In this document: positions 1-64,000 of the stretch, one piece after another
Layout of the letters: every line of letters starts with the position of its first letter
Numbering within the stretch: the stretch's first letter is position 1
Origin: an uncultured Cytophagales bacterium
GTDB lineage: Bacteria; Bacteroidota; Bacteroidia; Cytophagales; 172606-1
DNA: 64,000 nucleotides
Assembly (NCBI GenBank): GCA_902805615.1
Contig: CADCTQ010000001.1
Span: 26,598 to 90,597, forward strand
Reading direction: 5' to 3'
Notes under the pieces: generated by a model
Databases searched by the model: none
What the model was told of the DNA's origin: nothing
Seen by the model: only the letters and a program-made list of their open reading frames with translations
Translations under genes and position numbers: made by a program

Positions 1-423
1 GACGCGCGGCCATGAATTGAGAGGTTAGCAGATATACAGGTAATACGCACTTTGTTGCACTTAAAAAGGAAACGCCCGGGATGATCTACCGGTAGTTTGT
101 TGGCATTAAGTAAACTCCAGGGTCAAATATACCCATTATTAGGTATTGATACGAAGTGAATGCCAGTCAGGTTGTGGCAAGCCGGTTCACGGGCCGGTCC
201 CATCCGTACGGCCGGCCGCAGCGTTACGGGTCACGTGACCCTCTAGCGGTTGGCTGATGCGTGGCTGCCTCCGGGGCGGAGTGGGTTGGTAAAATCGCGT
301 TTGCCGGTGCATCGGTGCAGAATTTCCTAATTTGCGAATCGGGATGTTTACTCCAGGCGGCATCGCGGACTTTTTTTGCCTTGATCGATTCGCTTAAAAT
401 TTTGACCACCAACAGCTTACCGC
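1..423. other. Non-coding stretch at window start
   Basis: I see no convincing gene here. Short open frames at 224-412 (minus) and 261-509 (plus) have no recognisable family features and overlap each other. The stretch precedes the GDSL hydrolase gene and probably holds its promoter, but I could not pick out a confident promoter. Confidence 0.5.
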
Positions 424-1938
424 ATGAAAGATCAATACGCTACCCTTACGCCCGGACACCCTCTTTTATGGATACTGCTGGTGGTTGCCTCGTTTACGCA
501 GCCCATTGAGGCCGACGTTCCGTCTTTTCGTTTGCATCCGGGCTCAACGGCCGGTACTGCTTCTTTTTTTGCCGGGCCGGTGCGCATCATGCCGCTCGGC
601 AATTCGATCACCCAGGCCTATGCCGGCCGAAACAGCTACCGGCGGCCTTTGTGGCACCGGCTTACCGGAGCGGGTTACAGCGTGGATTTCGTGGGTTCTC
701 AGAAAAGTAATCATAACGGACTGCCGGCCAAGCCAGACTTTGACCTAGACCACGAAGGGCACTGGGGCTGGCGGGCGGATCAGTTGCTGGCTTCTATGAG
801 TACATGGGCCAGTACTTACCGACCCAATGTGGTACTGATGCACGCCGGCTCCAATGACATGTTTCAGGGGCAGGATGTAACTGCTACGATCAATGAATTG
901 AGCCTGTTGATTGATCGTATCCGGGCCGCTAATCCCTACGTGAAAATTCTACTGGCCAGGCTGATTCCCCCAACCGAATGGAATGGACGACTGACCCGGA
1001 TCAAAGCATTAAACAGTGCCATACCAGGACTGGTTTCGCGTAAGCATACGACCCAGTCCCCGGTAATTCTGGTAGATCAAACCGTTGGTTTCAATGCCTA
1101 TACCGATACGTACGACGGGGTTCATCCCAACGAGGCCGGCGAACGAAAAATGGCTGACCGCTGGTATGAGGCTTTGGTGCGTCTATTGCCCTGGGCACCT
1201 ATGATTTTTACGGGTTATTACAATGTTCTGGCCAAACACAGCAATAAAGCGCTTGATGTATACAAGGCCTCCCTGAGCAACGGAACTAAGGTTCAGCAAT
1301 GGACCAACTACTCTGCAACCAACCAGCAGTGGTCAATCCAAAGCTTGGAGAATGGATACTATAAGCTCATTGCCCGTCACAGCGGAAAAGCCTTGACGGT
1401 AAGTGCTACCAGCTGGGCGGTCCAGCAAAACGACTACCAAGGCAGAGACGCTCAAAAATGGAAGATAGAGTCAGTTGGAGGAGGCTATTACAAACTTTCC
1501 AACAAGGCTAGTGGTCGTGTACTCGATGTAGCTGGTACTGACACCCATGACGGAGCCAGTATTCTCGTATGGACTTACAGTGGGAATGCCAATCAACTCT
1601 GGCGGCTTCAAAAAGTGCGTTCAACTGGCCGAACCGCTATGATTGGAACAGAGCCAACTGGCCAAACACGAGAGGAAGAAAGGACAGAAAAAATCCTGGT
1701 ATCACCTAATCCTACCAAGGGTAAAACCAGCCTGTATTTCGAAGTAGTCAATCCTCAGGAGGTTACTGTAACTTTAATTAGTGCTAAAGGGCAAGTCCTT
1801 AGAACGTTTACCCAATCCGTTGCTGCCGGGAATAATCAGGCAGAACTGGACCTGACTACCCTACCCGCCGGGTTGTACACCTTGCAATTGTGGAAGGATA
1901 AGCAGTTGTTCTTCCACAAGCTTGTGCTTGCCCGCTAG
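424..1938 (+). CDS. Secreted SGNH/GDSL hydrolase with ricin-type lectin and T9SS sorting domain
   Basis: A probable secreted carbohydrate esterase or lipase. After a hydrophobic N-terminal signal (about residues 12-28), an SGNH hydrolase domain spans about 52-255: the nucleophile block is PLGNSIT (57-63, Ser61), GSND lies at 142-145, and the catalytic Asp/His pair is in DGVHPN (231-236). A ricin-B beta-trefoil lectin domain follows (about 262-395) with repeated QQW/QKW/NQLW motifs typical of carbohydrate binding. The last ~80 residues (SPNPTKGKTSLYF, then GLYTLQLW) match a type A T9SS C-terminal sorting domain, so export across the outer membrane is expected. The substrate, for example acetylated xylan or pectin, is inferred only from architecture. 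The gene stands alone; an IS3 element lies just downstream. Confidence 0.88.
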   Translation: MKDQYATLTPGHPLLWILLVVASFTQPIEADVPSFRLHPGSTAGTASFFAGPVRIMPLGNSITQAYAGRNSYRRPLWHRLTGAGYSVDFVGSQKSNHNGLPAKPDFDLDHEGHWGWRADQLLASMSTWASTYRPNVVLMHAGSNDMFQGQDVTATINELSLLIDRIRAANPYVKILLARLIPPTEWNGRLTRIKALNSAIPGLVSRKHTTQSPVILVDQTVGFNAYTDTYDGVHPNEAGERKMADRWYEALVRLLPWAPMIFTGYYNVLAKHSNKALDVYKASLSNGTKVQQWTNYSATNQQWSIQSLENGYYKLIARHSGKALTVSATSWAVQQNDYQGRDAQKWKIESVGGGYYKLSNKASGRVLDVAGTDTHDGASILVWTYSGNANQLWRLQKVRSTGRTAMIGTEPTGQTREEERTEKILVSPNPTKGKTSLYFEVVNPQEVTVTLISAKGQVLRTFTQSVAAGNNQAELDLTTLPAGLYTLQLWKDKQLFFHKLVLAR

Positions 1939-2203
1939 TTGTTTCGTTAACACTTGGGTCATCGGCACCTTGTAAAATGGCGGTTTTGCAGCAAGCGTTT
2001 GGTCGTGCAGCCCTACCGAGTTCAGAGATAAGAGAACAACCAACGCGGTCAGAGGTAGCGGGACACTCTCTACTGGCTTGCATTGTACCAACGTTGCTTG
2101 TGATTAAAACTGACAGAAAAAGGAGCAGGGTAGGTCTGGACTTGCTACCTTTGACTGGAGGCAAAAAGCCAGGCAGATTTGATAATCTGTTAACTTAAGC
2201 CTT

Positions 2204-2500
2204 ATGAAGAAACAAGTATTTGACCAGGCGTTCAAGCAGATGGCCGTAGAGCTATCTTATGCGAAGGGATCGGTAAAAACAGCGGCCGCCGAGTTGGGGA
2301 TCGATCCGGGTAGAATCAGTAAATGGCGGCAGCATCAGAATGGTAGTGTAGCTGCTGTTGAGAAGCCAAGCCTTTCAGTCGAACAAATCGAAATCAGACG
2401 TTTTCAAAAAGAGTTGAAGGAGGCTCTGTTAGAGCGTGATATACAGAAAAAGGCGGTCAGCATCTTTTCCAGCAGCGACGGGAAATATTCCGGTTTATAG
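2204..2500 (+). CDS. IS3-family transposase OrfA (HTH protein)
   Basis: A 98-residue N-terminal transposase subunit that binds the terminal repeats. It begins with the typical DQAFKQMAVEL motif and has a helix-turn-helix (VKTAAAELGIDPGRISKW) followed by a leucine-rich coiled region (ELKEALLERDIQKKAVSIF). An AAAAAG slip site near 2447-2452, in the Q-K-K codons, would allow -1 frameshifting into orfB to make the full OrfAB transposase, as is known for this family. Confidence 0.9.
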   Translation: MKKQVFDQAFKQMAVELSYAKGSVKTAAAELGIDPGRISKWRQHQNGSVAAVEKPSLSVEQIEIRRFQKELKEALLERDIQKKAVSIFSSSDGKYSGL

Positions 2501-2532
2501 AGGAGAACAGGGAGATATTTCCGGTTGAAAAG

Positions 2533-3363
2533 ATGTGCAAGGTGATGAAAGTAAGCGTTAGTGGCTACTATTACTGGCTAAAACACCCTGTAGGTTCCCG
2601 TACAGTAAAAGAACAGGAGTTACTGGTTGACATTCACAGAATACATGAGGACAGCAAAAAGCGTTATGGCAGTCCCAGGATCGCCAGTGAGTTGAGAGAA
2701 CAGGGAATCAGTGTTTCACGTCCACGACTAGCCAGGCTGATGAAGAAAGCCAGTATCAAAAGTATCATTCGGAAGAAATACCGGGTGCAGACTACTGATT
2801 CTGATCATGAATATGCTATTGCGGAAAACCACCTCAACCGGGATTTTTCAGCACAGGCAAATGGGCAGAAGTGGGTATCAGATCTGACTTATATCAGAAC
2901 TGGAGAAGGGTGGCTATACCTGACAGCCATCTTAGATCTGGCTGACAGAAAGGTAGTTGGCTGGGCAATGAGTGACACGATGAGAGCTGGTGATACTACG
3001 ATAGCGGCCTGGAAGATGGCCATCAGAAACAGGCCCGTAAAGCAGCAACTGTTGTTTCATTCTGACAGAGGGGTGCAGTATGCCTGTACCGATTTTAAGG
3101 AGCAACTGAAAGGACTACCCGTGCTGCAAAGCATGAGCAGAAAAGGGAATTGTTGGGATAATGCAGTAGCGGAAAGCTTCTTTAAAACGCTGAAAACAGA
3201 GCTGATTTATCATGAACATTATTCGACAAAGCAGCAGGCAAAACTCTCCGTCTTCGAATATATTGAGGGCTGGTATAACAAAAGAAGACGCCATTCCGCA
3301 TTAGCCAACCGAAGTCCCCAACAGTACCAGTTTTATTTAGAAGAAATAAGAATAGCTGCCTGA
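2533..3363 (+). CDS. IS3-family transposase OrfB (DDE catalytic part)
   Basis: The catalytic domain with HTH_21 and rve integrase core. The DDE residues are visible in WVSDLTYIRT, FHSDRGVQYA and ESFFKTLKTEL, and the RRRHSAL motif closes the domain. The listed ATG is at 2533, but the frame is open back to the slip site at about 2449 (peptide ...FIEENREIFPVEKMCKV), so the real product is probably an OrfAB fusion made by -1 frameshifting. The frame is intact, so the element may still be active. Confidence 0.9.
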   Translation: MCKVMKVSVSGYYYWLKHPVGSRTVKEQELLVDIHRIHEDSKKRYGSPRIASELREQGISVSRPRLARLMKKASIKSIIRKKYRVQTTDSDHEYAIAENHLNRDFSAQANGQKWVSDLTYIRTGEGWLYLTAILDLADRKVVGWAMSDTMRAGDTTIAAWKMAIRNRPVKQQLLFHSDRGVQYACTDFKEQLKGLPVLQSMSRKGNCWDNAVAESFFKTLKTELIYHEHYSTKQQAKLSVFEYIEGWYNKRRRHSALANRSPQQYQFYLEEIRIAA

Positions 3364-3469
3364 AAAATTCATCCAGTAAACTGTTGCAATTCCAATCCAC
3401 TACTGCTCACTTTGAATACCTGCTAATGCCCGTGCTTTCCCTTAACTTCGCCTTCCTAAACCGACAACG

Positions 3470-4687
3470 ATGCAACTGGAGGAAAGTCTCTTACAAAAAT
3501 ACGCCCAGGTAATGGTGCACTATGCCCTCAACAACGGCCAGGGAATCAATAAAGGGGATACCGTATTTCTTGTCGGGCAAGAGGTAACAAAAGGTCTTTT
3601 CCTTGCCATTGCCCGGGAAATCTACCGTGCAGGCGGCAATCTCATCTCCAACTACCTGCCCGACAACGTGCGTGAGCAAAGCCTGGTCCGTTTCCTGTTG
3701 CAGGAAGGTACCGATGAGCAGGTAGGCTTTTTTGCCAAACCTTACTGGCAGGGCATTGTGGATGCTACCGATCATATCCTGTTTATTGTTTCGGAACCCG
3801 ATGTACATTACCTGGAAGGCATTCCGGCCTCCCGGATCAGCAGAATGAATAGTGCCCGTGCCCCCTACATGAAAATGCGGGAGTTGAAGGAGCAGGCCGG
3901 TAAACTTTCCTGGACCCTTTGTCTTTACGGAACACAGTCCATGGCCGATGAAGCAGGCTTATCCCTGGAAGAATACTGGCAGCAGATCATCGAAGCCTGC
4001 TACCTGCGCGAAGAGGACCCGGTGAGCCGCTGGAAACAGGTGCAACAGGAGATCGAGGCGATAAAGAACCAGCTGGATGCCCTCCAAATTGAGCGCCTGC
4101 ACCTGAAGGGTGATGATGTGGACCTGACGCTACAGATTGGTCCCAACCGCAAATGGCTGAGCGGCGGCGGCAAGAATATCCCTTCGTTCGAGATCTTCAC
4201 CTCGCCCGACTGGCGGGGCACCAACGGCACCATCCGCTTCAACCAGCCGCTGTATTATTCCGGAAAACGCATTGCCGGAATATCGCTCCGGTTTGAAAAC
4301 GGCGTGGTGGTTGCCGCATCAGCTACCGAAAACGAAGAAGCCCTCCAAGAAATGATTGCCCAGGAAAACGCCGACAAGGTTGGCGAGTTTTCTCTCACCG
4401 ACAAGCGCCATTCGAAGATCACCCGGTTCATGGCCACTACCCTCTATGATGAAAATATGGGCGGCACCTTTGGCAACACCCACATTGCCCTGGGCAATGC
4501 CTATAAGGATACCTTTCCGGGCGATCTGGCGGCCGTAACCGAGGAGGAATGGGCGCAGATGGGATATAACAGTTGCCCCAAGGTACATACCGATATCATC
4601 AGCACCAGCGACCGGACGGTTACGGCACGGCTGCGCAACGGCACGGAAAGAGTGATATACCAGGACGGCCAGTTCAGGTTGGATTAA
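3470..4687 (+). CDS. M29-family aminopeptidase (AmpS-like)
   Basis: A 405-residue cytoplasmic metallo-aminopeptidase that removes N-terminal residues from peptides. The C-terminal half carries the family's metal ligands: Glu241 in PSFEIFTSPDW, Glu306 in GEFSL, His338 in NTHIALG, and His373/Asp375 in VHTDI. The length is normal for the family (about 400). There is no signal peptide. The start ATG lies about 75 bp after the right end of the IS3 element, so the insertion may have displaced its original promoter. Substrate preference cannot be read from sequence. Confidence 0.9.
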   Translation: MQLEESLLQKYAQVMVHYALNNGQGINKGDTVFLVGQEVTKGLFLAIAREIYRAGGNLISNYLPDNVREQSLVRFLLQEGTDEQVGFFAKPYWQGIVDATDHILFIVSEPDVHYLEGIPASRISRMNSARAPYMKMRELKEQAGKLSWTLCLYGTQSMADEAGLSLEEYWQQIIEACYLREEDPVSRWKQVQQEIEAIKNQLDALQIERLHLKGDDVDLTLQIGPNRKWLSGGGKNIPSFEIFTSPDWRGTNGTIRFNQPLYYSGKRIAGISLRFENGVVVAASATENEEALQEMIAQENADKVGEFSLTDKRHSKITRFMATTLYDENMGGTFGNTHIALGNAYKDTFPGDLAAVTEEEWAQMGYNSCPKVHTDIISTSDRTVTARLRNGTERVIYQDGQFRLD

Positions 4688-4955
4688 GCGCTGAACCTGC
4701 GGAACCCGAAAGAGGCCAGGGCGAACGAACCACAACGCTACCTTGCTTGCTGTGTCCACCGTGGTTTATTTACTTCTGCACCAAAGGGTATCCAAACCAC
4801 TGCGGGCACAGCGAGCGTGTCAAATGAACTGTGTCAAGGAAGCGTCTTGTCCTGATATAGCTTTACAATATCAACCGCGGTTCGCTTTCGGGAAGTACCG
4901 ACGGGAGCTTTGCCCGGCGGGTGCTTTTTTTCCCTCTCAGGGCAGGCGCTCCGGA

Positions 4956-7900
4956 TCAGAATCCTACCAGCACTCTTTTGGTGAACACGCCCGTTGACGT
5001 AGTCACGCGGAGCAGGTACACTTGCTTTTCCCTTACCTGGCTCAGCAGATGCAGCTCTCCGTTCACTAAAGCCCGCTCGGGGAAGCCTTCCATCTTCTGC
5101 CCGCTCAGCGAATACAGTTCAGCCGAAGCCCACTTCGAGGAAGCATCCGGGAAACGAACGTAAATGTGCTGGCCAATCGCAAAGATCCGAACCGTCTCTT
5201 TCGCTGCGGATGCGGGTTCTGCCCGCGTAGCGGGAATCTGGCCCGGGGCGCCTGCCACCGGGGTGGCAGGCGTTGAAGCCGGGCGGGTAAAGTGCAGCAC
5301 GAAACGGGCCGGATCGCTTCCCGCCTCCAGGTTTAAGCCGATGCTTGCCTGCTTGCGCAAGTCGTAATACGTACCCGTCTTTTTGTCTTCCAGCAGGATG
5401 CCGAACGTTTCGTCTACTCTTTCCAGCGCGTTGACCCTGAAGGTATACGCTCCCGCTTTGCTTGCCTGTACCCCCAAGGCGAGGGTTCTCTCCCGGGCCA
5501 GCAGGGGCAGGGCCTGGATGGCGTAATCGCCGTCCGTATTGCGGGAGCAGACCGAAAGGTCGGCATTGCCTTTCAGCTTGAGGGCATCGTACCAGCGGTC
5601 CTGTCCTTCGGTGGCATCGGCCAGGAAAGCAATGAGGGTTTCGTTGTACTTACCCGCTCCGCTCAGCGAGAGTTTTAGCCGCTGGGTCTGGTCGGCCTGC
5701 TGCCGGAAGAATTTGGTATTTGCCGTACCCGTGCGCATGGCATTGGTAAAGGTGATGCTGCCCACCGCATTGGCTTCTACGAAAAATCCCTGGTGAGAGG
5801 CAATCTCATCGTCGGCCAGCGTGCCGGTATTGGGGCCGGATACGGTTCCCGCGGCGGTTTTTACCGCGTAGTCCGAATTGGCGTAGCCACTGCCGCCGGT
5901 GTTGTCGTCGTCCCAGAAGTAGACGGCCCCGTTGATGGAAGGATTGGCACGGATGAGGGCACTGTAACTGATGGGTCCCGGGTAAGGGTTGCCCACCAGG
6001 TTGAAGCCTCTTTCTCCCGCTACATGGGCCGCCGTGTAGGAGAGCGGCAGGGCAATGGTGCCGTTGTTGGCCGTACCCGTGAAGGAGGGACTGCCCGCCC
6101 CGTAGGCAAAATACCCTTTCCCAGGTTGCAACCCTCCCGTAGCGGCCGCAATCCAGCGCTGGTGATTGGCGTAGGGACGCGCCTCATCGTAGCGGTACAC
6201 GGTGCTGCCCAGTACGCTTGCGTTCACGCCGGCTACCGGAGCCGACCAGCCGTTGTAGGCCCCGCCCGTTTTGCCACTGCGCTGAGTAGTGATGTTGCCC
6301 ACTACACTGCCCCCGCCGTTGACCGTACCAATGCCGTGCAGGAGAATGGCGCCTGATGCCAGCGTGAGGTGATCATTGGTGTTAAGCGTGGTACCGGAAA
6401 GGACCTGCACTGTGCCGCCCACCAGCAGGGCTCCCGTCAGGCTGGCCGTACCGGCTTTGGCAAACTGCACGCTGCCCGTTCCGGTAATGCTGCCGCCGTT
6501 ATTAGCCAGGTCACCCCAGATCACCAGGCTTTGCCCGGCGGGTATTTCTAACCGGGCGCCGTTCCGGATGGTCAGGTTCCGCACGCGGGCCGTGCCGGCA
6601 ATGGTGGTCACCCCGCTGGCGATCACGGCATCCGAGTTGTTGCCCGGCGTGCTCTTGTAGCTCCAGTTACCGGTAGTAGTCCAGGCCCCGATCCCGTTCC
6701 AGGTATTGGTCCCGGTGGCAGTCACGACCAGATGCTGCGCCACGTCATCTGCCGCCTGGTACGTCTCATCGCCGGGCTGGGAAGCGGTAATGGTGGTTGT
6801 ACCCACGCCCACCAGGGTGACGGTGCTACCCGAAACAGTAGCCACCGCCGGGTTGGAACTCGTATAGCTTACGCTTAGTCCGGAAGAAGCCGTAGCCGTC
6901 AGCGTGAAAGGCGAATCACCAATCGTCCGGGCGGGCAGGGTGTTGAAGGTGATGAGTTGGGAGCGTTTGGCAATGCTGAGCGAATAGGTAACCGAACCGG
7001 AACAAGCGCCGTCGGTGGCCGACACGGTTACCGTGGCCGGGGAAGCAGTAGCTACGGCAGGCGTACCGGAGATAACCCCGGTGGGGCTGATGACCAGGCC
7101 GGCCGGCAAACCGGTGGCCGAGTAGACATAGCCGGCAGGAGCACCGCTGACCGCCTGGAAATAGGCCCGCCCTACTGTGCCGCCGGTCAGGGCAGAGGGG
7201 CTAAAGGCAAGCGCAGGGCAAGGAGAAAAAACCTGGACCCGGTAATTGTTTGCATCGGCTACATACACATCGCCGGCACCATTTACGGCTACGCCAGCAG
7301 GATACTGGAACTCTCCGTCTCCTGCTCCTCCAGCGCCGAACATAGTCAGCAACTGCCCCGAGGCGCTGAATTTCTGGACCCGGTTATTGGATTGGTCGGT
7401 TACGTAAACGTTGCCGGCCGTATCGACCGCCAGGCCGTAAGGATATTGAAATTGTCCGTCTCCTGCGCCAAAAGAGCCGAACTTGAGGAGGAATTGCCCC
7501 GACGCGTCGAACTTCTGGACCCGGTTGTTGTTTGCGTCGGCTACGTACACATGGCCGGCGCCATCGACGGCTACACCAGTAGGATAATAAAACTGGCCAT
7601 CCCTTGATCCAACAGTGCCGAACTTGAGGAGAAACTGCCCCGACGCGTCGAACTTCTGGACCCGGTTGTTGGAGAAGTCGGCTACGTACACATTGCCTGA
7701 GCCATCGACGGCTACTCCCTGGGGATCCAGAAACTGTCCGTCTCCGCCGCCTCCAGCGCCGAACTTAGCCAGCAACTGCCCGGCGGCGTTGAACTTCTGG
7801 ATGCGGTTATTGTTTTTATCAACTACGTACACATTGCCGGCGGCGTCAACCGCCAGGCCGTCAGGAGACCGAAATTGTCCATCCCCGGTTCCAAAAGAAC

Positions 7901-8996
7901 CGAACTTGAGGAGGAATTGCCCGGCGGCGTTGAACTTCTGCACCCGGTGATTGTTCTGATCGGCTACGTACACATTGCCGGCGGCATCAACTGCCAGGCC
8001 GTCAGGAGACCGAAATTGTCCATCTCCTGTTCCGGAAGAGCCGAACTTGAGGAGAAACTGGCCCGAGGCGTCGAACTTCTGAATCCGGTGATTGTTTTGA
8101 TCGGCTACGTACACATTGCCTGAGCCATCGAGGGCTACGCCGGCAGGATTTACAAACTGTCCGTCCCCTGATCCGAGAGCGCCGAACTTGGTCAGAAACT
8201 GGCCCGACGCGTTGAACTTCTGGACCCGGTTGTTGGAGTAGTCGGCCACGTACACATTGCCTAAGTCATCAACGGTTACGCCGATAGGATTTATAAACTT
8301 TCCATCCGTTGTTCCCCGGGAGCCGAACTTGGCGAGAAACTGCCCCGAAGCGTTGAACTTCTGGATCCGGTCATTGGATAAGTCGGCTACGTACACATTG
8401 CCTGAGCCATCGAGGGCTACGCCGGCAGGATACTGAAATTGTCCATCCTCTGTTCCGGAAGAGCCGAACTTGAGGAGAAACTGGCCCGACGCGTTGAACT
8501 TCTGAATCCGGTGATTGTTTTGATCGGCTACGTACACATTGCCTAAGCCATCAACGGCTACGCTGGCAGGATTTATAAACTGTCCGTCCCCTGATCCGAG
8601 AGCGCCGAACTTAGCCAGAAACTGCCCGGAAGCGTTGAACTTCTGGATCCGGTAATTGCTGCGATCGGTTACGTACACATTGCCCGTTCCATCTGCGAAC
8701 ACGGCAACCGGACCCCGAAACTGTCCGTCCCCTGATCCAAGAGCGCCGAACTTGAGGAGAAACTGCCCCGAGGCGTCGAACTTCTGGACCCGGTTGTTGG
8801 AGAAGTCGGCTACGTACACATTGCCTGAGCCATCGACGGCTACTTCCGAAGGATTATGGAACTGAACCAAGCCAAATGCTTCAGAACCGATCTGACCCTG
8901 GTACTGGTACTGGTGCTGGGCCCGCAGGGAAAGGGAGGAAAAAAGGCCCATCAGCAGGACCAGCCAATGGAGAAAGCGTAGACGTGTTTGCTGCAT
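4956..8996 (-). CDS. Secreted NHL-repeat beta-propeller protein with Ig-like and T9SS domains
   Basis: A 1346-residue protein. A signal peptide (about 1-26, ending in LSLRAQ) is followed by twelve tandem 47-residue NHL units (about 47-591; consensus GVAVDGSGNVYVADxNNxRVQKF), enough for two six-bladed propellers. Then comes a putative Ig/cadherin-like segment (SPSALTGGTVG...GLPAGLVISPTGVISGTP, ~597-685), a second bacterial Ig-like segment (~690-770), a beta-rich region starting GTNTWNGIGAWTTTGNW, and a C-terminal T9SS-like sorting domain ending TKRVLVGF. The role is probably adhesion or binding at the cell surface; no catalytic residues are seen. It is transcribed alone on the minus strand. 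Confidence 0.85.
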   Translation of the reverse strand: MQQTRLRFLHWLVLLMGLFSSLSLRAQHQYQYQGQIGSEAFGLVQFHNPSEVAVDGSGNVYVADFSNNRVQKFDASGQFLLKFGALGSGDGQFRGPVAVFADGTGNVYVTDRSNYRIQKFNASGQFLAKFGALGSGDGQFINPASVAVDGLGNVYVADQNNHRIQKFNASGQFLLKFGSSGTEDGQFQYPAGVALDGSGNVYVADLSNDRIQKFNASGQFLAKFGSRGTTDGKFINPIGVTVDDLGNVYVADYSNNRVQKFNASGQFLTKFGALGSGDGQFVNPAGVALDGSGNVYVADQNNHRIQKFDASGQFLLKFGSSGTGDGQFRSPDGLAVDAAGNVYVADQNNHRVQKFNAAGQFLLKFGSFGTGDGQFRSPDGLAVDAAGNVYVVDKNNNRIQKFNAAGQLLAKFGAGGGGDGQFLDPQGVAVDGSGNVYVADFSNNRVQKFDASGQFLLKFGTVGSRDGQFYYPTGVAVDGAGHVYVADANNNRVQKFDASGQFLLKFGSFGAGDGQFQYPYGLAVDTAGNVYVTDQSNNRVQKFSASGQLLTMFGAGGAGDGEFQYPAGVAVNGAGDVYVADANNYRVQVFSPCPALAFSPSALTGGTVGRAYFQAVSGAPAGYVYSATGLPAGLVISPTGVISGTPAVATASPATVTVSATDGACSGSVTYSLSIAKRSQLITFNTLPARTIGDSPFTLTATASSGLSVSYTSSNPAVATVSGSTVTLVGVGTTTITASQPGDETYQAADDVAQHLVVTATGTNTWNGIGAWTTTGNWSYKSTPGNNSDAVIASGVTTIAGTARVRNLTIRNGARLEIPAGQSLVIWGDLANNGGSITGTGSVQFAKAGTASLTGALLVGGTVQVLSGTTLNTNDHLTLASGAILLHGIGTVNGGGSVVGNITTQRSGKTGGAYNGWSAPVAGVNASVLGSTVYRYDEARPYANHQRWIAAATGGLQPGKGYFAYGAGSPSFTGTANNGTIALPLSYTAAHVAGERGFNLVGNPYPGPISYSALIRANPSINGAVYFWDDDNTGGSGYANSDYAVKTAAGTVSGPNTGTLADDEIASHQGFFVEANAVGSITFTNAMRTGTANTKFFRQQADQTQRLKLSLSGAGKYNETLIAFLADATEGQDRWYDALKLKGNADLSVCSRNTDGDYAIQALPLLARERTLALGVQASKAGAYTFRVNALERVDETFGILLEDKKTGTYYDLRKQASIGLNLEAGSDPARFVLHFTRPASTPATPVAGAPGQIPATRAEPASAAKETVRIFAIGQHIYVRFPDASSKWASAELYSLSGQKMEGFPERALVNGELHLLSQVREKQVYLLRVTTSTGVFTKRVLVGF
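7224..8858 (-). repeat. Twelve tandem 141-bp NHL repeats
   Basis: The DNA encoding the propeller units is repeated every 141 bp with very high similarity between units, for example the repeatedly seen GGCTACGTACACATTGCC on the plus strand. The array is likely to expand or contract by recombination and is hard to assemble with short reads. Confidence 0.9.
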
Positions 8997-9563
8997 GCAG
9001 GATAGAAAAAAACAGTAACCGGCAGTAATGTAATATTTTTGCTAGTTACTCCATTGGCGACACCCGCCGGTTGTTGGCCCGGGCCGGGAGGGGCCTGCGG
9101 CAGGTAAGAAAAGCCACCGGAAAAGCCTTTTGCGGTAGAGAGGCGCCGGGGTTAAGGGGGAACTTACCAGGCCCGTGCTTTCTGAAGAAAAGCCGGCGGT
9201 TACCTTCCGGCAGCCGGGCGTTTGCCCGCTACAGCCAGACTTCCGTCCGGCTGCGGGCTGAAAGTACTCCCGCGGCGCCAGGCTCCGCTTCCCGCCGGCG
9301 GGGATGGGCTTGCGGCGGGGTGCAGGCAGGCGGAAAAAGGGCCGCCGGCTCACATCTGTAATAAATTAAGAGGAAGAAGACTAACCGGCACCGGCAGAAC
9401 CTTACCAATGGAATCAACTTCAGCCCACCGGCAAGGCTTTACCAGTCTTTTGCACCCAGTACTACAGCCGCATTTAAGGAGGAGAATCATTGGTGAAGGT
9501 GCACAAGATCCGCTACACTTTCCCGATTTTGAAAATTCTTAGCTAGATACTATTCTTCCTGCC
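8997..9563. other. Intergenic, no supported gene
   Basis: GC-rich, with only short conflicting frames on both strands. I recognise no gene here. The first part must hold the promoter of the NHL-repeat gene, which starts at 8996 on the minus strand. Confidence 0.5.
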
Positions 9564-9797
9564 TTATCCGACCCAGAACCTGTCCCTCTTGAATGAAAAG
9601 GCATTCAAGAGGGAACAGGCGGGAGAATGTCCCTGGTGAGGCCGCTTGTAGTTGTACCCGTACTCCCAGAGTTTGAGACAGCACTTGCGTTCCTCAGAAG
9701 AGCAGAAGCGGAATCGGTTGAAGAGTTTTTCCTTATCCGTGCGGTTGGAACGTTCAATGCAGCCGTTTTGCCAGGGTGGAGGCGCTACCGGCATAGA
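9564..9797 (-). pseudogene. Transposase C-terminal fragment (integrase core)
   Basis: A 76-codon remnant with the end of an rve integrase domain: WQNGCIERSNRTDKE contains the catalytic Glu region and YNYKRPHQGHSP the closing motif seen in IS3/IS481-type transposases. The first two thirds of a transposase are missing. It abuts the stop codon of the YceI gene at 9802. It is not related in frame or close sequence to the intact IS3 element at 2137-3394. Confidence 0.75.
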
Positions 9798-9801
9798 ATC
9801 C

Positions 9802-10353
9802 CTACGCTCCTTTGACGAGTTGTACCTCAGCGTGCAGCCGAATCTCGTCGCTGACTACCACACTGCCGGCCTCGGTCACTGCATCCCAGGTTAGGCCGAA
9901 TGCCTTGCGGCTGATCTTGCCATCGATGGTAAAGCCCGCTTTGGTCTGCCCGTACGGGTCCACCACCGTGCCTGCGTAATCCACCCGCACCGTCACCGGC
10001 CGGGTGACGTCGCGGATGGTGAGGTCGCCGTGCAGCTGATAGTCGTCACCCGACTTTTCGAATTTTCGGCCCGTGAACGTGAGTTGGGCGTGGGTGGCTG
10101 CATCGAAGAAGTCGGGCGACTTGAGGTGGGTATCCCTTTGCGCGTTATTGGTGTTGACTGAGTCAATGTCGGCCGTGAACCGAATGTGAGAAGCCTTCGT
10201 AAAGTCCTCCCCTTCTGTTTCCACTTCAAGGCTGTAGCGGGTAAAATAGCCGGTCACCGTAGTAATCATCAGGTGTTTTACTTTGAATTGAATTTCACTG
10301 TGGGCCGGGTCAACGGTCCACTTGCTGGTGGTCATTTTTTCTGTAGTGATCAT
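9802..10353 (-). CDS. YceI-family lipid-binding-like protein
   Basis: A 183-residue YceI domain, a lipocalin-like barrel that binds polyisoprenoids in known members. Family motifs are visible: KWTVDPAHSEIQFKVKHLMI at the start, FTADIDSVNTNN, LKSPDFFDAATHAQLTF, and LTIRDVTRPVTV. There is no signal peptide, as in many Bacteroidota members, so it is probably cytoplasmic. The ATG at 10353 gives MITTEKMTTSKW; the inner ATG at 10335 (MTTSKW) is equally good. The upstream ATG overlaps the end of a doubtful 66-codon frame (10350-10550). Confidence 0.9.
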   Translation of the reverse strand: MITTEKMTTSKWTVDPAHSEIQFKVKHLMITTVTGYFTRYSLEVETEGEDFTKASHIRFTADIDSVNTNNAQRDTHLKSPDFFDAATHAQLTFTGRKFEKSGDDYQLHGDLTIRDVTRPVTVRVDYAGTVVDPYGQTKAGFTIDGKISRKAFGLTWDAVTEAGSVVVSDEIRLHAEVQLVKGA

Positions 10354-10986
10354 GTTGATTGGGTGAATTGGGTTAAAACATTGTAAAATGTAAAGTACAG
10401 GCGGGTACAGCCGGCATTCGCAGCGGGCCGCAGGGCAGTGGCAATCTCCCCGCAGGAGCAGGCATCGGCGTTTCCCGCGAGGGCCAGGTCTACCTGCGTG
10501 AAGTCCCGGAGGGCTTGCGGCGGATCAGATTGTAGCGTTGTCATGGCCAAAGAAGTAAGGAGAGCGATTAGAAAGCGGCTGTGGAAAAACCGGGGCAGCA
10601 GCCTTACGGGTCTACTGCAACGGTGCCTGGCGGGGTGTATTCAAACGCCGTACTTGCGGAGTGCCCGGTACATCATTATTTCTAAAAAGGGCAGCAGGGC
10701 AAAAAAAATGCACTTTTGCAGGTAACGCCATCCTGGCATCAACCTCGTCGTCGATTCGGATGTACTACGCGGGCGCGGAGTTTATCCGACTCAATGGAGG
10801 TCATTCCGGGTTTTGGTACAATTGCGTTGATTAACAGGCCGGCAGGTTGGCAGTTCAGACCCGCAGGGCACGGGTTGCAAGAATGAACCTCTAGCCGCAC
10901 GGTCACAGGTTAGCTGACCTATTGTTGAGAGTCAGCCGGCTTGCAAAAGGGCAGCGCGACCCCCGGGAAAATGTATGCTGATCACA
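10354..10986. other. Intergenic with one doubtful small ORF
   Basis: A 66-codon minus-strand frame (10350-10550) overlaps the YceI start by ATGA, which would suit translational coupling. Its protein matches no family I know, so I do not call it a gene. The rest of the stretch shows no coding signal. Confidence 0.4.
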
Positions 10987-11044
10987 TAAAAAGAGTGTCC
11001 GTCTGAAGGATAGTCTTTGGGTTAACTTCCTTACAAACGGACAC
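10987..11044 (-). terminator. Rho-independent terminator of the amidase gene
   Basis: Read on the minus strand, GTGTCCGTTTGTAAGG pairs with CCTTCAGACGGACAC across a short loop and is followed by TCTTTTTA. It lies 45-100 bp downstream of the amidase stop codon. Confidence 0.8.
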
Positions 11045-11088
11045 CGTGCACGGGAGCATATCCGGATGGAAACCGGCCGGCCTTCGCC

Positions 11089-12657
11089 TTACGTGCCCAG
11101 GGGCCGCTCGCGGCACGCCTGGTAGCTGTCGCGCCACGGCCGCAGCCGCTCAAAGGCGGCGCTTGCCGCCAGCACCTCGGCGTCGGCGTAGCGCCGGCCA
11201 ATGATCTGCATGCCCACCGGTAGTCCTTCCGGCGAGAGGCCCGCCGGAATCGAGGCGGCCGGGTGGCCCGAGAAGTTGAGGAAATACGTCAGGCACCAGC
11301 CGATCAGCGGGTCGATCTCCTCGCCATTGATACTGCGCGGCCCCACCGTGTTGCCGTCGGCGGCATTGTCCACCGGCAGGCAGGCAAGCGTGGGCGAGAT
11401 CAGCAGATCGTACGAATTGAGTACGCCCTGGATGGCGTCGTAGACCTCCGTACGCACGTCCTGGTCGCGGTAGAAATCCAACGCCGACATGCGGCGGCCC
11501 TGCTCAACCCAGTACAGGTACTCGGGCGGGAAGTCGTCGCGGTGGTCGCCCAGCAGGTCCAGCCCGCCCCGCTTGAAGTTGTCTAACGCGTGCAGGTTGA
11601 TGAGCATGTAGAGCCGCGACCACACGTCGCTGATTTCCCTGCCCGGACGGGTGATGCCCAGTTTGACCTCCTCCACGTGCGCGCCGGCCTCCTCGAAGGC
11701 CCGCACCGCCCGGCTTACCACCTCCGACACGCCGCGCTCGACGGGGAACACGTCGAAGCCGGGGCTGTAGGCGATGCGCAGGCCGCGGACCGGGCGGCGC
11801 GTAGCCGCCAGGTAATCAGTGGTCGGATTCTGCAGGCTGAAGGGGTCGCGCGGGTCGTAGCCGGCCAGGGCGGTGAGCGCCAGGGCGGCGTCCTCCACGG
11901 TGCGGGTGATGGGCCCCTCAAAGAGGAATGGGGAGTCGGCGTTGCCGAAGGCATTGGGACGCGTCAGGAAGGGCACCCGCCCGAAGGAGGCTTTGTAGCC
12001 GTACACACCGCACCAGGAAGAGGGGATACGAATGGAACCGCCCGCATCGGTACCCTCGGCCAGCGGCAAAAGGCCGTCGGCCACTGCCGCCGCACTGCCA
12101 CCCGAGGAGCCGCCCGAGTTCTTGGCCAGGTTGAACGGGTTGCGCGTGGCCCCGAACAGGTAGTTGTCGCAGGTGCCGCGGAAGCCCATGAGCGAACTGT
12201 TGGTTTTGCCCAAAAGGATGGCCCCGGCGCGCTCCATGCGTTCGGCGTAGGGGCAGTAGGAGTTGGCAAGGTTGTTTTTGAGCGCGCGGATGCCCCCCAG
12301 CGTAGAGGGCCAGCCCGGTTTGAAGTCGAACAGGTCTTTGATGGCCGTGGGCACGCCGTGCAGCGGTCCCAGGTCGGTCCCGCGCATGAGGGCATCTTCG
12401 GCGGCTTTGGCCGCGCGGCGGGCGTCGTCTAAGCCCAGGTAGACCAGGGCGTTGAGGCTCGGGTTGCGGGCCTCGATGCGGGCGATGAATGCCTCGACGA
12501 CCTCTACCGGTGAGAGGTCGCGCCGGCGGATGCGGGCGGCCAGTTCGTAGGCCGACGCGTAGGCGAGTTCGTCCGAAAGGGCGGACGGCCCCGGTACGAG
12601 TTCAATTTGATCGGACTCACGTTTGCCGCCGAATCCTTGGTTGATGGGTGTTGCCAT
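11089..12657 (-). CDS. Amidase (amidase-signature family)
   Basis: A 522-residue amidohydrolase of the amidase-signature family, which hydrolyses amides through a Ser-cisSer-Lys triad. All three parts are visible: Lys in PTAIKDLF, the glycine/serine-rich NSGGSSGGSAAAVADG, and the nucleophile region EGTDAGGSIRIPSSWCG. The C-terminal part has the usual GLPVGMQIIGRRYADAEVL. I chose ATG 12657 (MATPINQGFGG) because the upstream extension to 12744 is proline-rich and not family-like. No signal peptide. Related proteins act on indoleacetamide, aryl amides or aminoacyl-tRNA (GatA). This is not an obvious GatA because no gatB or gatC neighbours it. Confidence 0.88.
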   Translation of the reverse strand: MATPINQGFGGKRESDQIELVPGPSALSDELAYASAYELAARIRRRDLSPVEVVEAFIARIEARNPSLNALVYLGLDDARRAAKAAEDALMRGTDLGPLHGVPTAIKDLFDFKPGWPSTLGGIRALKNNLANSYCPYAERMERAGAILLGKTNSSLMGFRGTCDNYLFGATRNPFNLAKNSGGSSGGSAAAVADGLLPLAEGTDAGGSIRIPSSWCGVYGYKASFGRVPFLTRPNAFGNADSPFLFEGPITRTVEDAALALTALAGYDPRDPFSLQNPTTDYLAATRRPVRGLRIAYSPGFDVFPVERGVSEVVSRAVRAFEEAGAHVEEVKLGITRPGREISDVWSRLYMLINLHALDNFKRGGLDLLGDHRDDFPPEYLYWVEQGRRMSALDFYRDQDVRTEVYDAIQGVLNSYDLLISPTLACLPVDNAADGNTVGPRSINGEEIDPLIGWCLTYFLNFSGHPAASIPAGLSPEGLPVGMQIIGRRYADAEVLAASAAFERLRPWRDSYQACRERPLGT

Positions 12658-13017
12658 GCGTAGTAGGGGAAAAGAGTGAATAAAGCAGTACCTGCCGGGG
12701 GTTGGGGGCCAAATAGGGTACCAAGCCGGGGGCAAGCCCGGCAAAGAGGATGATATTCGGATAAATTATTTATAGACAGGCCGTTAGGGAGGAATGCAGG
12801 CACGTACGCAACCCAAAAACAACCGGAAGTTGCTCCAACGCGGCGGAGTTTTCGTCATGCCACTCCACCAGGCAGTGCAAGCCCCCGACCCATCGGACCG
12901 GTTGGGGGGGCAGGAAAAACGTACGGGGTTGCGCCCGGTGCGGAGGCCAGCACAATCAAGTGGCCTCCGGAAGGAGTAGCAGGAACTGGTGCGCAGAGCA
13001 GGGGGAGGCAGACGGGA
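12658..13017. other. Intergenic upstream of amidase
   Basis: No supported gene. Short frames on both strands overlap each other and lack family features. It presumably carries the amidase promoter. Confidence 0.45.
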
Positions 13018-13412
13018 CTACCCGGCCTGGGCCACCGGGGCCAAGACCGGGTTGAGTTGTTCCGCTTCGAACACCAGGGAAATGGACAGGCCGGGCGGAC
13101 TGGTGATGACCAGTTCGCCGCCCAACTGCCCGCTGAAGCCGTGCAGGAGCGTCATGCCCCGCGAACGGCTCCGGGAAGGATCGTAGTTAGCCGGCAGGCC
13201 CACGCCGTTGTCGGCAATGGTGAGTTGGCAAGTCCTTGCCGCCGGCCGGCGCAGGCTCAAACACACCGTGCCGGGGCGGCCGTCGGGGAAGGCGTACTTG
13301 AAGGCGTTGCTGAGGGCTTCGTTGATGATGCGCCCCGGCGGAACGGCCTGGGAGTTGAGCAAACTCATGACCACTTGCAGGTTGTGCCCGCCCTTGCGCC
13401 CGGACCGGGTGG
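13018..13412 (-). pseudogene. Internally deleted histidine kinase copy
   Basis: A remnant of a HisKA_2-type histidine kinase closely similar to the intact gene at 16199-17320. It keeps [14 protein letters not shown], then jumps directly to [18 protein letters not shown] and continues through the ATPase end ([28 protein letters not shown]). About 75-80 residues covering the middle of the transmitter are missing, and everything before the His box is gone. It follows the stop codon of the SnoaL gene. It cannot phosphorylate but could still make a short ATPase-like peptide. Confidence 0.8.
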
Positions 13413-13415
13413 CGG

Positions 13416-13853
13416 CTAGTCGAAGAAGGCCTTGCTTACCGCCCAGGTGTCTTCGTACAGATCCAGTTTAACGATCCGGTCGCCGTCCACGGCCAGGTGC
13501 ATGGCCACCGGGGTGGTGAAGGACCGGCCGGTGCTGGCGACCGTATGGGTGAAAGTGCCCAGCATGACGGCGTCGTTGCCCGACACGATCAGCTTTTCGA
13601 CGCTGGCCGTGCTCTTGCCCGGTACGAAATGGGGCCACATGGTGCGGAAATAACCCGCTACTTCACTGCGGCGCGAACGGCGGCCGATCCAGGGCAGGGC
13701 CGTATCCCCGGGCACGTACCAGTCAATCGCTTCGGCGAAGTGTTCGGCCATGCCGTCGGGGTCGCCGGCGGCCAGCCGTTCGAAAAAGCCCGTTACAATC
13801 TCTTCGGTGCGCGCCGATGCTTTAGCCAGGGCAGGCAAGGTGTTTTGTTCCAT
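13416..13853 (-). CDS. SnoaL/NTF2-like small protein
   Basis: A 145-residue alpha+beta-cone (NTF2-like) protein. Typical features are [33 protein letters not shown] near the N-terminus (about 18-50) and the family ending [25 protein letters not shown]. The ATG at 13853 (MEQNTLPAL) is preferred over the upstream frame to 13991, which overlaps the neighbouring gene. It is the last gene of an apparent SDR-SnoaL-SnoaL operon. The family includes isomerases, cyclases and dehydratases of small hydrophobic substrates; the substrate here is unknown. Confidence 0.85.
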
Positions 13854-13912
13854 GATTTGGACGGTTTTGTTTTTTCTGGTGATAATCACTGGTTGCAAAA
13901 GGAGGCGGCCCG

Positions 13913-14380
13913 TCAGGCCGGTACCTGCCCGGCAGGCCAGGGCGTATAATCGAGTTTGAGGCGTTCCAGCCGGTACCCGGTGATGCGCCACTCCCCGGCG
14001 GTGGTTTTTCGGTAATGTTCATGGTAATAGCCAAAGCCGTGGATGACGGCCGAGGGCGAATGCACCGGGTCGGAAAAGGTGACGATGTCCTCCACCGCCC
14101 AGATGGCCCGCGCCGTGGTGGGCGTCAGCAGTTCAATCTCGTGGTGCTTGACCTGGTGCACCGACTGGGCCGGGTCGAAGTAGGCCGGCAGTTGGCGCAT
14201 GAGTTCGTCGCGGCCTTCTACTTTCATCTGCAACTTGCCCGCCGTGTCGTAAAACGCTACCACCACGTCTTCCGACAGCAACCGGCCGAAAGCCTCCCAC
14301 TGCTTGGTGTCCAGGAAACGGCAATAACGCGCCTTCAGGGTCCGGATCTTTTCGATGTCAGCCTGCACTTGATCAGTCAT
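13913..14380 (-). CDS. SnoaL_4/NTF2-like protein
   Basis: A 155-residue NTF2-like protein (MTDQVQADIEKIRTLKARYCRFLDTK...). The start is typical of SnoaL_4 members linked to steroid or aromatic compound metabolism. It also shows HEIELLTPTTARAIWAVEDIV and YYHEHYRKTTAGEWRITGYRLERL. ATG 14380 fits the family start and leaves 14 bp to the upstream SDR gene, so the two are probably co-transcribed. The second SnoaL protein follows 59 bp later. Function beyond the fold is not deducible. Confidence 0.87.
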   Translation of the reverse strand: MTDQVQADIEKIRTLKARYCRFLDTKQWEAFGRLLSEDVVVAFYDTAGKLQMKVEGRDELMRQLPAYFDPAQSVHQVKHHEIELLTPTTARAIWAVEDIVTFSDPVHSPSAVIHGFGYYHEHYRKTTAGEWRITGYRLERLKLDYTPWPAGQVPA

Positions 14381-14394
14381 AACGGTTCGTTGGG

Positions 14395-15252
14395 TTAAGC
14401 GGTGTATTTGGCCAGCCACCGGGCCTTGATCTCGGCGCGGGCGTTGATGAACTCCACGTCGGTGCCTTCGGCCACTGCATCGAGCGGGTAGCGCAGCGGG
14501 CGGGTGCCGTCGGGCAGGTTCACCAGGGCCAGTACGCCGTCGGCAACCGTCTGCGGGTTCATGTTGAAGGACGCGATTTTGCCGAACAGGCCCGCCCCGA
14601 AGGCCTGGAACTTCTCGGTTGCCGCACTGCCGTACTCGGCGGCAACGTCATCCCGGTCGGCATTGGCGCCGGTTTTACTTCCGTTGGTTCCCTCGGTAGG
14701 ATATACCCCCGACTGGATGGTTACATTCTCAATGTTGTAGTCGCGCAACTCCTCCTGGATGCCTTCGGTAATGGTTTCCACGGAGAACTTGGAGGCCAGG
14801 TAGGGCGCCATGAAGGGCAATGCGTGCCCGGAGGCGCCGGTGGAAAGGTTGATGATGAGGCCCTTTCCGGCTTTGCGCATGGCCGGCAGCACCGCCTGGT
14901 AGGTGCGCAGCACCCCGTAGAAGTTCACCTCGAAGAGCTGGCGTACCTGCTCCAGCGAGTAGGCTTCCACCAGGCCGAAACCTGATATGCCGGCGTTGTT
15001 GACCAGTACGTCAATGCGCCCGTGCTTTTGCAGGACCTGGTCCACGGCCCCCTGCACCGACTCGTCGCTGGTGACGTCCAGCTCGGCTACTTCCACATTG
15101 GGCAGGGCGGCCAGTTCGCGGGCTACGGCGGCGTTCTTGCCCGTCGTGCCCCGCATGGCGGCAACGACCGTGTTGCCGGCGGCCGATAGGGTGATGGTCA
15201 TCAGTTTGCCGAAGCCGGTGCTGGTGCCCGTAATGAAAATGATCTTAGACAT
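14395..15252 (-). CDS. SDR-family oxidoreductase
   Basis: A 285-residue classical short-chain dehydrogenase/reductase. The cofactor motif is TGTSTGFG (9-16), NNAG is at 85-88, the catalytic Ser region is INLSTGAS (134-141), and the active-site pair is Tyr151/Lys155 in YLASKF. An Arg at 34 (AMRG) suggests NADP(H). It heads a probable operon with two SnoaL-like genes, which suggests a pathway acting on a small carbonyl or aromatic compound. Upstream lie a remnant ene-reductase gene and a broken HxlR regulator, possibly parts of the same former cluster. Confidence 0.9.
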   Translation of the reverse strand: MSKIIFITGTSTGFGKLMTITLSAAGNTVVAAMRGTTGKNAAVARELAALPNVEVAELDVTSDESVQGAVDQVLQKHGRIDVLVNNAGISGFGLVEAYSLEQVRQLFEVNFYGVLRTYQAVLPAMRKAGKGLIINLSTGASGHALPFMAPYLASKFSVETITEGIQEELRDYNIENVTIQSGVYPTEGTNGSKTGANADRDDVAAEYGSAATEKFQAFGAGLFGKIASFNMNPQTVADGVLALVNLPDGTRPLRYPLDAVAEGTDVEFINARAEIKARWLAKYTA

Positions 15253-15343
15253 GGTTTTACTCGGTTTTACTCATTATTGATTGTCAAATGACGGATGAAT
15301 CAGATTTTACTTCGGGATGGGCTTTTTCGTAGGTCAGCCCTTT

Positions 15344-15492
15344 GGTAGTGGTAAAATCGGAACTGGTCACCTAACATGACACCTTTGGGCAAAACTGGTA
15401 GACAAGCTATGATTGCAGTGATCAGGACCTGCCATCCGGCTTTTAATCGTCCGCTACAATCCTGCCGTATCAGTTCGGTTTTTACCACTACC
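15344..15492. mobile_element. MITE-like element, family 2, copy 1
   Basis: A 149-bp non-coding element with about 22-bp terminal inverted repeats (GGTAGTGGTAAAATCGGAAC at the left; the reverse complement of the right end is GGTAGTGGTAAAAACCGAAC). The same sequence occurs in inverse orientation at 29711-29859 with about 8 differences in 149 bp. A minus-strand open frame running through it here is stopped early in the other copy, so it is not conserved coding sequence. I see no clear target duplication. Confidence 0.75.
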
Positions 15493-15654
15493 CGGGGGCC
15501 ATTCTGATGCCAGCGGGCACCTTGCTTCATTTTTTGTCGCAGTCAACTGGATAACAGGCGCTTGTGATTGTGCCGGCCCGGCGGAGGCTGGCCTACCCCT
15601 CCGTGCGGCAGTAGTTTTCCCCGAACCTCCGTTCCGGCGGAGGCCATTGCCGGC

Positions 15655-15820
15655 TCAGGCCGGCTGGGGAAAAACCACGGGGCCGGGGATCGTTTTGCTG
15701 CCCGTGACGGGCAAACCGACGGGGGCCAGTGCCGGGTAATCGGTATACCCGTTTTCGTCGCCCGTAAAGCCCTCCCAGTTGCACAGGCTGGAGCAACGGT
15801 TGGTTCGTTTGCATGGTCAT
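15655..15820 (-). pseudogene. Remnant of Old-Yellow-Enzyme ene-reductase (NemA-like)
   Basis: The N-terminus MTMQTNQPLLQPVQLGGL matches the start of alkene/N-ethylmaleimide reductases. After only ~18 codons it passes, with a frame change, to GFTGDENGYTDYPAL, which resembles the C-terminal YGGGAEGYTDYP motif of the same family. Some 300 residues are missing between them. The remnant ends at the TGA at 15655-15657. It lies next to, and divergent from, an HxlR-family remnant, a common arrangement for intact copies. Confidence 0.6.
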
Positions 15821-15854
15821 TGGCTTTTGATTGATCGGAAAAACGAGCACTTTC

Positions 15855-15905
15855 ACTTGCGAATTACAAGTACAAAGGTATCTCATTTAACTTGCATCAT
15901 GCAAG
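15855..15905. promoter_or_regulatory. Probable HxlR-type operator pair
   Basis: Two dyads of the same type lie between the divergent remnants: ACTTG-N7-CAAGT at 15855-15871 and CTTGCATCATGCAAG at 15891-15905. HxlR/MarR-like regulators bind such ACTT..AAGT palindromes. The sites survive although both flanking genes are broken. Confidence 0.55.
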
Positions 15906-16110
15906 CATATTTCCGATTATTTTTATAAACCTGACACCATACCGGTCAGGCTGCCCGGTCAACTTTACACCGGACGTATTGGGGGATACATGGAGCTTGT
16001 TCACTCTCAGGGACGTGCCGTGCAATGTCACGACTTCCTGCGGCGCGTTTCCGGGATCGGAGGAAAAGATTGCCACCAATAGCCTGGCCGGACGGACGGG
16101 CCGGAAGCAC
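15892..16110 (+). pseudogene. HxlR-family regulator remnant
   Basis: The frame contains YRSGCPVNFTPDVLGDTWSL followed by FTLRD, the hallmark start of HxlR winged-helix regulators with the redox-type Cys and WSLL region. It then degrades: a later EEKIATNSLAGR matches the family's EEKIATNILADR, but the intervening FGKRTYGEF region is altered and the C-terminal half is missing. No proper start is visible. It would have controlled the adjacent ene-reductase remnant. Confidence 0.65.
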
Positions 16111-16198
16111 AGAAATGGGTATCAAAGGAAGTGGCAGAATCAAAAAATACCGGCAGATCGCCCGGGAAACGGTGGGGCAACGGGCAGCAGCCAGCCAG

Positions 16199-17320
16199 TT
16201 ACCGGGCGTAGACCGGGCTCAGTTGCTCCTCGGCAAACACTAAGCTGAAGTTTAATCCCTGCCGGCTGGTGATGGTGAGTTCGCCGCCCAACTGGCCGGA
16301 AAAGCCGTGCAAAAGCGTCATGCCCAGGGAGGGACTCTGCGAGGGGTCGTAATGGGCCGGTAAGCCTACCCCGTTGTCGGCAATGGTAAGCTGGTAAGTC
16401 GTTTTCGCCAGCCGGTGCAGCGAGAGGCGTACCGTGCCGGGGCGGCCATCCGGGAAGGCGTACTTGAAGGCGTTGGTGATGACCTCGTTGATGATGAGCC
16501 CTAAGGGCAGGGCTTGGGTAACGTCCAGTTCGATGGGTTCTACCTGCAGCTCAAAACGCACCGTGTGGTGCAGGCAGTAGGACTGGTGCAGGTAGGCCAC
16601 TACTTCTTCGATGTAGTCACGCATGGGGATGCGGGCCACCCCTTCTGACTGGTAGAGCTTCTGGTGAATGAGTGAGATGGCCCGTACCCGGTGCTGACTC
16701 TCCCGGATGGCAGAAAGGGCCACCTTATCCTCCAGGAAATCAGCCTGCGAGTTCAAAAGGCTCATCACTACCTGCAGGTTGTTTTTCACCCGGTGGTGAA
16801 TCTCTTTCAGCATGCACTCTTTCTCGGTCAGCAATTGCTGCAAGACCTGGTTCTTCTGCATGACCTCTTCGTACCTTTCCTGCAGTTTTTCGTAGGCAAC
16901 CGGTAATTCAAGTTGCTGAGCATCACCTGTTCGTGACTGCTCTTTCAATGATTGTTTATTGTGCCATGCGGAAACAAAGCGAACGTAGAGAAAACGCAGG
17001 AAAACGACCAGGAAGACGGGGCTGCCGATGCCCGTAATGCTTAACATTTTTTCTGTAAGTGACCCACCCATCTGTAACGCACCAGGGTAAAACTGCCCAA
17101 GCATGGGTGGTTCGTGCGTGGTTATACTTTGCAATCCGGATGGGTCAATTTGCAGGTTTTTCAAACTTGTGGGGAAAGAACTATTGTACGCATTGACGGC
17201 AGGCGCCATATCCTCACTCATCCGCACCTGGGTTACGTCGGGATTGGCGCCATGAATGCAATACTGCCGTGCAGATGAGTTCGGTTTGCAAGTTGTCATA
17301 ACTGTGGTAGAAATAGCCAA
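16199..17320 (-). CDS. Membrane-linked HisKA_2 histidine kinase
   Basis: A 373-residue sensor kinase. One transmembrane segment at about 95-117 ([16 protein letters not shown]) is followed by a coiled coil ([20 protein letters not shown]), the His box [18 protein letters not shown] (HisKA_2, phospho-acceptor His), and a HATPase with N box [22 protein letters not shown] and [16 protein letters not shown]. No response regulator is adjacent. The region before the membrane segment resembles nothing known to me and may be extracytoplasmic. A decayed paralogue lies at 13018-13412. Confidence 0.88.
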
Positions 17321-17825
17321 TTACTTTACGTTATTGCTTCGATCATCTAAAGTCCGGATGCGTCCAACAAACCGACAGGCATTCGTCAGGTTTCATTTAC
17401 TCAATCGTTTCGTCAATTGATCAGTGCGTTGGCAAAGGCAAAAAAATTTTGCAGCCAGCACCCTAACCTTTTGAACCTCCGATTGAATACACAGTGGGTA
17501 TATAACTAAAAATGTGCCACCGGCCAAGGAGCTAACGGGCAGGTACTTACCCGGGGCAAGCCGCAAAAAAGGTCGCGATATTCCGCTGATTCGCAACGGG
17601 CTGGCGAAATATCGCGACACGGCATGTATAACTTCCCGTTGCTTGCCGGGAGCTTGAATTAAGTTCATTTAACCTCCCATAAACATCAATTTACAGGAGG
17701 CAAGTACACTGCCGGCAAATACTGACAACAGCCCGCAGCCTTGCTGGAAGTGTACGAGGTTAATAGAATTTTCCCGGCAACCCATACCGGGTTTGCAGCA
17801 GGCGTTGTAAAAATGACTACCTGAC
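17321..17825. other. Intergenic with a TCGCGATATT inverted repeat
   Basis: It holds an 11-bp perfect inverted repeat, GTCGCGATATT at 17572-17582 and AATATCGCGAC at 17608-17618, separated by 25 bp. A 91-codon minus-strand frame (17393-17668) spans it but resembles no protein. Nothing else is supported. Confidence 0.5.
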
Positions 17826-20800
17826 TCAGGCAATATGTTCCCGCTTGATTCCCAGTCGTTTCATGCGGGAGTTTAGCGTGGATGGCGGGATGCCGAGTAA
17901 TTCAGCAGCCCCCCTTGCTCCCGAAATCCTGCCTTTGCAGTACTTCAATACTTTCAGGATGTAATCCCGCTCATTTTCATCAATGGTCTTGATGATCAGT
18001 TCTTCCGCAGCCGCCGGATTATTTTCGGCAATAGATTGTTTCTGGAGGGGAAGGTGAATTTCCGTTATAATTTCGCCGGGTGAGAGCAGTATACTGCGTT
18101 CAATCAAATGCTCCAGTTCACGTATATTGCCCGGCCAGTGGTAGTGCATCAGTTCTTTCAAAGCCTCGTTGTTCAGGTTTTTGATTCTTCGTCCGGACTT
18201 TTTAGCGAAACGGAATATAAAATGATTGGCCAGCAAAGGAATGTCTTCCCGGCGTTCGCGAAGGGGTGGCAAATGGATGGGAAAAATGTGCAACCGGTAG
18301 TATAGATCTATTCTGAATTTTCCCTCTTCCACCAGTTTCTCCAGATCACGGTTGGTCGCAGCGATGATACGGACGTCCGTTTTAATGGTGATCTTCCCGC
18401 CAACCCGCTCTATTTCTTTTTCCTGCAGCGCCCTCAGCAATTTTACCTGCAGTTCCAAAGGCATTTCTCCAATTTCATCCAGGAATAACGTACCGTGATG
18501 GGCCAGTTCAAATTTGCCGATCCGGCGCTCAATGGCGCCGGTAAAGCTTCCTTTCTCGTGTCCGAACAACTCGCTTTCAATCAGGTTAGGGGGTAAGGCT
18601 GCGCAGTTGATCTTGATCATCAGCTTGTTCTTCCGGGGCGACGAATTATGGATTGCCCTGGCAATCAATTCTTTCCCGGTACCGGTTTCTCCCAGCAACA
18701 AAACAGTGCTTTCCGAAGAGGCAACCAGTTTCACCAATTGAAAAACTTTCCTGATCGCCGGGCTTTCACCGATAATTTCCGAATAGTTATGCGAGGTTTC
18801 TATTTCTTCCTGAAGGTACGTTTTTTCTTCTTCCAGCCGCTGCCGGTATTGCTCAATCTGATAGAGCTGGTTCTCAATTTTTTCATTGGCTATGATATTG
18901 GAAACGGCAATGGCTAACTGCGAACAGATACTCTTGAAAAGGGGCTTTTTGGTGGCGAATTGGTTTGAAGCATCTTGTTTGAAATTCATGACCGCTATGG
19001 CTTCCTTTCCCAACCTGATGGACACGCCGGCCATTGTCGTCATTTGGATGTCTTTGGCAGCTTTGGCGTACGTAGGGGGACTTGCGGAATTCAACCAATC
19101 CGATACATTAAAAATCACCGGCTCTTCGGAATCGATTACCGTATTGAACACCCCATCATTCACATCGGTTTCGATTCCTATCATTTTTTTAAAGTCAGGG
19201 TGCAAAGCAAAGTCGGCATCGGGATCGAACAACACCGGTCTGTGCGTTTTTTTGTCTTTGCTGATCGCGTGAATCGCGTAATCTTCGATCCCGAACAGTT
19301 GTTTCAATTGTTTCTTCAATACTTTCGCCAGTACATCCTTTTCTCTCACGGAGGCAATTGCATTACTGAATTCCAACAAGCTGGTTTTTTCCTGTTCCTT
19401 TGCTTTGGTTTCGTTTTTGGCGATCAGATTCGAAACGGTAAATGCGATTTGAGCGCAAATGCTTTTCAGGAGCTGATACTGGGTCGGAGTCAGGTCAAAG
19501 TTTTCGTGCCTCAAGTTCAGCACGGCAATGTCTTCCTCACCCAGGCGGATGCGCACACCGGTCATTTTCTTCAGGCCGATTGCTTTGGCGGTGCTTTCAT
19601 AGGCCGGCGGCTTTTTCCAGCCTGACCACTCTGCTGCACTGAATGTTACCGGCTCGTCGGCGTTTAAAATTTTATCGAAGACCCCATCCTGAACATTCAT
19701 TGGCGTGTTCAACAGTACCTGAAAGGAAGGATCTTTGACAAAGTCGGCATCCGGATCGTACAGAAGCGGGATAAAGCTTTTTTTGTCGTTGACCAGTTGA
19801 TTGATCAGAAAGTCTTCTGCCGAGAACAAATCCTTTAGTTGTTGTTTGAGCACTTTTGCCAGTACATCTTTTTCTTTTACGGCAGCAATGACATTGCTGA
19901 ATTTCAACAGCAGGGACTTTTCTTCCTCCCGGTGCTGGATTTCCTTGTTGGCCGTTATGTTTTGGATGGCAATGGCAATCTGGTAACATAACCCATCAAT
20001 CAGGCTTACCAGCCTGGACTCCGGGGGCGTAATGCCATCGAACAAAATTATCCAGACGCCGAAGACCTCTCTCCCTTTGGTAAACTTAACCATCACGGCG
20101 AAGTTGATGCCCGATTCAAAATCCGTTTTGAAGTATGCCGGCAGCTTACCCTGCTCGTTCAACTGGTGCAGATCAAAGACAAGGGGCGCCGGCGCGGCGA
20201 ATACCTTGACAAGGATCTCATCATTCCGGGCATAATCCGGATGGCCTTTACTGCTTGATTGGGAATCCGACAGAAATTCGCTCAGCGTGGACTGATCTTC
20301 ATTGACGGTGGCGATCAGCGTACGGGTAAATCCGATCAGGCTCTTTAGTTTTCGGGTCATTACACCGGACAGGTCATCCCGGTTGCGGACGGCGGAAATA
20401 TCTATGTTCAGCGATAACAACAATTCCCGTTCACGTTCCCTCCTGGCTATTTCTTCATTGCCCCTTATGTTTGAAACGGCAACGGACAGTTGGGCACATA
20501 CCCCTTTGATCAAATTCACGTTCAGCGCATGCGCCGATCTTTCATTCATGTGAATGAAAGCGCAGCCGATATTGGTTCCACCCACCCTGAGCGCCACACC
20601 CAAAACGTGTTGAAGACCTACATTCTGCCAAAAATGGACGTATGCCGGCACCCCGGCTTCTTCGGCCAGCGCACGCACATCAAATAACACGGGCTCCGCC
20701 GACTGCATGACCTTACTGAATACCGGGTCCGTGACACTGTATTTATCGGAAGTTACCTTGTTGTAAGCGGTGTGGTTCGTTATCGGTTCTTCGAGGTCCA

Positions 20801-21596
20801 GCACGAAAGCCCGGTACGTTTTGTTATCCGGATCTACGTAGGCAATGCCAAACTCGGAAATAGCGAACAGCTGTTTCAACTTGGTATTCACTACGTGAAA
20901 CAAATCATTCCTGTTTTTTAATGCGGCGATTTCGTTGGACAACAAGAGCAGTGTTGTTTTTTCTTCCTCTCTTCGTACGATGTCCTCATTTGCAATAATA
21001 TTTGAAACCGCTACTGAAATCTGGGCGCTGACCGTTTTTAATAAGTCAATCCGGATTGCAGCTGAACGATGAGAGTCCAGAAGCAAGATGAGGCATCCCA
21101 GCGGCTTATCTGCCACGTGCAGGGTAATGCCCAGGACCTGGACAATGTTCATCTTCTTCCAGAAATCCACGTAAGCCGCTTTCTTCACTTCCAGCGCTTC
21201 CACATCCAATAGTAAAGGTTCGTCAGCCCGCAGGATTTTATTGAAAACACCGTCTTCGGTGCTATACTGAAGCCCGGTTACCCTTTTAAAGTCTGCATCA
21301 TTTCTGATCCGGTCCTCGGAGTCAACCACGAAAGGGCTATGTGATTTTCCATCTTCATTCAACAATGTGATGCCAAATCCGACAATGGGAAATAACGCTT
21401 GCAATTGGGTTTTGAGGAGCTGCAACAAATCTTTTTTATCCCTGACTTTCGCAATATTTATGCTTAATGCCAGTAATACGAACTGTTCGTGCTCTTTTTT
21501 CGCGGCATCCGTAGCAGATGCAGTTCCGGAGATCCCGGCAGAACCTGCCACAGAGGAATCCTTAATAGATTTGCGATTTTTGTTTGTATTTGCCAA
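17826..21596 (-). CDS. Sigma-54 dependent activator with five GAF domains
   Basis: A 1256-residue NtrC/FhlA-type regulator. Five GAF-like sensory units lie in tandem (about 35-200, 215-385, 395-560, 570-735, 745-905), each opening with a similar LLxLSNxIAxVRxKDxL helix. A coiled linker ([17 protein letters not shown]) leads to the AAA+ domain: Walker [15 protein letters not shown] loop (sigma-54 contact, Ser in place of the first Ala), Walker [14 protein letters not shown], and RIDLYYRL. A Fis-type HTH closes it ([19 protein letters not shown]). GAF4 and GAF5 are most alike, suggesting internal duplication. No operon partner is obvious. Confidence 0.92.
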
Positions 21597-21735
21597 AATT
21601 CGTTTTGTTTACGAAGGGTCCAGTCCCGTGAAGGAGCAAAAGTTTAAAAATGCGATCAACTAAAAAAACCAATAGAACTGGTCTTGCTCTGCGCGTAATC
21701 CTGAGAAAGTGAGAGGCACCCCGTACGTTGGCGTG

Positions 21736-22056
21736 TCAGCGCTCCCCCGTTTGGTCACCGGCCTTCATCCGCTGCGCTCCCCCTGCGTCCACGGTGCCGG
21801 TGTGGCCGTGGCCGTCGCAGGGCTCCGGCGACCCGGCCGGCAAGCAGGTGAAGGTGGCAATGCCGCGGTGCGGATGGGCAAAGGCCCCGGTGGGCACCCC
21901 GGGCGTGTTGGGGCGGTGCTCCGAAGGGTACCCGTGGTCCGGGAACGCGGAGGGGCCGGCGGCCGGGCGGTAGCGGTTGGGCAGCAAACGGTTGACGAGC
22001 AGGTCGCCCACGTTGGCATGCACGCCGCCGTAGCTGGTTATGGTGGTCTTTTCCAT
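21736..22056 (-). pseudogene. Pirin-family remnant
   Basis: It starts well with MEKTTITSYGGVHANVGDLL and NRLLPNRY, then reaches FAHPHRGIATFT (the pirin metal-binding HPHRG motif) and GTVDAGGAQRMKAG (the pirin G-D-x-Q-WMTAG motif). The segment between is compressed and scrambled, and everything after the first cupin half is absent. Intact pirins have about 230-290 residues; this has about 106. It lies downstream of the Crp/Fnr gene, a usual neighbour of pirin genes. Confidence 0.7.
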
Positions 22057-22205
22057 GGTTGTATCTCCGCTTAAGGCAGTGAATGGGTTCACTGCGTTGA
22101 CGAAACAAAAATGGCACCGTGGGAGGCCCCTTACCATTGACCGAACCGGGGAAATTTCCTTGACAAAAGTCAAGACGCCGGCCGGGCAAAGCGCCGCTGC
22201 ACCTC

Positions 22206-22790
22206 TCAGGGTTTGTGCAGCACTTTGTGGCGCACCCGGCTGAGCGTTTCGGGTGAAATGCCCAGGTAAGAAGCAATCATGTGTTGGGGAAACCGTTGCA
22301 GGTAGTCGGGATGCCTTTTGACCAGTTGCTCGTAGCGTTCTTCGGCACAGTGGCCGATGGAGGCGTACAGCCGCTTCTGGGTGGCAATGGAGTTTCGCTC
22401 ATCCATCTCCCGCACCATCAAGGCAAAGGCGGGCACTGCCTGGAGCAAATCGTGCAACCCGGCGTTGGTGATCAGCAGGAGCTGGCAATCTTCCAGCGCA
22501 TCAATGTGGTATTGGGAGGGAGTCAGCATCACGAAGCTTTCGCGGTCGCCCGCCCACCAGTTTTCGACGGCAAAGTTGAGGATGTGCTCGGAGCCCTTCT
22601 CGTCCACGCTGTACTGGCGCAGCGCCCCCTCCACGACGAAGGCGAAATGCTTGCACACCTCACCAGCCTGCAGGAAGTATTGCCGGCGGCGCAGTTTCCG
22701 GGGCCTGAACACACTCTTTACCACCGCAAAATCGGCGTCCGAAATGGTGCCCGCGGTGTATCGGTCAATGTAATTACGTAAGGCTTGCAT
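22206..22790 (-). CDS. Crp/Fnr-family transcriptional regulator
   Basis: A 194-residue regulator. The N-terminal cyclic-nucleotide-binding-like barrel (about 25-120) shows LQAGEVCKHFAFVVEGALRQY and RESFVMLTPSQYHIDALEDC. The C-terminal helix region has RYEQLVKRHPDYLQRFPQHM and a winged-helix element IASYLGISPETLSRVRHK. I chose ATG 22790 (MQALRNYIDRYT) as typical for the family; the frame opens earlier at 22841. It probably controlled the adjacent pirin gene, now a remnant. The ligand is unknown; no Fe-S cysteines are seen. Confidence 0.88.
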   Translation of the reverse strand: MQALRNYIDRYTAGTISDADFAVVKSVFRPRKLRRRQYFLQAGEVCKHFAFVVEGALRQYSVDEKGSEHILNFAVENWWAGDRESFVMLTPSQYHIDALEDCQLLLITNAGLHDLLQAVPAFALMVREMDERNSIATQKRLYASIGHCAEERYEQLVKRHPDYLQRFPQHMIASYLGISPETLSRVRHKVLHKP

Positions 22791-23197
22791 AGGCAGTGAC
22801 GGCGAATGGTAAGCTTGATAAGACAAAACAGGGGCCGGCACCGGGAAACGGTGCTACCCTTTGCATCGGTTGAACGATAGGTGAAGACCGGCGGCTAAAG
22901 ATAAAACCATTTCAGCCAGTTGTGCTAATCCGCAGGCGGGCTTTTCTCCACGATTGCGCGAAGGGCTCCTCCGCGCTGGCGGAGGAAGATGCGTAGCAAA
23001 CTCGGAAGGCTCGGAGGCTGGCAAAGCCGCCTGCCCTGCCCCTTCCCCGGGAACCCGCTCGCAAATATCCCTTTTTGCGCTCCCCGCCCCCTTTTTTTGA
23101 TTTCTCCGGCGGGCAGCAGGGCCTTCTGGCACTTTTTTGTCAAGTAGGGTTGGCACGCCCCTTACGTAGCGTTGCTTTTCCACCACCACCTCCACCC
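22791..23197. other. Intergenic, no supported gene
   Basis: Several short overlapping frames without family features. It separates the Crp/Fnr gene from the FMN-reductase remnant. Confidence 0.45.
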
Positions 23198-23469
23198 ATG
23201 CATAAGCTCAAAATCATCACTACCAGCACCCGCACACCCGCCAGTGGAGCGCCACCCTCAAGATGGTGCCGCTCCCGGAAACGGTGGCTACGCCCTTCTT
23301 CGACCAGTTCATCAACGGGCAGGGCGAATTTGTACCCAACGCCGTTTCCGGGAAGGCCGCCCACGACATGCTCAGTGAACTGCTGCGCTGGACAACGGCC
23401 CTCCAGCCCCTGCGCAGCCCCCAAGCGACAACCAAGCCCGCCGCTGGCCTTACGCCGGCGGTCGCCTAG
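23198..23469 (+). pseudogene. NADPH-dependent FMN reductase remnant
   Basis: MHKLKIITTSTR matches the start of flavodoxin-like NADPH:FMN reductases. It is followed, in another frame, by TLKMVPLPETVATPFFDQFI, GQGEFVPNAVSGKAAHDML and ELLRWTTALQPL, which matches the family C-terminus. The central flavin-binding part (about 100 residues) is deleted and the frame is broken. It is followed by an intact SDR gene at 23521. Confidence 0.65.
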
Positions 23470-23520
23470 CTCAACCCCGGAAACCCCACCCATTCCCCTT
23501 ACCCTTCAACCCCCTCATTT

Positions 23521-24279
23521 ATGGATCGCCTCAAAGACAAAGTAGCCATCATCACCGGTGGCGGCAGCGGCATTGGTGCCGCCACCTCGGTCCTCTTTGC
23601 CCGGAACGGAGCCAAAGTCATGATTACCGGCAACAAGGAAGAAGAAATCAAGCGCGTCGCCGGGCAGATCGAGCAAACGTACGGAGCCGGGGCAGTCGGC
23701 TACGCCGTCCACGACATCTCCAAAGAAGCAGACTGGAAGACGGTGGCCGAAAAAACGCTTTCCCGGTTCGGCAAGATTGACATTCTGGTCAACAATGCCG
23801 GCATGTCGGGCAACCTGTTCATCCCCCTCCAGGAGCGCACCCAGGAAGAGTTTGCCCTGGTGCTGGCGGTGAACCTTACGGGCACTTTCCTGGGCATCAA
23901 AACGGTGGTGCCGCACCTGAAAAGGGGCGGCTCGATTGTCAACACCTCCTCGATTGCCGGCATCACGGGCAACGCCGGTGGTTTTGCCTACACGGCTTCC
24001 AAGGGCGGCCAGCGGCTGCTCACCAAGGGGGCCGCCATCGAACTGGCCGAGGGCGGCATCCGCGTCAACTCGGTGCACCCGGGCTACGTGGACACGCCCA
24101 TGGTGCGGGACCTGAAAGAGGCCCAGGCCTTCAAAGAAGAGTCCATTGCCAGCACGCCCATGAAAAGAGGGGCCGCTCCCGAAGAAATCGCGCAGGGCAT
24201 CCTCTTCCTGGCCAGTGACGAAGCCTCTTTCGTGACCGGGGCCGAACTCATCATGGACGGCGGCTTTACCGCTTATTGA
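23521..24279 (+). CDS. SDR-family oxidoreductase
   Basis: A 252-residue classical SDR resembling glucose 1-dehydrogenase and 3-oxoacyl-ACP-reductase-like members. Cofactor motif GGGSGIG lies at 13-19, NNAG at 91-94, catalytic Ser144 (NTSSIAG), Tyr157 and Lys161 (YTASKGG), and the C-terminal LASDEASFVTGAELIMDGG is textbook. Asn38 after the second strand (TGNKEE) leaves NAD/NADP preference unclear. Spacing to the upstream FMN-reductase remnant is about 50 bp, so they may once have formed an operon. Confidence 0.92.
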   Translation: MDRLKDKVAIITGGGSGIGAATSVLFARNGAKVMITGNKEEEIKRVAGQIEQTYGAGAVGYAVHDISKEADWKTVAEKTLSRFGKIDILVNNAGMSGNLFIPLQERTQEEFALVLAVNLTGTFLGIKTVVPHLKRGGSIVNTSSIAGITGNAGGFAYTASKGGQRLLTKGAAIELAEGGIRVNSVHPGYVDTPMVRDLKEAQAFKEESIASTPMKRGAAPEEIAQGILFLASDEASFVTGAELIMDGGFTAY

Positions 24280-24507
24280 AACCCACAGTTTGGTAACCGC
24301 TGGTTAGTAACCGCCGGTCCGGAAATGTCAGCCTTACGGGAGACTGCTCGGGTCTGCCGGGCACAAACGCCCCGGCAAGCGGGCCATCCCAGTCCTACCC
24401 TGCATCTCTTTACGTATACCCAGATACCGATGGAAACGACAAATCCGAACAGCCCATCCCGGACCCGCAAACCGCCTCCAATGGAAACGGCATGTTCTGA
24501 TCGTTCG

Positions 24508-25185
24508 ATGATGGCCATGAGATCTGTATCCGTGATGTGTTTTCTGTTTTTGCTCACTGAAGCAATCGCTCAGGGGCAAGACCAGGCGCCGGCAGCCCCC
24601 GTACCGGTTGAACCGATACCAGTCGAATTGATGGTGGGCCATAACCGTTTCGGTTTCCAGTTCGTGATGAACAAAAAGTTTTCGCCCTCGAGCAGGTTCT
24701 CCTTCCTGAACGTAAACATCTTTACGAGTGATTACAACAACAGCCGTGACAATCTTGACCTGGTAGCAGTCGCGCAGATCGGGTATGATCTCCACAAGGG
24801 TTTTGGCCCCACCGTGGGGCTGAGCGTCAATTCGGTGGCCGGATTGGCGCCAACGGCAGGGGTGCAATACGTATTCGTAAACAGAGAAATTCTCCTGGTA
24901 TTGACGCCGACGATCGAGTTTTCAGAAACCAACAACCTTCAGGGGCTCATCATCGGGGAGTACCGGCCGCCGCTGTCAAGCAAGGTTGACCTGTTCACCC
25001 GGGTGCAGGCGCTGTACAATTACGATACCGACAATGCGTTTCACCAACGCAGCTACGTTCAATTGCGGCTGGGTGCCGGCATTGGAAAGTATCAGTTCGG
25101 TCCGGCCGTGAACCTGGATTATTACGGGCCCGAAAAAGTTTTCAAAGGGAATTACGGGGCTTTCGTAAGGTTTAATTTTCACTAA
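24508..25185 (+). CDS. Probable outer-membrane beta-barrel protein, unknown function
   Basis: About 225 residues from ATG 24508. A signal peptide (MAMRSVSVMCFLFLLTEAIAQ) is followed by alternating amphipathic strands such as HNRFGFQFVMNKKF, LDLVAVAQIGYDLH, LLVLTPTIEFSE, YVQLRLGAGIGKYQFG, ending in YGAFVRFNFH. A final aromatic residue near the C-terminus is typical of barrels inserted by BamA. The frame is open to 24325, but that part looks non-coding. I do not recognise the family. Confidence 0.65.
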   Translation: MMAMRSVSVMCFLFLLTEAIAQGQDQAPAAPVPVEPIPVELMVGHNRFGFQFVMNKKFSPSSRFSFLNVNIFTSDYNNSRDNLDLVAVAQIGYDLHKGFGPTVGLSVNSVAGLAPTAGVQYVFVNREILLVLTPTIEFSETNNLQGLIIGEYRPPLSSKVDLFTRVQALYNYDTDNAFHQRSYVQLRLGAGIGKYQFGPAVNLDYYGPEKVFKGNYGAFVRFNFH

Positions 25186-25466
25186 GCCACGGGGTGCATC
25201 TGCTGCGGAATGCTGCTCCTTTCCCGTTGCTGAGGGATATTTCCTTCCCTTCCTTTCGATCTTTACCGTTCGCCCAACCGCTGCCCCCGGGCGGGTTGTC
25301 TCCCAGGAGCCTGCCGGTACTGCCGGTGCCCGTACGCGCCGGGCAATAACGCGTCAGGTTCTTCCAGGGTGAAATCTACGCGTGGCGGGTCACCAAGCAC
25401 CCGATCGTGTCCTTTACGCTGCCGATGGGCTAAACCCTTTCATTTCCCCGTTTCAAACCCATTTCC

Positions 25467-26789
25467 ATGAAAGAACAACTGCAAGGCAAAAAAATCCTCT
25501 TTGCGACGTTGCCCGCCGACGGCCATTTTAATCCACTGACGGGCCTCGCCAGGTACCTGCAGGCGGCAGGGGTTGACGTCCGCTGGTATACCTCCCCGGT
25601 GTTCAAGGAAAAACTGGAAAAGTTGGCCATCCGCCACTCCCCCTTCGTGGAGGCATTGGACACCAACGGGCAGAACCTGGACGCACTCTTTCCCGGGCGC
25701 AAGTCAATTACCGACCCGGTAGCGAAGCTCAATCTCGACATGATCAACGGGCTGGTGGACCGCGCCCCCGAGTACTACGCCGACATCCGGGCGATCTACG
25801 ATTCTTTCCCGTTTGACCTGGTGGTGGCCGACAGCCTGTTTCCGGCCATTCCCTTCGTGAAACGGAAGCTGGGCGTGCCGGTGGTGGCCGTGGGGGTGGT
25901 GCCGCTGGCCGAAACGTCAATAGACCTGGCCCCGTACGGCATGGCCCGACTCCCCCCGGCCGACGAGGCGCAACGGTCTGAATACGCCACATTGCGGGAT
26001 TTTGCCCAAGATGTCCTGTTCAAGCCCAGCATTGATGCGTTTGACGCCACGCTGAAGGAGCACGGGATCGAGGTGCCCGGGTCCGCTCCCTTCAACCTGC
26101 TCATCAAAGAAGCCGACCTGTACCTGCAGATCGGCACGCCGGGCTTTGAGTACCACCGCACCGACCTGGGCGAAAATGTCCGGTTCGTGGGGGCGCTGCT
26201 GCCGTATGCTTCCCAGGGCGGGCAGCCGGCCTGGTTTGACGAACGCCTGCGGAAGTACAACAAAGTAGTGCTGGTCACGCAGGGGACAATCGAAAAAGAC
26301 ACCCGGAAAATCCTGGAACCTACGCTGACGGCTTTCCGCGACACTGACGTGCTGGTGGTTGCGGCAACCGGGGGCAGCGGCACGGGCGAACTGCGGGCGA
26401 AATACGCGGCGGAAAATGTGATCATTGAGGACTTCATTCCTTTTGACCAGATCATGCCCTACGCGGGCGTATTCGTGACCAACGGCGGGTACGGCGGCAC
26501 CTTGCTGAGCATCAAACACCGCTTGCCCCTGGTGGCGGCCGGCGTGCACGAGGGTAAAAATGAAGTATGCGCCCGGATTGGCTATTTCAGGATCGGCGTT
26601 GACCTGGGCACCGAAACCCCTACGCCCGAAGCCATCCGTGGCGGGGTCGAAGCCGTGCTTGCGGACGCGGCCTACCGGGAGAACATTACCCGGCTGGCCG
26701 ATGAATTTGCCACTTACCAGGCTGAAGAACAGTGCGCCGGCTACATCGCCGGACTCCTGCAAGCGAAGGCTGGCCGGGCGAACCGGTAA
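25467..26789 (+). CDS. GT1-family glycosyltransferase (UGT/MGT-like)
   Basis: A 440-residue GT-B enzyme that transfers sugar from an NDP-sugar to a small acceptor. The N-terminal acceptor domain begins KKILFATLPADGHFNPLTGLA, with the family His at position 20. The C-terminal nucleotide-sugar domain has VLVTQGTIEKD and the donor-binding box FIPFDQIMPYAGVFVTNGGY followed by GGTLLSIKHRLPLVA, with the usual H/N-G-G pattern slightly altered (TNGGYGGT). Acceptors of related enzymes include macrolides, flavonoids and carotenoids. The next gene, 52 bp downstream, is a ScyD/E-like lipoprotein. Confidence 0.9.
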   Translation: MKEQLQGKKILFATLPADGHFNPLTGLARYLQAAGVDVRWYTSPVFKEKLEKLAIRHSPFVEALDTNGQNLDALFPGRKSITDPVAKLNLDMINGLVDRAPEYYADIRAIYDSFPFDLVVADSLFPAIPFVKRKLGVPVVAVGVVPLAETSIDLAPYGMARLPPADEAQRSEYATLRDFAQDVLFKPSIDAFDATLKEHGIEVPGSAPFNLLIKEADLYLQIGTPGFEYHRTDLGENVRFVGALLPYASQGGQPAWFDERLRKYNKVVLVTQGTIEKDTRKILEPTLTAFRDTDVLVVAATGGSGTGELRAKYAAENVIIEDFIPFDQIMPYAGVFVTNGGYGGTLLSIKHRLPLVAAGVHEGKNEVCARIGYFRIGVDLGTETPTPEAIRGGVEAVLADAAYRENITRLADEFATYQAEEQCAGYIAGLLQAKAGRANR

Positions 26790-26841
26790 AGTCCCATCTC
26801 TCAAAACGCACTTAAAACCATTTCACGTAACCCCTACCCGT

Positions 26842-27861
26842 ATGCACCACAAGTCAACCGGTCTGCTCCTTGCCGCGACCCTCCTGCTGGCCGCCAGTTG
26901 CCGGGAAATCGACAAATTCTTCGACGAAGCAAAACCACCCAAGCTAACGGCCAAGGAGTTTGCTTCCGGGCTAACCGCCCCGCTGGGCCTGGCCATTGAT
27001 CCCAAAGGGCAAATATGGGTCACCGAAGCCGGCACCGGTACCAAGAGCGACGGCCGGGTTTCGGTGATTACCCCCAACGGCAAAGTACATCCCGTCATCA
27101 CGGGGTTTGCCTCCGCCATCAGTCCGGAAGGAATTGCGGCCGGCCTCAACCACCTCGTTTACCAGGAGGGTATACTCTACATTTTGAACGGGGTAGATGG
27201 CAAACTCTACCAGGCCGACGTCACTTCATTCAAACCCGGCGACAAGCCCATTCCGGTGGCCGAACTAGCCAGTGAGGACATTGCCAGGTTCGTACTCGAC
27301 TACAAGTTCGAGGTGGATACCGAGTTCTCCAACATCTACAACCTGACCTTCGGCCCGGATGGTGCCCTGTACATTGCCGATGCCGGGGCCAACGCAATCA
27401 TCCGCCGCTCGAAAACGGGCCAACTGAGTGTGTTTGCCGCCATTCCGGGGATTTCCAACCCGACTGCCGAAGGGCCGCCCACCATCGACGGGGTGCCCAC
27501 CGGCATTGTGTACGACGGCGAGCAGTTCCTGGTATCTACCCTGACCGGCTTTCCCTTCCCGGCCGGCAAAGCCCGCATCTACGGGATTGACCGGGCCGGT
27601 AATGTTTCCGTGTATCGGGACGGGCTGACGAGCCTGGTGGACATTACCTTGGGTCCCGACAATCGCCCACTGGTGCTGCAGATCGCTGATTTCGGTCCGC
27701 AGGGCTTTGCCCCTCGTACGGGCAAGATCATCCGCTCCACGGCTGAACAGAGCACTGTTGTGCTGGAAGGACTCAACCTGCCCAGTGACCTTGAGCGCCG
27801 GGGACTGAAGACCTACTACGTGACCAGCCTGGCCGATGGCAAGGTCCTGAAGGTAGATTAG
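26842..27861 (+). CDS. ScyD/ScyE-like beta-propeller lipoprotein
   Basis: A 339-residue protein with a lipoprotein signal (LLAAS-Cys20) and a six-bladed-propeller-like repeat region: GLTAPLGLAIDPKGQIWVTEAG, YNLTFGPDGALYIADAGANAII, PTGIVYDGEQFLVSTLTGFPF. It matches the ScyD/ScyE family first named from cyanobacterial scytonemin clusters, but in other bacteria the role is unknown. I chose ATG 26842 for its lipobox; the frame itself opens inside the upstream gene. Probably in an operon with the glycosyltransferase. Confidence 0.85.
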   Translation: MHHKSTGLLLAATLLLAASCREIDKFFDEAKPPKLTAKEFASGLTAPLGLAIDPKGQIWVTEAGTGTKSDGRVSVITPNGKVHPVITGFASAISPEGIAAGLNHLVYQEGILYILNGVDGKLYQADVTSFKPGDKPIPVAELASEDIARFVLDYKFEVDTEFSNIYNLTFGPDGALYIADAGANAIIRRSKTGQLSVFAAIPGISNPTAEGPPTIDGVPTGIVYDGEQFLVSTLTGFPFPAGKARIYGIDRAGNVSVYRDGLTSLVDITLGPDNRPLVLQIADFGPQGFAPRTGKIIRSTAEQSTVVLEGLNLPSDLERRGLKTYYVTSLADGKVLKVD

Positions 27862-28077
27862 CAGCACAGTATACCGCGTGCCCAGCCGTACCAGCACCAT
27901 TGCCGGGTTGAACCCCGTTACCCTTGGACAGTAGCCGGGGCAATGACGCCTTCCACGGGAGGGCGGTCGAAGAGACGCTCAAAGCCCTAAGGAGCGTGCT
28001 GGCAGAAGCCCGGCCCCCGCGTCGGTTAAAGCGCCGCATCCGCAAGCCCTCCAACGAGGTGACTTGCGGGTGCGGCA

Positions 28078-28268
28078 TTATGCGTTTGCCTTGATCTTCT
28101 GGAGTGCCTGCGCCATCAAAGCCAATGATGGCAGGCAGGTGTCAATCGCTTGCGTAATGTTTACCGCTTGCCCGTCCTTTATCAAAATCATGAATTGCGG
28201 CAGCTTTGACGTCAATAAAAGTTGCTCGTCACTTTGAATGTTTGGTTTCAAAAAAATTGGTGCGCCTT
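28078..28268 (-). pseudogene. Unidentified C-terminal gene remnant
   Basis: About 62 codons ending in TAA (28078-28080), with protein-like composition: GAPIFLKPNIQSDEQLLLTS..., QFMILIKDGQAVNITQ..., LALMAQALQKIKANA. A stop precedes it in frame at about 28270 and there is no start. The base composition is lower in GC than its surroundings. I cannot assign a family; it looks like the tail of a decayed gene next to a MITE. Confidence 0.4.
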
Positions 28269-28349
28269 ATGGATGTGAAACGGCGGCTTTCAGTATGCGA
28301 TAGACAGCGTCTTGGCCTCCCGGAAAAACCTTTCGGGTTTTCAAAACCC

Positions 28350-28713
28350 GTATGTGCTTAGCGTATATGGGTGGAGATAGGATGGTTTGTAATGGGATGG
28401 GGATTGGTTTATGATCTGTAAGTGGAGTTTGTTCTTTTTGGCATTGCCCCAAAAAGAACCAAAAAGGTCTAGGCCCAATGATGCTTCCCCCCGCCAGTCA
28501 ACCCGCCCCTCGCCATTGGGCCGGGCCCACGCGCCGCGAAACCATCAGTGCCGAAACAACGATAGTAACGCGTAAGGAAAGAACGATACCAGCGTGTAAG
28601 GAAGGGGATCTGCTCACTGACGGCGCCTGCTCACTGCATATCCACACACTGCCTGGCTACTCACTGCCTGGCTACGCACTGCGTATCCACCAGGCAGGGC
28701 GCGAAGCACATAC
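28350..28713 (+). mobile_element. MITE family 1, copy A
   Basis: A 364-bp non-autonomous element. Ends are GTATGTGCTTAGCG and, inverted, GTATGTGCTTCGCG. It is flanked by a perfect 8-bp target duplication CAAAACCC (28342-28349 and 28714-28721). The core at about 28431-28565 carries two hairpins: TTCTTTTTGG/CCAAAAAGAA and GGCCCAATG/CATTGGGCC. It inserted in the middle of the palindrome CCTTTCGGGTTTT-c-AAAACCCGAAAGG, probably the shared terminator between convergent genes. Short repeated units (CTGCCTGGCTACTCA) lie near its right end. Confidence 0.9.
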
Positions 28714-28860
28714 CAAAACCCGAAAGGTGTACGAGGCAGACGTTTTTCCGACAAGTTGTGACGTGCTCTATATGATTGTTTGGAGCTTATCCCGACTTTC
28801 GCATTATGCTGCCCAAGGTAGCGCGTAAGCCAGGATAAGCAGGTGTTAGAAATGTTAATT

Positions 28861-29352
28861 TTACAAATACGTTCCGAATCGCTCAAAATGGCAGGTGTAC
28901 CCGTTCGGGCGTTTTACCAAATAGTCTTGATGTTCTACTTCCGCTGGCCAGAACTGGGTATAAGGTTCTAAAGTTGTGACCACTTTACCAGGCCAACGAC
29001 CCGATTCGTTCACGATTCTGATGACCTCCTCAGCGATTTCTTTCTCTTCCTGATTTTGAAAAAATATCGCCGAGCGATAACTGGACCCTATGTCATTGCC
29101 TTGTCTATCCACTGTCGTTGGATCGTGAACTCTAAAAAAGTAGTCCAGTATTTCATTAAATGAAGTTTTGTTTAAGTCATAGGTAATTTCTATGCCTTCG
29201 GCGTGACCCGGGTGGTTCCGATAGGTAGGCTTTTCGTTGTGCCCACCTACATACCCTACTTCTGTGTCTTGTACGCCGGGACGAATGCGAAAGAGGTCTT
29301 CCATTCCCCAGAAACAGCCACCTGCCAGATAAGCTTTTTTTAAATTTTCCAT
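28861..29352 (-). CDS. msrA: Peptide-methionine (S)-S-oxide reductase MsrA
   Basis: A 163-residue oxidative-stress repair enzyme that reduces methionine-S-sulfoxide in proteins. The catalytic motif AGGCFWG (Cys13) is intact, with [40 protein letters not shown] and the C-terminal [10 protein letters not shown] late Cys (NGYTCHFE) may resolve the sulfenic acid. ATG 29352 ([12 protein letters not shown]) is preferred over the longer frame to 29439. It is a single gene with no msrB fused. A MITE lies downstream, so its terminator may be split by copy A. Confidence 0.95.
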
Positions 29353-29710
29353 GGTATTTTGGTTACAGTTCAACGCTAGATTTTCTTCAAAAAAGTGCAA
29401 CAGCAGTAATGCAGTCTCATACCCAACCCATTGAAGCATTTACAGCCAGGGGCACCCTGTGTAGTGCTCTCGACCATCGTGTACCTTTCAGAATTCCGTG
29501 CGTACATTTTTGCGGTTACTCTATCCATGACCGATTCAATTTAAGCCAGTAATTGGTTCTGCTTCTTCTTAAGTTCCGCTTCTTCTTAAGGTATACACGC
29601 AAGAGTGCCCCCTTCCGGATCAGATCACTGCTTTATTTTTAAGGAAAGGGAATAAAACGCGATTATCGAAAACTGACCAGTAGTCTGTATCCTTAGTTAT
29701 TGAAAGGGAG

Positions 29711-29859
29711 GGTAGTGGTAAAAACCGAACTGATACAGCAGGATTGTAGCGGACGATAAAAAACCGGATGGTAGGTCCCGATAACTGCAATCATAGCTCG
29801 TTTACCAGTTTTGCCCAAAGGTGTCATGTTAGGTGACCAGTTCCGATTTTACCACTACC
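29711..29859. mobile_element. MITE-like element, family 2, copy 2
   Basis: The second 149-bp copy, in the opposite orientation to 15344-15492. It has the same terminal inverted repeats (GGTAGTGGTAAAA...) and about 95 percent identity. It lies 31 bp beyond the stop codon of the sugar dehydrogenase gene. Confidence 0.75.
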
Positions 29860-29890
29860 CGGGCCGGCTCAACCGGTACCATACGGCTGC

Positions 29891-32800
29891 TTACCGGTTG
29901 ATCACTACTGTCCGGGTCACGGCACTGTGACCGGTGAAAAAGGTAAGGGTATACACACCCGCTCGTAAACCTGACGTGTTGAGGATGATCCGCCGGGAAG
30001 TACGCTGCTGGTAGACGGGGGCAAACACCCTGCCTTTTACGTCGGCAATCCGTACCGACGGGTGCCAGTCCGTTTCCCAGTCAATGGTCAGAAGGTCAGC
30101 AGCGGGCACCGGGGAAAGGGTAATGGTTTCGGCAGGATTCGTTCCCTGGCGGGTAGCGGAGGGCAGGCTTCCGCCCGTACCCGACGTTACGACCAGGTGG
30201 TCAACGTTGGGGCCACTGTTGCCGATGGCGGTTGCCCGGATGGCATTGTTTCCCGCATTCAAACCCGCCGTAATGCGGACGGTCTGCCAGTTGGTCCAGG
30301 TGGAAGTGGACGGGAAAGCCATGCTCGCTTGTGCCACGCTGCCATTGATGCTGATGGCCAGCGGCCGGCCGGCGGGTGTGCCCAGCCCGTAGCGGAAAGC
30401 CAGCGTGTAGGTTCCCGCCACGGGTACGTTGGCCGTCCACTCCAGGTAATCACCGCTGGCATTGATGTAATCGCCAAAGCCCGTCCCCGTGTAGCCGGCG
30501 TGCACGGTCGAAGCTTGTACCCCCGACTTGACGGCATCTTCGGCTTCCAGTTGCAGGGAAACGGGCGCAGCGGCACTATTTTGGAAAAGCTTGCCGGCAG
30601 GAATTACCTGTTTGGCAATGCCCGGGCCGTCGTAACTCACCGTAAGTACCTCACCGCCATCCCGTTCGAAAAAAGCAACGGTAATGGCGTGCTTGCCGGC
30701 CTTCAGCCCAATGGCACCGCCCCGTTCCTGCGAGCCGTGCAGCCCGTCATTTTCCACGACCAGGGCCGGTCCGATGTACAACCGGCTGCCATCATCGGAG
30801 TCCGTGTAGAACGTGTAGATCCCATCGGTGGGAATGTCCACGTATCCCCGGTAGCGGAAGCCGAAGTTGTCGCTCTGGTTGCGGGGACTCAGGTCGAAAG
30901 CAGGAGTCGTGCCCGTTTTAACGGGTGGCAAGGCGTTGAAATCGGGCAAGTTGCTCCAGGCCCCTTCGTAATATTCGTATTGCAAGCCGCTCACGGGGGT
31001 TGCCGGGTTCTCGGGGTTACGCAGAAAGGAGGCGGTGTACGTGGTGTTCCCTGCCGGCGTTGCGACGTTGTGACTGGCCGCCCCGCCATCAGACCAGGCC
31101 CCCCACTGGTAGGAAGTTTCCCCGACGGTTTGCGGGGTAACCGCTTCAATGTTACGCACAATGCCGACGACTCCCGTAAAGGTGTAGGGGGTGGTAACCG
31201 CCTGGCCATCGAGTTTCACCTGCAGGCCCGCCGGGGTGGTAGCCAGGGTTACCGTCACTTTGCGGGGGAATATCTCCCGGTACACCGTTGTGGCTTGCCC
31301 CTGGCTGTCGGTTACCCGCAGGTAAATGCGGTACCAGATGTTATCGTCCGTCTCGTTGGTGGCGGGAATGGCAAAGGTGCCGCCCTTGCTGCCGCCCGCA
31401 GCATCCAGGGCCGGGTGAGTATGCTCGTCGTGGTGCAGGTCAATCCACCAGGTAAAGGCACTGGCCGGCAATTCGCCGTCTTCCGGGTCCGTCCCCGTAC
31501 CCGAGAAAGTAATCGTCTCGCCGGCGCTGAAGAGGTTGCCCCCGGCCGGGGAAGCAATGACGGCGGCGGGAAGCTGATTGCTGGTCACGGTGAGGGTGGC
31601 TTCGGTACTGGTCGCAGTGCCCGCCGCATTGGAAACGACTGCCCGGAACCGGGCCCCGTTGTCGGCCGCGGTGACACTGGCCAGGGTGTACGTGGCGGCG
31701 GTGGCGCCGGCAACATTGACGCCGTTGCGCTGCCACTGGTAAGTAAGCGGCGCGGCACCCGTGGCGCTGACGGAAAACGTGACGGAGCTGCCCGCGGACA
31801 CCGTTCTGCTGGCGGGTTGGGAAGAGATGTTGGGGGCATTGCTGCCCGTATAATTGACCCGCCACAGCTGGCCGTTATTGCTCGACGTATTGTCGCCTAC
31901 CGATCCGCCGCCCTGGCCGGCCCGGGCCAGGTAGTACAAACTGCCATCGGGTCCCACCTTTACGTCTACCGGACGGTTGATGCCCGTAGCAAAGGTTTCC
32001 GTGACGGTACGGCTGTTCACGTCCAGTACTTTGATGTAGCCGTTGCAGTAGTCGGCAAAGAAGTATTTACCTACGTAGCCGGCGGGAAATTGCGCCGTAC
32101 CCGGATTGTAGAACGTGCCGCCCGTAATGGAGCAGCCCTGGCTACGGCCGTAGGCATAGAGCGGGTCCTGGTAGTTGGCGGGGGGCGTTTGGGTGGTACG
32201 AAAGCCTTCAATGCCCGGCCAGCCGTAATTTTTACCCGCCAGGCCGTCGTTGATCTCCTCGAAGCTGCCGCCCCCCACGTCGTTGATGAAAATGCGGCCG
32301 GTCCCCGGCTGGGCGGCCACTTTGAATGGATTGCGCAACCCCAGGGCCCAGATGGCCCGGTTCTTACCCGTGGCCGAGGCATAGAAGGGATTATCGGCCG
32401 GAATGCTGCCATCCGGGTTGATGCGCAGGACTTTGCCCAGCAGGTTGGCAGTGGATTGGGAATTACCGGGCACGGCGTTCTCGCCCGTGGTGATGAACAG
32501 TTTACCGTCCCTGAACAACAACCCGCCCCCGTTGTGGTTTCCCGCCGAGAGGGCATCCATCTCGAGCAGGATCAGTTCGCTGCCGGGCACGGCCGCATCG
32601 CCACTGGCCGTAAAGCGGCTGACCCGGTTGTGTACCGGAACGGAACCGGTGCCGGGTACGGTGTAGTAGACGTACACGTAGCCGTTGCCCGCGAAATCAG
32701 GATCAAAAATCAGGCTCATGAGCCCCCGCTCGTTGAAATTATCCACGGTCAGACTCAGAAAAGGTACGGCAAGCAAAGCACCGTTCTTGATGATGCGTAC

Positions 32801-33031
32801 TTTGCCGTTTTTCTCCGTGACGAATACCCGCCCGTCGGGAGCCACTTCCACGCCGGTGGGATCTAACCCGGTAGCCAACTGGGTTTCGGTAAAGCCGGCC
32901 GGCAACGTACTGGCCCGCCCTGGCAACGGCAGGTACAGCAGCAGCACCAGCCACGTCAGCAACAGGGCGCCAAACAAGCTTACTCGTCCGCCGGAAACGG
33001 GGCGATGTAACTGTACGTGATTCATTCCCAT
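29891..33031 (-). CDS. Secreted PQQ-type sugar dehydrogenase with Ig, PA14, CBM and T9SS domains
   Basis: A 1046-residue secreted multidomain protein. After the signal/transmembrane segment (about 18-40) comes a glucose/sorbosone dehydrogenase propeller (~45-390) with ATGLDPTGVEVAPDGRVFVT, GGGLLFRDGKLFITTGE, WALGLRNPFKVA and KNYGWPGIEGF. An Ig-like domain (~395-485; PLTYQWQRNGVNV), a PKD-like segment (~490-590), a PA14 domain (~670-800; YYEGAWSNLPDF, FYTDSDDGSRLYIG) and a CBM6-like domain (~815-945; LQLEAEDAVKSG, GDYLEWT) follow, then a T9SS sorting domain (VPAADLLTIDW...GVYTLTFF). It likely oxidises or binds sugars at the cell surface. Whether PQQ binds is not provable here. Confidence 0.87.
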   Translation of the reverse strand: MGMNHVQLHRPVSGGRVSLFGALLLTWLVLLLYLPLPGRASTLPAGFTETQLATGLDPTGVEVAPDGRVFVTEKNGKVRIIKNGALLAVPFLSLTVDNFNERGLMSLIFDPDFAGNGYVYVYYTVPGTGSVPVHNRVSRFTASGDAAVPGSELILLEMDALSAGNHNGGGLLFRDGKLFITTGENAVPGNSQSTANLLGKVLRINPDGSIPADNPFYASATGKNRAIWALGLRNPFKVAAQPGTGRIFINDVGGGSFEEINDGLAGKNYGWPGIEGFRTTQTPPANYQDPLYAYGRSQGCSITGGTFYNPGTAQFPAGYVGKYFFADYCNGYIKVLDVNSRTVTETFATGINRPVDVKVGPDGSLYYLARAGQGGGSVGDNTSSNNGQLWRVNYTGSNAPNISSQPASRTVSAGSSVTFSVSATGAAPLTYQWQRNGVNVAGATAATYTLASVTAADNGARFRAVVSNAAGTATSTEATLTVTSNQLPAAVIASPAGGNLFSAGETITFSGTGTDPEDGELPASAFTWWIDLHHDEHTHPALDAAGGSKGGTFAIPATNETDDNIWYRIYLRVTDSQGQATTVYREIFPRKVTVTLATTPAGLQVKLDGQAVTTPYTFTGVVGIVRNIEAVTPQTVGETSYQWGAWSDGGAASHNVATPAGNTTYTASFLRNPENPATPVSGLQYEYYEGAWSNLPDFNALPPVKTGTTPAFDLSPRNQSDNFGFRYRGYVDIPTDGIYTFYTDSDDGSRLYIGPALVVENDGLHGSQERGGAIGLKAGKHAITVAFFERDGGEVLTVSYDGPGIAKQVIPAGKLFQNSAAAPVSLQLEAEDAVKSGVQASTVHAGYTGTGFGDYINASGDYLEWTANVPVAGTYTLAFRYGLGTPAGRPLAISINGSVAQASMAFPSTSTWTNWQTVRITAGLNAGNNAIRATAIGNSGPNVDHLVVTSGTGGSLPSATRQGTNPAETITLSPVPAADLLTIDWETDWHPSVRIADVKGRVFAPVYQQRTSRRIILNTSGLRAGVYTLTFFTGHSAVTRTVVINR

Positions 33032-33488
33032 GGCGTTAAATTTAAGTGGTTGAAGGCATGCATGTAATTTATGAAAACGGCCAGAGGGTTGCGCACCAGG
33101 TTAAAAAAATGAACAAAAAACCGGGCGGTATCAAAAAAGAGGGGAAGGGCAGGGCGAAGACAAATGGGGGCTAAACAAAAATTTCACGGGAAGCAGCAGA
33201 ATTTACCCACCGGTTGCCTCCTGATGGCGCTATGGCGGTCGAAGCCGGGCAGGCAGCGCAGTTGCGGCTGATTGCCGTACCGTTCCTGAAAAAATGAGCC
33301 GGTGCCCAAAGACGCCGCAAACCATTTACCCGCCCAACGGCACCGGCAACGTGCCTGCGGCCACATCCGCTTTGAACCTCTTTTTCTCTCCGCAATCGTA
33401 GTGCCTGGTAAAGCAAACCGATGGGAATGACCGCGGGGGGTGCTCACCCGAAACAACAGCTTAGCTACTTTACGAGGTACCTGGAGTT
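33032..33488. other. Intergenic, no supported gene
   Basis: Two overlapping minus-strand frames (33171-33456) have no family features. The promoter of the sugar dehydrogenase should lie in the left part. Confidence 0.45.
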
Positions 33489-34118
33489 CTAGAAGCGACG
33501 CCAGAACAGGCTCAGTCCGACGACCAGCACAAGGCCAATCTGGATGGTAGTCAGCACGTAGATGTAGTTGGTTTGGCCCCTCGACTCGTTGAGCAGTTGC
33601 TCGCCCACCGTTAACTGCAGGGTTGACAGATCGGTCAGCGTTTGGGCCACCTGACCAAAAGCGGTACGGCCAGTACCCGCAAAAACCACCCGCTGCGCCT
33701 CCGGTTGGTCAACCAGCTTCGTGGTGATCTCCGCTTCCAACTGGTTGTACGCAGCCAGCCGCTTTTTCAACAAAGTCAACTGGTCCGCTTCTTCGGGCGT
33801 CAGCGTGGTCAGGGCGAATTCGGTCAGCAAAGAGTCTACCCGGCGGTTCAGCCGGTCAAGCGTTGAAAGGTTTGTACCCGGCTTGGTGCCACCCAGCACG
33901 TGGGGTTCGAGCAGCAGCCGTTTCTGGTAGATGTTCGAGGTCAGGCTGGCAATGATCGCGGTCGGCACCAGGCGGTCCTTGTAGATGGAGGCCGATGCCT
34001 GCTGAATCTGGTGAACGGTGCGACGACTCAAAAAAATGCTTGTCAGGCTTAGCCCTAACAGGCTAACGATTAACAAGGTGAGCCGCAGGGGTGAACGGGT
34101 CTTGGGGGTTTGTTCCAT
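33489..34118 (-). CDS. Four-helix-bundle (MCP sensor) membrane protein
   Basis: A 209-residue protein with a transmembrane segment at about 13-30 (LTLLIVSLLGLSLTSIFL), a helical periplasmic domain of the 4HB_MCP type (VHQIQQASASIYKDRLVPT... LLTEFALTTLTPEEADQL) and a second transmembrane segment at the C-terminus (TTIQIGLVLVVGLSLFW), then only RRF. The cytoplasmic HAMP and signalling domains seen in chemoreceptors are absent. It may be a stand-alone ligand-binding subunit. No partner is adjacent. Confidence 0.75.
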   Translation of the reverse strand: MEQTPKTRSPLRLTLLIVSLLGLSLTSIFLSRRTVHQIQQASASIYKDRLVPTAIIASLTSNIYQKRLLLEPHVLGGTKPGTNLSTLDRLNRRVDSLLTEFALTTLTPEEADQLTLLKKRLAAYNQLEAEITTKLVDQPEAQRVVFAGTGRTAFGQVAQTLTDLSTLQLTVGEQLLNESRGQTNYIYVLTTIQIGLVLVVGLSLFWRRF

Positions 34119-34242
34119 GGAATAAACGGGGTACTACCTATTTCTTTTTCTGCAAGGGGAAGGTAGTTATAAATTAACGCATTGCTTCCGATGCAGCCAA
34201 ATCCTCCGCTACTTTGTCACCTTCGCTGCAAGAAGCGATCCT

Positions 34243-35814
34243 TTATTGAAGCTCCAGCACCACTACGGAAAAAGGCGGCAGTTGCAGCGTGAGCTTTTCG
34301 CCCCGCAGCGTTGCCCCTTTGAATATGGCGGGTTTGATGCGGTCCGGTGTTTCAAATGTGTTATGGTCCTGGAGCCTGGCGGCGGTCAAGATGCGGCCCG
34401 TAACGGTTTTCAGTTTACTGGCGGGCAGGGCAAGGGCAACCGGGTGCGCACGCGCAGCGTCAATATTGACCAGCGAAACGTGCAGCCGGCCGTTTCGGTC
34501 CCGGGAAGCGGAAGCCGACACGGCCGGCAATTTTTCGTTTCCGACCCCGTAAGCCGGCGTCTGTACCTCTACGGGCAACAACACGGCTCCCTGGTGCACC
34601 TTATACATTTCCATCACGTGGTACGTAGGGGTAAGCATCATCTTCTCCTCCTGCGTAAGAATGACGGCCTGCAGCACGTTGACGGCCTGGGCCAGGTTCG
34701 CCATCCGGACCCGGTCGCAGTGGTTGTGGAAGATGTTGAGCGTGGTGCCGGCAATCATGGCATCGCGCATCGTGTTCTGCTGGAACAGAAATCCCGGGTT
34801 GGTGCCCGGCTCCACCTCGTACCAGCCGCCCCATTCATCCACGACCAGGGCCACTTTTTTGGCGGGGTCATATTTGTCCATCACGGCCGAATGCTTCCGG
34901 ATCAGTTCCTCCATGCGCAAGGCGCGCTGCATGGTGGTGAAGTATTGCGATTCGGAGAAGGTGGTGGACGGGCCTTTTTTCTCCCAGTCAATCACCGCGT
35001 AGTGATGCAGGGCAACCCCTTCCAGCAAGCTTTTGGGAATGTTCTTCATCAATACTTCCGTCCAGTTGTAGTCGTCCGAACTGGCCCCGGAAGCAATCCG
35101 GAAAATGCCGCCCTTGTTGTTGGTCCAGTCCCTGACGAAGGTGGCGTACTTGCGGTATTCGTTGGCGTAGTAATCGGCCGTCATGTTGCCTCCGCACCCC
35201 CAGGCTTCGTTGCCGATGCCCCAGTATTTCACGTTCCAGGGCTGGTCGCGTCCATTTTCCTTACGGAGGGCAGACATGGGACTCTCCCCGCCAAAGTTTA
35301 CGTATTGCACCCAATCGGCCAGCTCCTGCACCTGTCCGCTGCCGATGTTGCCGGCCAGGTAGGGCTCCGTACCCAGCAGTTCGCACAGGTTGAGGAAGTC
35401 GTGCGTGCCGAAGCTGTTGTTTTCGGTAACCCCGCCCCACCAGGTGTTGACAATGCTGGGTCGCTGCTGTTTCGGGCCGATGCCGTCTTTCCAGTGATAG
35501 GTATCGGCAAAGCAACCGCCGGGCCAGCGCAGGTTGGGAATCTGCAATTGCCGGAGCGCTTCCACGACGTCGTTGCGTACGCCGTTGGTATGCGGGATTT
35601 TGCGGTTATCCTCGCCCACGTAAAAGCCCCCGTAGATACAGCGGCCCAAATGCTCGGCAAAATGGCCGTAAATGTGTTTGCTGATCGTATCCCTGGCCTG
35701 GTCGAGGCGAACCGTGATGGTGGTTGCCGGCGGTTGGGCAAACGCGTGACCGGTCAGTAGCGTGGCGATAAGGGCCGCATAAAACGCAGCCCGGGTTCGT
35801 GGCAAGTGCTTCAT
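34243..35814 (-). CDS. GH51 alpha-L-arabinofuranosidase
   Basis: A 523-residue secreted enzyme that removes arabinofuranosyl side chains from arabinan and arabinoxylan. The signal peptide (about 1-27, ending HAFAQ) precedes a GH51 (beta/alpha)8 barrel: HFAEHLGRCIYGG, RWPGGCFADTYHWKDGIGP, acid/base Glu203 in GIGNEAWG and nucleophile Glu327 in VVDEWGGWYE. The C-terminal beta domain ends LPPFSVVVLELQ. ATG 35814 is chosen for the signal peptide. It stands alone, but fits the plant-polysaccharide theme of the SusCD and apionate genes near 52-61 kb. Confidence 0.93.
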   Translation of the reverse strand: MKHLPRTRAAFYAALIATLLTGHAFAQPPATTITVRLDQARDTISKHIYGHFAEHLGRCIYGGFYVGEDNRKIPHTNGVRNDVVEALRQLQIPNLRWPGGCFADTYHWKDGIGPKQQRPSIVNTWWGGVTENNSFGTHDFLNLCELLGTEPYLAGNIGSGQVQELADWVQYVNFGGESPMSALRKENGRDQPWNVKYWGIGNEAWGCGGNMTADYYANEYRKYATFVRDWTNNKGGIFRIASGASSDDYNWTEVLMKNIPKSLLEGVALHHYAVIDWEKKGPSTTFSESQYFTTMQRALRMEELIRKHSAVMDKYDPAKKVALVVDEWGGWYEVEPGTNPGFLFQQNTMRDAMIAGTTLNIFHNHCDRVRMANLAQAVNVLQAVILTQEEKMMLTPTYHVMEMYKVHQGAVLLPVEVQTPAYGVGNEKLPAVSASASRDRNGRLHVSLVNIDAARAHPVALALPASKLKTVTGRILTAARLQDHNTFETPDRIKPAIFKGATLRGEKLTLQLPPFSVVVLELQ

Positions 35815-35927
35815 TGGGTGGTGAGTTCTCTCCAAAAGTACTGAAAACAGGAACCTTGTCCGGCAGCATTCCAGCCGAACGCAGCAGGAGAACAGCGCTT
35901 TTCCAGCTCACGCCAACGTTTACCGTT

Positions 35928-36340
35928 GTATGTGATTAGCGTATGAGCGTATTGGAGGCAGTTAGGGTGAGTGATGGGTCGGTTGTGATGGGTGGTAATG
36001 TGAGGGGTTGGGTGGTTACAGGATGGTTTGTAATGGGTTGGTGAATGGTTTATGATCTGTAAGTGGGGTTTGTTCTTTTTGGCATTGCCCCAAAAAGAAC
36101 CAAAAAGGTCTAGGCCCAATGATGCTTCCCCCCGCCAGTCAACCCGCCCCTCGCCATTGGGCCGGGCCTGCCCGCCGCGATCCCACCGGTGCCGAAACAA
36201 CGATACCACCGCGTAAGGGCGTATGGAAGGGGGCCGCCCATCGCAACGCCACAAGAACGATACGAACGCGTAATGAACGGTGCCCGCTCACTGCCTGGCT
36301 GCTCACCGCGTATTCACAAGGCAGGGCGCTAATCAAGCAC
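35928..36340 (+). mobile_element. MITE family 1, copy B
   Basis: A 413-bp element. Left end GTATGTGATTAGCG; right end, inverted, GTGCTTGATTAGCG. The perfect 8-bp target duplication TTACCGTT lies at 35920-35927 and 36341-36348. Rejoining the flanks gives GCCAACG-tttac-CGTTGGC, a hairpin, so this copy also sits in a palindrome. Same orientation and nearly identical core as copy A. It lies between the TPR lipoprotein gene (3' side) and the arabinofuranosidase start. Confidence 0.9.
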
Positions 36341-36409
36341 TTACCGTTGGCATCGGCGCAATGTCACTCAAACAAGCATTGCCATAATGGATACGCAGTT
36401 GGGCATGGG

Positions 36410-38113
36410 TCAATGCACCGGCTGCGCCAGAAACTGCTTCGCCAGGGTGAGTTCGGGTCTGGGGGAAGCAGCAGGCCGGACCAATTCGAGCAACTGCTGG
36501 TAATACGCCCGGGCTTTTTGCCGGTCGCCGGCTTTTTCAGCCGCCAGCCCTGCCCCGTATAAGCCATTGAATCGGTTGGGATGACTCTCCAAGGCTGCCT
36601 CGTAGGCCACCAGGGCTGCTGCCGGTTGGTGAAGCTGCAAGAGCAAGTCGGCCAGCAACTCCCGGGCCGGCAGCACCTCCCCCGGGGTTACCGGGTGTTT
36701 TTCGGTTTGCGCTTCCAGTTCGGCTGCCCGTTGCATGCGTTGCAGCGCCTGCGCGTGGTTTCCCTGCTTGAATTGTATCCAGGCCTGGCCCGCATGGACC
36801 TGGATGCGGACCAGGTTGGCTTTGTAGGCGTCTTTTTGCTCGGTGAGCAGCGCTTCCAGCCGGCCCAGTTCGGCCACCTCCGCCTGCGCCTCCCGCAGGT
36901 TGCCCAAGTGAACATGGCCCATCAGGCGCGTAAAGTGGACAATGGCTTTCTGCCAGGGGAACCTGGCCCAGGGAAAGCCGGCCGGCTGTAGCGGCAGTAC
37001 AGCCGCTTGTTGCCAAAGTTTGTTTTCCAGCACGTACCGGGCAGGCACGGCAGCAAATGCATAAGCTACTTTGAAATTGACCGGACTTACCTCTTTGATC
37101 GTTTTCAGGTATTGCCACTGCGCGAGTGCCCGCTGATTGTTCCCCGCTTGCAGGTAAGCGTACATGAGGTAGTCCAGCCCGTGCAATTCCTCATCCCAGT
37201 GCCCCTTGATGCCTGCGGCCTGGGCGTAGCACTGGGCCGAAGAAATCGAGGCCTGGTTCGACTGGATGCATTCGGCCCATAGCCCCAGGCGGGTAAAGAT
37301 GTGCGAGGGCATGTGCAAGGCGTGCGCCGAAGAGGGAGCAACCGAAGCGTATTTGCGGGCGGCGGGCAGGGCCAGGGCGGCTAGTTGGGGGAAGTCGTAG
37401 GTATGGATCAGGTAGTGGATGATACCGGGGTGGTCCGGCTGGGCAGGATACAGTGAATTTAAGATTGCCCCGGCTTTTTTTTGCCGGCTGTACGTCTTAT
37501 CGGCCGGGTCGGCGGCGGCAGTAAGGGCCAAAGCATAAAAGATCGCGGCATCTTTATCCGTTGGGTAATCAGCCGCCAGTTTTTCCATTGCCTTTTCAAA
37601 CCGCAGGCACCGGGTACGGTGGTCCGCCTCATTCCATTGCTGATAAAAGGCAGCAATGGCGGCAAGATAACCGGCTTCCCGGTCTGATTGCTCCGGAAGG
37701 TCCCGGGCCAGCCGGATGGCGCCGTGGCCCTTTCGTAATTCCGCCTCCGAAGGAGGTGTCCACAGGGGGTGAAAATTACTCATGGCAACGCCCCAGTAGG
37801 CCATGGCACAACCGGGGTTTGCGTCAATGATGCGGGCGAACACTTTTTCGGCCTCTTCGTATTCAAAGGAATGCAGCAGGGCCAGGGCCAGGTTAAAATC
37901 AGCCGCCGCGCCCGGGCAGGAGGTGGCAAAGGCGACCTTGCCAAGCACCTGGTCAGGCGGTCCGCACGTAATTACGGCTCCCCGCTTCAATGCCAGGGCC
38001 TCCAGGGCTGACTGGCGGCTGGCACTGGATTGCTCCGTGGCTTTTTCCCGGCAGGAGAACAACGTTCCCAGCAGGAAGACCGAAATCACCCCTTGCAATG
38101 CGCGTAGGTTCAT
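36410..38113 (-). CDS. TPR-repeat lipoprotein
   Basis: A 567-residue lipoprotein (lipobox ...LLGTLFS-Cys21) built mostly of TPR-like helical pairs: FNLALALLHSFEYEEAEKVFARII, AMAYWGVAMSNFHPLW, LEGGN-type turns, and C-terminal AALVAYEAALESHPNRFNGL followed by AEKAGDRQKARAYY. The H-M-P-S-H-I-F stretch (HALHMPSHIFTRLGLW) is characteristic of a large uncharacterised TPR group. ATG 38113 is chosen for the lipobox; the frame opens upstream to 38173. The role is unknown, probably protein interaction at the membrane. No operon partner. Confidence 0.82.
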   Translation of the reverse strand: MNLRALQGVISVFLLGTLFSCREKATEQSSASRQSALEALALKRGAVITCGPPDQVLGKVAFATSCPGAAADFNLALALLHSFEYEEAEKVFARIIDANPGCAMAYWGVAMSNFHPLWTPPSEAELRKGHGAIRLARDLPEQSDREAGYLAAIAAFYQQWNEADHRTRCLRFEKAMEKLAADYPTDKDAAIFYALALTAAADPADKTYSRQKKAGAILNSLYPAQPDHPGIIHYLIHTYDFPQLAALALPAARKYASVAPSSAHALHMPSHIFTRLGLWAECIQSNQASISSAQCYAQAAGIKGHWDEELHGLDYLMYAYLQAGNNQRALAQWQYLKTIKEVSPVNFKVAYAFAAVPARYVLENKLWQQAAVLPLQPAGFPWARFPWQKAIVHFTRLMGHVHLGNLREAQAEVAELGRLEALLTEQKDAYKANLVRIQVHAGQAWIQFKQGNHAQALQRMQRAAELEAQTEKHPVTPGEVLPARELLADLLLQLHQPAAALVAYEAALESHPNRFNGLYGAGLAAEKAGDRQKARAYYQQLLELVRPAASPRPELTLAKQFLAQPVH

Positions 38114-38488
38114 AGGTTGACGTTGGAAGGATACGCTTCGGCAATCTTTGGCAAAGCCGCCCATCAGCAGCACAGCGGCTTACGGGAGAAAGGGCCGGCG
38201 ACAGTTCGCCATCACTGGTTTTAGTGTACCGGCTCCGGGTCCGTTGCGGGGAGGCAGGGCGCGGTGAAAAATGCTACAAGCAGGACAGCAGGGCGTGTCT
38301 CCTGCGAATACGGGCCGGATGTATTGCCCCACGCAGGACGACTCCCCTTCCGGCGGGCTGCCAGCAATAGTGTCCCCATCACCTGGGTCAATCGTTGATC
38401 AGCATACGCTATTTATCGTAAAAAAACCTTAAAGTCAACCCGTTGCTCCATGGGCCGAAGAATATTTGCCATTTCTCGAAAAGCCTGT
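38114..38488. other. Intergenic, nothing recognised
   Basis: No family-like frame on either strand. It presumably contains the TPR gene promoter. Confidence 0.45.
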
Positions 38489-38956
38489 TTACCGGCGTTT
38501 GCCAACAAACGTACCGTTGGCCATTACGGCCAGGGGAATGCCCATGCAAAGGACCAGAATGGCGACATTGATTAACGCGTTGCCCAGGGCAAAGGGCTGC
38601 GGAGGAACGTTGGACAAGGGAACCACCACCAGGTTCATTACCGCCCAGACAAAGAGGCCATAGCCCACGCCAAGCCAGATTGTATTTCTCAGGTAGCGTC
38701 TGAGCGTGCCAAACCGCCAGTAGAAAAAAGCAGTGAAGGCAAAGGCAATGCAGTAGTGTAAAAGAAGTCCGGCCATGGGCATTGCAATTCCTCCCCGGAA
38801 CGCCTCCGGGCCGAAAATACCACTGGCAATGAATTGCAGCACTGGCCAGGGTGGCTTTCCACCCGTTCGCAGGGTGTAATGCAGGCTGGCGGCGGCAATG
38901 TCTGCGGTTCCCACCAGCAGGCCGGCCTTGAGCACGTTGACGGTGAAAGGATTCAT
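38489..38956 (-). CDS. Four-helix integral membrane protein, unknown function
   Basis: A 155-residue protein with four predicted membrane helices: VLKAGLLVGTADIAAASLHY, the region GGIAMPMAGLLLHYCIAFAF, LGVGYGLFVWAVMNLVVVPL and LINVAILVLCMGIPLAVM. ATG 38956 (MNPFTVNVLKAG) gives the sensible start; the frame runs on to 39505 through the tRNA genes, which is clearly spurious. I know similar proteins in Bacteroidota only as hypothetical. Confidence 0.75.
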   Translation of the reverse strand: MNPFTVNVLKAGLLVGTADIAAASLHYTLRTGGKPPWPVLQFIASGIFGPEAFRGGIAMPMAGLLLHYCIAFAFTAFFYWRFGTLRRYLRNTIWLGVGYGLFVWAVMNLVVVPLSNVPPQPFALGNALINVAILVLCMGIPLAVMANGTFVGKRR

Positions 38957-39235
38957 GCGATGGGTACTTGTAAGGGGTGGACAAAGTGAAGAGGCACCGT
39001 TGCGGCCGGTGCCTTTGCCGGGTTGCGGGTTTGCCGGCACAATTAACACAATTCGCGCACTTTCGACGTAAATAATGTTTTGACAGGCCGCTGCTGCACC
39101 CGAACTGTATGCATCCGTGCCGGTGAACCCTATGGTGAACGTACTTTTTTTATTCACCAACGGCTTCCGCAGCACGAGCACTTGCCCTTTTCGTCCGACT
39201 CCATTACCCTCCGCAAGATGCCTCCCATCGCGCGC
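38957..39235. other. Spacer between membrane protein and tRNA cluster
   Basis: No gene seen. The tRNA operon terminator follows at 39236. Confidence 0.4.
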
Positions 39236-39268
39236 AAAAAAGCCCCGGATCGCAGGATTCCGGGGCTG
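39236..39268 (-). terminator. Terminator of the tRNA cluster
   Basis: On the minus strand AGCCCCGGAATCC...TCCGGGGCT forms a hairpin with 9-bp arms followed by TTTTTTG, 27 bp beyond tRNA-Leu(UAA). Confidence 0.85.
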
Positions 39269-39294
39269 TCCATGCCAGTCCTGGAGAGCAAAAG

Positions 39295-39376
39295 TGCGCC
39301 CGGGGGGATTCGAACCCCCACGCCCAAGGGCGACAGCGTTTAAGTCTGTCCTGTCTACCAGTTCCACCACAGGCGC
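39295..39376 (-). tRNA. tRNA-Leu (anticodon UAA)
   Basis: An 82-nt class II tRNA. The acceptor stem GCGCCTG/CGGGCGC, long variable arm (CGCCCTTGGGCG), T-arm GGGGGTTCGAATCCCCC, discriminator A, and anticodon loop CTTAAAC are visible. CCA is not encoded. Confidence 0.93.
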
Positions 39377-39381
39377 AAAAG

Positions 39382-39468
39382 TGTCCACGGAAGGAGTCGA
39401 ACCTTCACTTTCCCCTCGCGGAGAAGCCGTGTTTGAGACGGCTGCGTCTGCCATTCCGCCACGTGGAC
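39382..39468 (-). tRNA. tRNA-Leu (anticodon CAA)
   Basis: An 87-nt class II tRNA. Acceptor GTCCACG/CGTGGAC, anticodon stem-loop GCCGT-CTCAAAC-ACGGC, long variable arm, T-loop TTCGACT, discriminator A. Confidence 0.95.
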
Positions 39469-39480
39469 TGTTGATAAGGG

Positions 39481-39554
39481 TGCCCCCGGTGCGATTCGAA
39501 CGCACACCCGCTGGTTTCTAAGACCAGTGCCTCTGCCAGTTGGGCTACGGGGGC
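39481..39554 (-). tRNA. tRNA with anticodon UAG, class I fold
   Basis: A 74-nt cloverleaf: acceptor GCCCCCG/CGGGGGC, anticodon stem CTGGT/ACCAG with loop CTTAGAA (anticodon UAG, reads CUA), five-nt variable region CGGGT, T-arm GTGCG-TTCGAAT-CGCAC, discriminator A. The anticodon says leucine, but bacterial tRNA-Leu normally has a long variable arm, as in the two neighbours. Confidence 0.85.
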
Positions 39555-39566
39555 AAATACATAAAG

Positions 39567-39637
39567 GATGCGCTGAGCAGGCGTCGCACCTGCAAGACTG
39601 CGCTTCCCAGACGCTGGCTGTCTGCCGGTTGCATCAT
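39567..39637 (-). tRNA. Degenerate tRNA-like sequence (GGG anticodon loop)
   Basis: It has a T-arm-like GCAGG-TGCGACG-CCTGC and an anticodon-like GCGT-CTGGGAA-GCGC (would be Pro GGG), but the acceptor stem does not pair and the T-loop lacks TTC. It is probably a decayed or strongly divergent tRNA between functional ones. Confidence 0.35.
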
Positions 39638-39644
39638 CGGGACA

Positions 39645-39680
39645 TAAAAAAAGCCTCTGCTGGTCTAGCGGAGGCTTTTT
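39645..39680. terminator. Bidirectional terminator within tRNA cluster
   Basis: AAAAAAGCCTC...GAGGCTTTTT: a hairpin with A-run and T-run on either side. It separates the tRNA-Cys transcript from the downstream tRNAs or serves both strands. Confidence 0.8.
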
Positions 39681-39796
39681 CCCTTTCGAGCAGGCAAAAG
39701 CTATCCGCCACCTTCTTGCAGGCAGTGTAACAGGCCGGGCAGTAAGACGGCTTTCATCGGGATGGACATGGGTCTATACAGTTTCGCGTTTGTTTG

Positions 39797-39868
39797 AGTA
39801 GGCAGGTGGAGTCGAACCACCGGACGCCCTTTTGCAGAGGGCTACCTTCACCGCTTGGTTATGCCTAC
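39797..39868 (-). tRNA. tRNA-Cys (anticodon GCA)
   Basis: 72 nt. Acceptor GTAGGCA/TGCCTAC with discriminator U, which is characteristic of tRNA-Cys; anticodon stem CCCT/AGGG with loop CTGCAAA; T-arm GGTGG-TTCGACT-CCACC. Confidence 0.93.
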
Positions 39869-39950
39869 CGGGTTACTGCTTGATGGCTCTGCATGCGTTG
39901 CGCCGGCTTTTTGCTGCCTTTCCGGGTTCAGAGCCTCACCGGCAGGCAAT

Positions 39951-39981
39951 AAAAAAGCCCCAACTTTCGGTTGAGGCTTGT
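39951..39981. terminator. Hairpin terminator upstream of tRNA-Cys
   Basis: AAAAAAGCCCCAAC-tttcg-GTTGAGGCTTG. It works best on the minus strand, where a T-run follows, and probably ends an upstream transcript. Confidence 0.6.
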
Positions 39982-40314
39982 ATGTCTTTGGATTGCTTTT
40001 CAGTTCAATGCCGACAATACCGTTTTGCCCCAACCCGAGTCGGTTCCAGCAAGCAGAGGCATAACAGTTGATTGTTTTTCACGGCGCAAAATTAATACGA
40101 GAACCGATACGAGTCAAGTACTATTTTTGCATATTTTTCATCCGGTCCGTCGTCATCTGCTCCGCGTAAAGACATTGGTCTGCTGTTGCACAAAAACGGC
40201 CCGACGGGTGGCCGGGCCGTTTCGCAAAGAACAGTGGTGGCTGCCACCTTGCGTTTGACCCGGCTCTTTGTCAGCAGCTTATTCCCTGCAACACGGTTGA
40301 TGATGCCCCCCTGA
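39982..40314. other. Intergenic beside the tRNA cluster
   Basis: Partly AT-rich, with no family-like frame. It probably holds the promoter for the minus-strand tRNA-Cys unit. Confidence 0.45.
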
Positions 40315-41028
40315 TCAGGAAAGACAAAGGGGCAGCGCGTTGCCCTTCATACCCCCGCCGGGTACGCCGACCCACTCGCCGTGCACGTCAACCACCTCGA
40401 CAAGGTACTCAAGGAAACTACCGGCAAAACCACCGTATGTGATTAGCGTCCTCCCTTGTGGATACGCAGTGTACATAAATACGCAGTGAGTAGCTACGCA
40501 GCGGGCGGGCACCGTTCCTTACGCGCTGGTATCGTTCCTGCGGCGTTGAGATGGGCACGGTTCGTTACGCGCTGGTAACGTTGTATCGGCACCGATGGTG
40601 TCGCGGCGCGTGGGCCCGGCCCAATGGCGAGGGGCGGGTTGCTTGGCGGGGGGAAGCATCATTGGGCCTAGACTTTTTTGGTTCTTTTTGGGGCAATGCC
40701 AAAAAGAACAAACGCCACTTACGCTTCATCAACCATTCCCCATCCCATCACAACCCACCCATCACAACCAACCCCTCACTAACCCTAACCCCCTCACTAA
40801 TCCCATCCGCCTCTAACCCCCACCTGCGCCAATCACATACAAACCACCTCGGGCCTGATTGCCGAACGCATTGCGCAAGAAGCACGCGCCTTGCTCAAAC
40901 ACACGGATTGGACGATCAGCGAAATTGCCTGGCGCCTGGGCTTCGATGAACTCCCCCACTTCATCAACTTCTGTAAAAAACACGTACGGCTCACGCCCAG
41001 GACGTACCGGCGCAACGACGCGGGTTGA
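40315..41028 (+). pseudogene. AraC-family regulator gene, truncated and interrupted by MITE copy C
   Basis: The left part (40315-40434) reads ...GQRVALHTPAGYADPLAVHV and NHLDKVLKETTGKTT. After the element and one copy of its target duplication, the right part continues in the same frame: SGLIAERIAQEARALLKHTD, WTISEIAWRLGFDELPHFIN, FCKKHVRLTPRTYR, TGA at 41026-41028. Together these are the two helix-turn-helix motifs of an AraC DNA-binding domain. The N-terminal effector domain is missing (an in-frame TGA lies at 40312), so the gene was already truncated or lost its 5' part separately. Confidence 0.85.
40435..40840 (-). mobile_element. MITE family 1, copy C
   Basis: A 406-bp element with ends GTATGTGATTAGCG and, inverted, GTATGTGATTGGCG. 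The 8-bp target duplication AAACCACC lies at 40427-40434 and 40841-40848. Its core is in the opposite orientation to copies A and B. It carries three to four imperfect copies of ACGCGCTGGTATCGTT-like units near the left end. Confidence 0.92.
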
Positions 41029-41034
41029 TTTGTT

Positions 41035-41841
41035 CTACTCTTTTGCCAGTTCATCTACCGCATTGCCCTTCTCGTGGACAATGATTTTTGAAACCTTGCG
41101 GCGGGGGTCCGTCGAAAATTCAAACTGCAAATCCCGCTCTTTGCTGAAAAAGAAATCCGGCCGCTCTGCGAACAAGCTCATCTTAGCCCCTCCACCTTCC
41201 ATCTCCAGATAGCTGCCATTGGATTTGACGGTAAAGGAGCCGAACTGTTTGTTCGTATAGGTGCCTTCGTATTGTTTCAAAGCGTTGGCTGGTAAAACCA
41301 TTTCTTTCCGGGTAGTCGCAAACGGAGCCTCGCGATGGTTGTAGCTCAGCACGTTAGCCATCCTCCACGCATTGTTCTCCAGGAGCCACAGGTGCGTAAA
41401 ACTGGCTACCCCCTCCCTTTTTTCCGGCTTTCCATCGTAGCTGATGTAGAAATAATGCTCTCCTGAAAGAATGGCTCCGTACATCTTGTCCCCATCCCGC
41501 ATCGGGTGCACGTTTACACTGCCCGCTACCGCCTCACGCCTGACCTTCTGATGCGGGTTGCCGCAAATATTGTTTTTCAGGGCGTTGTTCAGCGCCTCAA
41601 CCCCTTTGGTCACTCCCCCTTTGTCGTGATAAAAAGAGACATCTTCTTTCAAATACCGGGCATTCGCTTCGATGTTGCATTCATTATAGGTTTGCCAGAA
41701 AAGACTGTCCAGGTGCAGAATCGTTGCCGTCAACTGCTTGTTTTCTTCCAGCGCTTTAGCCGTTTGGGCATGAGCGGGGGAGTAGAGCCAACAAAAGACG
41801 ACTGCAAGCGTTTTTAATAGATGGTCGGGTGTAAACTTCAT
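41035..41841 (-). CDS. Secreted NTF2-like (DUF4440-type) protein with beta C-terminal domain
   Basis: A 268-residue protein with a signal peptide (about 1-25, ending AHAQ). An NTF2-like domain covers ~30-165 (LDSLFWQTYNECNIEANARYLKEDVSFYHDKGG...FTHLWLLENNAWRMANVLSYNH) and a small C-terminal domain ~180-265 (LPANALKQYEGTYTNKQFGSFTV), resembling DUF3471. It is probably periplasmic. No catalytic residues are evident. Its stop lies just past the end of the AraC remnant on the other strand. Function unknown. Confidence 0.82.
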   Translation of the reverse strand: MKFTPDHLLKTLAVVFCWLYSPAHAQTAKALEENKQLTATILHLDSLFWQTYNECNIEANARYLKEDVSFYHDKGGVTKGVEALNNALKNNICGNPHQKVRREAVAGSVNVHPMRDGDKMYGAILSGEHYFYISYDGKPEKREGVASFTHLWLLENNAWRMANVLSYNHREAPFATTRKEMVLPANALKQYEGTYTNKQFGSFTVKSNGSYLEMEGGGAKMSLFAERPDFFFSKERDLQFEFSTDPRRKVSKIIVHEKGNAVDELAKE

Positions 41842-41845
41842 GTTC

Positions 41846-42190
41846 TTATTGTTTTTTAGATTGTGATTTTTCTATCCCGTAACTGATGACAAGGCTGATG
41901 CCCCCAAAAAGCAACATCATGGCAATGAACGCGCCTTGCCTGGGTACGTCCCAGTGCAGTGCCACGCGGTTGCCCAGCAATATGCCAACCGCTACCCCGA
42001 TCATCAGTAGCCCGAATCGCAGGGAGGCCGAGATCATGGCCGGATTGTTATTGAATTCTTTGGGGGATAGTCCCTTACTCATCAATGCCATCCGTTCGCG
42101 GTGACGGGTCATGAGGATGACGTAGAGTATGCCAAAAAGGGCTGCAATGGCAACAAATGAAACCAGAAAGTCCCTGAGTATTTCATCCAT
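41846..42190 (-). CDS. Small membrane protein (DUF6249-like)
   Basis: A 114-residue protein with three predicted membrane helices: LVSFVAIAALFGILYVIL, FGLLMIGVAVGILLGNRV and FIAMMLLFGGISLVISYGI. A cytoplasmic loop contains MALMSKGLSPKEFNNNP, a pattern I associate with a Bacteroidota DUF. It is divergent from an ECF sigma gene and shares with it an inverted-repeat promoter region, so it is probably in that regulon. Confidence 0.75.
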   Translation of the reverse strand: MDEILRDFLVSFVAIAALFGILYVILMTRHRERMALMSKGLSPKEFNNNPAMISASLRFGLLMIGVAVGILLGNRVALHWDVPRQGAFIAMMLLFGGISLVISYGIEKSQSKKQ

Positions 42191-42219
42191 GTGTAGCGTT
42201 GATTTGTATCAGCCATATG

Positions 42220-42290
42220 ACAACCGGACGTTGGGTTGGTTACAACTTTATTTCATAAAAATGTTTGTAACCAACCCAATGCCCGGTTGT
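42220..42290. promoter_or_regulatory. Divergent ECF-type promoter pair in a 25-bp inverted repeat
   Basis: Left arm 42220-42244 and right arm 42266-42290 are inverted copies with only two mismatches (TGTAACCAACCCAAtGCCCG type). Each arm, read outward, has TGTAACC about 16 bp before GTCTAA/GTCATA, resembling a -35/-10 pair of an ECF sigma promoter. One faces the sigma gene, the other the membrane protein gene, which suggests autoregulation of both by the same sigma factor. Confidence 0.7.
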
Positions 42291-42303
42291 CTAACGCTTA
42301 GCG

Positions 42304-42858
42304 ATGAAAGCCCTGCAAGACGAATACTACATCGGATGCGTACTGAACGGAGAGGTCTCCGCCTATCGTTTTCTGGTGGAGCGGTATCAGAAAATGGTGT
42401 ATTCGATCGCATTGAAGATTCTGGGCAACGCCCGGGATGCCGAAGATGCGGCTCAGGACAGTTTCATCAAAGCGTATGAGCATCTGCATACCTTCGGGGA
42501 GAAATCCAAGTTTTCCACCTGGTTATACAGCCTCACCTACCGGCTTTGCCTCAATCGATTAAAGGAGACCAAACGGGAGCTGACTTTTCTGGCCGACGCG
42601 TTGCCGGAGCAGGAACCAGAAGACGTCGTACTGCTGCCAGGCCGGTTTACTGAAAAGGAACGGGAGCGGATGATCAAAGAGGCAATTGATGCATTGCCGC
42701 AGCAGGAAGGTTTGTTGGTTTTATTGTATTATTATGAAGAGAAGTCGGTCCGGGAGATTGAGCAGATCACGGGTCTGGGGGCTTCAAACATCAAAATAAA
42801 ACTATTCAGGGCAAGAAAGGTACTGGAAAGTAAACTCAGTTATTTACTGGAAGAATGA
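42304..42858 (+). CDS. ECF sigma factor (sigma-70 family)
   Basis: A 184-residue sigma factor: region 2 (YRFLVERYQKMVYSIALKIL, DAEDAAQDSFIKAYEHLHTF, FSTWLYSLTYRLCLNRLK) and region 4 (IDALPQQEGLLVLLYYYEEK, SVREIEQITGLGASNIKIKL). The ATG at 42304 lies only some 10 bp after the presumed -10, so the transcript may be nearly leaderless, or the promoter reading is slightly off. The following gene overlaps by ATGA and is probably its membrane-bound partner. Confidence 0.92.
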   Translation: MKALQDEYYIGCVLNGEVSAYRFLVERYQKMVYSIALKILGNARDAEDAAQDSFIKAYEHLHTFGEKSKFSTWLYSLTYRLCLNRLKETKRELTFLADALPEQEPEDVVLLPGRFTEKERERMIKEAIDALPQQEGLLVLLYYYEEKSVREIEQITGLGASNIKIKLFRARKVLESKLSYLLEE

Positions 42859-43322
42859 TGAGAAGCAAAAAGTTAAAAAAGGCAATCCGGCAACTAGCGC
42901 TGGATGAACCCACTGACTCCTTTGCAGCCCGTGTCATATCACAGATTGAAGCAAGCGAAGAACTCAGTCTGAAGCCAGCTTTGACGGAGATGTTGAAAAA
43001 CAACCTGGCTGCTGACCCTTCCGATTTCTTCACCGCCCGGGTAATGGGTCAGCTTACCCCGAAAACCCAACCGGCAGCAATGCCGGTCATCTCCCGAAAG
43101 GCGTGGTATTGGGTAGCAGGCGTCGTGACAATCATGCTTGCCATTGCGCTGTTTTCATCCACCGGGAGGGCAATGGAATTGACCAACCGGCGTTACTGGC
43201 CCGATTCCGTCGTACCGGTCATTGGTGCATTCAGTCAGCAAATGATTCCCTACCTGGTTGCGGTAAGCAGTTTGTTCCTGCTCGACTATTTTCTGGGCCG
43301 GAGACGCTATCTCCCCTCCTGA
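42855..43322 (+). CDS. Membrane protein, probable anti-sigma partner
   Basis: A 155-residue protein overlapping the sigma gene by 4 bp (translational coupling). The N-terminal ~80 residues are charged and include a duplicated LxxxLAxDPTDxFxARVxxQ motif (ALDEPTDSFAARVISQI and NLAADPSDFFTARVMGQL). Two membrane helices follow (AWYWVAGVVTIMLAIALFS and MIPYLVAVSSLFLLDYFL). The arrangement suggests anti-sigma function; I do not see a ZAS zinc motif. Confidence 0.7.
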   Translation: MMRSKKLKKAIRQLALDEPTDSFAARVISQIEASEELSLKPALTEMLKNNLAADPSDFFTARVMGQLTPKTQPAAMPVISRKAWYWVAGVVTIMLAIALFSSTGRAMELTNRRYWPDSVVPVIGAFSQQMIPYLVAVSSLFLLDYFLGRRRYLPS

Positions 43323-43701
43323 AAATGGCTCCGGATGGTGTAACAATGGGCACCGATGGCCATTCTCCCTTTGCCTCAATCTCCTGCGCGACCCAATCAA
43401 CCCCGTACGCGCGACAGCCGTACCCACCAAACGCGTAACCACCGGGCTCCCGCGCGAGGGCCGGGCCTGCCGCCTGGCTGCCGACACCATCCCTTCCCGG
43501 CATTCTCCGGGCGGCCCCATCCGGCAGTCGCCGCCCCTACCGGGGATTTGTACAACACTTGCCACGGTTTGTCAATTGATGCCGCCCCCCGGACGGGCTA
43601 TTTTTGCGCTTCAAAGGATCACGCACCGTTCACGCCCAATCGCTTACCCCCGCGCCGTGCTTCCCCGAAACAGTCTTCATTCACTGCTGATATTGATGCA
43701 C
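43323..43701. other. Intergenic before RidA gene
   Basis: No supported gene; overlapping GC-rich frames only. The RidA frame is open upstream to 43576 but without family character. Confidence 0.45.
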
Positions 43702-44094
43702 ATGGAACGCAAAGCAAAAGAAACGCAAAGCCTGGGCATGCCCTGGGAAACGGAATACGGCTACGCCCAGGCGGTAAGAGCCGGAAACACGGTGTGGCTC
43801 TCGGGGCAGTTGGGCCACGACGACAAAGGGGTGCTGGCCGAAGGAATGGAAGCCCAAATGCGGCAGACGTACGCCAATGCCGAAAAACTACTCAAAGGCT
43901 TCGGAATGACCATGAACGACGTAGTGGAAGAAGTGGTGTACGTGCTGGATACGCAGGCCGCCTTTCTGGCCCGCAAAAAGCTCGGCCGCGCGGTGTACCC
44001 CGATCCCATGCAGGTCGCCAGTACCCTCATCGGGGTGGTGGGACTGGCCATCCCGGGCCAGTTGGTGGAAATCAAGATCGTAGCCCAACAATAA
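43702..44094 (+). CDS. RidA/YjgF-family deaminase
   Basis: A 130-residue RidA-family protein, which in characterised members hydrolyses reactive enamines/imines. Features: GYAQAVRAGNTVWLSGQLGHD, TYANAEKLLKGFGMTMNDVV, VYVLD and LVEIKIVAQQ. Canonical RidA has an Arg in the active site near the end of the barrel (...PxARxxV); here the corresponding segment is DPMQVASTLIGV, so the catalytic Arg seems absent. This puts it in one of the divergent Rid subfamilies. ATG 43702 is chosen by family length. Confidence 0.85.
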   Translation: MERKAKETQSLGMPWETEYGYAQAVRAGNTVWLSGQLGHDDKGVLAEGMEAQMRQTYANAEKLLKGFGMTMNDVVEEVVYVLDTQAAFLARKKLGRAVYPDPMQVASTLIGVVGLAIPGQLVEIKIVAQQ

Positions 44095-44155
44095 GACCAA
44101 GATTCCCCCGATGGAACGGATGAATCGGAGGATACACCTTGATGCAATGATTTTA

Positions 44156-45076
44156 TTATGCGGGGTTGAAGGGAGAATGATCAATGAATGTCCAGGCCAT
44201 GTCCCTGAGGTTTTCCAGGAGCACCCATTCTTCCAGCGTGAACGTCCAGGCGAGGCCCGTTGCACCGCCGTGCGTGGCCGGGAAGGCGCCGGATTCAACC
44301 ACGCGGGCCGTCCCGGTAAGTTGCAGGGTGCGGTGCCCCTCAAAATCAATGAACAGCAGGCCGGCCGCCGGATGCACGCGGAAATTGCCCAGGGTATTGT
44401 ACATGCTGTTGCCTTCGTAGTCAGGCACGCGCAGGGTCATCCCGTCGGGCACTTCCACAAAACCCGGGTTGCCACCCCGGTGGGAGGCATCCAGGTCGCC
44501 GGCTCCGTTGCTGCTGCCCACGAAAAAGGCATCTGCCGTCCTGATCCATTGCACGAATTCGTCCGTAAGGGCTTTTCCCCGGGCAAAACCGCTGCCGTAC
44601 CCCGGCTTCCCGCCGCGGGTCAGGGTGCGGCGCGAAATGTACTTGGGACAGTTGACGTAGGCTTGCCTGACCGAAACCAGTACTTTGCCGGGCACCTCCC
44701 TGACCGGTCCGTTCACGCGGTACCGGCGGCGGGTTGCCAGATCAATGAAGAGCATTCCGGTGAACGGGTGGTGCCCGATGTTGCCCCAAAAGCGGTCTTC
44801 CGGGTTGGAATACACCAGATCCCGGTCCAGGGCAATGGTCTTTTCGTCGGTCACTTTTACGTACCCATCCGCTCCGGCCAGCACGGACGTCCAAAGCCGG
44901 CCCTGCCCATCCTGGCTGCTGACGATCACGAAAGGGTGCGCCTCGAGGTACCCGGCGGCACCGGCCGCGAGGTACGGCGTGATGATGCGCGCATTCCGGT
45001 AGGCCGGAACCTCTTCGCCCATTTTTTGCTGCATTTCCAGTTCGCCCGGGTGGTAAGGAGAAGTACGCTTGTTCAT
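44156..45076 (-). CDS. PPOX-like flavin/heme-binding split-barrel protein
   Basis: A 306-residue protein of the pyridoxamine-5'-phosphate-oxidase-like FMN-binding fold, with two barrel halves. Visible motifs are HPFVIVSSQDGQGRLWTSVL, RFWGNIGHHPFTGMLFIDLA, DAFFVGSSNGAGDLDASHRG and GNSMYNTLGNFRVHPAAGLL. It is larger than PdxH, so not a PNPOx. It is followed 28 bp upstream, on the same strand, by an AraC regulator that probably controls it. Role: oxidoreductase of unknown substrate. Confidence 0.85.
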   Translation of the reverse strand: MNKRTSPYHPGELEMQQKMGEEVPAYRNARIITPYLAAGAAGYLEAHPFVIVSSQDGQGRLWTSVLAGADGYVKVTDEKTIALDRDLVYSNPEDRFWGNIGHHPFTGMLFIDLATRRRYRVNGPVREVPGKVLVSVRQAYVNCPKYISRRTLTRGGKPGYGSGFARGKALTDEFVQWIRTADAFFVGSSNGAGDLDASHRGGNPGFVEVPDGMTLRVPDYEGNSMYNTLGNFRVHPAAGLLFIDFEGHRTLQLTGTARVVESGAFPATHGGATGLAWTFTLEEWVLLENLRDMAWTFIDHSPFNPA

Positions 45077-45104
45077 TTTGGTCTTATTTTGATGATGCGG
45101 CCAT

Positions 45105-46010
45105 TCAGACGGCCGGTGCGTTCAGCCGGGTGCTATCCTTCCGGAAATCGGTAAAGCGCACGCCGGCCGTATTCTTGAACAACTTGCTGAAGTGGGCAAT
45201 GTCCTCGAAACCGAGGGAATAAGCAACTTCCTTCATGTTGGCACCCGAATACAACGCTTTGCGTTTGGCCTCCAGCACGATGCGTTGCCGGATCAGGTGG
45301 CCGGCCGGGTAGCCGAACGCCCCCTTGACGGCTTCGTTGAGGTAGCCCGGCGACACGGACAACTGCCGGGCGTACTCGGCCACCCGCTTCTTTTCCCGGA
45401 AGTGCTTTTCCACCAGGGCAACGAATTGCTGCACCAGCACGGGCTGCCGTCCCGGGCCGGCAACGGCCCCGGCCGGCTCCAGGTGACGCCGGAGGTGAAT
45501 GAGGAGGATCTTGACGTACCGCCGGAGCATCTCGCTGCGGAACGGGAAAAAGTTGTTGTACTCCATGAGCATCTTGCCGGCAATGTCCCCGATCTCGCCG
45601 GCCAGTTCTTCGCTGATGCCCGTGACGGGGCATTGCCGGAACTGGTTGACCAGGCCGGCGTACGCGCCCGGCCCAAACCCGGTTTCCTCTTCGCCCAGAA
45701 ACGATTCGGTAAACGAAATGACGTACCCTTCCGCCTGGGCGGCCGTCTGCCACTGCCGGACCTGCCCGGGGGCCACGCAGCACAACGTATTTTCCCGGAC
45801 GGGGTGCCGGGTCAGGTCCACGAGGAGATGCCCCCCACCCTTCCGGACCCAGGTGATTTCAAACGCCTCGGTCCGGCCGGGTCCGGGCGGCCGTTCCCCG
45901 GCGGGTTGCGCTTTGCCCGCCAGCGGGCGGATCTGGAAGGAGACGGACGGAAGATCCCGTCCCGCGGGCGGTGTATTGGGGTGACCGATCATACGGCTGG
46001 ATATAAGCAT
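45105..46010 (-). CDS. AraC-family transcriptional regulator
   Basis: About 301 residues. An N-terminal cupin-like effector region (EAFEITWVRKGGGHLLVDLT) is followed by a C-terminal AraC domain: FREKKRVAEYARQLSVSPGY and LNEAVKGAFGYPAGHLIRQR, then SLGFEDIAHFSKLFKNTAGV as the second HTH. Start choice is uncertain (46022, 46010 or 45992 all in frame); the extension to 46112 is unlikely. It is on the same strand and directly upstream of the PPOX-like gene. MITE copy D lies about 120 bp upstream. Confidence 0.88.
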   Translation of the reverse strand: MLISSRMIGHPNTPPAGRDLPSVSFQIRPLAGKAQPAGERPPGPGRTEAFEITWVRKGGGHLLVDLTRHPVRENTLCCVAPGQVRQWQTAAQAEGYVISFTESFLGEEETGFGPGAYAGLVNQFRQCPVTGISEELAGEIGDIAGKMLMEYNNFFPFRSEMLRRYVKILLIHLRRHLEPAGAVAGPGRQPVLVQQFVALVEKHFREKKRVAEYARQLSVSPGYLNEAVKGAFGYPAGHLIRQRIVLEAKRKALYSGANMKEVAYSLGFEDIAHFSKLFKNTAGVRFTDFRKDSTRLNAPAV

Positions 46011-46129
46011 GTAGCGAAGCATACGAAAGCAGCATTGCCTTCCTCCGCGGAAAAGCGGGCCGGCAGTACGCACTTTGCGCACTTTACCGGGTAAGGCCGC
46101 TTGCCCACGCAACCGCCTTTCGCTTTCGG

Positions 46130-46459
46130 GTACGTGATTAGGGCCCTGCCTAGTGGATACGCAGTGAGTAGCCAGGCAGTAAGCAGTCCCCCTTAGGCGC
46201 TGGTATCGTTACGCGCTGGTATCGTTGTTTCGGCACCGGTGGTATCGCGGTGCGTGGGCCCGGCCCAATGGCGAGGGGCGGGTTGCCTGGCGGGGGGAAG
46301 CATCATTGGGCCTAGACCTTTTTGGTTCTTTTTGGGGCAATGCCAAAAAGAACAAACTCCACTTCCCGCAGCATCAACCAATCCCCATCCCCTCACAACC
46401 CACCCATCACAACCAACCCCTCACTCACCCCGTCCGCCCCAAATACGCTCATCACATAC
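46130..46459 (-). mobile_element. MITE family 1, copy D
   Basis: A 330-bp element, the shortest copy. Left end GTACGTGATTAG; right end, inverted, GTATGTGATGAGCG. The 8-bp target duplication GCTTTCGG lies at 46122-46129 and 46460-46467. Core oriented as in copy C. It lies between the AraC regulator and a region of gene remnants. Confidence 0.9.
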
Positions 46460-46467
46460 GCTTTCGG

Positions 46468-46790
46468 AGATGGCGGCATCGTTGATGGAAGCGCAACGTT
46501 CCCACACCAGGCCGTTCTCATTGATGTCCCACAACTCATTGCCGTACAAGCGGCACCCCTGGCCGCTCGTAGGTAGCCGTGCAGCAGCACCAGGGTGGGG
46601 CATCGGCCGGACCGGCTTCCCGGTGGAAGACGTCCGGGCCGTTGCTTTTGGCGAAGCGATGACGGGCCTCTTTTTTCACCGGAAGAATGTTTGGCAGGTT
46701 GGCATGAAACAATGACGGAGGGGTTGCCCGCGGGGGTAAGCGGGGCGAATGCGGATTCAGGTGGACCAGCGGGGATCGGGTCATTCATTC
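46468..46790 (-). pseudogene. Fused remnants: alpha/beta hydrolase start and NTF2-like end
   Basis: On the minus strand, in one frame, the peptide FAKSNGPDVFHREAGPADAP and, in another, PTLVLLHGYL resemble the start of an alpha/beta hydrolase (nucleotide shift between them). Downstream YGNELWDINENGLVWERCAS followed by INDAAI resembles the end of a SnoaL/DUF1348-type protein. No complete domain remains. Confidence 0.5.
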
Positions 46791-47677
46791 CCGGTGACTG
46801 CCGCTTTTGGTTGTGCGGTCGCCTGCCCGGCGGCCTGGAGGATGAAAGCAGCTACTTTGTCGGGCTCGGACAGCATCGGGGCGTGGCCGCTTTTCACCTC
46901 GATGGTGGTGGCTTTCATGCGCCTGGCCTGGAACCGTTGCTGGTCCGGGTGGATCATGTGGTCATCGGCAGCCACAATGTTCCAGGAGGGCTTGGTTTTC
47001 CAGGCAACTCTGGAAACTTTGGTTTCGAAGTTCTTGGCGGCCCAGGGGCCTTGGGTGGCGTACACCAGTTCGCGGTCCCCGGGGGGCAGGTCCTGCACGA
47101 AATGCTGGTGCATTCCCTGCCGCGAGAGGGTGAGGAATCCCGCGCCGTCCGGCCGGAATTCGGGGCCGGCCGGCGACGGTGGATAATCTTTGGCCAGGTC
47201 CTTCATGGTTTGCCCCTCGTCGGGCACCCATGCCGCCACGTACACCAGGCCGGCTACCTTGGGATCGTCGCCGGCCTGGGTGATCACCACGCCGCCCCAG
47301 GAGTGGCCCACCAGCAGCACCGGGCCGTCCAGGCGGGCAATGGCCTGCCGGGTGGCCGCCACGTCGTCTTCCAGGGAAGTCAGCGGATTTTGCACGGCCA
47401 CCACGTGGTAGCCTTTGGCTTGCAGGGAAGGAATGATTCTGGCCCAACTGGAGCCGTCGGCCCAGGCGCCGTGTACAAGTACAATGTTTTTCCGGGCAAG
47501 CGCGTCGTCCTGCGGAAGTACGGTGGTGAGTGTCATCAGGAGGAGGGTTGGAAGGGTTGACAGGAAGGTTTTTTTGGGGTAGACCGGGCTTTGCCCCGCG
47601 GGCCGTTGCCCGGCAACCGGCCGGCAGGATGGGGCAGGTGCGTACATCAGCCCATCAGGGTCAGGGGTTGGCGCCAT
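46781..47677 (-). CDS. Secreted alpha/beta hydrolase
   Basis: About 298 residues (ATG 47677; alternative 47647). A hydrophobic segment (TLPTLLLMTLTTVLPQ) could be a signal. The alpha/beta-hydrolase core is clear: NIVLVHGAWADGSSW (oxyanion), nucleophile GHSWGG, and catalytic His in VKSGHAPMLSEP. It is a paralogue of the next gene, with long near-identical stretches. Similar proteins act as esterases or lactonases on small substrates; the real substrate is unknown. Confidence 0.85.
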   Translation of the reverse strand: MAPTPDPDGLMYAPAPSCRPVAGQRPAGQSPVYPKKTFLSTLPTLLLMTLTTVLPQDDALARKNIVLVHGAWADGSSWARIIPSLQAKGYHVVAVQNPLTSLEDDVAATRQAIARLDGPVLLVGHSWGGVVITQAGDDPKVAGLVYVAAWVPDEGQTMKDLAKDYPPSPAGPEFRPDGAGFLTLSRQGMHQHFVQDLPPGDRELVYATQGPWAAKNFETKVSRVAWKTKPSWNIVAADDHMIHPDQQRFQARRMKATTIEVKSGHAPMLSEPDKVAAFILQAAGQATAQPKAAVTGNE

Positions 47678-47725
47678 GGAAAGACGGTGGGTGCGGCGGT
47701 TCAACCGGAAGTTGCCTCGTACCGC

Positions 47726-48538
47726 TTACTTGTTGCCGGTGGCTACGGCTTTCGGCCCGGCCGGCAGCTTTTGGGCCGCCGCGACGATAAAGGCCACCAC
47801 TTTGCCGGGCTGCGACAGCATGGGTACGTGGCCGCTTTTGAGTTCAAGGGTGGTCGCTTTGGTCATTGCGGCCTGGGCCCGTTGCAGCGCCGGCTGGATC
47901 ATCTGGTCTTCGGTGTCAATGATGTTCCAGCAGGGCCTGGTTTTCCAGGCAGCCGTGGACACCTTGTCGCTCAGGGCTTTTTTGGCCCAGGGTCCCTGGG
48001 TGGCGTAGGTCACCTTCCGTTCAGTGGGCGTGGCGTCGGGCACGAAAAACGTTTCCATGCCCCGCACGGACAGCGTCAGAAATCCCGCGGCGTCTTCCCG
48101 GAATTCGGCGCCGCCCGGGGCCGGCGGGTAGTCTTTGCCCAGGTCAGCGACGGCCTGCCCGTCGTTGGGCACCAGGGCCGATACGTAGAGGAGCCCGGCT
48201 ACCTTGGGATCATTGCCCGCCTCGGTGATCACCACGCCGCCCCAGGAGTGGCCCACCAGCAGCACCGGGCCGTTCATGCGGGCAACCGCCCGCCGGGTCA
48301 CGGCCACGTCGTCGCCCAGGGAGGTGAGTGGAAGCTGCACGGCCGTGACGGCAAGCCCCCTGGCTTGCAGTTGTAGAATGACCTTGCCCCAACTGGAGCC
48401 GTCGGCAAAGGCGCCGTGGACCAGCACTACGTTTTTTACCCCCACCGGGGCCGATTGGGCCCTTGCCGGGAGGGTGCCGGCAACGGCAAGCAGGAAAGAC
48501 GCCAGTGCAATGAGCACCAGCCGTTTGGAAGGAAACAT
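47726..48538 (-). CDS. Secreted alpha/beta hydrolase, tandem paralogue
   Basis: 270 residues with a clear signal peptide (MFPSKRLVLIALASFLLAVA...ARAQ). Core motifs: NVVLVHGAFADGSSW, GHSWGGVVITEAG, PLTSLGDDVAVTRRAVAR and a catalytic His in LKSGHVPMLSQP. ATG 48538 is chosen for the signal peptide. It lies 49 bp from the next paralogue's start and is likely co-transcribed with it; the pair arose by tandem duplication. Confidence 0.9.
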   Translation of the reverse strand: MFPSKRLVLIALASFLLAVAGTLPARAQSAPVGVKNVVLVHGAFADGSSWGKVILQLQARGLAVTAVQLPLTSLGDDVAVTRRAVARMNGPVLLVGHSWGGVVITEAGNDPKVAGLLYVSALVPNDGQAVADLGKDYPPAPGGAEFREDAAGFLTLSVRGMETFFVPDATPTERKVTYATQGPWAKKALSDKVSTAAWKTRPCWNIIDTEDQMIQPALQRAQAAMTKATTLELKSGHVPMLSQPGKVVAFIVAAAQKLPAGPKAVATGNK

Positions 48539-49087
48539 GGCTGAAATGGTTTGGTGAAGTGGGCGTAAAACATCAATCGGAGTGATTTGGTCAGCGTTCT
48601 CCGGCGGGACAACGGCCCCGGCACTTGCTGCCTGTATCTGCGCCGGGTAAGCCCAATTGCATGCCAACCACTCTTGCTCACCGTGCCAACGCGGGTAAAA
48701 ACGGCTCTTGCGCGCGAAAAAGCCGTTTTTACCCGCGTACAACACCCTGGGAAAAGGAAGGGGTTGCCTCCGCCCCCGTAGAGACTCGGAGCAGCCCCTC
48801 CGTTCAATCGGAGCTACACCAGCGTTCCGTCAGCGGCTTGGCAGCCGGGCCCCCGGCAGGTGCCGCGAACGGCTTCTCACGGGGGTGGACCGGGTAATTC
48901 GACCGAAGGGGCAATGAAAACGGTAAAATATAATTTTCGTGCGGGATAGGTTTTTACAAAATACTTTATACCTTCACGTTACCCAACTCTACTCTACTGT
49001 ACTATTATACGTTTTGCCACTCGGGCGAACGTTAAGCACAGCCATGCTTTGATTCATTCACCTTCTCCATCAAACCCTATATGGAAT
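48539..49087. other. Divergent intergenic region with a perfect 18-bp inverted repeat
   Basis: Between the hydrolase pair (minus) and the GntR gene (plus). It contains ACGCGGGTAAAAACGGCT at 48689-48706 and its exact inverse at 48721-48738, 14 bp apart, plus the motif TACTCTACTGTA at 48990-49001 before the GntR gene. No gene supported. Confidence 0.65.
48981..49010 (+). promoter_or_regulatory. GntR-linked promoter motif, site 1
   Basis: ACTCTACTCTACTGTACTAT: contains TACTCTACTGTA, which is also found 20 bp before the start of the second GntR gene at 51753. A probable autoregulatory operator, about 80 bp before the start at 49088. Confidence 0.55.
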
Positions 49088-50110
49088 ATGGACCCTTCCT
49101 TCAGCATCCGGTGTAACACCAGGCAGCCTAAGTACCAGCAGGTCGTCAATTCGGTCATTGCCCACATTGAAGCAGGCAAACTGAAACGGGGGGAGCGCAT
49201 CCCTTCCATCAATGAATTGAGCGAGGCGTTTTACCTGTCGCGGGACACGGTGGAGAAAGCCTACAAAGAACTGCGGGTACGCGGCATTGTATCCGCCTAC
49301 GGCAAACGGGGCTACTTTATCTCGCAAACCGAAGGGGTCGGGTCCGGCATCCGGGTGCTCCTGCTCCTCAACCGCATCAACGCCCACCGCGAACTGCTCT
49401 GCAATGCCTTTTCGCAAGCCCTGGGCGAACGGGCCGTCGTGGACCTGCAACTGCACCACGGCGATGCCGGTGCGTGTGCCAACCTGTTGACCAACCACCT
49501 CGACAGTTACCACTATTACGCGGTGATGCCCCACTTCACGGGCTGCCCCCGGCGCGCCCTCGAAGCCCTGCAAAGCATTCCCCGCGAGAAGTTGCTCATC
49601 CTCGACAAAGCCGTGCCCGAACTGCGGGGGGCGTACGCCGCCGTATGCCAGCACTTTGAGCAGGACATTTACCAGGGGTTGGCGGCGGGACTGGATTTGC
49701 TGGGAAAGTACCGCTGGTTGCGCCTGGTAGTACCCGCCGATGGACGCTACCCGGCCGAAATGCAGCAGGGTTTCCGGCGCTTCTGCCGGGCCCACGGGTT
49801 TGCCGGCGACGTGGTGGCGGGCCTGCCGGAAAGTACGCCCCCGCGGGCGGGCGAAGCCTACCTGGTGCTCGAAGACAACGACCTGGTCACCCTGCTGAAA
49901 AGTTGCACGGCCCGTTCCCTGGCGGTAGGCAAAGAGGTGGGGATTATCTCCTACAACGATACGCCCTTCAAGGAAATCCTGGCCGGCGGCATTACGGTGC
50001 TCACTACCGACTTCGAGGCCATGGGCCGCACGGCCGCCTCGCTGCTGCTGCAAAAGAAAACGGACCAGGTCAAAAACCCCTTCGGCCTGCTGCGGAGAAA
50101 CTCCCTGTAA
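49088..50110 (+). CDS. GntR-family regulator with sugar-binding-like C-terminal domain
   Basis: 340 residues. The N-terminal GntR winged helix (about 1-75) shows PKYQQVVNSVIAHIEAGKLK and ERIPSINELSEAFYLSRDTV. The C-terminal two-thirds resembles periplasmic-binding/LacI-type effector domains (LLLLNRINAHRELLCNAF, GKEVGIISYNDTPFKEILAG, TDFEAMGRTAASLLL), so it probably senses a sugar. ATG 49088 (MDPSFSIRC) is chosen over a TTG start at 49049. It is similar over its whole length to the protein encoded at 51753. Confidence 0.88.
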   Translation: MDPSFSIRCNTRQPKYQQVVNSVIAHIEAGKLKRGERIPSINELSEAFYLSRDTVEKAYKELRVRGIVSAYGKRGYFISQTEGVGSGIRVLLLLNRINAHRELLCNAFSQALGERAVVDLQLHHGDAGACANLLTNHLDSYHYYAVMPHFTGCPRRALEALQSIPREKLLILDKAVPELRGAYAAVCQHFEQDIYQGLAAGLDLLGKYRWLRLVVPADGRYPAEMQQGFRRFCRAHGFAGDVVAGLPESTPPRAGEAYLVLEDNDLVTLLKSCTARSLAVGKEVGIISYNDTPFKEILAGGITVLTTDFEAMGRTAASLLLQKKTDQVKNPFGLLRRNSL

Positions 50111-50415
50111 AAAACCGCAATGAAAGGCAATGCGATTTTCCGTGCTCCGGGCAAGAATGGTTTACACCTTTTTTTAACAAAAACGGACGATCAGCAGGAT
50201 AAACCAGGATAAACGCGGCGGTGTTCTGCGCCATCTTTGACGCACATTCCGGTGAGAATGCGCTGGTGAGAATGCGCTTTGGTTCCTCTTTTCACTGCTT
50301 AACCCACCCCCTATGCCATAAAACTACTTCCCTTGCCCTCTGGCGGTTGCTTCCAGGAAGCACCGCCTGCTGCTCCCAATTCAAAAAAGTGATCCTCCTT
50401 AAACCGCAAAATCAA
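50111..50415. other. Intergenic, no gene seen
   Basis: The plus frame opens at 50221 but only becomes protein-like after the ATG at 50416. No structure stands out. Confidence 0.45.
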
Positions 50416-51399
50416 ATGAAGCGATTGAAGTTATTCTCTTTTACCCTGCTGGGGTTGTTGTTGATTGCCTCCCTTTCTTTCTTCACCAGCGCCTGCCAGC
50501 AGGAAGAGGCCGTCGGAGCAAGGACCAGTTCGCTGGACGAAGCGCTGCTGGCCGACCTGGCCGGGCGTTATTACCAGCCGGCAACGGTTGAGCAACTGAA
50601 AGCAGACGGGGAGATGAGAATCAAATTAACGCGGGTGCAGTCGGATCGGTTACTTGACAAACTGCACGAAGAACGAGTTGGAAAAATGCGGGAGTGGAGA
50701 GATGCTCAAGTAAAAGAGTGGTCAGCAAAACCAGTGGAAGGGAATGATGCTGATAAAAGAGCCCCCCTTACGGATAACGAGTTTGCAGAGGTACTTGAAG
50801 AAGCCGGTGCGGCGCATAACCGAAAGAAACAAGCCAATAAAGAAGCCTTTGAAAAGTTTAACCGTAACTTTTTTTCCCTCACAGAAAATGAAAAGTTGCA
50901 GTTAGGCAGTTTTCAAAGTTTAGGGCTGAAGCCCATTGCTGAGGCATCGGCCAGAACAGCTTGCAACGCGTACTGTACCAAAGCTACCTGCCCTACGTTG
51001 CCGGGCTCTAGCCAGTATGCTACAATTTATTCCGCTGGAATAACAGCGATCATCAGCGGCACCACACCTTCGACTGTTTATGGCAATGACTGGAAACAAG
51101 CCGTTGACTATTGTGCCGGGGATTGCGATTTTGTAAGCCTAGCGCCTTATTTTAGTAGTTCTGATACTTACGTCTGCGGAAAAACCCAGCCCGGTGGCGA
51201 GCTTTTAGGATTATTTGGCGGACCAGGCGCCCGGCTCGCTTATGGTTACTTAAATTATACACAGTGCGGAGCTTATACTTCGCCAAACAACGTAGTGCTA
51301 GGTGCCAGACGCTGTAAAATTTACTATGCGACTACGAACGTGAATTTCATTGCCACCCAATTACGTATTGATATTGGGTATTTTTATCGCTTCAAATAA
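50416..51399 (+). CDS. Lipoprotein of unknown function
   Basis: A 327-residue lipoprotein (lipobox SFFTSA-Cys27). The N-terminal half is helical and charged (LDEALLADLAGRYYQPATVE, EFAEVLEEAGAAHNRKKQAN). The C-terminal half has six Cys in ACNAYCTKATCPTL, DYCAGDCDF and ...YVCGK, likely disulfides outside the cytoplasm. I know no family. The gene is visibly richer in A/T than its neighbours, which suggests recent acquisition. It sits between two GntR genes without obvious link to them. Confidence 0.7.
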   Translation: MKRLKLFSFTLLGLLLIASLSFFTSACQQEEAVGARTSSLDEALLADLAGRYYQPATVEQLKADGEMRIKLTRVQSDRLLDKLHEERVGKMREWRDAQVKEWSAKPVEGNDADKRAPLTDNEFAEVLEEAGAAHNRKKQANKEAFEKFNRNFFSLTENEKLQLGSFQSLGLKPIAEASARTACNAYCTKATCPTLPGSSQYATIYSAGITAIISGTTPSTVYGNDWKQAVDYCAGDCDFVSLAPYFSSSDTYVCGKTQPGGELLGLFGGPGARLAYGYLNYTQCGAYTSPNNVVLGARRCKIYYATTNVNFIATQLRIDIGYFYRFK

Positions 51400-51752
51400 G
51401 AAGTAGTGCGTGGCATAAGCATTTAAAGTAGTTGCGCCGTACTCCGCGATCCTATCGTGCGGGGTACGGCGCAACGGCTGGTTGAGGAGTGGCCGTAATC
51501 GGAAAAGGCACTTTACAGCGATTATAGCAGGGTTAAGCGGTTAAGACACCAGTATTCAAGCCACCAAGGGGCACGGAGGCTTGTACCGGAACGGAAGTCC
51601 TGGTGCCTTTGTGGCTTGAATACCGGTACCATTGCCCCGCTGCGGTTGGTTTGGTACGCAAGACAAAGTTTCCGGTTCTTCCCGGGTGCGTTCTCAGAGA
51701 AATGGTATATTTGCTCTACTATACTCTACTGTAGCATAGTAACCGCTGCGCC
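51400..51752. other. Intergenic with two hairpins
   Basis: Hairpin 1: TTGCGCCGTACTCCGC...GCGGGGTACGGCGCAA (51432-51474), probably the lipoprotein gene's 3' structure though without T-run. Hairpin 2: GTATTCAAGCCACCAAGG at about 51552 pairs with CCTTTGTGGCTTGAATAC ending near 51623. The GntR operator motif follows. Confidence 0.65.
51715..51741 (+). promoter_or_regulatory. GntR-linked promoter motif, site 2
   Basis: TACTCTACTGTA (51722-51733) lies within the dyad TACTAT-N13-ATAGTA (51717-51741), 12 bp before the ATG of the second GntR gene. The same 12-mer occurs upstream of the first GntR gene. Confidence 0.6.
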
Positions 51753-52766
51753 ATGCAACACTTGATCCGGATTGATCCCACTTCGAGCATGCCCAAGTAC
51801 CGGCAGATCCTGGAAGGCGTGGTTGGGTCCATCGAAAGCGGCCGGTTGGTGCAGGGCCAGCAACTGCCCTCCATCAGCGAGTTGTCGGAGTGGCAGCGGG
51901 TGGCAAAAGTGACCGTGGCAAAAGCCTACGAAGAACTGCGCCAGCGGGGCGTTATTTCCTCCCGGCACGGCAAAGGGTTTTACGTGGCCTCCGGGGAAGC
52001 CCGCAATGCGCTGAACGTGCTCCTGCTGTTCGATACGCTGAACGCCTACAAGGAGACGCTCTTTTACGCGTTGAAGGGGACGTTGCCGGCCGACACCCGG
52101 CTGAGCCTGTTTTTCTACCATTACGACAAAGCGTTGTTCGAAAGCCACATCGCCAACAGCATGGGCAAGTACAATTACTACGTCGTGATGCCCCACTTCA
52201 ACGAGGATGTCTCCCGGTTGCTTGGCCGCATTCCCCCGGAAAAGCTCATCATCATTGACAAAGACGTGCCGCAACTGGCAGGCGATTACGGCGCCGTGTT
52301 CCAGGACTTTGCAGCCGATATATCCGCGGCCCTGCAATCGGCCTTGCACCTGCTCGGGCGTTACCGGAAGCTCACGCTGCTGTTGTCGAGCAACCGCTTT
52401 CAGTTCATTCCCGAAGGCACCTTGCAGGGCTTCCGGCAGTTTTGCGGGGCGGCGGGGATAGAATGCGCCATCGTGGAAAAATTTTCGGCCGACATCGTCC
52501 GGCCGGGGGAAGCCTACCTGCTGTTCGCCGACCAGGACCTGGTCAACTTCGTCAAGCACCTGCACACCACCGGGCTTGCCGCCGGCAAAGACGTCGGCCT
52601 GATCTCCTACGACGATACGCCCCTCAAGGAAATCCTGGAAGGCGGGATTACGGTCATTTCCACCGACTTTGAGGAGATGGGCCGCCTGGCCGGAAACATG
52701 ATGCTGCAAAAGACGCGGGAAAAGATCGCCAACCGGAGCCGGCTCATCCTGCGCAAAAGTCTTTAG
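51753..52766 (+). CDS. GntR-family regulator, paralogue, upstream of apionate genes
   Basis: 337 residues: an N-terminal GntR winged helix (PKYRQILEGVVGSIESGRLV, LPSISELSEWQRVAKVTVAK) and a binding-protein-like effector domain (LNVLLLFDTLNAYKETLFYA, GLISYDDTPLKEILEGGITV). The stop is 31 bp before the next gene, so it is probably co-transcribed with the apnO-like and apnL-like genes and regulates them in response to a sugar acid. The operator motif at 51715-51741 lies directly upstream. Confidence 0.88.
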   Translation: MQHLIRIDPTSSMPKYRQILEGVVGSIESGRLVQGQQLPSISELSEWQRVAKVTVAKAYEELRQRGVISSRHGKGFYVASGEARNALNVLLLFDTLNAYKETLFYALKGTLPADTRLSLFFYHYDKALFESHIANSMGKYNYYVVMPHFNEDVSRLLGRIPPEKLIIIDKDVPQLAGDYGAVFQDFAADISAALQSALHLLGRYRKLTLLLSSNRFQFIPEGTLQGFRQFCGAAGIECAIVEKFSADIVRPGEAYLLFADQDLVNFVKHLHTTGLAAGKDVGLISYDDTPLKEILEGGITVISTDFEEMGRLAGNMMLQKTREKIANRSRLILRKSL

Positions 52767-52796
52767 CTTTTTTTACCCAAATCCTTTACAAGCCTT

Positions 52797-53627
52797 ATGA
52801 CTAAAATTACCGTAGTAGGTGCGGGCGGCAAGATGGGCTGCCGCCTGATGGACAACTTCGTGAAAACCCCCTACCAGGTGGCCTGCCTGGAAGTAAGCCC
52901 CCGGGGCATCGAAAACCTGCGCACGCGCAACCTGAGTGTTGCCAAACAGGAAGAGGTCATCCCCGAGTCCGACGTGGTGATCCTGGGCGTGCCCGACGTG
53001 GCCATCGAAAAGGTGTCGGCCGAACTGATTCCGATGATGAAGCCCGGCGCGCTGGTGATGACCCTCGACCCGGCCGCCCCGCTGGACGGCAAGGTACTGC
53101 TGCGCCAGGACCTGGGCTACGTGATCGCCCACCCCTGCCACCCCTCCGTGTTCAACTGGGAACCCAGCGAAGGGGCCACGCGCGACTTCTACGGCGGCAT
53201 CTCGGCCAGGCAGTCCATCGTGGTGGCCCTCATGCAGGGCTCGGAGGACGACTACCGGCTCGGCGCCCAGGTGGCCGCCGACATGTACGCCCCCATTGAC
53301 AAGGTGCACCGCATCACGCTCGAACAGATGGCCATCCTCGAGCCGGCCCTGGTGGAAACGCTGGCCCAGACGTGCATGGAGATCGTCAAGGAAGGCTACG
53401 ACCGGGTGGTGGAGCTGGGCGTGCCCGAGGCGGCCGCCCGCGACTTCGTGCTGGGCCACCTGCGCATCCAGATTGCCGTCTTGTTCAAAGAAGTCAACGG
53501 CACCTTCTCCGACGCGGCCTACAAGATCAGCAAGCGGGCCAGGCCCGTACTCTTCAAAGACGACTGGAAGAAGATCTTCGAAATGAGTGACATCCGCGAG
53601 CAGGTCAAGGACATTACCATGAAGTAG
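52797..53627 (+). CDS. apnO: Probable D-apionate oxidoisomerase (ApnO-like)
   Basis: A 276-residue protein with an N-terminal Rossmann motif (VGAGGKMG, 7-14) and a helical 6-phosphogluconate-dehydrogenase-like C-terminal domain. Typical stretches are DVVILGVPDVAIEKV, YVIAHPCHPSVFNWEPSEGA, ALMQGSEDDYRLG and ARDFVLGHLRIQIAVLFKE. This pattern matches the small dehydrogenase group that includes ApnO, which converts D-apionate to 3-oxo-isoapionate with NAD. The next gene, 14 bp downstream, resembles D-apionate lactonase, supporting the call. Related uncharacterised dehydrogenases remain possible. Confidence 0.72.
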   Translation: MTKITVVGAGGKMGCRLMDNFVKTPYQVACLEVSPRGIENLRTRNLSVAKQEEVIPESDVVILGVPDVAIEKVSAELIPMMKPGALVMTLDPAAPLDGKVLLRQDLGYVIAHPCHPSVFNWEPSEGATRDFYGGISARQSIVVALMQGSEDDYRLGAQVAADMYAPIDKVHRITLEQMAILEPALVETLAQTCMEIVKEGYDRVVELGVPEAAARDFVLGHLRIQIAVLFKEVNGTFSDAAYKISKRARPVLFKDDWKKIFEMSDIREQVKDITMK

Positions 53628-53641
53628 GGATACTACCCACT

Positions 53642-55567
53642 ATGCACCCATTACTGCACGGTACAGACGAGGGGTTGCCGGAACGGGTGGCCCTGCGGGC
53701 GGGTCCGCTGACGATGTGGTACGAGGCGGGAAACCTGCGGTACGTCCGGGCCGCCGGCCGGGAAGTGGTGCGCATGGTGTACGCGGCCGTGCGCGACCAC
53801 AACTGGCTCACCGTGCCCGGCCGCATCGAAAACGAGTCCCGGGAGGTCCGGCCCGACGGCTTCCGGATCGCGTACGACTGCCGGTACGAGGACGGCCCCG
53901 TGCGCTTCCGGGCCCGGTACGTGCTCGAAGGCTTCCCCGACGGCCGCCTCTCCTGCCGGATGGAAGGCCAGGCCCTGTCCCCCTTCCGCAAGAACCGCAT
54001 CGGCTTCTGCGTGCACCACCCCGTGCGCGAAATGATGGACGTCGCCTGCACGATCACGCACCCCGACGGCACCGCCACCGAGGCCGTTTTTCCCGGACCG
54101 GTCAGCCCGCACCAGCCCTTCAGGCACATCCGCGAGATGGCCTGGCCCGTGGCGGAGGGTTGCCGCGCCCGGCTGGCGTTTGCCGGCGACGTGTTCGAAA
54201 CCGAAGACCAGCGCAACTGGACGGACAGTTCGTACAAAACCTACTGCACGCCGCTCGAACGGCCGTTCCCGGTCACCGTGGCGGCCGGGGAAAGCGTACG
54301 CCAGGAGGTCACCCTCACGCTCGAAGGCACTTGCATTGGCACCGGGGAGGCAGCCGGACCGCCGGTATTCGCGTTGCGGCCCGGCGCCGGCACGCCCTTT
54401 CCGGCGGTGGGGATCGGCCACGCGGCCGAAGGGCCCGCCCTGGGACCGCCGGAAGTGGCCTGGCTGCAAGCGTTGTCCCTGCACCACTACCGGGTGGACG
54501 TGCCCCTGCACGCCCCGGGCTGGGAGGCAGGCTTTGCGGTCGCCGTTGCCGAAGCCGAAAAGCTCCGGTTGCCCCTGGAAGCCGCCCTGTTTTTCGGCCC
54601 CGACCCGGCCGCCGAAGCCGATGCCTTTGCCCGGGCTTGCCGGCAGCGGGCCGTCTCCCTCCACGCGCTGATCGTGCTCCACCGCGACCACAAGGCCACG
54701 CCCCCGGGTCTGCCCGCCACCGTGGCTGCGCGGCTGCGAAACGCCCTGGGCACCGGTGTGCGGATCGGCGGGGGCACCGACGCCTTTTTTGCCGAACTGA
54801 ACCGGGCCCGGCCGGCGGCGCCCGAACTCGATTTCCTGGGCTTTTCGATCAACCCGCAGGTGCACGCCACGGATGGCCTTTCGCTGGTGGAAAACCTGGA
54901 GGCCCAGGCCTTTGTGGTGGAAACGGCCCGTACGTTTGCCGGCGGCAAGCCCGTGGTGGTGACGCCCGTGACCCTCAAGCGCCGCTACAACCCCGACGCC
55001 ACCGGCGAACCCGCCGCCACGCCGCCGGGCGAGTTGCCCTGGAACGTGGATGCGCGGCAGCCTTCCCTCTTTGCCGCCGCCTGGACGCTGGGGAGCCTGG
55101 CGTACCTGGCCGGCAGCGGCGCCGCCCGCCTTACGTACTACGAAACCACGGGGATGCGCGGCGTGCTGTTGGGCGCCTCCTCCCCTCCCCTGCCGGCCGG
55201 CTTCCGGGCGACGCCCGGCACGGTGTACCCGGTGTACCTGGTGCTGCGCGAAGTGCTGGGCTTCGGACCGGTGCGCAGCTTGCCCGCCGCCAGCAGCCAG
55301 CCGCTCTCCTGCGCGGGGATGGTGCTGGAAAACGGGCAGGGCAAACGCAAACTGCTCCTCACCAACCTCACGGACGACGTGCTGCGCATCCGCAACGGGG
55401 TGTCCGGCAACTGGACCCGGCAGAAAGTGCTGGACGTTCACGCGTACGGGCAATGTGCGGGCAACCCGGAAGGCTTTGACGCTCCGGGAGCCTGGCAGCC
55501 CGTTGGGGAAGCCGGGGCGGCGTGGCTGGAAATGGCCCCGCTGGCTACGGTGGTGCTGGAGGAATAG
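53642..55567 (+). CDS. apnL: Probable D-apionate lactonase (ApnL-like)
   Basis: A 641-residue protein with the three-part architecture known for ApnL: an N-terminal beta-sandwich (about 1-230: LRAGPLTMWYEAGNLRYVRA, MVYAAVRDHNWLTVPG, FRKNRIGFCVHHPV, EDQRNWTDSSYKTYCTPL), a central TIM-barrel-like part (~255-545: RIGGGTDAFFAELNRARP, LDFLGFSINPQVHATDG) and a C-terminal beta domain (~550-641). ApnL opens D-apionolactone to D-apionate. No signal peptide, so cytoplasmic. The identification is from memory of the family pattern plus the adjacent ApnO-like gene. Very high GC at third positions. Confidence 0.72.
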   Translation: MHPLLHGTDEGLPERVALRAGPLTMWYEAGNLRYVRAAGREVVRMVYAAVRDHNWLTVPGRIENESREVRPDGFRIAYDCRYEDGPVRFRARYVLEGFPDGRLSCRMEGQALSPFRKNRIGFCVHHPVREMMDVACTITHPDGTATEAVFPGPVSPHQPFRHIREMAWPVAEGCRARLAFAGDVFETEDQRNWTDSSYKTYCTPLERPFPVTVAAGESVRQEVTLTLEGTCIGTGEAAGPPVFALRPGAGTPFPAVGIGHAAEGPALGPPEVAWLQALSLHHYRVDVPLHAPGWEAGFAVAVAEAEKLRLPLEAALFFGPDPAAEADAFARACRQRAVSLHALIVLHRDHKATPPGLPATVAARLRNALGTGVRIGGGTDAFFAELNRARPAAPELDFLGFSINPQVHATDGLSLVENLEAQAFVVETARTFAGGKPVVVTPVTLKRRYNPDATGEPAATPPGELPWNVDARQPSLFAAAWTLGSLAYLAGSGAARLTYYETTGMRGVLLGASSPPLPAGFRATPGTVYPVYLVLREVLGFGPVRSLPAASSQPLSCAGMVLENGQGKRKLLLTNLTDDVLRIRNGVSGNWTRQKVLDVHAYGQCAGNPEGFDAPGAWQPVGEAGAAWLEMAPLATVVLEE

Positions 55568-55589
55568 ACCCTGATGAACAGGATGCAAC

Positions 55590-55621
55590 AAAAAAGCCGC
55601 CTCGGGAGGGCGGCTTTTTTG
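55590..55621. terminator. Bidirectional terminator between apnL-like and susD
   Basis: AAAAAAGCCGCCT-cggg-AGGGCGGCTTTTTT: strong hairpin with A- and T-runs, serving both convergent transcripts. Confidence 0.93.
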
Positions 55622-55644
55622 TGGGGTAGTATACCGGTACCGGG

Positions 55645-57258
55645 TTAGTTCCAGTCGCCGGTCACTTCAGCCGCTACCCTCGGGTTTGACTCTTTCTCCA
55701 ATTGGGGAATGGGCAGCAGCGCGTGCTTGTCCTGGAATGGCTGCCTGCCGAGCTGGGCCTGCTTTTCAGCGTTCAGCACCTGCTTGGCAATGCCCCAGCG
55801 GTTTAAGTCGAACCAGCGCACCTGCTCGCCAGCCAGTTCGAGCTGCCTTTCGCGGCGCAAAATCGCGAGGGCACTCTGCTGGTCTCCCAGGGAAGTATAG
55901 GCAAACGCCCCTGATCTGGTCCGCACCTCGTTGATTTGCGTGAGGGCCTCCGCCGGTTTGTTCTGGTAGATCAGCGCTTCGGCCAGCATCAGCTTCACGT
56001 CCGCCAGGCGGATGATGATGGTATTGATGTCGCTTTGGGGAATGTTGCTTTTCTCTGCCACTTCGTAAATGCCGTATTTCCGCCAGTTATAGCGCACCGT
56101 GCCGGTAGGCGTGAAGGGAAAAGGCTTGGGGCCTCCGCTGCATTTGTCACAGTACGTAACATCACCGCCGCTGGGTGCGTCCCCGTAAAAGGTAAGTGCA
56201 GCCCGGGGGTCAATGTAATCCTGCCCGGCCTCATTCTTGTATTTGAACGCTTGCACCAGCGCATTGGAAACAACTACGTTGTTCCAGTCATTCCAGCCGT
56301 ACTCCTGGGCCCTGCCGGAATGGGTGGCTTTGCCGCCCCAGGCTTCCTGGCCCCCGAACATGTAGAAAGCATTGCCGGTGCCCCATCCTTCCCACTTGCC
56401 GTGCGGCACGTTGAATATGACTTCCGGCTCCCGGCCGTTGTTGGAAGTGGGCACGTCGGCGTTTTCAAAGTTTTTGGCCAGGCCGGAAGGGGTAAACAGG
56501 GCGTCGAGGCTTTTGCTCAGCGAATAGGCATAGGGTGCCGTCAGGAGCTTTTTGAATTGCTCCTCAGCCTGTGCGTATTTCTTCTGGTAGAGGTACGATT
56601 TGCCGAGCATGGCTACGGCGGCCCCCTGGGTAACCCGGCCCAGGTTGGAGGCATTATGGGCAACCGGCAACCCCGCAATTGCATCGGTAAAGTCCTGCTC
56701 TACCGCCGCCCACACTTCTTCTACCGAAGCCCGCGGGGCGTCCACGGCGGCGGTTTCGTAGTCACGTTTCAGGGGAACTCTTCCCCACAGGCTCACCAGC
56801 ATGAAATTGGCGTATCCCCTCAGGAATTGCGCCTCGGCCAGGTACTGCATCTTGCTCCGCTGCTCCGATTCCAGCGTGGGGTTCCACTGTTTACTTTTGT
56901 CGAGCAGTACGTTGGCCCGGAGCACCATCCGGTACAGGTTTTTCCACAGGTCCTGAATCTGGGGCTGCGCCGAGCCGTAGCTGTAATCCTCCAGTACGGC
57001 GATCTCCGAAGGCAGGAAAATGTTTTTGGAGGCATCGTTCCCCAGCAGGTCAAACGTGAAATACGCATCGCGGCTGTAGAGCCCCGGCATCAAAAGACCG
57101 GAATAAATGGCGATGACGCCTTCATTGAAAGTAGGTGCCGACGTGAAGTAGGTCGCCTCATCGTACGCACTTTGGTTTTTGGTATCCAGAATATCGTCGT
57201 TGCAGCCACCGATTGCCATTGCGGAGACCGTAAGGAGGGCTAAGATTCTTTTTTTCAT
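55645..57258 (-). CDS. SusD/RagB-family outer-membrane nutrient-binding lipoprotein
   Basis: 537 residues, lipobox MAIGG-Cys19. The N-terminal SusD-like TPR region (TFNEGVIAIYSGL, QDLWKNLYRMVLRANVLLDK, AEAQFLRGYANFML) and the C-terminal RagB signature (LADVKLMLAEALIYQNKPAE, ALTQINEVRTRSGA, ILRRERQLELAGEQVRWFDL) are present. It caps the SusC channel and binds the glycan. It lies 94 bp downstream of the SusC gene, same strand. The substrate is not readable; the apionate genes opposite suggest apiose-containing pectin, by inference. Confidence 0.95.
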   Translation of the reverse strand: MKKRILALLTVSAMAIGGCNDDILDTKNQSAYDEATYFTSAPTFNEGVIAIYSGLLMPGLYSRDAYFTFDLLGNDASKNIFLPSEIAVLEDYSYGSAQPQIQDLWKNLYRMVLRANVLLDKSKQWNPTLESEQRSKMQYLAEAQFLRGYANFMLVSLWGRVPLKRDYETAAVDAPRASVEEVWAAVEQDFTDAIAGLPVAHNASNLGRVTQGAAVAMLGKSYLYQKKYAQAEEQFKKLLTAPYAYSLSKSLDALFTPSGLAKNFENADVPTSNNGREPEVIFNVPHGKWEGWGTGNAFYMFGGQEAWGGKATHSGRAQEYGWNDWNNVVVSNALVQAFKYKNEAGQDYIDPRAALTFYGDAPSGGDVTYCDKCSGGPKPFPFTPTGTVRYNWRKYGIYEVAEKSNIPQSDINTIIIRLADVKLMLAEALIYQNKPAEALTQINEVRTRSGAFAYTSLGDQQSALAILRRERQLELAGEQVRWFDLNRWGIAKQVLNAEKQAQLGRQPFQDKHALLPIPQLEKESNPRVAAEVTGDWN

Positions 57259-57352
57259 GGTATTGCTTTTAGATCGGTACGACACAATTTATTTAGCTGA
57301 TGGATTCCGGTACCCCGCCTCCCGGGTTGGTGCAAGAGGCGGGGACCATGCA

Positions 57353-60300
57353 TCAGAAGCCTACCTGTACGCCGAACAGGAAAGACCGGGGCTGGGGAAA
57401 CTGCCCCTGGTCAATGCCCCGCTCGAATATGGCGTTGCGGGCATCCACCGAATTGCCCTTTCTGGGGTCCTGGTTGAGACCGCTCACTTCGGGGTCATAG
57501 CCACTGTACCGGGTGAAGGTGAACGGGTTCTGCGTGGTCACGTACACCCTGAAGCTGGAGAACGTATTGTTGGTCAGGCCCAGGATGGACGGGGGAATGG
57601 TATAGCCGAGGGTAATGTTCCTGAACCGCAGGTACGAGCCGTCTTCCACGAACCGGTCGGAGGCCCGCAGGTTGAGGTTTGCCGTTGCATTCTGACCGGC
57701 CCGGGGAAACTCCGATACGTCTCCTTCCTGCCGCCAGCGGTTCACCAGGGCGGCGCTGGAGTTGAACGGACGGGAAGTGCCCTCCAGCCAGTAATTCAGG
57801 TCATTCCAGAGCTTTACGCCCGCCACGCCGTAAATGCTTGCCATCAGGTCGAAGTTTTTGAAGCCGAGGCTGACGTTGCCACCGTAGTTCCACGCAGGCA
57901 GGGCGCTTCCCAGGAACGTCCGGTCCTTCTCGGTAACCTGTCCATCCCCATTCAAATCCTGGAAGATGATGTCGCCCGGCAGCAGACTGCCCTGGTACAC
58001 GGCTTCCGCATCCCCGGTTCTTTCCCGGGCAATCTGGTTAAGATCATCCACATCCTGCCGGGTAGAAGCGACGCGGTCTACTTTGTAGCCGTAGAAAGAG
58101 GCAATCGGGTGGCCCTCCTCGGTGCGGGTGGCCAGGTATTGTCCGTTGGTGGAACCGGCGCCAAAAGGATCACCGGCGCCGAGGGCCACTACCTGGTTGC
58201 GGTTATAGGCCACGTTGGCGCCCAGGTTGTACTGGAGCCCGCCGATCTCGCCCCGGAAGCCGGCGGAGGCTTCAAACCCTTTGTTGTAGGCAGTGGCTGC
58301 ATTCCGCACTACGGCGCCGACCTCATCGTAGGGGTCGCCGAAGCCGGAAGAAAGCGACAGGGGCACTTCCACCAGCAAGTCGCGGTTGTCGCGGTTGTAA
58401 TAGTCAAAACTGAAATTCAGCCGGTCGTTGAACAATCCTACGTCGAGACCAATGTCCGTCTGCACGGTCGTTTCCCACTTGGTAGTCGGATCAATGGGCT
58501 GGTTGATGGTAGCGCCGCCCGCCATGGTTTCACCTTCCCCGATTGCGTACACAATGTTGGTGGGGGAGCCTTTGAAGATTACGGCGCGCTGAAGCGGTAT
58601 TCTGTCGTTGCCCGTCACGCCGTAACTGGCCCGTACCTTCAGTTCGGAAATGAAGGGGATGCTCTTCAGGAAGGGCTCCTCGCTGATCTTCCAGGCTACC
58701 CCTACTGCCGGAAAATTGGCAAACCGGTTTCCGGCGGGAAATACCGGGCTGCCGTCCCGGCGGAAGCTGGCAGTCAGGAGGTACTTATCCATCAGGCCAT
58801 ACTGGACGCGGGTGAAGTACGAAAGCCCTTCCCCCTGGGGCACACCGCCTCTGCCACCCGACACGGTGGTCTGGCTGGCAAAAGCCACGTTCTTCAGTTC
58901 GTCGCTCTGGAAGCCGCCCCCGTTGATGTCAAGCCGGCGCTCCACAAAACCATTCCGGTAGGTGTTCCCGACCAGTACGTTCAGGCTGTGTACCCCGAAT
59001 TGCCGGTTGAACGTGAAATAGTTTTCCAGGATCGGGTTTACGCTGAACCCGTAATACTCTTCGATGCTGTTGCCCTGCGTGAGGTTGCCGTTGGCCCTGG
59101 CCTGCCGGTAATTGTAGCCGTTGTAGTTGCTGAAGCTGAGTCCCAGCTGGGAGCGGAACTGGAGCCAGTCGAATATTTTGGCTTCGCCGAACAATTGGGC
59201 GAAGAAGAACATGTCCCGCTCTCTCCGGTCGCTGAGGAATACATCCGTCAGGGGGTTGGCCGCATCATTGAGGTCTATGTTGGAAGTAACCCGGGAGTAC
59301 CCGCCCAGGTTGGTCGGGTCCAGGATGGGGGCGTAAGGCGGCATCCGGAGCGCCTCGGTGAAGCTCGGGGTGTTGCCCCGGTTCACCGTGTACCGGAACA
59401 CCGCCTGCTGGCCCAGTTTGAACCGTTTGCCCGCGTTTTCTTCCAGGTTGACGCGCAAGGTATTGCGCTGGAAATTAAAGTTTTGCACAATGGCGTCCTG
59501 GTAGGTGTACGTGTTGGAGATCAGGTAGGTCACCTTGTCGGTGCCGCCGGAAAGGCCGATGTTGTGTTCCGTCAGCCTGGCCGTCCTGAAGATGGCATCC
59601 TGCCAGTCGGTCCGGTCCTCGAGGACTTCGGGGCTTTTCAGCTTGTCGGTCAGTTCGTTGTCGGTGCTGTTGGCAATGTCGGTTACCAGGTCCAGGTACT
59701 GCGCGGCATTCATCAGGTCGAGTTTCTTCCAACGGTTGGCAAAGCCGTAATACCCGTTGTAAGTAACCTTGGGAGCGCCGGTCTTGGCCCGCTTGGTGGT
59801 TACGATCACTACGCCGTTGGCGCCTCTCGCGCCGTAAATGGCTACCGAAGAAGCATCCTTCAGTACCGATATGCTCTCGATGTCGTAGGCGGGTATGGCG
59901 TTGAACTCATTGGCGCCGCCCTGGATGCCATCAATTACGTACAGCGCTTCGGAGTTGGTAAAAGAACCGATCCCGCGCACGACAATGTTCACGTTGGAGC
60001 CCGGCAATCCGTTGCTGTTCACCACCTGCACCCCGGCGATCTTGCCCTGGATGAGTTGCTGGGCATTGCTTACGTTCACGTCGCCGAAATCCTTGGACGT
60101 GGCCACCCCGACGGCGCCCACCAGGTCTTTCCGCTGCTGGGTACCGTACCCGATCACCACCACCTCGTTGAGTGCCTGCACGTCGGACGCCAGTTTGACG
60201 TTCAGCGTGGTGCGTCCCCCCAGGGGTACTTCCTGGGCCACGTAGCCGATGAAGCTGAACACCAGCACGGCGTTGTTGTCAGGCACGCTGAGGGTATAGT

Positions 60301-60910
60301 TGCCGCTGGCGTCGGTGGTGGTGCCGGTGCTGGAGCCTTTGATGAGCACGTTCACCCCGGGCAATCCCTGGCCGTCGTCGCCCGTAACCCGGCCGGTCAC
60401 GGTAACGTCCCGGGCGGGCAGGTACTGCGCAACCGAACCCAGGCGGGCAAACACCATCTGCGCCGGCACCGGGGAGAGGCCGCTGCCGGCGTCGGGGCTG
60501 CCGGTTTCGATGGACCGGCGTTCCAGTTCGCGGAAGTTGATGCGGTCGTCGTCGGCGTAGATGACGTAGATGTTGTCAATCTTGCGGTATTTGAGTTGCT
60601 GCCTGGCCAGCAGGGAGGCCAGGGCGGGTTCTACCTGCTTCCAGGAGGTATTGCCGGCCAGCAGCCGGTCTTCCACCTGCACGATCTTGTCTTGCAGGGC
60701 GGCATTCTTGTAGGTAAAAAAGATGCCAAAACGGGTTTCCAGGTCTTTGAGCAGGTGCTTCAGCGACCGGGAATTGCTCTGTACCGTCTGGTTGCCGGCA
60801 TCGGGCGGGTTATAGGCCACGGCCAGGTCTTGGGCGTAGGCCGGCGCCTGCGCCAGGCAGGCGAGCAGCAATACGCGCTTGGTCCAGGAGTAGTAAACGG
60901 GATTCTCCAT
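57353..60910 (-). CDS. SusC/RagA TonB-dependent transporter with STN domain
   Basis: 1185 residues. A signal peptide (ending APAYAQ) is followed by a secretin/TonB N-terminal (STN) domain (~45-110), which signals to FecR-type anti-sigma factors, then a carboxypeptidase-regulatory-like domain (~155-240: VTGRVTGDDGQGLPGVNVLI), a TonB-box-like NEVVVIGYGTQ, the plug (GKIAGVQVVNSNGLPGSNVN) and a 22-strand barrel. The STN domain fits the FecR and ECF sigma genes immediately upstream (same strand). It is an energy-dependent glycan importer working with SusD. Confidence 0.96.
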   Translation of the reverse strand: MENPVYYSWTKRVLLLACLAQAPAYAQDLAVAYNPPDAGNQTVQSNSRSLKHLLKDLETRFGIFFTYKNAALQDKIVQVEDRLLAGNTSWKQVEPALASLLARQQLKYRKIDNIYVIYADDDRINFRELERRSIETGSPDAGSGLSPVPAQMVFARLGSVAQYLPARDVTVTGRVTGDDGQGLPGVNVLIKGSSTGTTTDASGNYTLSVPDNNAVLVFSFIGYVAQEVPLGGRTTLNVKLASDVQALNEVVVIGYGTQQRKDLVGAVGVATSKDFGDVNVSNAQQLIQGKIAGVQVVNSNGLPGSNVNIVVRGIGSFTNSEALYVIDGIQGGANEFNAIPAYDIESISVLKDASSVAIYGARGANGVVIVTTKRAKTGAPKVTYNGYYGFANRWKKLDLMNAAQYLDLVTDIANSTDNELTDKLKSPEVLEDRTDWQDAIFRTARLTEHNIGLSGGTDKVTYLISNTYTYQDAIVQNFNFQRNTLRVNLEENAGKRFKLGQQAVFRYTVNRGNTPSFTEALRMPPYAPILDPTNLGGYSRVTSNIDLNDAANPLTDVFLSDRRERDMFFFAQLFGEAKIFDWLQFRSQLGLSFSNYNGYNYRQARANGNLTQGNSIEEYYGFSVNPILENYFTFNRQFGVHSLNVLVGNTYRNGFVERRLDINGGGFQSDELKNVAFASQTTVSGGRGGVPQGEGLSYFTRVQYGLMDKYLLTASFRRDGSPVFPAGNRFANFPAVGVAWKISEEPFLKSIPFISELKVRASYGVTGNDRIPLQRAVIFKGSPTNIVYAIGEGETMAGGATINQPIDPTTKWETTVQTDIGLDVGLFNDRLNFSFDYYNRDNRDLLVEVPLSLSSGFGDPYDEVGAVVRNAATAYNKGFEASAGFRGEIGGLQYNLGANVAYNRNQVVALGAGDPFGAGSTNGQYLATRTEEGHPIASFYGYKVDRVASTRQDVDDLNQIARERTGDAEAVYQGSLLPGDIIFQDLNGDGQVTEKDRTFLGSALPAWNYGGNVSLGFKNFDLMASIYGVAGVKLWNDLNYWLEGTSRPFNSSAALVNRWRQEGDVSEFPRAGQNATANLNLRASDRFVEDGSYLRFRNITLGYTIPPSILGLTNNTFSSFRVYVTTQNPFTFTRYSGYDPEVSGLNQDPRKGNSVDARNAIFERGIDQGQFPQPRSFLFGVQVGF

Positions 60911-60949
60911 ATTGGTTTTAAGTGAGTTGACGAAAGGTTAGCGGGATAG

Positions 60950-61034
60950 CAGTTCGGGGATTGGGTACTGGGTATTGGGGATTGAGTATTGGGTATTGCC
61001 TACTGGGTATTGGTGATTGCCTACTGGATATTGG
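60950..61034. repeat. Short GGGTATTG-type tandem repeats
   Basis: Between the SusC start and the FecR stop: units of TTGGGTACTG, GGGTATTGGG, GATTGAGTATTG and CTACTGGATATTG, about 8 imperfect copies of a 7-9 bp motif. Possibly slippage-prone. Confidence 0.75.
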
Positions 61035-62069
61035 TTATTTGGTGAGGGTGAGCCGGTCTTCCTGCCGTTGCACCCGGATGCCGTACGTAGCCGACAGCAC
61101 GCTGAGCAGTTTGTCGAGGTTTTCGGTGGGCAGCACGCCGGTCATGGGTTCGCGGGCGAGCCGCGGGTCGGGAATGTGCACGGGCAGGCCGTAGGTCTCT
61201 TCGATGCGGTCGGCTACCTGCCGCAGGGTGACGTCTTCGAGCACCCACCGGTGGCTTTTCCAGGAGTGGTACACCTCGGCATTTACCGTCCGGTGGTCTA
61301 CCGCCCCGTTGGCTTCCTGGTAATCCACCAGTTCACCGGGCTTCATCAGGATGGTGGCCGTGCCCTTGGCGGCGGGTACGGCGAGCCGCACGCTGCCTTC
61401 ACTGAGCACCACGCGGGTGCGGTCGTCGCGGCCCGTTACGGTAAACTCGGTGCCCAGCACTTCCACCGTCAGGCTGCCCGAATGCACCGTGAACGGGGCG
61501 GGAACCCGGCCGAGCTTCCGTTTGCGGACCTTGAAAAAGGCTTCGCCCTGCAACCATACCTGCCGGTCGCCCGGTTGCCAGCCGGCCGGGTGGCGGAGTT
61601 CGGAGTTGGCGTTGAGCACCACTTGCGAGCCGTCGGGCAGGGCAATGGTCCGGGTCTGGCCGTAGCCGGTCGCGTATTTCATCTGCCGGTACGGCCCGTA
61701 CAGGTACGCCCACAGCACCACGCCGGCGGCCAGCAGCAGGGCCACGGCGGCGGCCACCCGGTACGCAACCCCCGTTCCCAGGCGGCGCAGGGGCTTCCGG
61801 CCGGCCGGGCGCTGCGCCGCCTCGTGGGCCTGCACGGCGCCCATGATGTGGTTGAGCATCCGCAATTGCCTTTCGGGCGCCAGGTCGTCGGACCGGAAGT
61901 GCAGCGCGTGCAGGGTACGTTTTGCCTCCAGGACGGCGGGTACGCGCTGGGGGTGCTCCCGCATCCACGCCTCCCAGAACGCGTTTGCCCCGGGGCTGTT
62001 TCCCTTCACCCACTGCTGAAAATATTCGTCCAGTACGAAGTCTTCCGCGGTGTACAGCCGGTAGTCCAT
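61035..62069 (-). CDS. FecR-family anti-sigma factor
   Basis: 344 residues. An N-terminal cytoplasmic part (DYRLYTAEDFVLDEYFQQWV; HFRSDDLAPERQLRMLNHIM) binds the sigma factor; one membrane helix spans about 105-125 (VAAAVALLLAAGVVLWAYLY). The periplasmic FecR domain has TRTIALPDGSQVVLNANSEL, VWLQGEAFFKV, FTVHSGSLTVEVLGTEFTVT, and the C-terminal DUF4974-like part (LEDVTLRQVADRIEETYGLP) receives the signal from SusC-STN. ATG 62069 is chosen by family start; the frame opens at 62168. Sits between sigma and SusC genes. Confidence 0.94.
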   Translation of the reverse strand: MDYRLYTAEDFVLDEYFQQWVKGNSPGANAFWEAWMREHPQRVPAVLEAKRTLHALHFRSDDLAPERQLRMLNHIMGAVQAHEAAQRPAGRKPLRRLGTGVAYRVAAAVALLLAAGVVLWAYLYGPYRQMKYATGYGQTRTIALPDGSQVVLNANSELRHPAGWQPGDRQVWLQGEAFFKVRKRKLGRVPAPFTVHSGSLTVEVLGTEFTVTGRDDRTRVVLSEGSVRLAVPAAKGTATILMKPGELVDYQEANGAVDHRTVNAEVYHSWKSHRWVLEDVTLRQVADRIEETYGLPVHIPDPRLAREPMTGVLPTENLDKLLSVLSATYGIRVQRQEDRLTLTK

Positions 62070-62235
62070 GGGGGTGCTGGGTTGAAATGGTTGGGGTGAA
62101 TGGAGAATGGCAACCCAAAGCCCGGCCACGGAAAGCCGGCTGCAGGACCTTGTATATAGTAAATACAAGACCCGTTAGGACTTCACCATTTTTTCTTAAA
62201 AAATCTTGAGAAAAAAATGGACAAAGAAGGAACGG

Positions 62236-62503
62236 AGACGGCAGACCGGACATAAAGGAGACGGGAGACCGCAGGAAGGGAGACCGGAGGAGGCGTGCCC
62301 AGGCAACGCGGAAAATAGTGGGCAGTGCGAATGGATCGGGGTAAAGGAGAAGGAAAAAAGGGGGCTGGTGTACTTACGCATTCTGCTCTCTCTCTTTTCC
62401 CGTTTCGTCACGAGCCCGTACCGCATCCCCGCCCGGGTTCCGGTACGCCTCCTCCGGTCTCCGGTCTCCCGTCTCCGTTCGTTCCGGTCTGCCGTCTCCT
62501 TTA
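62236..62503. repeat. Large imperfect inverted repeat (GGAGACGGCAGACC arms)
   Basis: Left arm 62236-62300 and right arm 62441-62503 are inverted, imperfect copies: GGAGACGGCAGACCGGA, GGAGACGGGAGACC and GAGACCGGAGGAGGCGT appear in the left arm and their inverse in the right. It lies between the ECF sigma stop (62505) and the FecR start (62069), so it would fold in the transcript between them. Confidence 0.8.
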
Positions 62504-62504
62504 T

Positions 62505-63104
62505 TTATTTTCCCAGCAGCAGCAGGAGCAGTGCGGTGAGGACTTTGGGGGCGTTGTGCTTGAGGGTTTCGAGGGCTTTGGACACCAGGTTGTACACCGA
62601 GCGGAGTTCCAGTTGCATGACGCGGGCCACTTCGTCGTAGGAGAGGCATTCGAAGAATTTGAGGTAGACGGCTTCCCGCTGCCGGCGGGAGAGTTTGCCG
62701 ATGGCCTGTTCCAGGTACTGCTGCTGCTCCCGCGAGGTCTGGTCGTTGATCAGGCACGTTTCGGGGGAAAGGCTGATTTCGAATTCGTATTCTTCGGGAA
62801 ACGTTTCGGCGGGCCGCCGGGCGGCCGTCTGCCGGAGGCGGATGATGCGGTTGCGCAGGGCCGCAAAGAGGTAATACTTGGGCGAATCGGTCGGGCCAAG
62901 CCCTTCCCGCTTTTTCCACAGGTCCACGAACAAGTCCTGGATGCAGTCTTCCACCTGGTCGGCGTCGGGCGTGAATTTGCGGCCGTAGCCGTACAGGGCA
63001 CGCACGTGGGCATTGTACAATGCCGTGAATGCCTCCAGGCTGCCGGCCCGGAATTCGTCCCACAGTGCGGCTTCTGTTGCCCCTTGCCGAACCACTTTTT
63101 TCAT
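62505..63104 (-). CDS. ECF sigma factor (SusCD/FecR-linked)
   Basis: 199 residues: region 2 (FRAGSLEAFTALYNAHVRAL, DADQVEDCIQDLFVDLWKKR) and region 4 (IGKLSRRQREAVYLKFFECL, SYDEVARVMQLELRSVYNLV), of the type found with SusC-STN/FecR systems for polysaccharide use. It should recruit RNA polymerase to the SusCD promoter when FecR is activated. Gene order is sigma, FecR, SusC, SusD on one strand. The downstream large inverted repeat may modulate read-through. Confidence 0.94.
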   Translation of the reverse strand: MKKVVRQGATEAALWDEFRAGSLEAFTALYNAHVRALYGYGRKFTPDADQVEDCIQDLFVDLWKKREGLGPTDSPKYYLFAALRNRIIRLRQTAARRPAETFPEEYEFEISLSPETCLINDQTSREQQQYLEQAIGKLSRRQREAVYLKFFECLSYDEVARVMQLELRSVYNLVSKALETLKHNAPKVLTALLLLLLGK

Positions 63105-63311
63105 TCGGTATAACCAGTAATCATCCTGTACGCTGCCAAAAGGGTATTAGTATAATTATACAAAATATTTCGATTATATAAGATTTTTATTTTACCGCCA
63201 AGCCCCTGGATTGTCATAAAAATATTATCCCGAAAATAGTCCCCGTCCATTGCCTGCTTCGGGGGAAGTGTGTATAATCCGTTTTCAAACCGCTTATCCA
63301 TCCGAGTGACC

Positions 63312-63770
63312 ATGCCCACATTCCGCGTTCTTTTCGCATCCGCCCTGCTGCTGTCGGCTGCCGTTGCCGCAAGCGCCCAGCCGCCGCGGGGCCGCCAGGT
63401 CATCAAAACCGACGGGGCCCCCGTACCCACGGCCCCGTACAGCCAGGCCGTACGGGCCAACGGCTTCGTGTTCGTGGCCGGCCAGGTGGGTCTCGACCCC
63501 AAGACCCGCCAACTCGTGCCGGGCGGCTTCGAGCCGGAGGCCGTGCAGGTGATGAAAAACATCGAGGCCATCCTGGCGGCGGCCGGCCTGGGCTTTGCCG
63601 ACGTGGTCAACACCACCATTTACCTCAAAGATGTAGCCAACTTCGCGAAGGTGAACGAGATTTACGGCCGCTACTTCACCGGCGACTTCCCGGCCCGCAC
63701 CACCGTGGGCGTGGCCGCCCTGCCCGGCAACGCCAGCGTGGAGATTGCCGTGGTGGCCGCGGCCCGGTAA
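63312..63770 (+). CDS. Secreted RidA/YjgF-family protein
   Basis: 152 residues. A signal peptide (LLLSAAVAASAQ) precedes a RidA domain: GAPVPTAPYSQAVRANGFVFV, GQVGLDPKTRQLVPGGFEPE, TIYLKDVANFAKVNEIYGRY and FPARTTVGVAALPGNASVEI. The FPARTTVGV segment carries the active-site Arg of true RidA enzymes, unlike the RidA at 43702. Export is unusual for the family but common in Bacteroidota. ATG 63312 is chosen for the signal peptide. Confidence 0.9.
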   Translation: MPTFRVLFASALLLSAAVAASAQPPRGRQVIKTDGAPVPTAPYSQAVRANGFVFVAGQVGLDPKTRQLVPGGFEPEAVQVMKNIEAILAAAGLGFADVVNTTIYLKDVANFAKVNEIYGRYFTGDFPARTTVGVAALPGNASVEIAVVAAAR

Positions 63771-63877
63771 TCGGCTTTTCTGCGTTTATTGCAAATCTTT
63801 TCGGCCGATAACGTGTTCTCCAAGGGGAATCACCCGCTTTATTGCCATTATCTTTGCCCGGCACTGCCAACCTGTCC

Positions 63878-64000
63878 ATGCTTACCGACCACCTCCGTAC
63901 CCTGGCTTCGCAACTGAAAGGCGAACTGCACTTCGACTCCACCATGCGTACCCTGTACGCCACGGATGCCTCGGCCTACCGGGAAATGCCCCTGGCCGTA
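63878..64000 (+). CDS. FAD-linked oxidase (D-lactate/glycolate dehydrogenase type), partial
   Basis: The first 41 codons only; the gene runs off the window. MLTDHLRTLASQLKGELHFD followed by STMRTLYATDASAYREMPLAV matches the start of large FAD-binding plus Fe-S oxidoreductases of the Dld/GlcD type (about 970 residues in related bacteria). Confidence 0.8.
   Translation, partial: MLTDHLRTLASQLKGELHFDSTMRTLYATDASAYREMPLAV

Follow-up and report, generated by a model that had tools for sequence, protein, structure and literature searches.

The locus lies in a window of 64,000 nucleotides, by which we mean the whole stretch of DNA that was analysed (C1:26598-90597), and it holds the last part of an AraC-family gene interrupted by a non-coding element of 406 bp. 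The element, copy C, occupies positions 40435-40840 on the plus strand. To its left lies the 5' part of an AraC-family HTH domain (GQRVALHTPAGYADPLAVHVNHLDKVLKETTGKTT, 40330-40434, plus strand, homologous to loci L082-L099), with an in-frame TGA stop upstream of it (40312-40314, plus strand), and to its right lies the 3' part of the same domain together with the stop codon of the gene (SGLIAERIAQEARALL...RRNDAG and stop, 40849-41028, plus strand). A cluster of three tRNA-Leu genes and one tRNA-Cys gene (39294-39868) is located directly upstream of the AraC remnant, and a second, separate AraC-like gene is found on the minus strand at about 45135-45800.

Copy C and the interrupted AraC locus

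Copy C was delimited by its TIRs, by a target duplication (TSD) and by comparison with a family of copies. The TIRs, GTATGTGATTAGCG on the left (40435-40448) and CGCCAATCACATAC on the right (40827-40840), are both given as read on the plus strand; they are 14 bp long and differ by one mismatch between the two ends. The sequence AAACCACC flanks the element on both sides (40427-40434 and 40841-40848, plus strand) with a perfect match, and this duplication is exactly 8 bp long because the ninth base (position -9) differs between the two sides. The window reads ...GGCAAAACCACC followed by GTATGTGATTAGCG at the left edge, where the element begins at 40435, and CGCCAATCACATAC followed by AAACCACCTCGGGC at the right edge, where it ends at 40840. 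These boundaries agree to the base with those of the initial annotation.

In codons, the left junction is GGC AAA ACC ACC and then GTATGTGATTAGCG, and the right junction is CGCCAATCACATAC, AAACCACC and then TCG GGC CTG. Removal of the element and one copy of the duplication, 414 bp in all, restores the frame exactly, as had been claimed, so that GKTT is followed by SGLIAERIAQEARALLKHTDW... in a single frame of 94 amino acids. The joined sequence matches Pfam HTH_18 with 68 bits (E 8.9e-19) over 79 of 80 positions, and the C-terminal double-HTH domain of the AraC family is therefore present once the flanks are joined. The joined protein was used as a query in 59 related genomes, and in all 17 aligned homologues, from other genomes of the order, the GKTT/SGLIAERI junction contains no inserted or missing residue. 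These uninterrupted homologues, the check that the initial annotation had proposed for its insertion event, are mostly about 300 amino acids long with identities of about 42-67% (best 67%, in genome G004); they are family-level relatives and not the same locus of a sister strain, and on sequence comparison they prove the junction and not the date of the insertion.

That copy C is a MITE, also proposed earlier, is supported by its size, its TIRs, its target duplication, its copy number and the lack of a transposase domain, while the part of that name that implies an autonomous parent found no counterpart in our searches (see below). Open reading frames of 65, 73 and 132 amino acids overlap the element, and none of them has a Pfam match above the cut-off. 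Folded as one RNA, the whole of copy C is no more stable than its shuffles (z -0.99).

The description of the host as an AraC-regulator gene split by the element holds for the HTH domain and fails for the gene as a whole. The homologues carry about 200 more residues ahead of the HTH domain, and similarity to them ends at about residue 190 of about 304 (window 40240). Upstream of 40330 the homology is weak and interrupted by a stop, residues 1-189 of the homologues were not found at the locus in the window, and no complete AraC reading frame with an N-terminal domain was found. The intact part amounts to roughly the last 95 codons. Judged from these alignments, the host of copy C is a 5'-truncated AraC remnant, and so the insertion did not necessarily put a functional regulator out of action.

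An alternative that concerns only the order of events is that copy C entered an AraC regulator that was still complete and working and thereby inactivated it, with the loss of the 5' two-thirds and the upstream stop following as later decay. On either side of copy C the reading frame of the 95 C-terminal codons is uninterrupted and still matches HTH_18 well, so decay in that part has been slight, as this order would allow. Against it stand the stop-broken upstream region and the missing N-terminal residues; furthermore, the insertion appears rather young because its duplication is perfect, and a perfect duplication beside a long-lost N-terminus fits truncation first. We consider insertion into an intact gene the less likely order; the gene may have been truncated before copy C arrived.

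A family of elements with common ends

Three further elements of the same type as copy C are present in the window: copy A (28350-28713, minus strand, TSD CAAAACCC), copy B (35928-36340, minus strand, TSD TTACCGTT) and copy D (46130-46459, plus strand, TSD GCTTTCGG). Copies A, B, C and D have their ends and a structured core in common and lie within four different perfect 8-bp duplications.

The genome (G000; 8.77 Mb in 694 contigs, with an estimated contamination of 6.3%) is fragmented, and many contigs of the assembly end in the repeat. Genome-wide, 252 sites match the 13-bp TIR with at most one mismatch, versus 2 for a reversed pattern used as a control. Pairing of TIRs on a subset of genome stretches gave 45 convergent pairs, and the 8-bp duplication is perfect in 18 and has one mismatch in 8 of these (26/45 together). 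Random re-pairing of the flanks gave at most one mismatch in 0.49% of cases, and the binomial probability of 26/45 is about 2e-48. The length of the duplication is constant, with 18 perfect cases at 8 bp and none at 6, 7, 9, 10 or 11 bp, and no pair matches over 9 bp or more. The other 19 of the 45 pairs lack a good duplication, which requires later rearrangement or decay.

The 18 copies with a perfect duplication are 301-588 bp long and, like copy C, stay below the 600 bp usual for MITEs; at least three unrelated interiors lie behind the common TIR and TSD. The first is the structured-core type, as in copy C; the second contains CTGGCGCGAAGC.../TTCCGCCAGAGGCGGAA hairpins and includes a near-palindrome of 588 bp; the third contains GGGGGTAGTC...GACTACCCCC hairpins. 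These unrelated interiors with a common TIR constitute a MITE superfamily, and one set of TIRs mobilises several unrelated hairpin-rich interiors. Copy C provides the clean case that fixes the ends of this high-copy Bacteroidota family to the base.

The exact TIR occurs in 3 of 391 genomes of the order, with one further match outside the genus. In a genome of the same genus (G001), an element of 174 bp (L102 1341-1514) has the same TIR, the TSD AGGCGTCC and a TCATTGCGAGG-type interior. Its TCATTGCGAGGA..GAAGCAATCTG interior resembles widespread CGTC-tagged repeats. The sequence GTAAGTGATTAGTG was considered as a TIR variant in the same genome and rejected, as it belongs to a 14-bp minisatellite and not to element ends; the minisatellite occurs at many places of G001, for example L203 2199-2240, L208 and L210.

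The motif TCAGTG/CACTGA lies inside 5 of the 26 target duplications (expected at about 0.15% each) and also at several unpaired ends (L012, L064, L170, L171, L075 and others). The elements seem to have an insertion hotspot, perhaps the palindrome-like CCGTCAGTGTCTCACTGACGG found inside L071.

No autonomous element combining these TIRs with a transposase gene emerged from searches for DDE_Tnp_1, IS66, IS1595 and IS256 or from reading the unpaired TIR sites. DDE_Tnp_1 matches occur at 9 loci and an IS66 match at 1 locus of G000, none of them flanked by convergent TIRs; no IS1595 match was obtained in G000 or G001 and no IS256 match in G000. L061 (1,522 bp), the one long unit between TIRs in which a transposase was found, was rejected as the parent, since it consists of a MITE into which an IS630-type element has inserted. 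Such nesting occurs at CTAG inside core-type MITEs both for this IS630-type element (DDE_3 transposase, L061 250-1771) and for a short relative with the same GTGGTCAGG ends (L159, about 836-928). The parent may have been lost, may belong to another family or may lie in unassembled repeats. IS66 insertion sequences make 8-bp target duplications and have ends that start with GTA. The elements described here share both features, whereas their end sequence departs from the 5'-GTAA rule and the single IS66 gene of the genome lacks a flanking TIR pair.

With high confidence, we interpret copy C as a non-autonomous DNA transposon, a MITE with TIRs of about 14 bp, that inserted in the part of an AraC-family gene or remnant encoding the DNA-binding domain. 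Its anatomy suggests that a transposase acting in trans would recognise the ends of about 14 bp and make staggered cuts 8 bp apart in the target, and that repair of the gaps would generate the AAACCACC duplication. The same transposase would have spread well over 100 such elements, with several unrelated interiors, through the genome. Any interior would be tolerated, and hairpin-rich interiors would have been picked up as cargo, among them the core, which would be an older, independently widespread structured repeat carried by the MITE.

A covarying structured core

The insertion of copy C is itself ordinary, and it is the structured core that raises interest. In copy C the core spans 107 nt (40605-40711, plus strand) and scores 122.1 bits with covariance model R1, copy C being among the sequences from which the model was built; the other window copies carry it at 28429-28535 (A), 36070-36176 (B) and 46249-46355 (D). 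It consists of stem A, with 5' arm GGCCCAATG (40618-40626, plus strand) and 3' arm CATTGGGCC (40660-40668, plus strand), both defined by covariation, and of hairpin B, GTTCTTTTTGG(GGCAATG)CCAAAAAGAAC (40681-40709, plus strand). Hairpin B is preceded by TAGAC or TTGAC and a run of T.

We oriented 17 core sequences and aligned them by sequence alone (alignment A1). The arms of stem A form very different pairs, such as GGCCCAATG/CATTGGGCC, GTCCATCCA/TGGATGGAC, GACGCAGCA/TGCTGCGTC and GTCAGAAAG/CTTTCTGAC, with 16 distinct arms in the 17 sequences. Among the 153 cells of the stem, 141 are Watson-Crick pairs, 4 are G-U pairs and 8 are unpaired; the resulting 94.8% pairing is somewhat favoured, as the 17 sequences were picked partly for a recognisable stem upstream of hairpin B, a choice that does not favour the variety of complementary arms. 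The covariation score of stem A is 0.907, versus 0.203 in shuffles and no more than 0.254 with slid partners, and RNAalifold recovers the same stem unprompted. Thus the arms have been rewritten from genome to genome with complementarity kept, nearly always by Watson-Crick pairs, which points to strong selection on the folding of RNA or single-stranded DNA.

Additionally, in many sequences the loop of hairpin B has a complement in the linker, and the two covary (CTTGACC/GGTCAAG, CTTGATC/GATCAAG, TCTTGGC/GCCAAGA, TTGCCC/GGGCAA, TTGTCC/GGACAA). The mean longest complement between linker and loop is 4.92, versus 3.88 in 500 shuffles, none of which reaches 4.92, with the qualification that this shuffle leaves the relatedness of the sequences in. 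In copy C the pairing extends over 5 bp only and in another register. This covariation is suggestive of an H-type pseudoknot.

No Rfam family matched above its gathering score in the window (tRNAs apart) or in 13 loci of other genomes, and no description of the core was found in Rfam or in the literature searched. On balance, we lean towards the view that the core is an undescribed structured element found across the Bacteroidota, with a covarying stem A of 9-11 bp around a conserved GC-rich loop, a short linker and a hairpin B whose loop would form an H-type pseudoknot with the linker. It would be a dispersed intergenic repeat in many genomes that transposons bounded by TIRs have taken up and multiplied in this genus.

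Distribution of the core and comparison with known elements

By BLAST, 28 of 391 genomes from the order contain a match to a 161-bp segment of copy D, often through hairpin B alone, and the TIR is absent there. Covariance model R1 matches 16 of 59 relatives, with at least 66 copies in this genome, 42 in G003, 33 in G004 and 49 in G005, and with 0 matches in 19 AraC loci used as a background control. A 38-base form of the linker plus hairpin B is found unchanged in records named as Algoriphagus, Parabacteroides, Flavobacteriales and Balneolaceae, and the core is directly testable in cultured genera that carry it, such as Algoriphagus. The window probably belongs to the Cytophagales, since the genomes of its order that were analysed contain the sequence type of Algoriphagus. 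It was not found in phage and plasmid collections, and a collection scan with the core sequence of the window itself gave no match.

In other Bacteroidota the core occurs without the MITE ends (L115-L143, L284-L323). In 40 loci without TIRs, it lies mostly between open reading frames, and where both neighbours were callable the reading frame 5' of the core shares its strand in 23 of 32 loci (two-sided p 0.02). The core frequently sits after genes, which would fit a function where transcription ends or at the 3' ends of mRNAs; selection on folded single-stranded DNA would also fit, because G-U pairs are scarce.

Several genomes contain arrays of the core on the same strand at a spacing of 300-1500 bp (L141 712-2862, L352 463-4162, L130 and L134). 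A reading of these four arrays as integron cassettes was rejected, as the DNA between the core copies contains either a duplicated GNAT gene or no consistent set of genes; the L352 unit includes the duplicated GNAT-like gene. Local duplication is the likelier origin of the arrays.

The occurrence of the core without TIRs raises the alternative that the core is the real mobile unit, a REP-like sequence moved by a Y1 (RAYT/IS200-like) transposase, and that the outer TIR region is incidental. Its dispersal and repetition in genomes without the TIR would agree with this, as would stem A arms that vary freely yet keep their complementarity and contain few G-U pairs. In L141, a RAYT-like fragment (YIHENP) is situated between copies of the core, and Bacteroidetes RAYT genes of subclass 2.6 are reported with flanking atypical secondary structures that are copied elsewhere in the genome (PMC6006769). 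However, the core lies within about 1.5 kb of 2 of the 30 top-scoring Y1 loci and of 0 of 30 further Y1/RAYT loci (mostly of the YIHxNP type), and G003 and G005, with their many core copies, have no Y1_Tnp match. Furthermore, in this genome each of the 37 flank-complete core copies is accompanied within 330 bp by one or both TIRs (both in 28 copies), and the duplications lie at the TIRs and not at the core. On these 60 Y1 loci, a RAYT or Y1 transposase as mover of the core was not supported, and we regard this explanation as very improbable. The preferred reading remains that a TIR-bounded MITE captured the core rather than the reverse.

The notion that the insertion is a coincidence of assembly or alignment, which the fragmented assembly and the many contigs ending in the repeat might encourage, can practically be set aside, as copy C lies in the interior of a long contig with unique sequence on either side, its own duplication and a junction that homologues cross without a gap.

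Dispersed non-coding elements of a few hundred bp are known in Porphyromonas gingivalis as BrickBuilt and MITE239/464 (PMC4596501). The elements described here are similar in host phylum (Bacteroidota), size, non-coding nature and dispersal, and also in having similar TIRs over unrelated interiors, internal tandem repeats and no transposase remnant (PMC4596501). In contrast, the ends here consist of the TIR GTATGTGATTAGCG with 8-bp duplications, whereas those of BrickBuilt_4 are described with a GAAA tetranucleotide (PMC4596501). The copy number is also much higher here than for BrickBuilt and MITE239/464, and one type has a conserved two-hairpin core. MITECca01 of Cardinium (about 240 bp) is likewise a TIR-bounded Bacteroidota element without a transposase and with many copies, but its parent insertion sequence is known (ISCca4, IS982 family), whereas none was found here (PMC9769881). 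The core itself resembles REP elements of RAYT (TnpA_REP) systems, including Bacteroidetes subclass 2.6 (PMC6006769), and CGTC-tagged repeats (PMC3733652) in being a hairpin repeat that is dispersed, lies mostly between genes and has covarying stems. It differs from REPs, which are 20-40 bp long, in its length of about 107 nt, its two hairpins and possible pseudoknot, and in showing no RAYT association in the loci tested.

Two other repeats were observed in the window. Positions 7233-8942 hold 11 tandem copies at a spacing of 141 bp with 63-78% identity to a reference copy, and positions 15344-15493 and 29710-29859 form a 150-bp inverted repeat pair, 95% complementary, that lies outside this MITE family.

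Follow-up and report, generated by a model that had tools for sequence, protein, structure and literature searches.

The inverted repeat located between the minus-strand ECF sigma and fecR genes of the window (the whole 64-kb stretch of DNA analyzed here) is probably an element that spreads, and not a switch dedicated to the sigma-fecR operon, because copies of it lie behind stop codons throughout the genome and because its arms are built of heptads, as are the arms found at S23 genes of other bacteria. The repeat is likely, although by no means certain, to represent one copy of a dispersed intergenic element with heptad arms, belonging to a broader class whose members differ in their repeated units and in some cases enclose a gene of the S23/four-helix-bundle family (PF05635). 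Such an element consists of two inverted arms of purine-rich GGAGACC-type heptads around a locus-specific centre, with an arm beginning just behind a stop codon. Across the broader class, unit sequences vary by species and site, and a native terminator or a PF05635 gene is at times enclosed. The window copy has no ORF and would have come to rest between sigma and fecR.

In a scan of the whole window, this element tops the list of inverted repeats. Its arms and the Pfam-confirmed genes on both sides (Table 1) bear out a sequence-only reading, which had described a large inverted repeat separating an ECF sigma gene from fecR; TonB-receptor and SusD genes lie beyond the sigma-fecR pair and mark the host as a member of the Bacteroidota. 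The same reading had put the arms at about 60 bp: two arms are indeed present, and their length of ~65-77 nt is slightly above that figure. The gapped alignment that pairs the two arms of Table 1 is ~78% complementary, includes stretches of 92-95% complementarity, and overlaps the sigma stop codon by a few bases on the right-arm side. Without gaps, arms at 62218-62274 and 62459-62515 (57 nt) are 81% complementary, and sub-arms at 62279-62299 and 62442-62462 (21 nt) reach 95%. The core between the arms measures 142 nt. That the arms are themselves composed of shorter repeats, as had also been claimed, is evident from a lag-7 identity of 0.48 and 0.52 in the two arms, compared with 0.26 in the control. 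Furthermore, all five occurrences of the unit GGAGACNGNAGAC in the window lie inside the element (0.03 expected from shuffles). A long stem in the sigma-fecR transcript is possible: on the minus strand, from which both genes are read, the predicted fold has a free energy of -159.6 kcal/mol over 321 nt, whereas 100 shuffles of the region averaged -110.4 (z = -8.1) and none reached the native value. An Rfam search of the region returned a chance-level match only and no rRNA match.

Table 1. Features of the sigma-fecR spacer and its flanking genes (window coordinates)
Feature	Position	Strand	Basis or remark
fecR gene, start codon ATG at 62069, 344 aa	61035..62069	-	Pfam FecR and FecR_C
AT-rich block between repeat and fecR; weak candidate for a fecR promoter region	62165..62218	-	Composition
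Left arm, GGAGACC-type heptads 5'->3' on the plus strand, fecR side	62223..62299	+	Alignment and 7-base period
Sub-terminal motif common to other copies (CAGGCAACGCGGAAAATAGTGGGCAGTGCGAATGG...)	62300..62343	+	Ten-copy alignment
Locus-specific centre	62344..62400	.	Ten-copy alignment; no terminator recognised in the window copy
Second sub-terminal motif common to other copies (...CCGTACCGCATCCCCGCC...)	62401..62441	+	Ten-copy alignment
Right arm, GGAGACC-type units on the minus strand	62442..62510	-	Starts right after the stop codon of the sigma gene
ECF sigma factor gene, 199 aa, directly 5' of the element in the direction of transcription	62505..63104	-	Pfam Sigma70_r2 and r4_2

The sequence-only reading assigned this stem a possible role in setting the ratio of sigma to anti-sigma. 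Operon-specific control of this kind, in which the stem would block or process the sigma-fecR transcript, draws on the position of the element exactly between the two genes and on a predicted stem that is very stable and lies in the right transcript; moreover, the window copy contains no recognisable terminator or attenuator, so that read-through into fecR is possible. Control specific to the operon is nevertheless very unlikely, since dozens of copies occupy unrelated spacers and sigma-fecR spacers show no enrichment for long inverted repeats, which leaves the assigned role unsupported. In the window's own genome, boundaries could be drawn for 15 sigma-fecR spacers; 4 of these contain a long inverted repeat, versus 21 of 95 other same-direction gaps. 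Most sigma-fecR spacers of this genome do without such a repeat, and the palindromes in those other than the window's belong to different repeat families. Palindromes of unrelated families were observed upstream of fecR at five loci (L268, L264, L262, L253 and L260), with TTATGATTATGA directly behind the sigma stop codon in L262. The AT-rich block leaves room for an independent fecR promoter and, together with similar blocks upstream of several other fecR genes, faintly hints at one; no sigma-70-type site was found within the block in the window.

Copies of the family are dispersed over the genome. The 15-base pattern GGAGACNGNAGACNG has 154 matches in the window's own genome (694 contigs, 6.3% contamination) and its reversed control has none, while the whole element used as a query gave 137 matching pieces across many contigs. 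A census over the fetched loci yielded 111 clusters, 50 of them paired (plus units followed by minus units) and 56 in a single orientation; these counts come from listed places and are a lower bound, and some small clusters represent noise. The copies, at least 50 paired ones and dozens of single arms, occupy spacers beside unrelated genes. Within the same genus, one species carries 42 copies of GGAGACCGGA versus 5 for the control. The longer pattern is nearly missing from other genera, and the exact inner-arm string produced only five single scattered matches across ~85,000 other species genomes. Ten aligned copies share conserved arms and sub-terminal motifs and have a centre that varies in both sequence and length; elements range from ~200 to 340 bp across the family, and in some other copies the centre is a terminator-like hairpin.

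Several individual loci display further arrangements. At L026:1500-2541, GGAGACC arms stand ~1 kb apart around a 251-aa ORF that matched no Pfam or NCBIfam model; at the corresponding place in the sister species there is just a short spacer. Nested palindromes occur at L235:18547-18782 and L246:11038-11247, where the outer arms, GGAGACC or GAGTATT, surround CGCAAAGG-type arms, and these in turn surround GGATCAGGATT-type arms. In the sister species, GGAGACC-type heptads apparently lie within an open reading frame (L092, G001:C8:391478-391508).

The placement of the arms is strongly biased toward the 3' ends of genes. Counted for arms reading GGAGAC away from the gene, with genes delimited by a codon-based, home-made gene caller, the arm start falls at 0-15 nt from the end of the gene on 68 of 99 sides for 3' ends and on 3 of 56 for 5' ends (Fisher p ~8e-16). 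Paired copies are distributed over 16 convergent, 26 same-direction and 6 divergent spacers (convergent versus divergent, p = 0.05). Both arms often abut stop codons in convergent spacers; where the genes run in the same direction, some tens to hundreds of bases separate the second arm from the gene that follows.

Comparison of orthologous sites in related species indicates how these positions are occupied. Downstream of sucC, GGAGACC-type arms enclose a terminator hairpin in two species of the genus; a third species shows different repeated units, and in two other genera the terminator is bare. At the 3' end of the deoxyhypusine synthase gene, a GGAGACC shell in the window's genome and a TAATTACG shell in the sister species surround an apparently corresponding terminator. 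Behind another gene, the window's genome has a GGAGACC shell where the sister species has a GAGTTATT shell that encloses a PF05635 gene. Different shells thus occupy orthologous sites: what differs between species is the type of shell, and the site itself is constant. Among the orthologous sites compared, neither a clear target-site duplication nor a clean empty site demonstrating movement was found.

These sites bear on a second explanation, in which the elements are host structures under selection at 3' ends, with arms that shield or strengthen native terminators and the ends of transcripts, and with conversion among copies keeping these arms similar. The placement at gene 3' ends is in its favour, as are the corresponding terminator within different shells of two species and the distribution of strict terminators, which are present in 6 of 15 convergent copies, 2 of 21 same-direction copies and none of the 6 divergent copies. 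It is unlikely all the same, given that most copies, including that of the window, have no recognisable terminator and that the sucC terminator of the two other genera stands without arms.

A period of 7 bases characterizes the arms of the window copy, those of the family and those around PF05635 genes, and the GGAGACC family shows an additional 15-base spacing. Arms match their own partner better than the partners of other copies (none of 2000 permutations did as well), and the same holds for the centres. The two halves of each copy are therefore kept matched, whether by pairing, by conversion or through the mode in which copies originate.

The conventional explanation for a short, ORF-less, dispersed element with terminal inverted repeats is a MITE, which descends from a DNA transposon, is non-autonomous and is moved by a transposase acting on those repeats; the many single arms could be decayed copies. 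This origin appears improbable here, as a screen of the genome's Y1 transposases found none with GGAGACC-type ends, all five of their loci lacking flanking arms, and both the tight stop-codon placement and the locus-specific centres are atypical. The absence of arms at these five loci also led us to reject a Y1 transposase or RAYT partner. More generally, the elements share with MITEs and other small bacterial dispersed repeats the short, dispersed, intergenic inverted repeat without an ORF, but differ from MITEs in their variable heptad arms, locus-specific centres and strict stop-codon placement. REP/BIME sequences (RAYT-associated palindromes of 20-40 bp with a GTAG/CGTC tag) were ruled out by arms of 65-77 nt, a 142-nt core and the lack of end tags.

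Genes of the PF05635 family are bordered by arms of similar anatomy. Nearly all PF05635 genes first inspected by eye had inverted repeat arms. Among 49 Bacteroidota PF05635 loci, the arms of 37 scored above the 95th percentile of mismatched flanks and those of 29 above the 99th, while shifted control positions resembled mismatched pairs. On plasmids of other phyla, 6 of 10 PF05635 loci exceeded the 95th percentile; these ten (L336-L345) are few, mostly cyanobacterial with one from Azospirillum, and not all independent. The passing plasmid loci include a gene situated between the two ribonucleotide reductase genes. Another that passes, on a plasmid of Picosynechococcus sp. PCC 7003 (NZ_CP016476.1, L338), is an armed four-helix-bundle gene in a type III-B CRISPR system, where it is seated with spacers of ~36 bases between cas10 and a cmr3-type gene. 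PF05635 loci L106-L127 and L179-L208, like the plasmid loci, were seen to carry locus-specific inverted arms of 7-base units that start just behind the stop codon of the upstream gene. No PF05635 gene was found in the GGAGACC copies or on the window's contig, and the two PF05635 genes of the same genome have arms of units other than GGAGACC; the tie between the GGAGACC family and PF05635 elements is accordingly one that we infer from anatomy and shared sites. A search for earlier descriptions of heptad arms around four-helix-bundle genes, which left subscription journals and preprints outside its scope, found only a paper on the Coxiella intervening sequence, and the possible PF05635 tie is the part of these observations that may be new.

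Judged by sequence features, the family resembles known heptamer repeats and differs from them in unit, core and nesting. Rehm et al. 2015 (PMC4692102) described G-rich heptameric repeats, GGGAATC / GGGGA(T/C)T, in Xanthomonas and Nostoc, which lie close behind stop codons on the sense strand, are rare between divergent genes and frequently form inverted pairs. The elements described here likewise have heptamer units, a 7-base period, inverted pairing and stop-codon-adjacent placement. Their unit, however, is of the GGAGACC type rather than GGGANTN / GGGGA(T/C)T, for which reason they are not filed as members of that group, and they additionally possess conserved sub-terminal motifs, a locus-specific centre and nesting with other repeat families. 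The rRNA intervening sequence of Coxiella burnetii (PMC4990558) combines an S23p ORF with terminal inverted repeats and heptamer repeats. Terminal inverted repeats forming a long stem and heptamers are common to both systems, and PF05635 genes elsewhere are similarly armed; unlike that sequence, the window copy lies between two protein genes rather than in 23S rRNA and has no S23p ORF. The TAACTGA heptamer repeats of Beggiatoaceae, Cyanobacteria and some Bacteroidetes (MacGregor 2015, PMC4679880) are also dispersed and intergenic, but they are direct, positioned mostly just before start codons and hardly ever inverted.

At a more tentative level, it is possible, though less likely than not, that heptad-armed inverted elements form a single widespread class of bacterial mobile elements, which insert behind stop codons and inside operons, have 7-nt units that vary by locus, exist with or without an S23/four-helix-bundle gene, and include the rRNA intervening sequences as their ribosomal form. 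Within the favoured reading of a dispersed family, the elements most likely spread as mobile or selfish sequences, and ORF-less and PF05635-bearing forms may share the same mechanism; no enzyme for such spread was identified. Behind stop codons, insertions would be tolerated because no coding sequence is disturbed there. A long double-stranded RNA stem is a likely substrate of RNase III, and the transcribed stem of these elements would be cleaved as such, with little or no function specific to the operon.

The repeat between sigma and fecR consequently moves from being a feature of one operon to being part of a genome-wide repeat family, and cautions against taking such palindromes as operon-specific regulation. 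A single anatomy joins heptamer repeats behind stop codons, long spacer palindromes and S23/four-helix-bundle genes of unknown function. If this link is true, it would provide a handle on the function of S23/PF05635 proteins, whose expected target would be either the heptad arms or the RNA stem.
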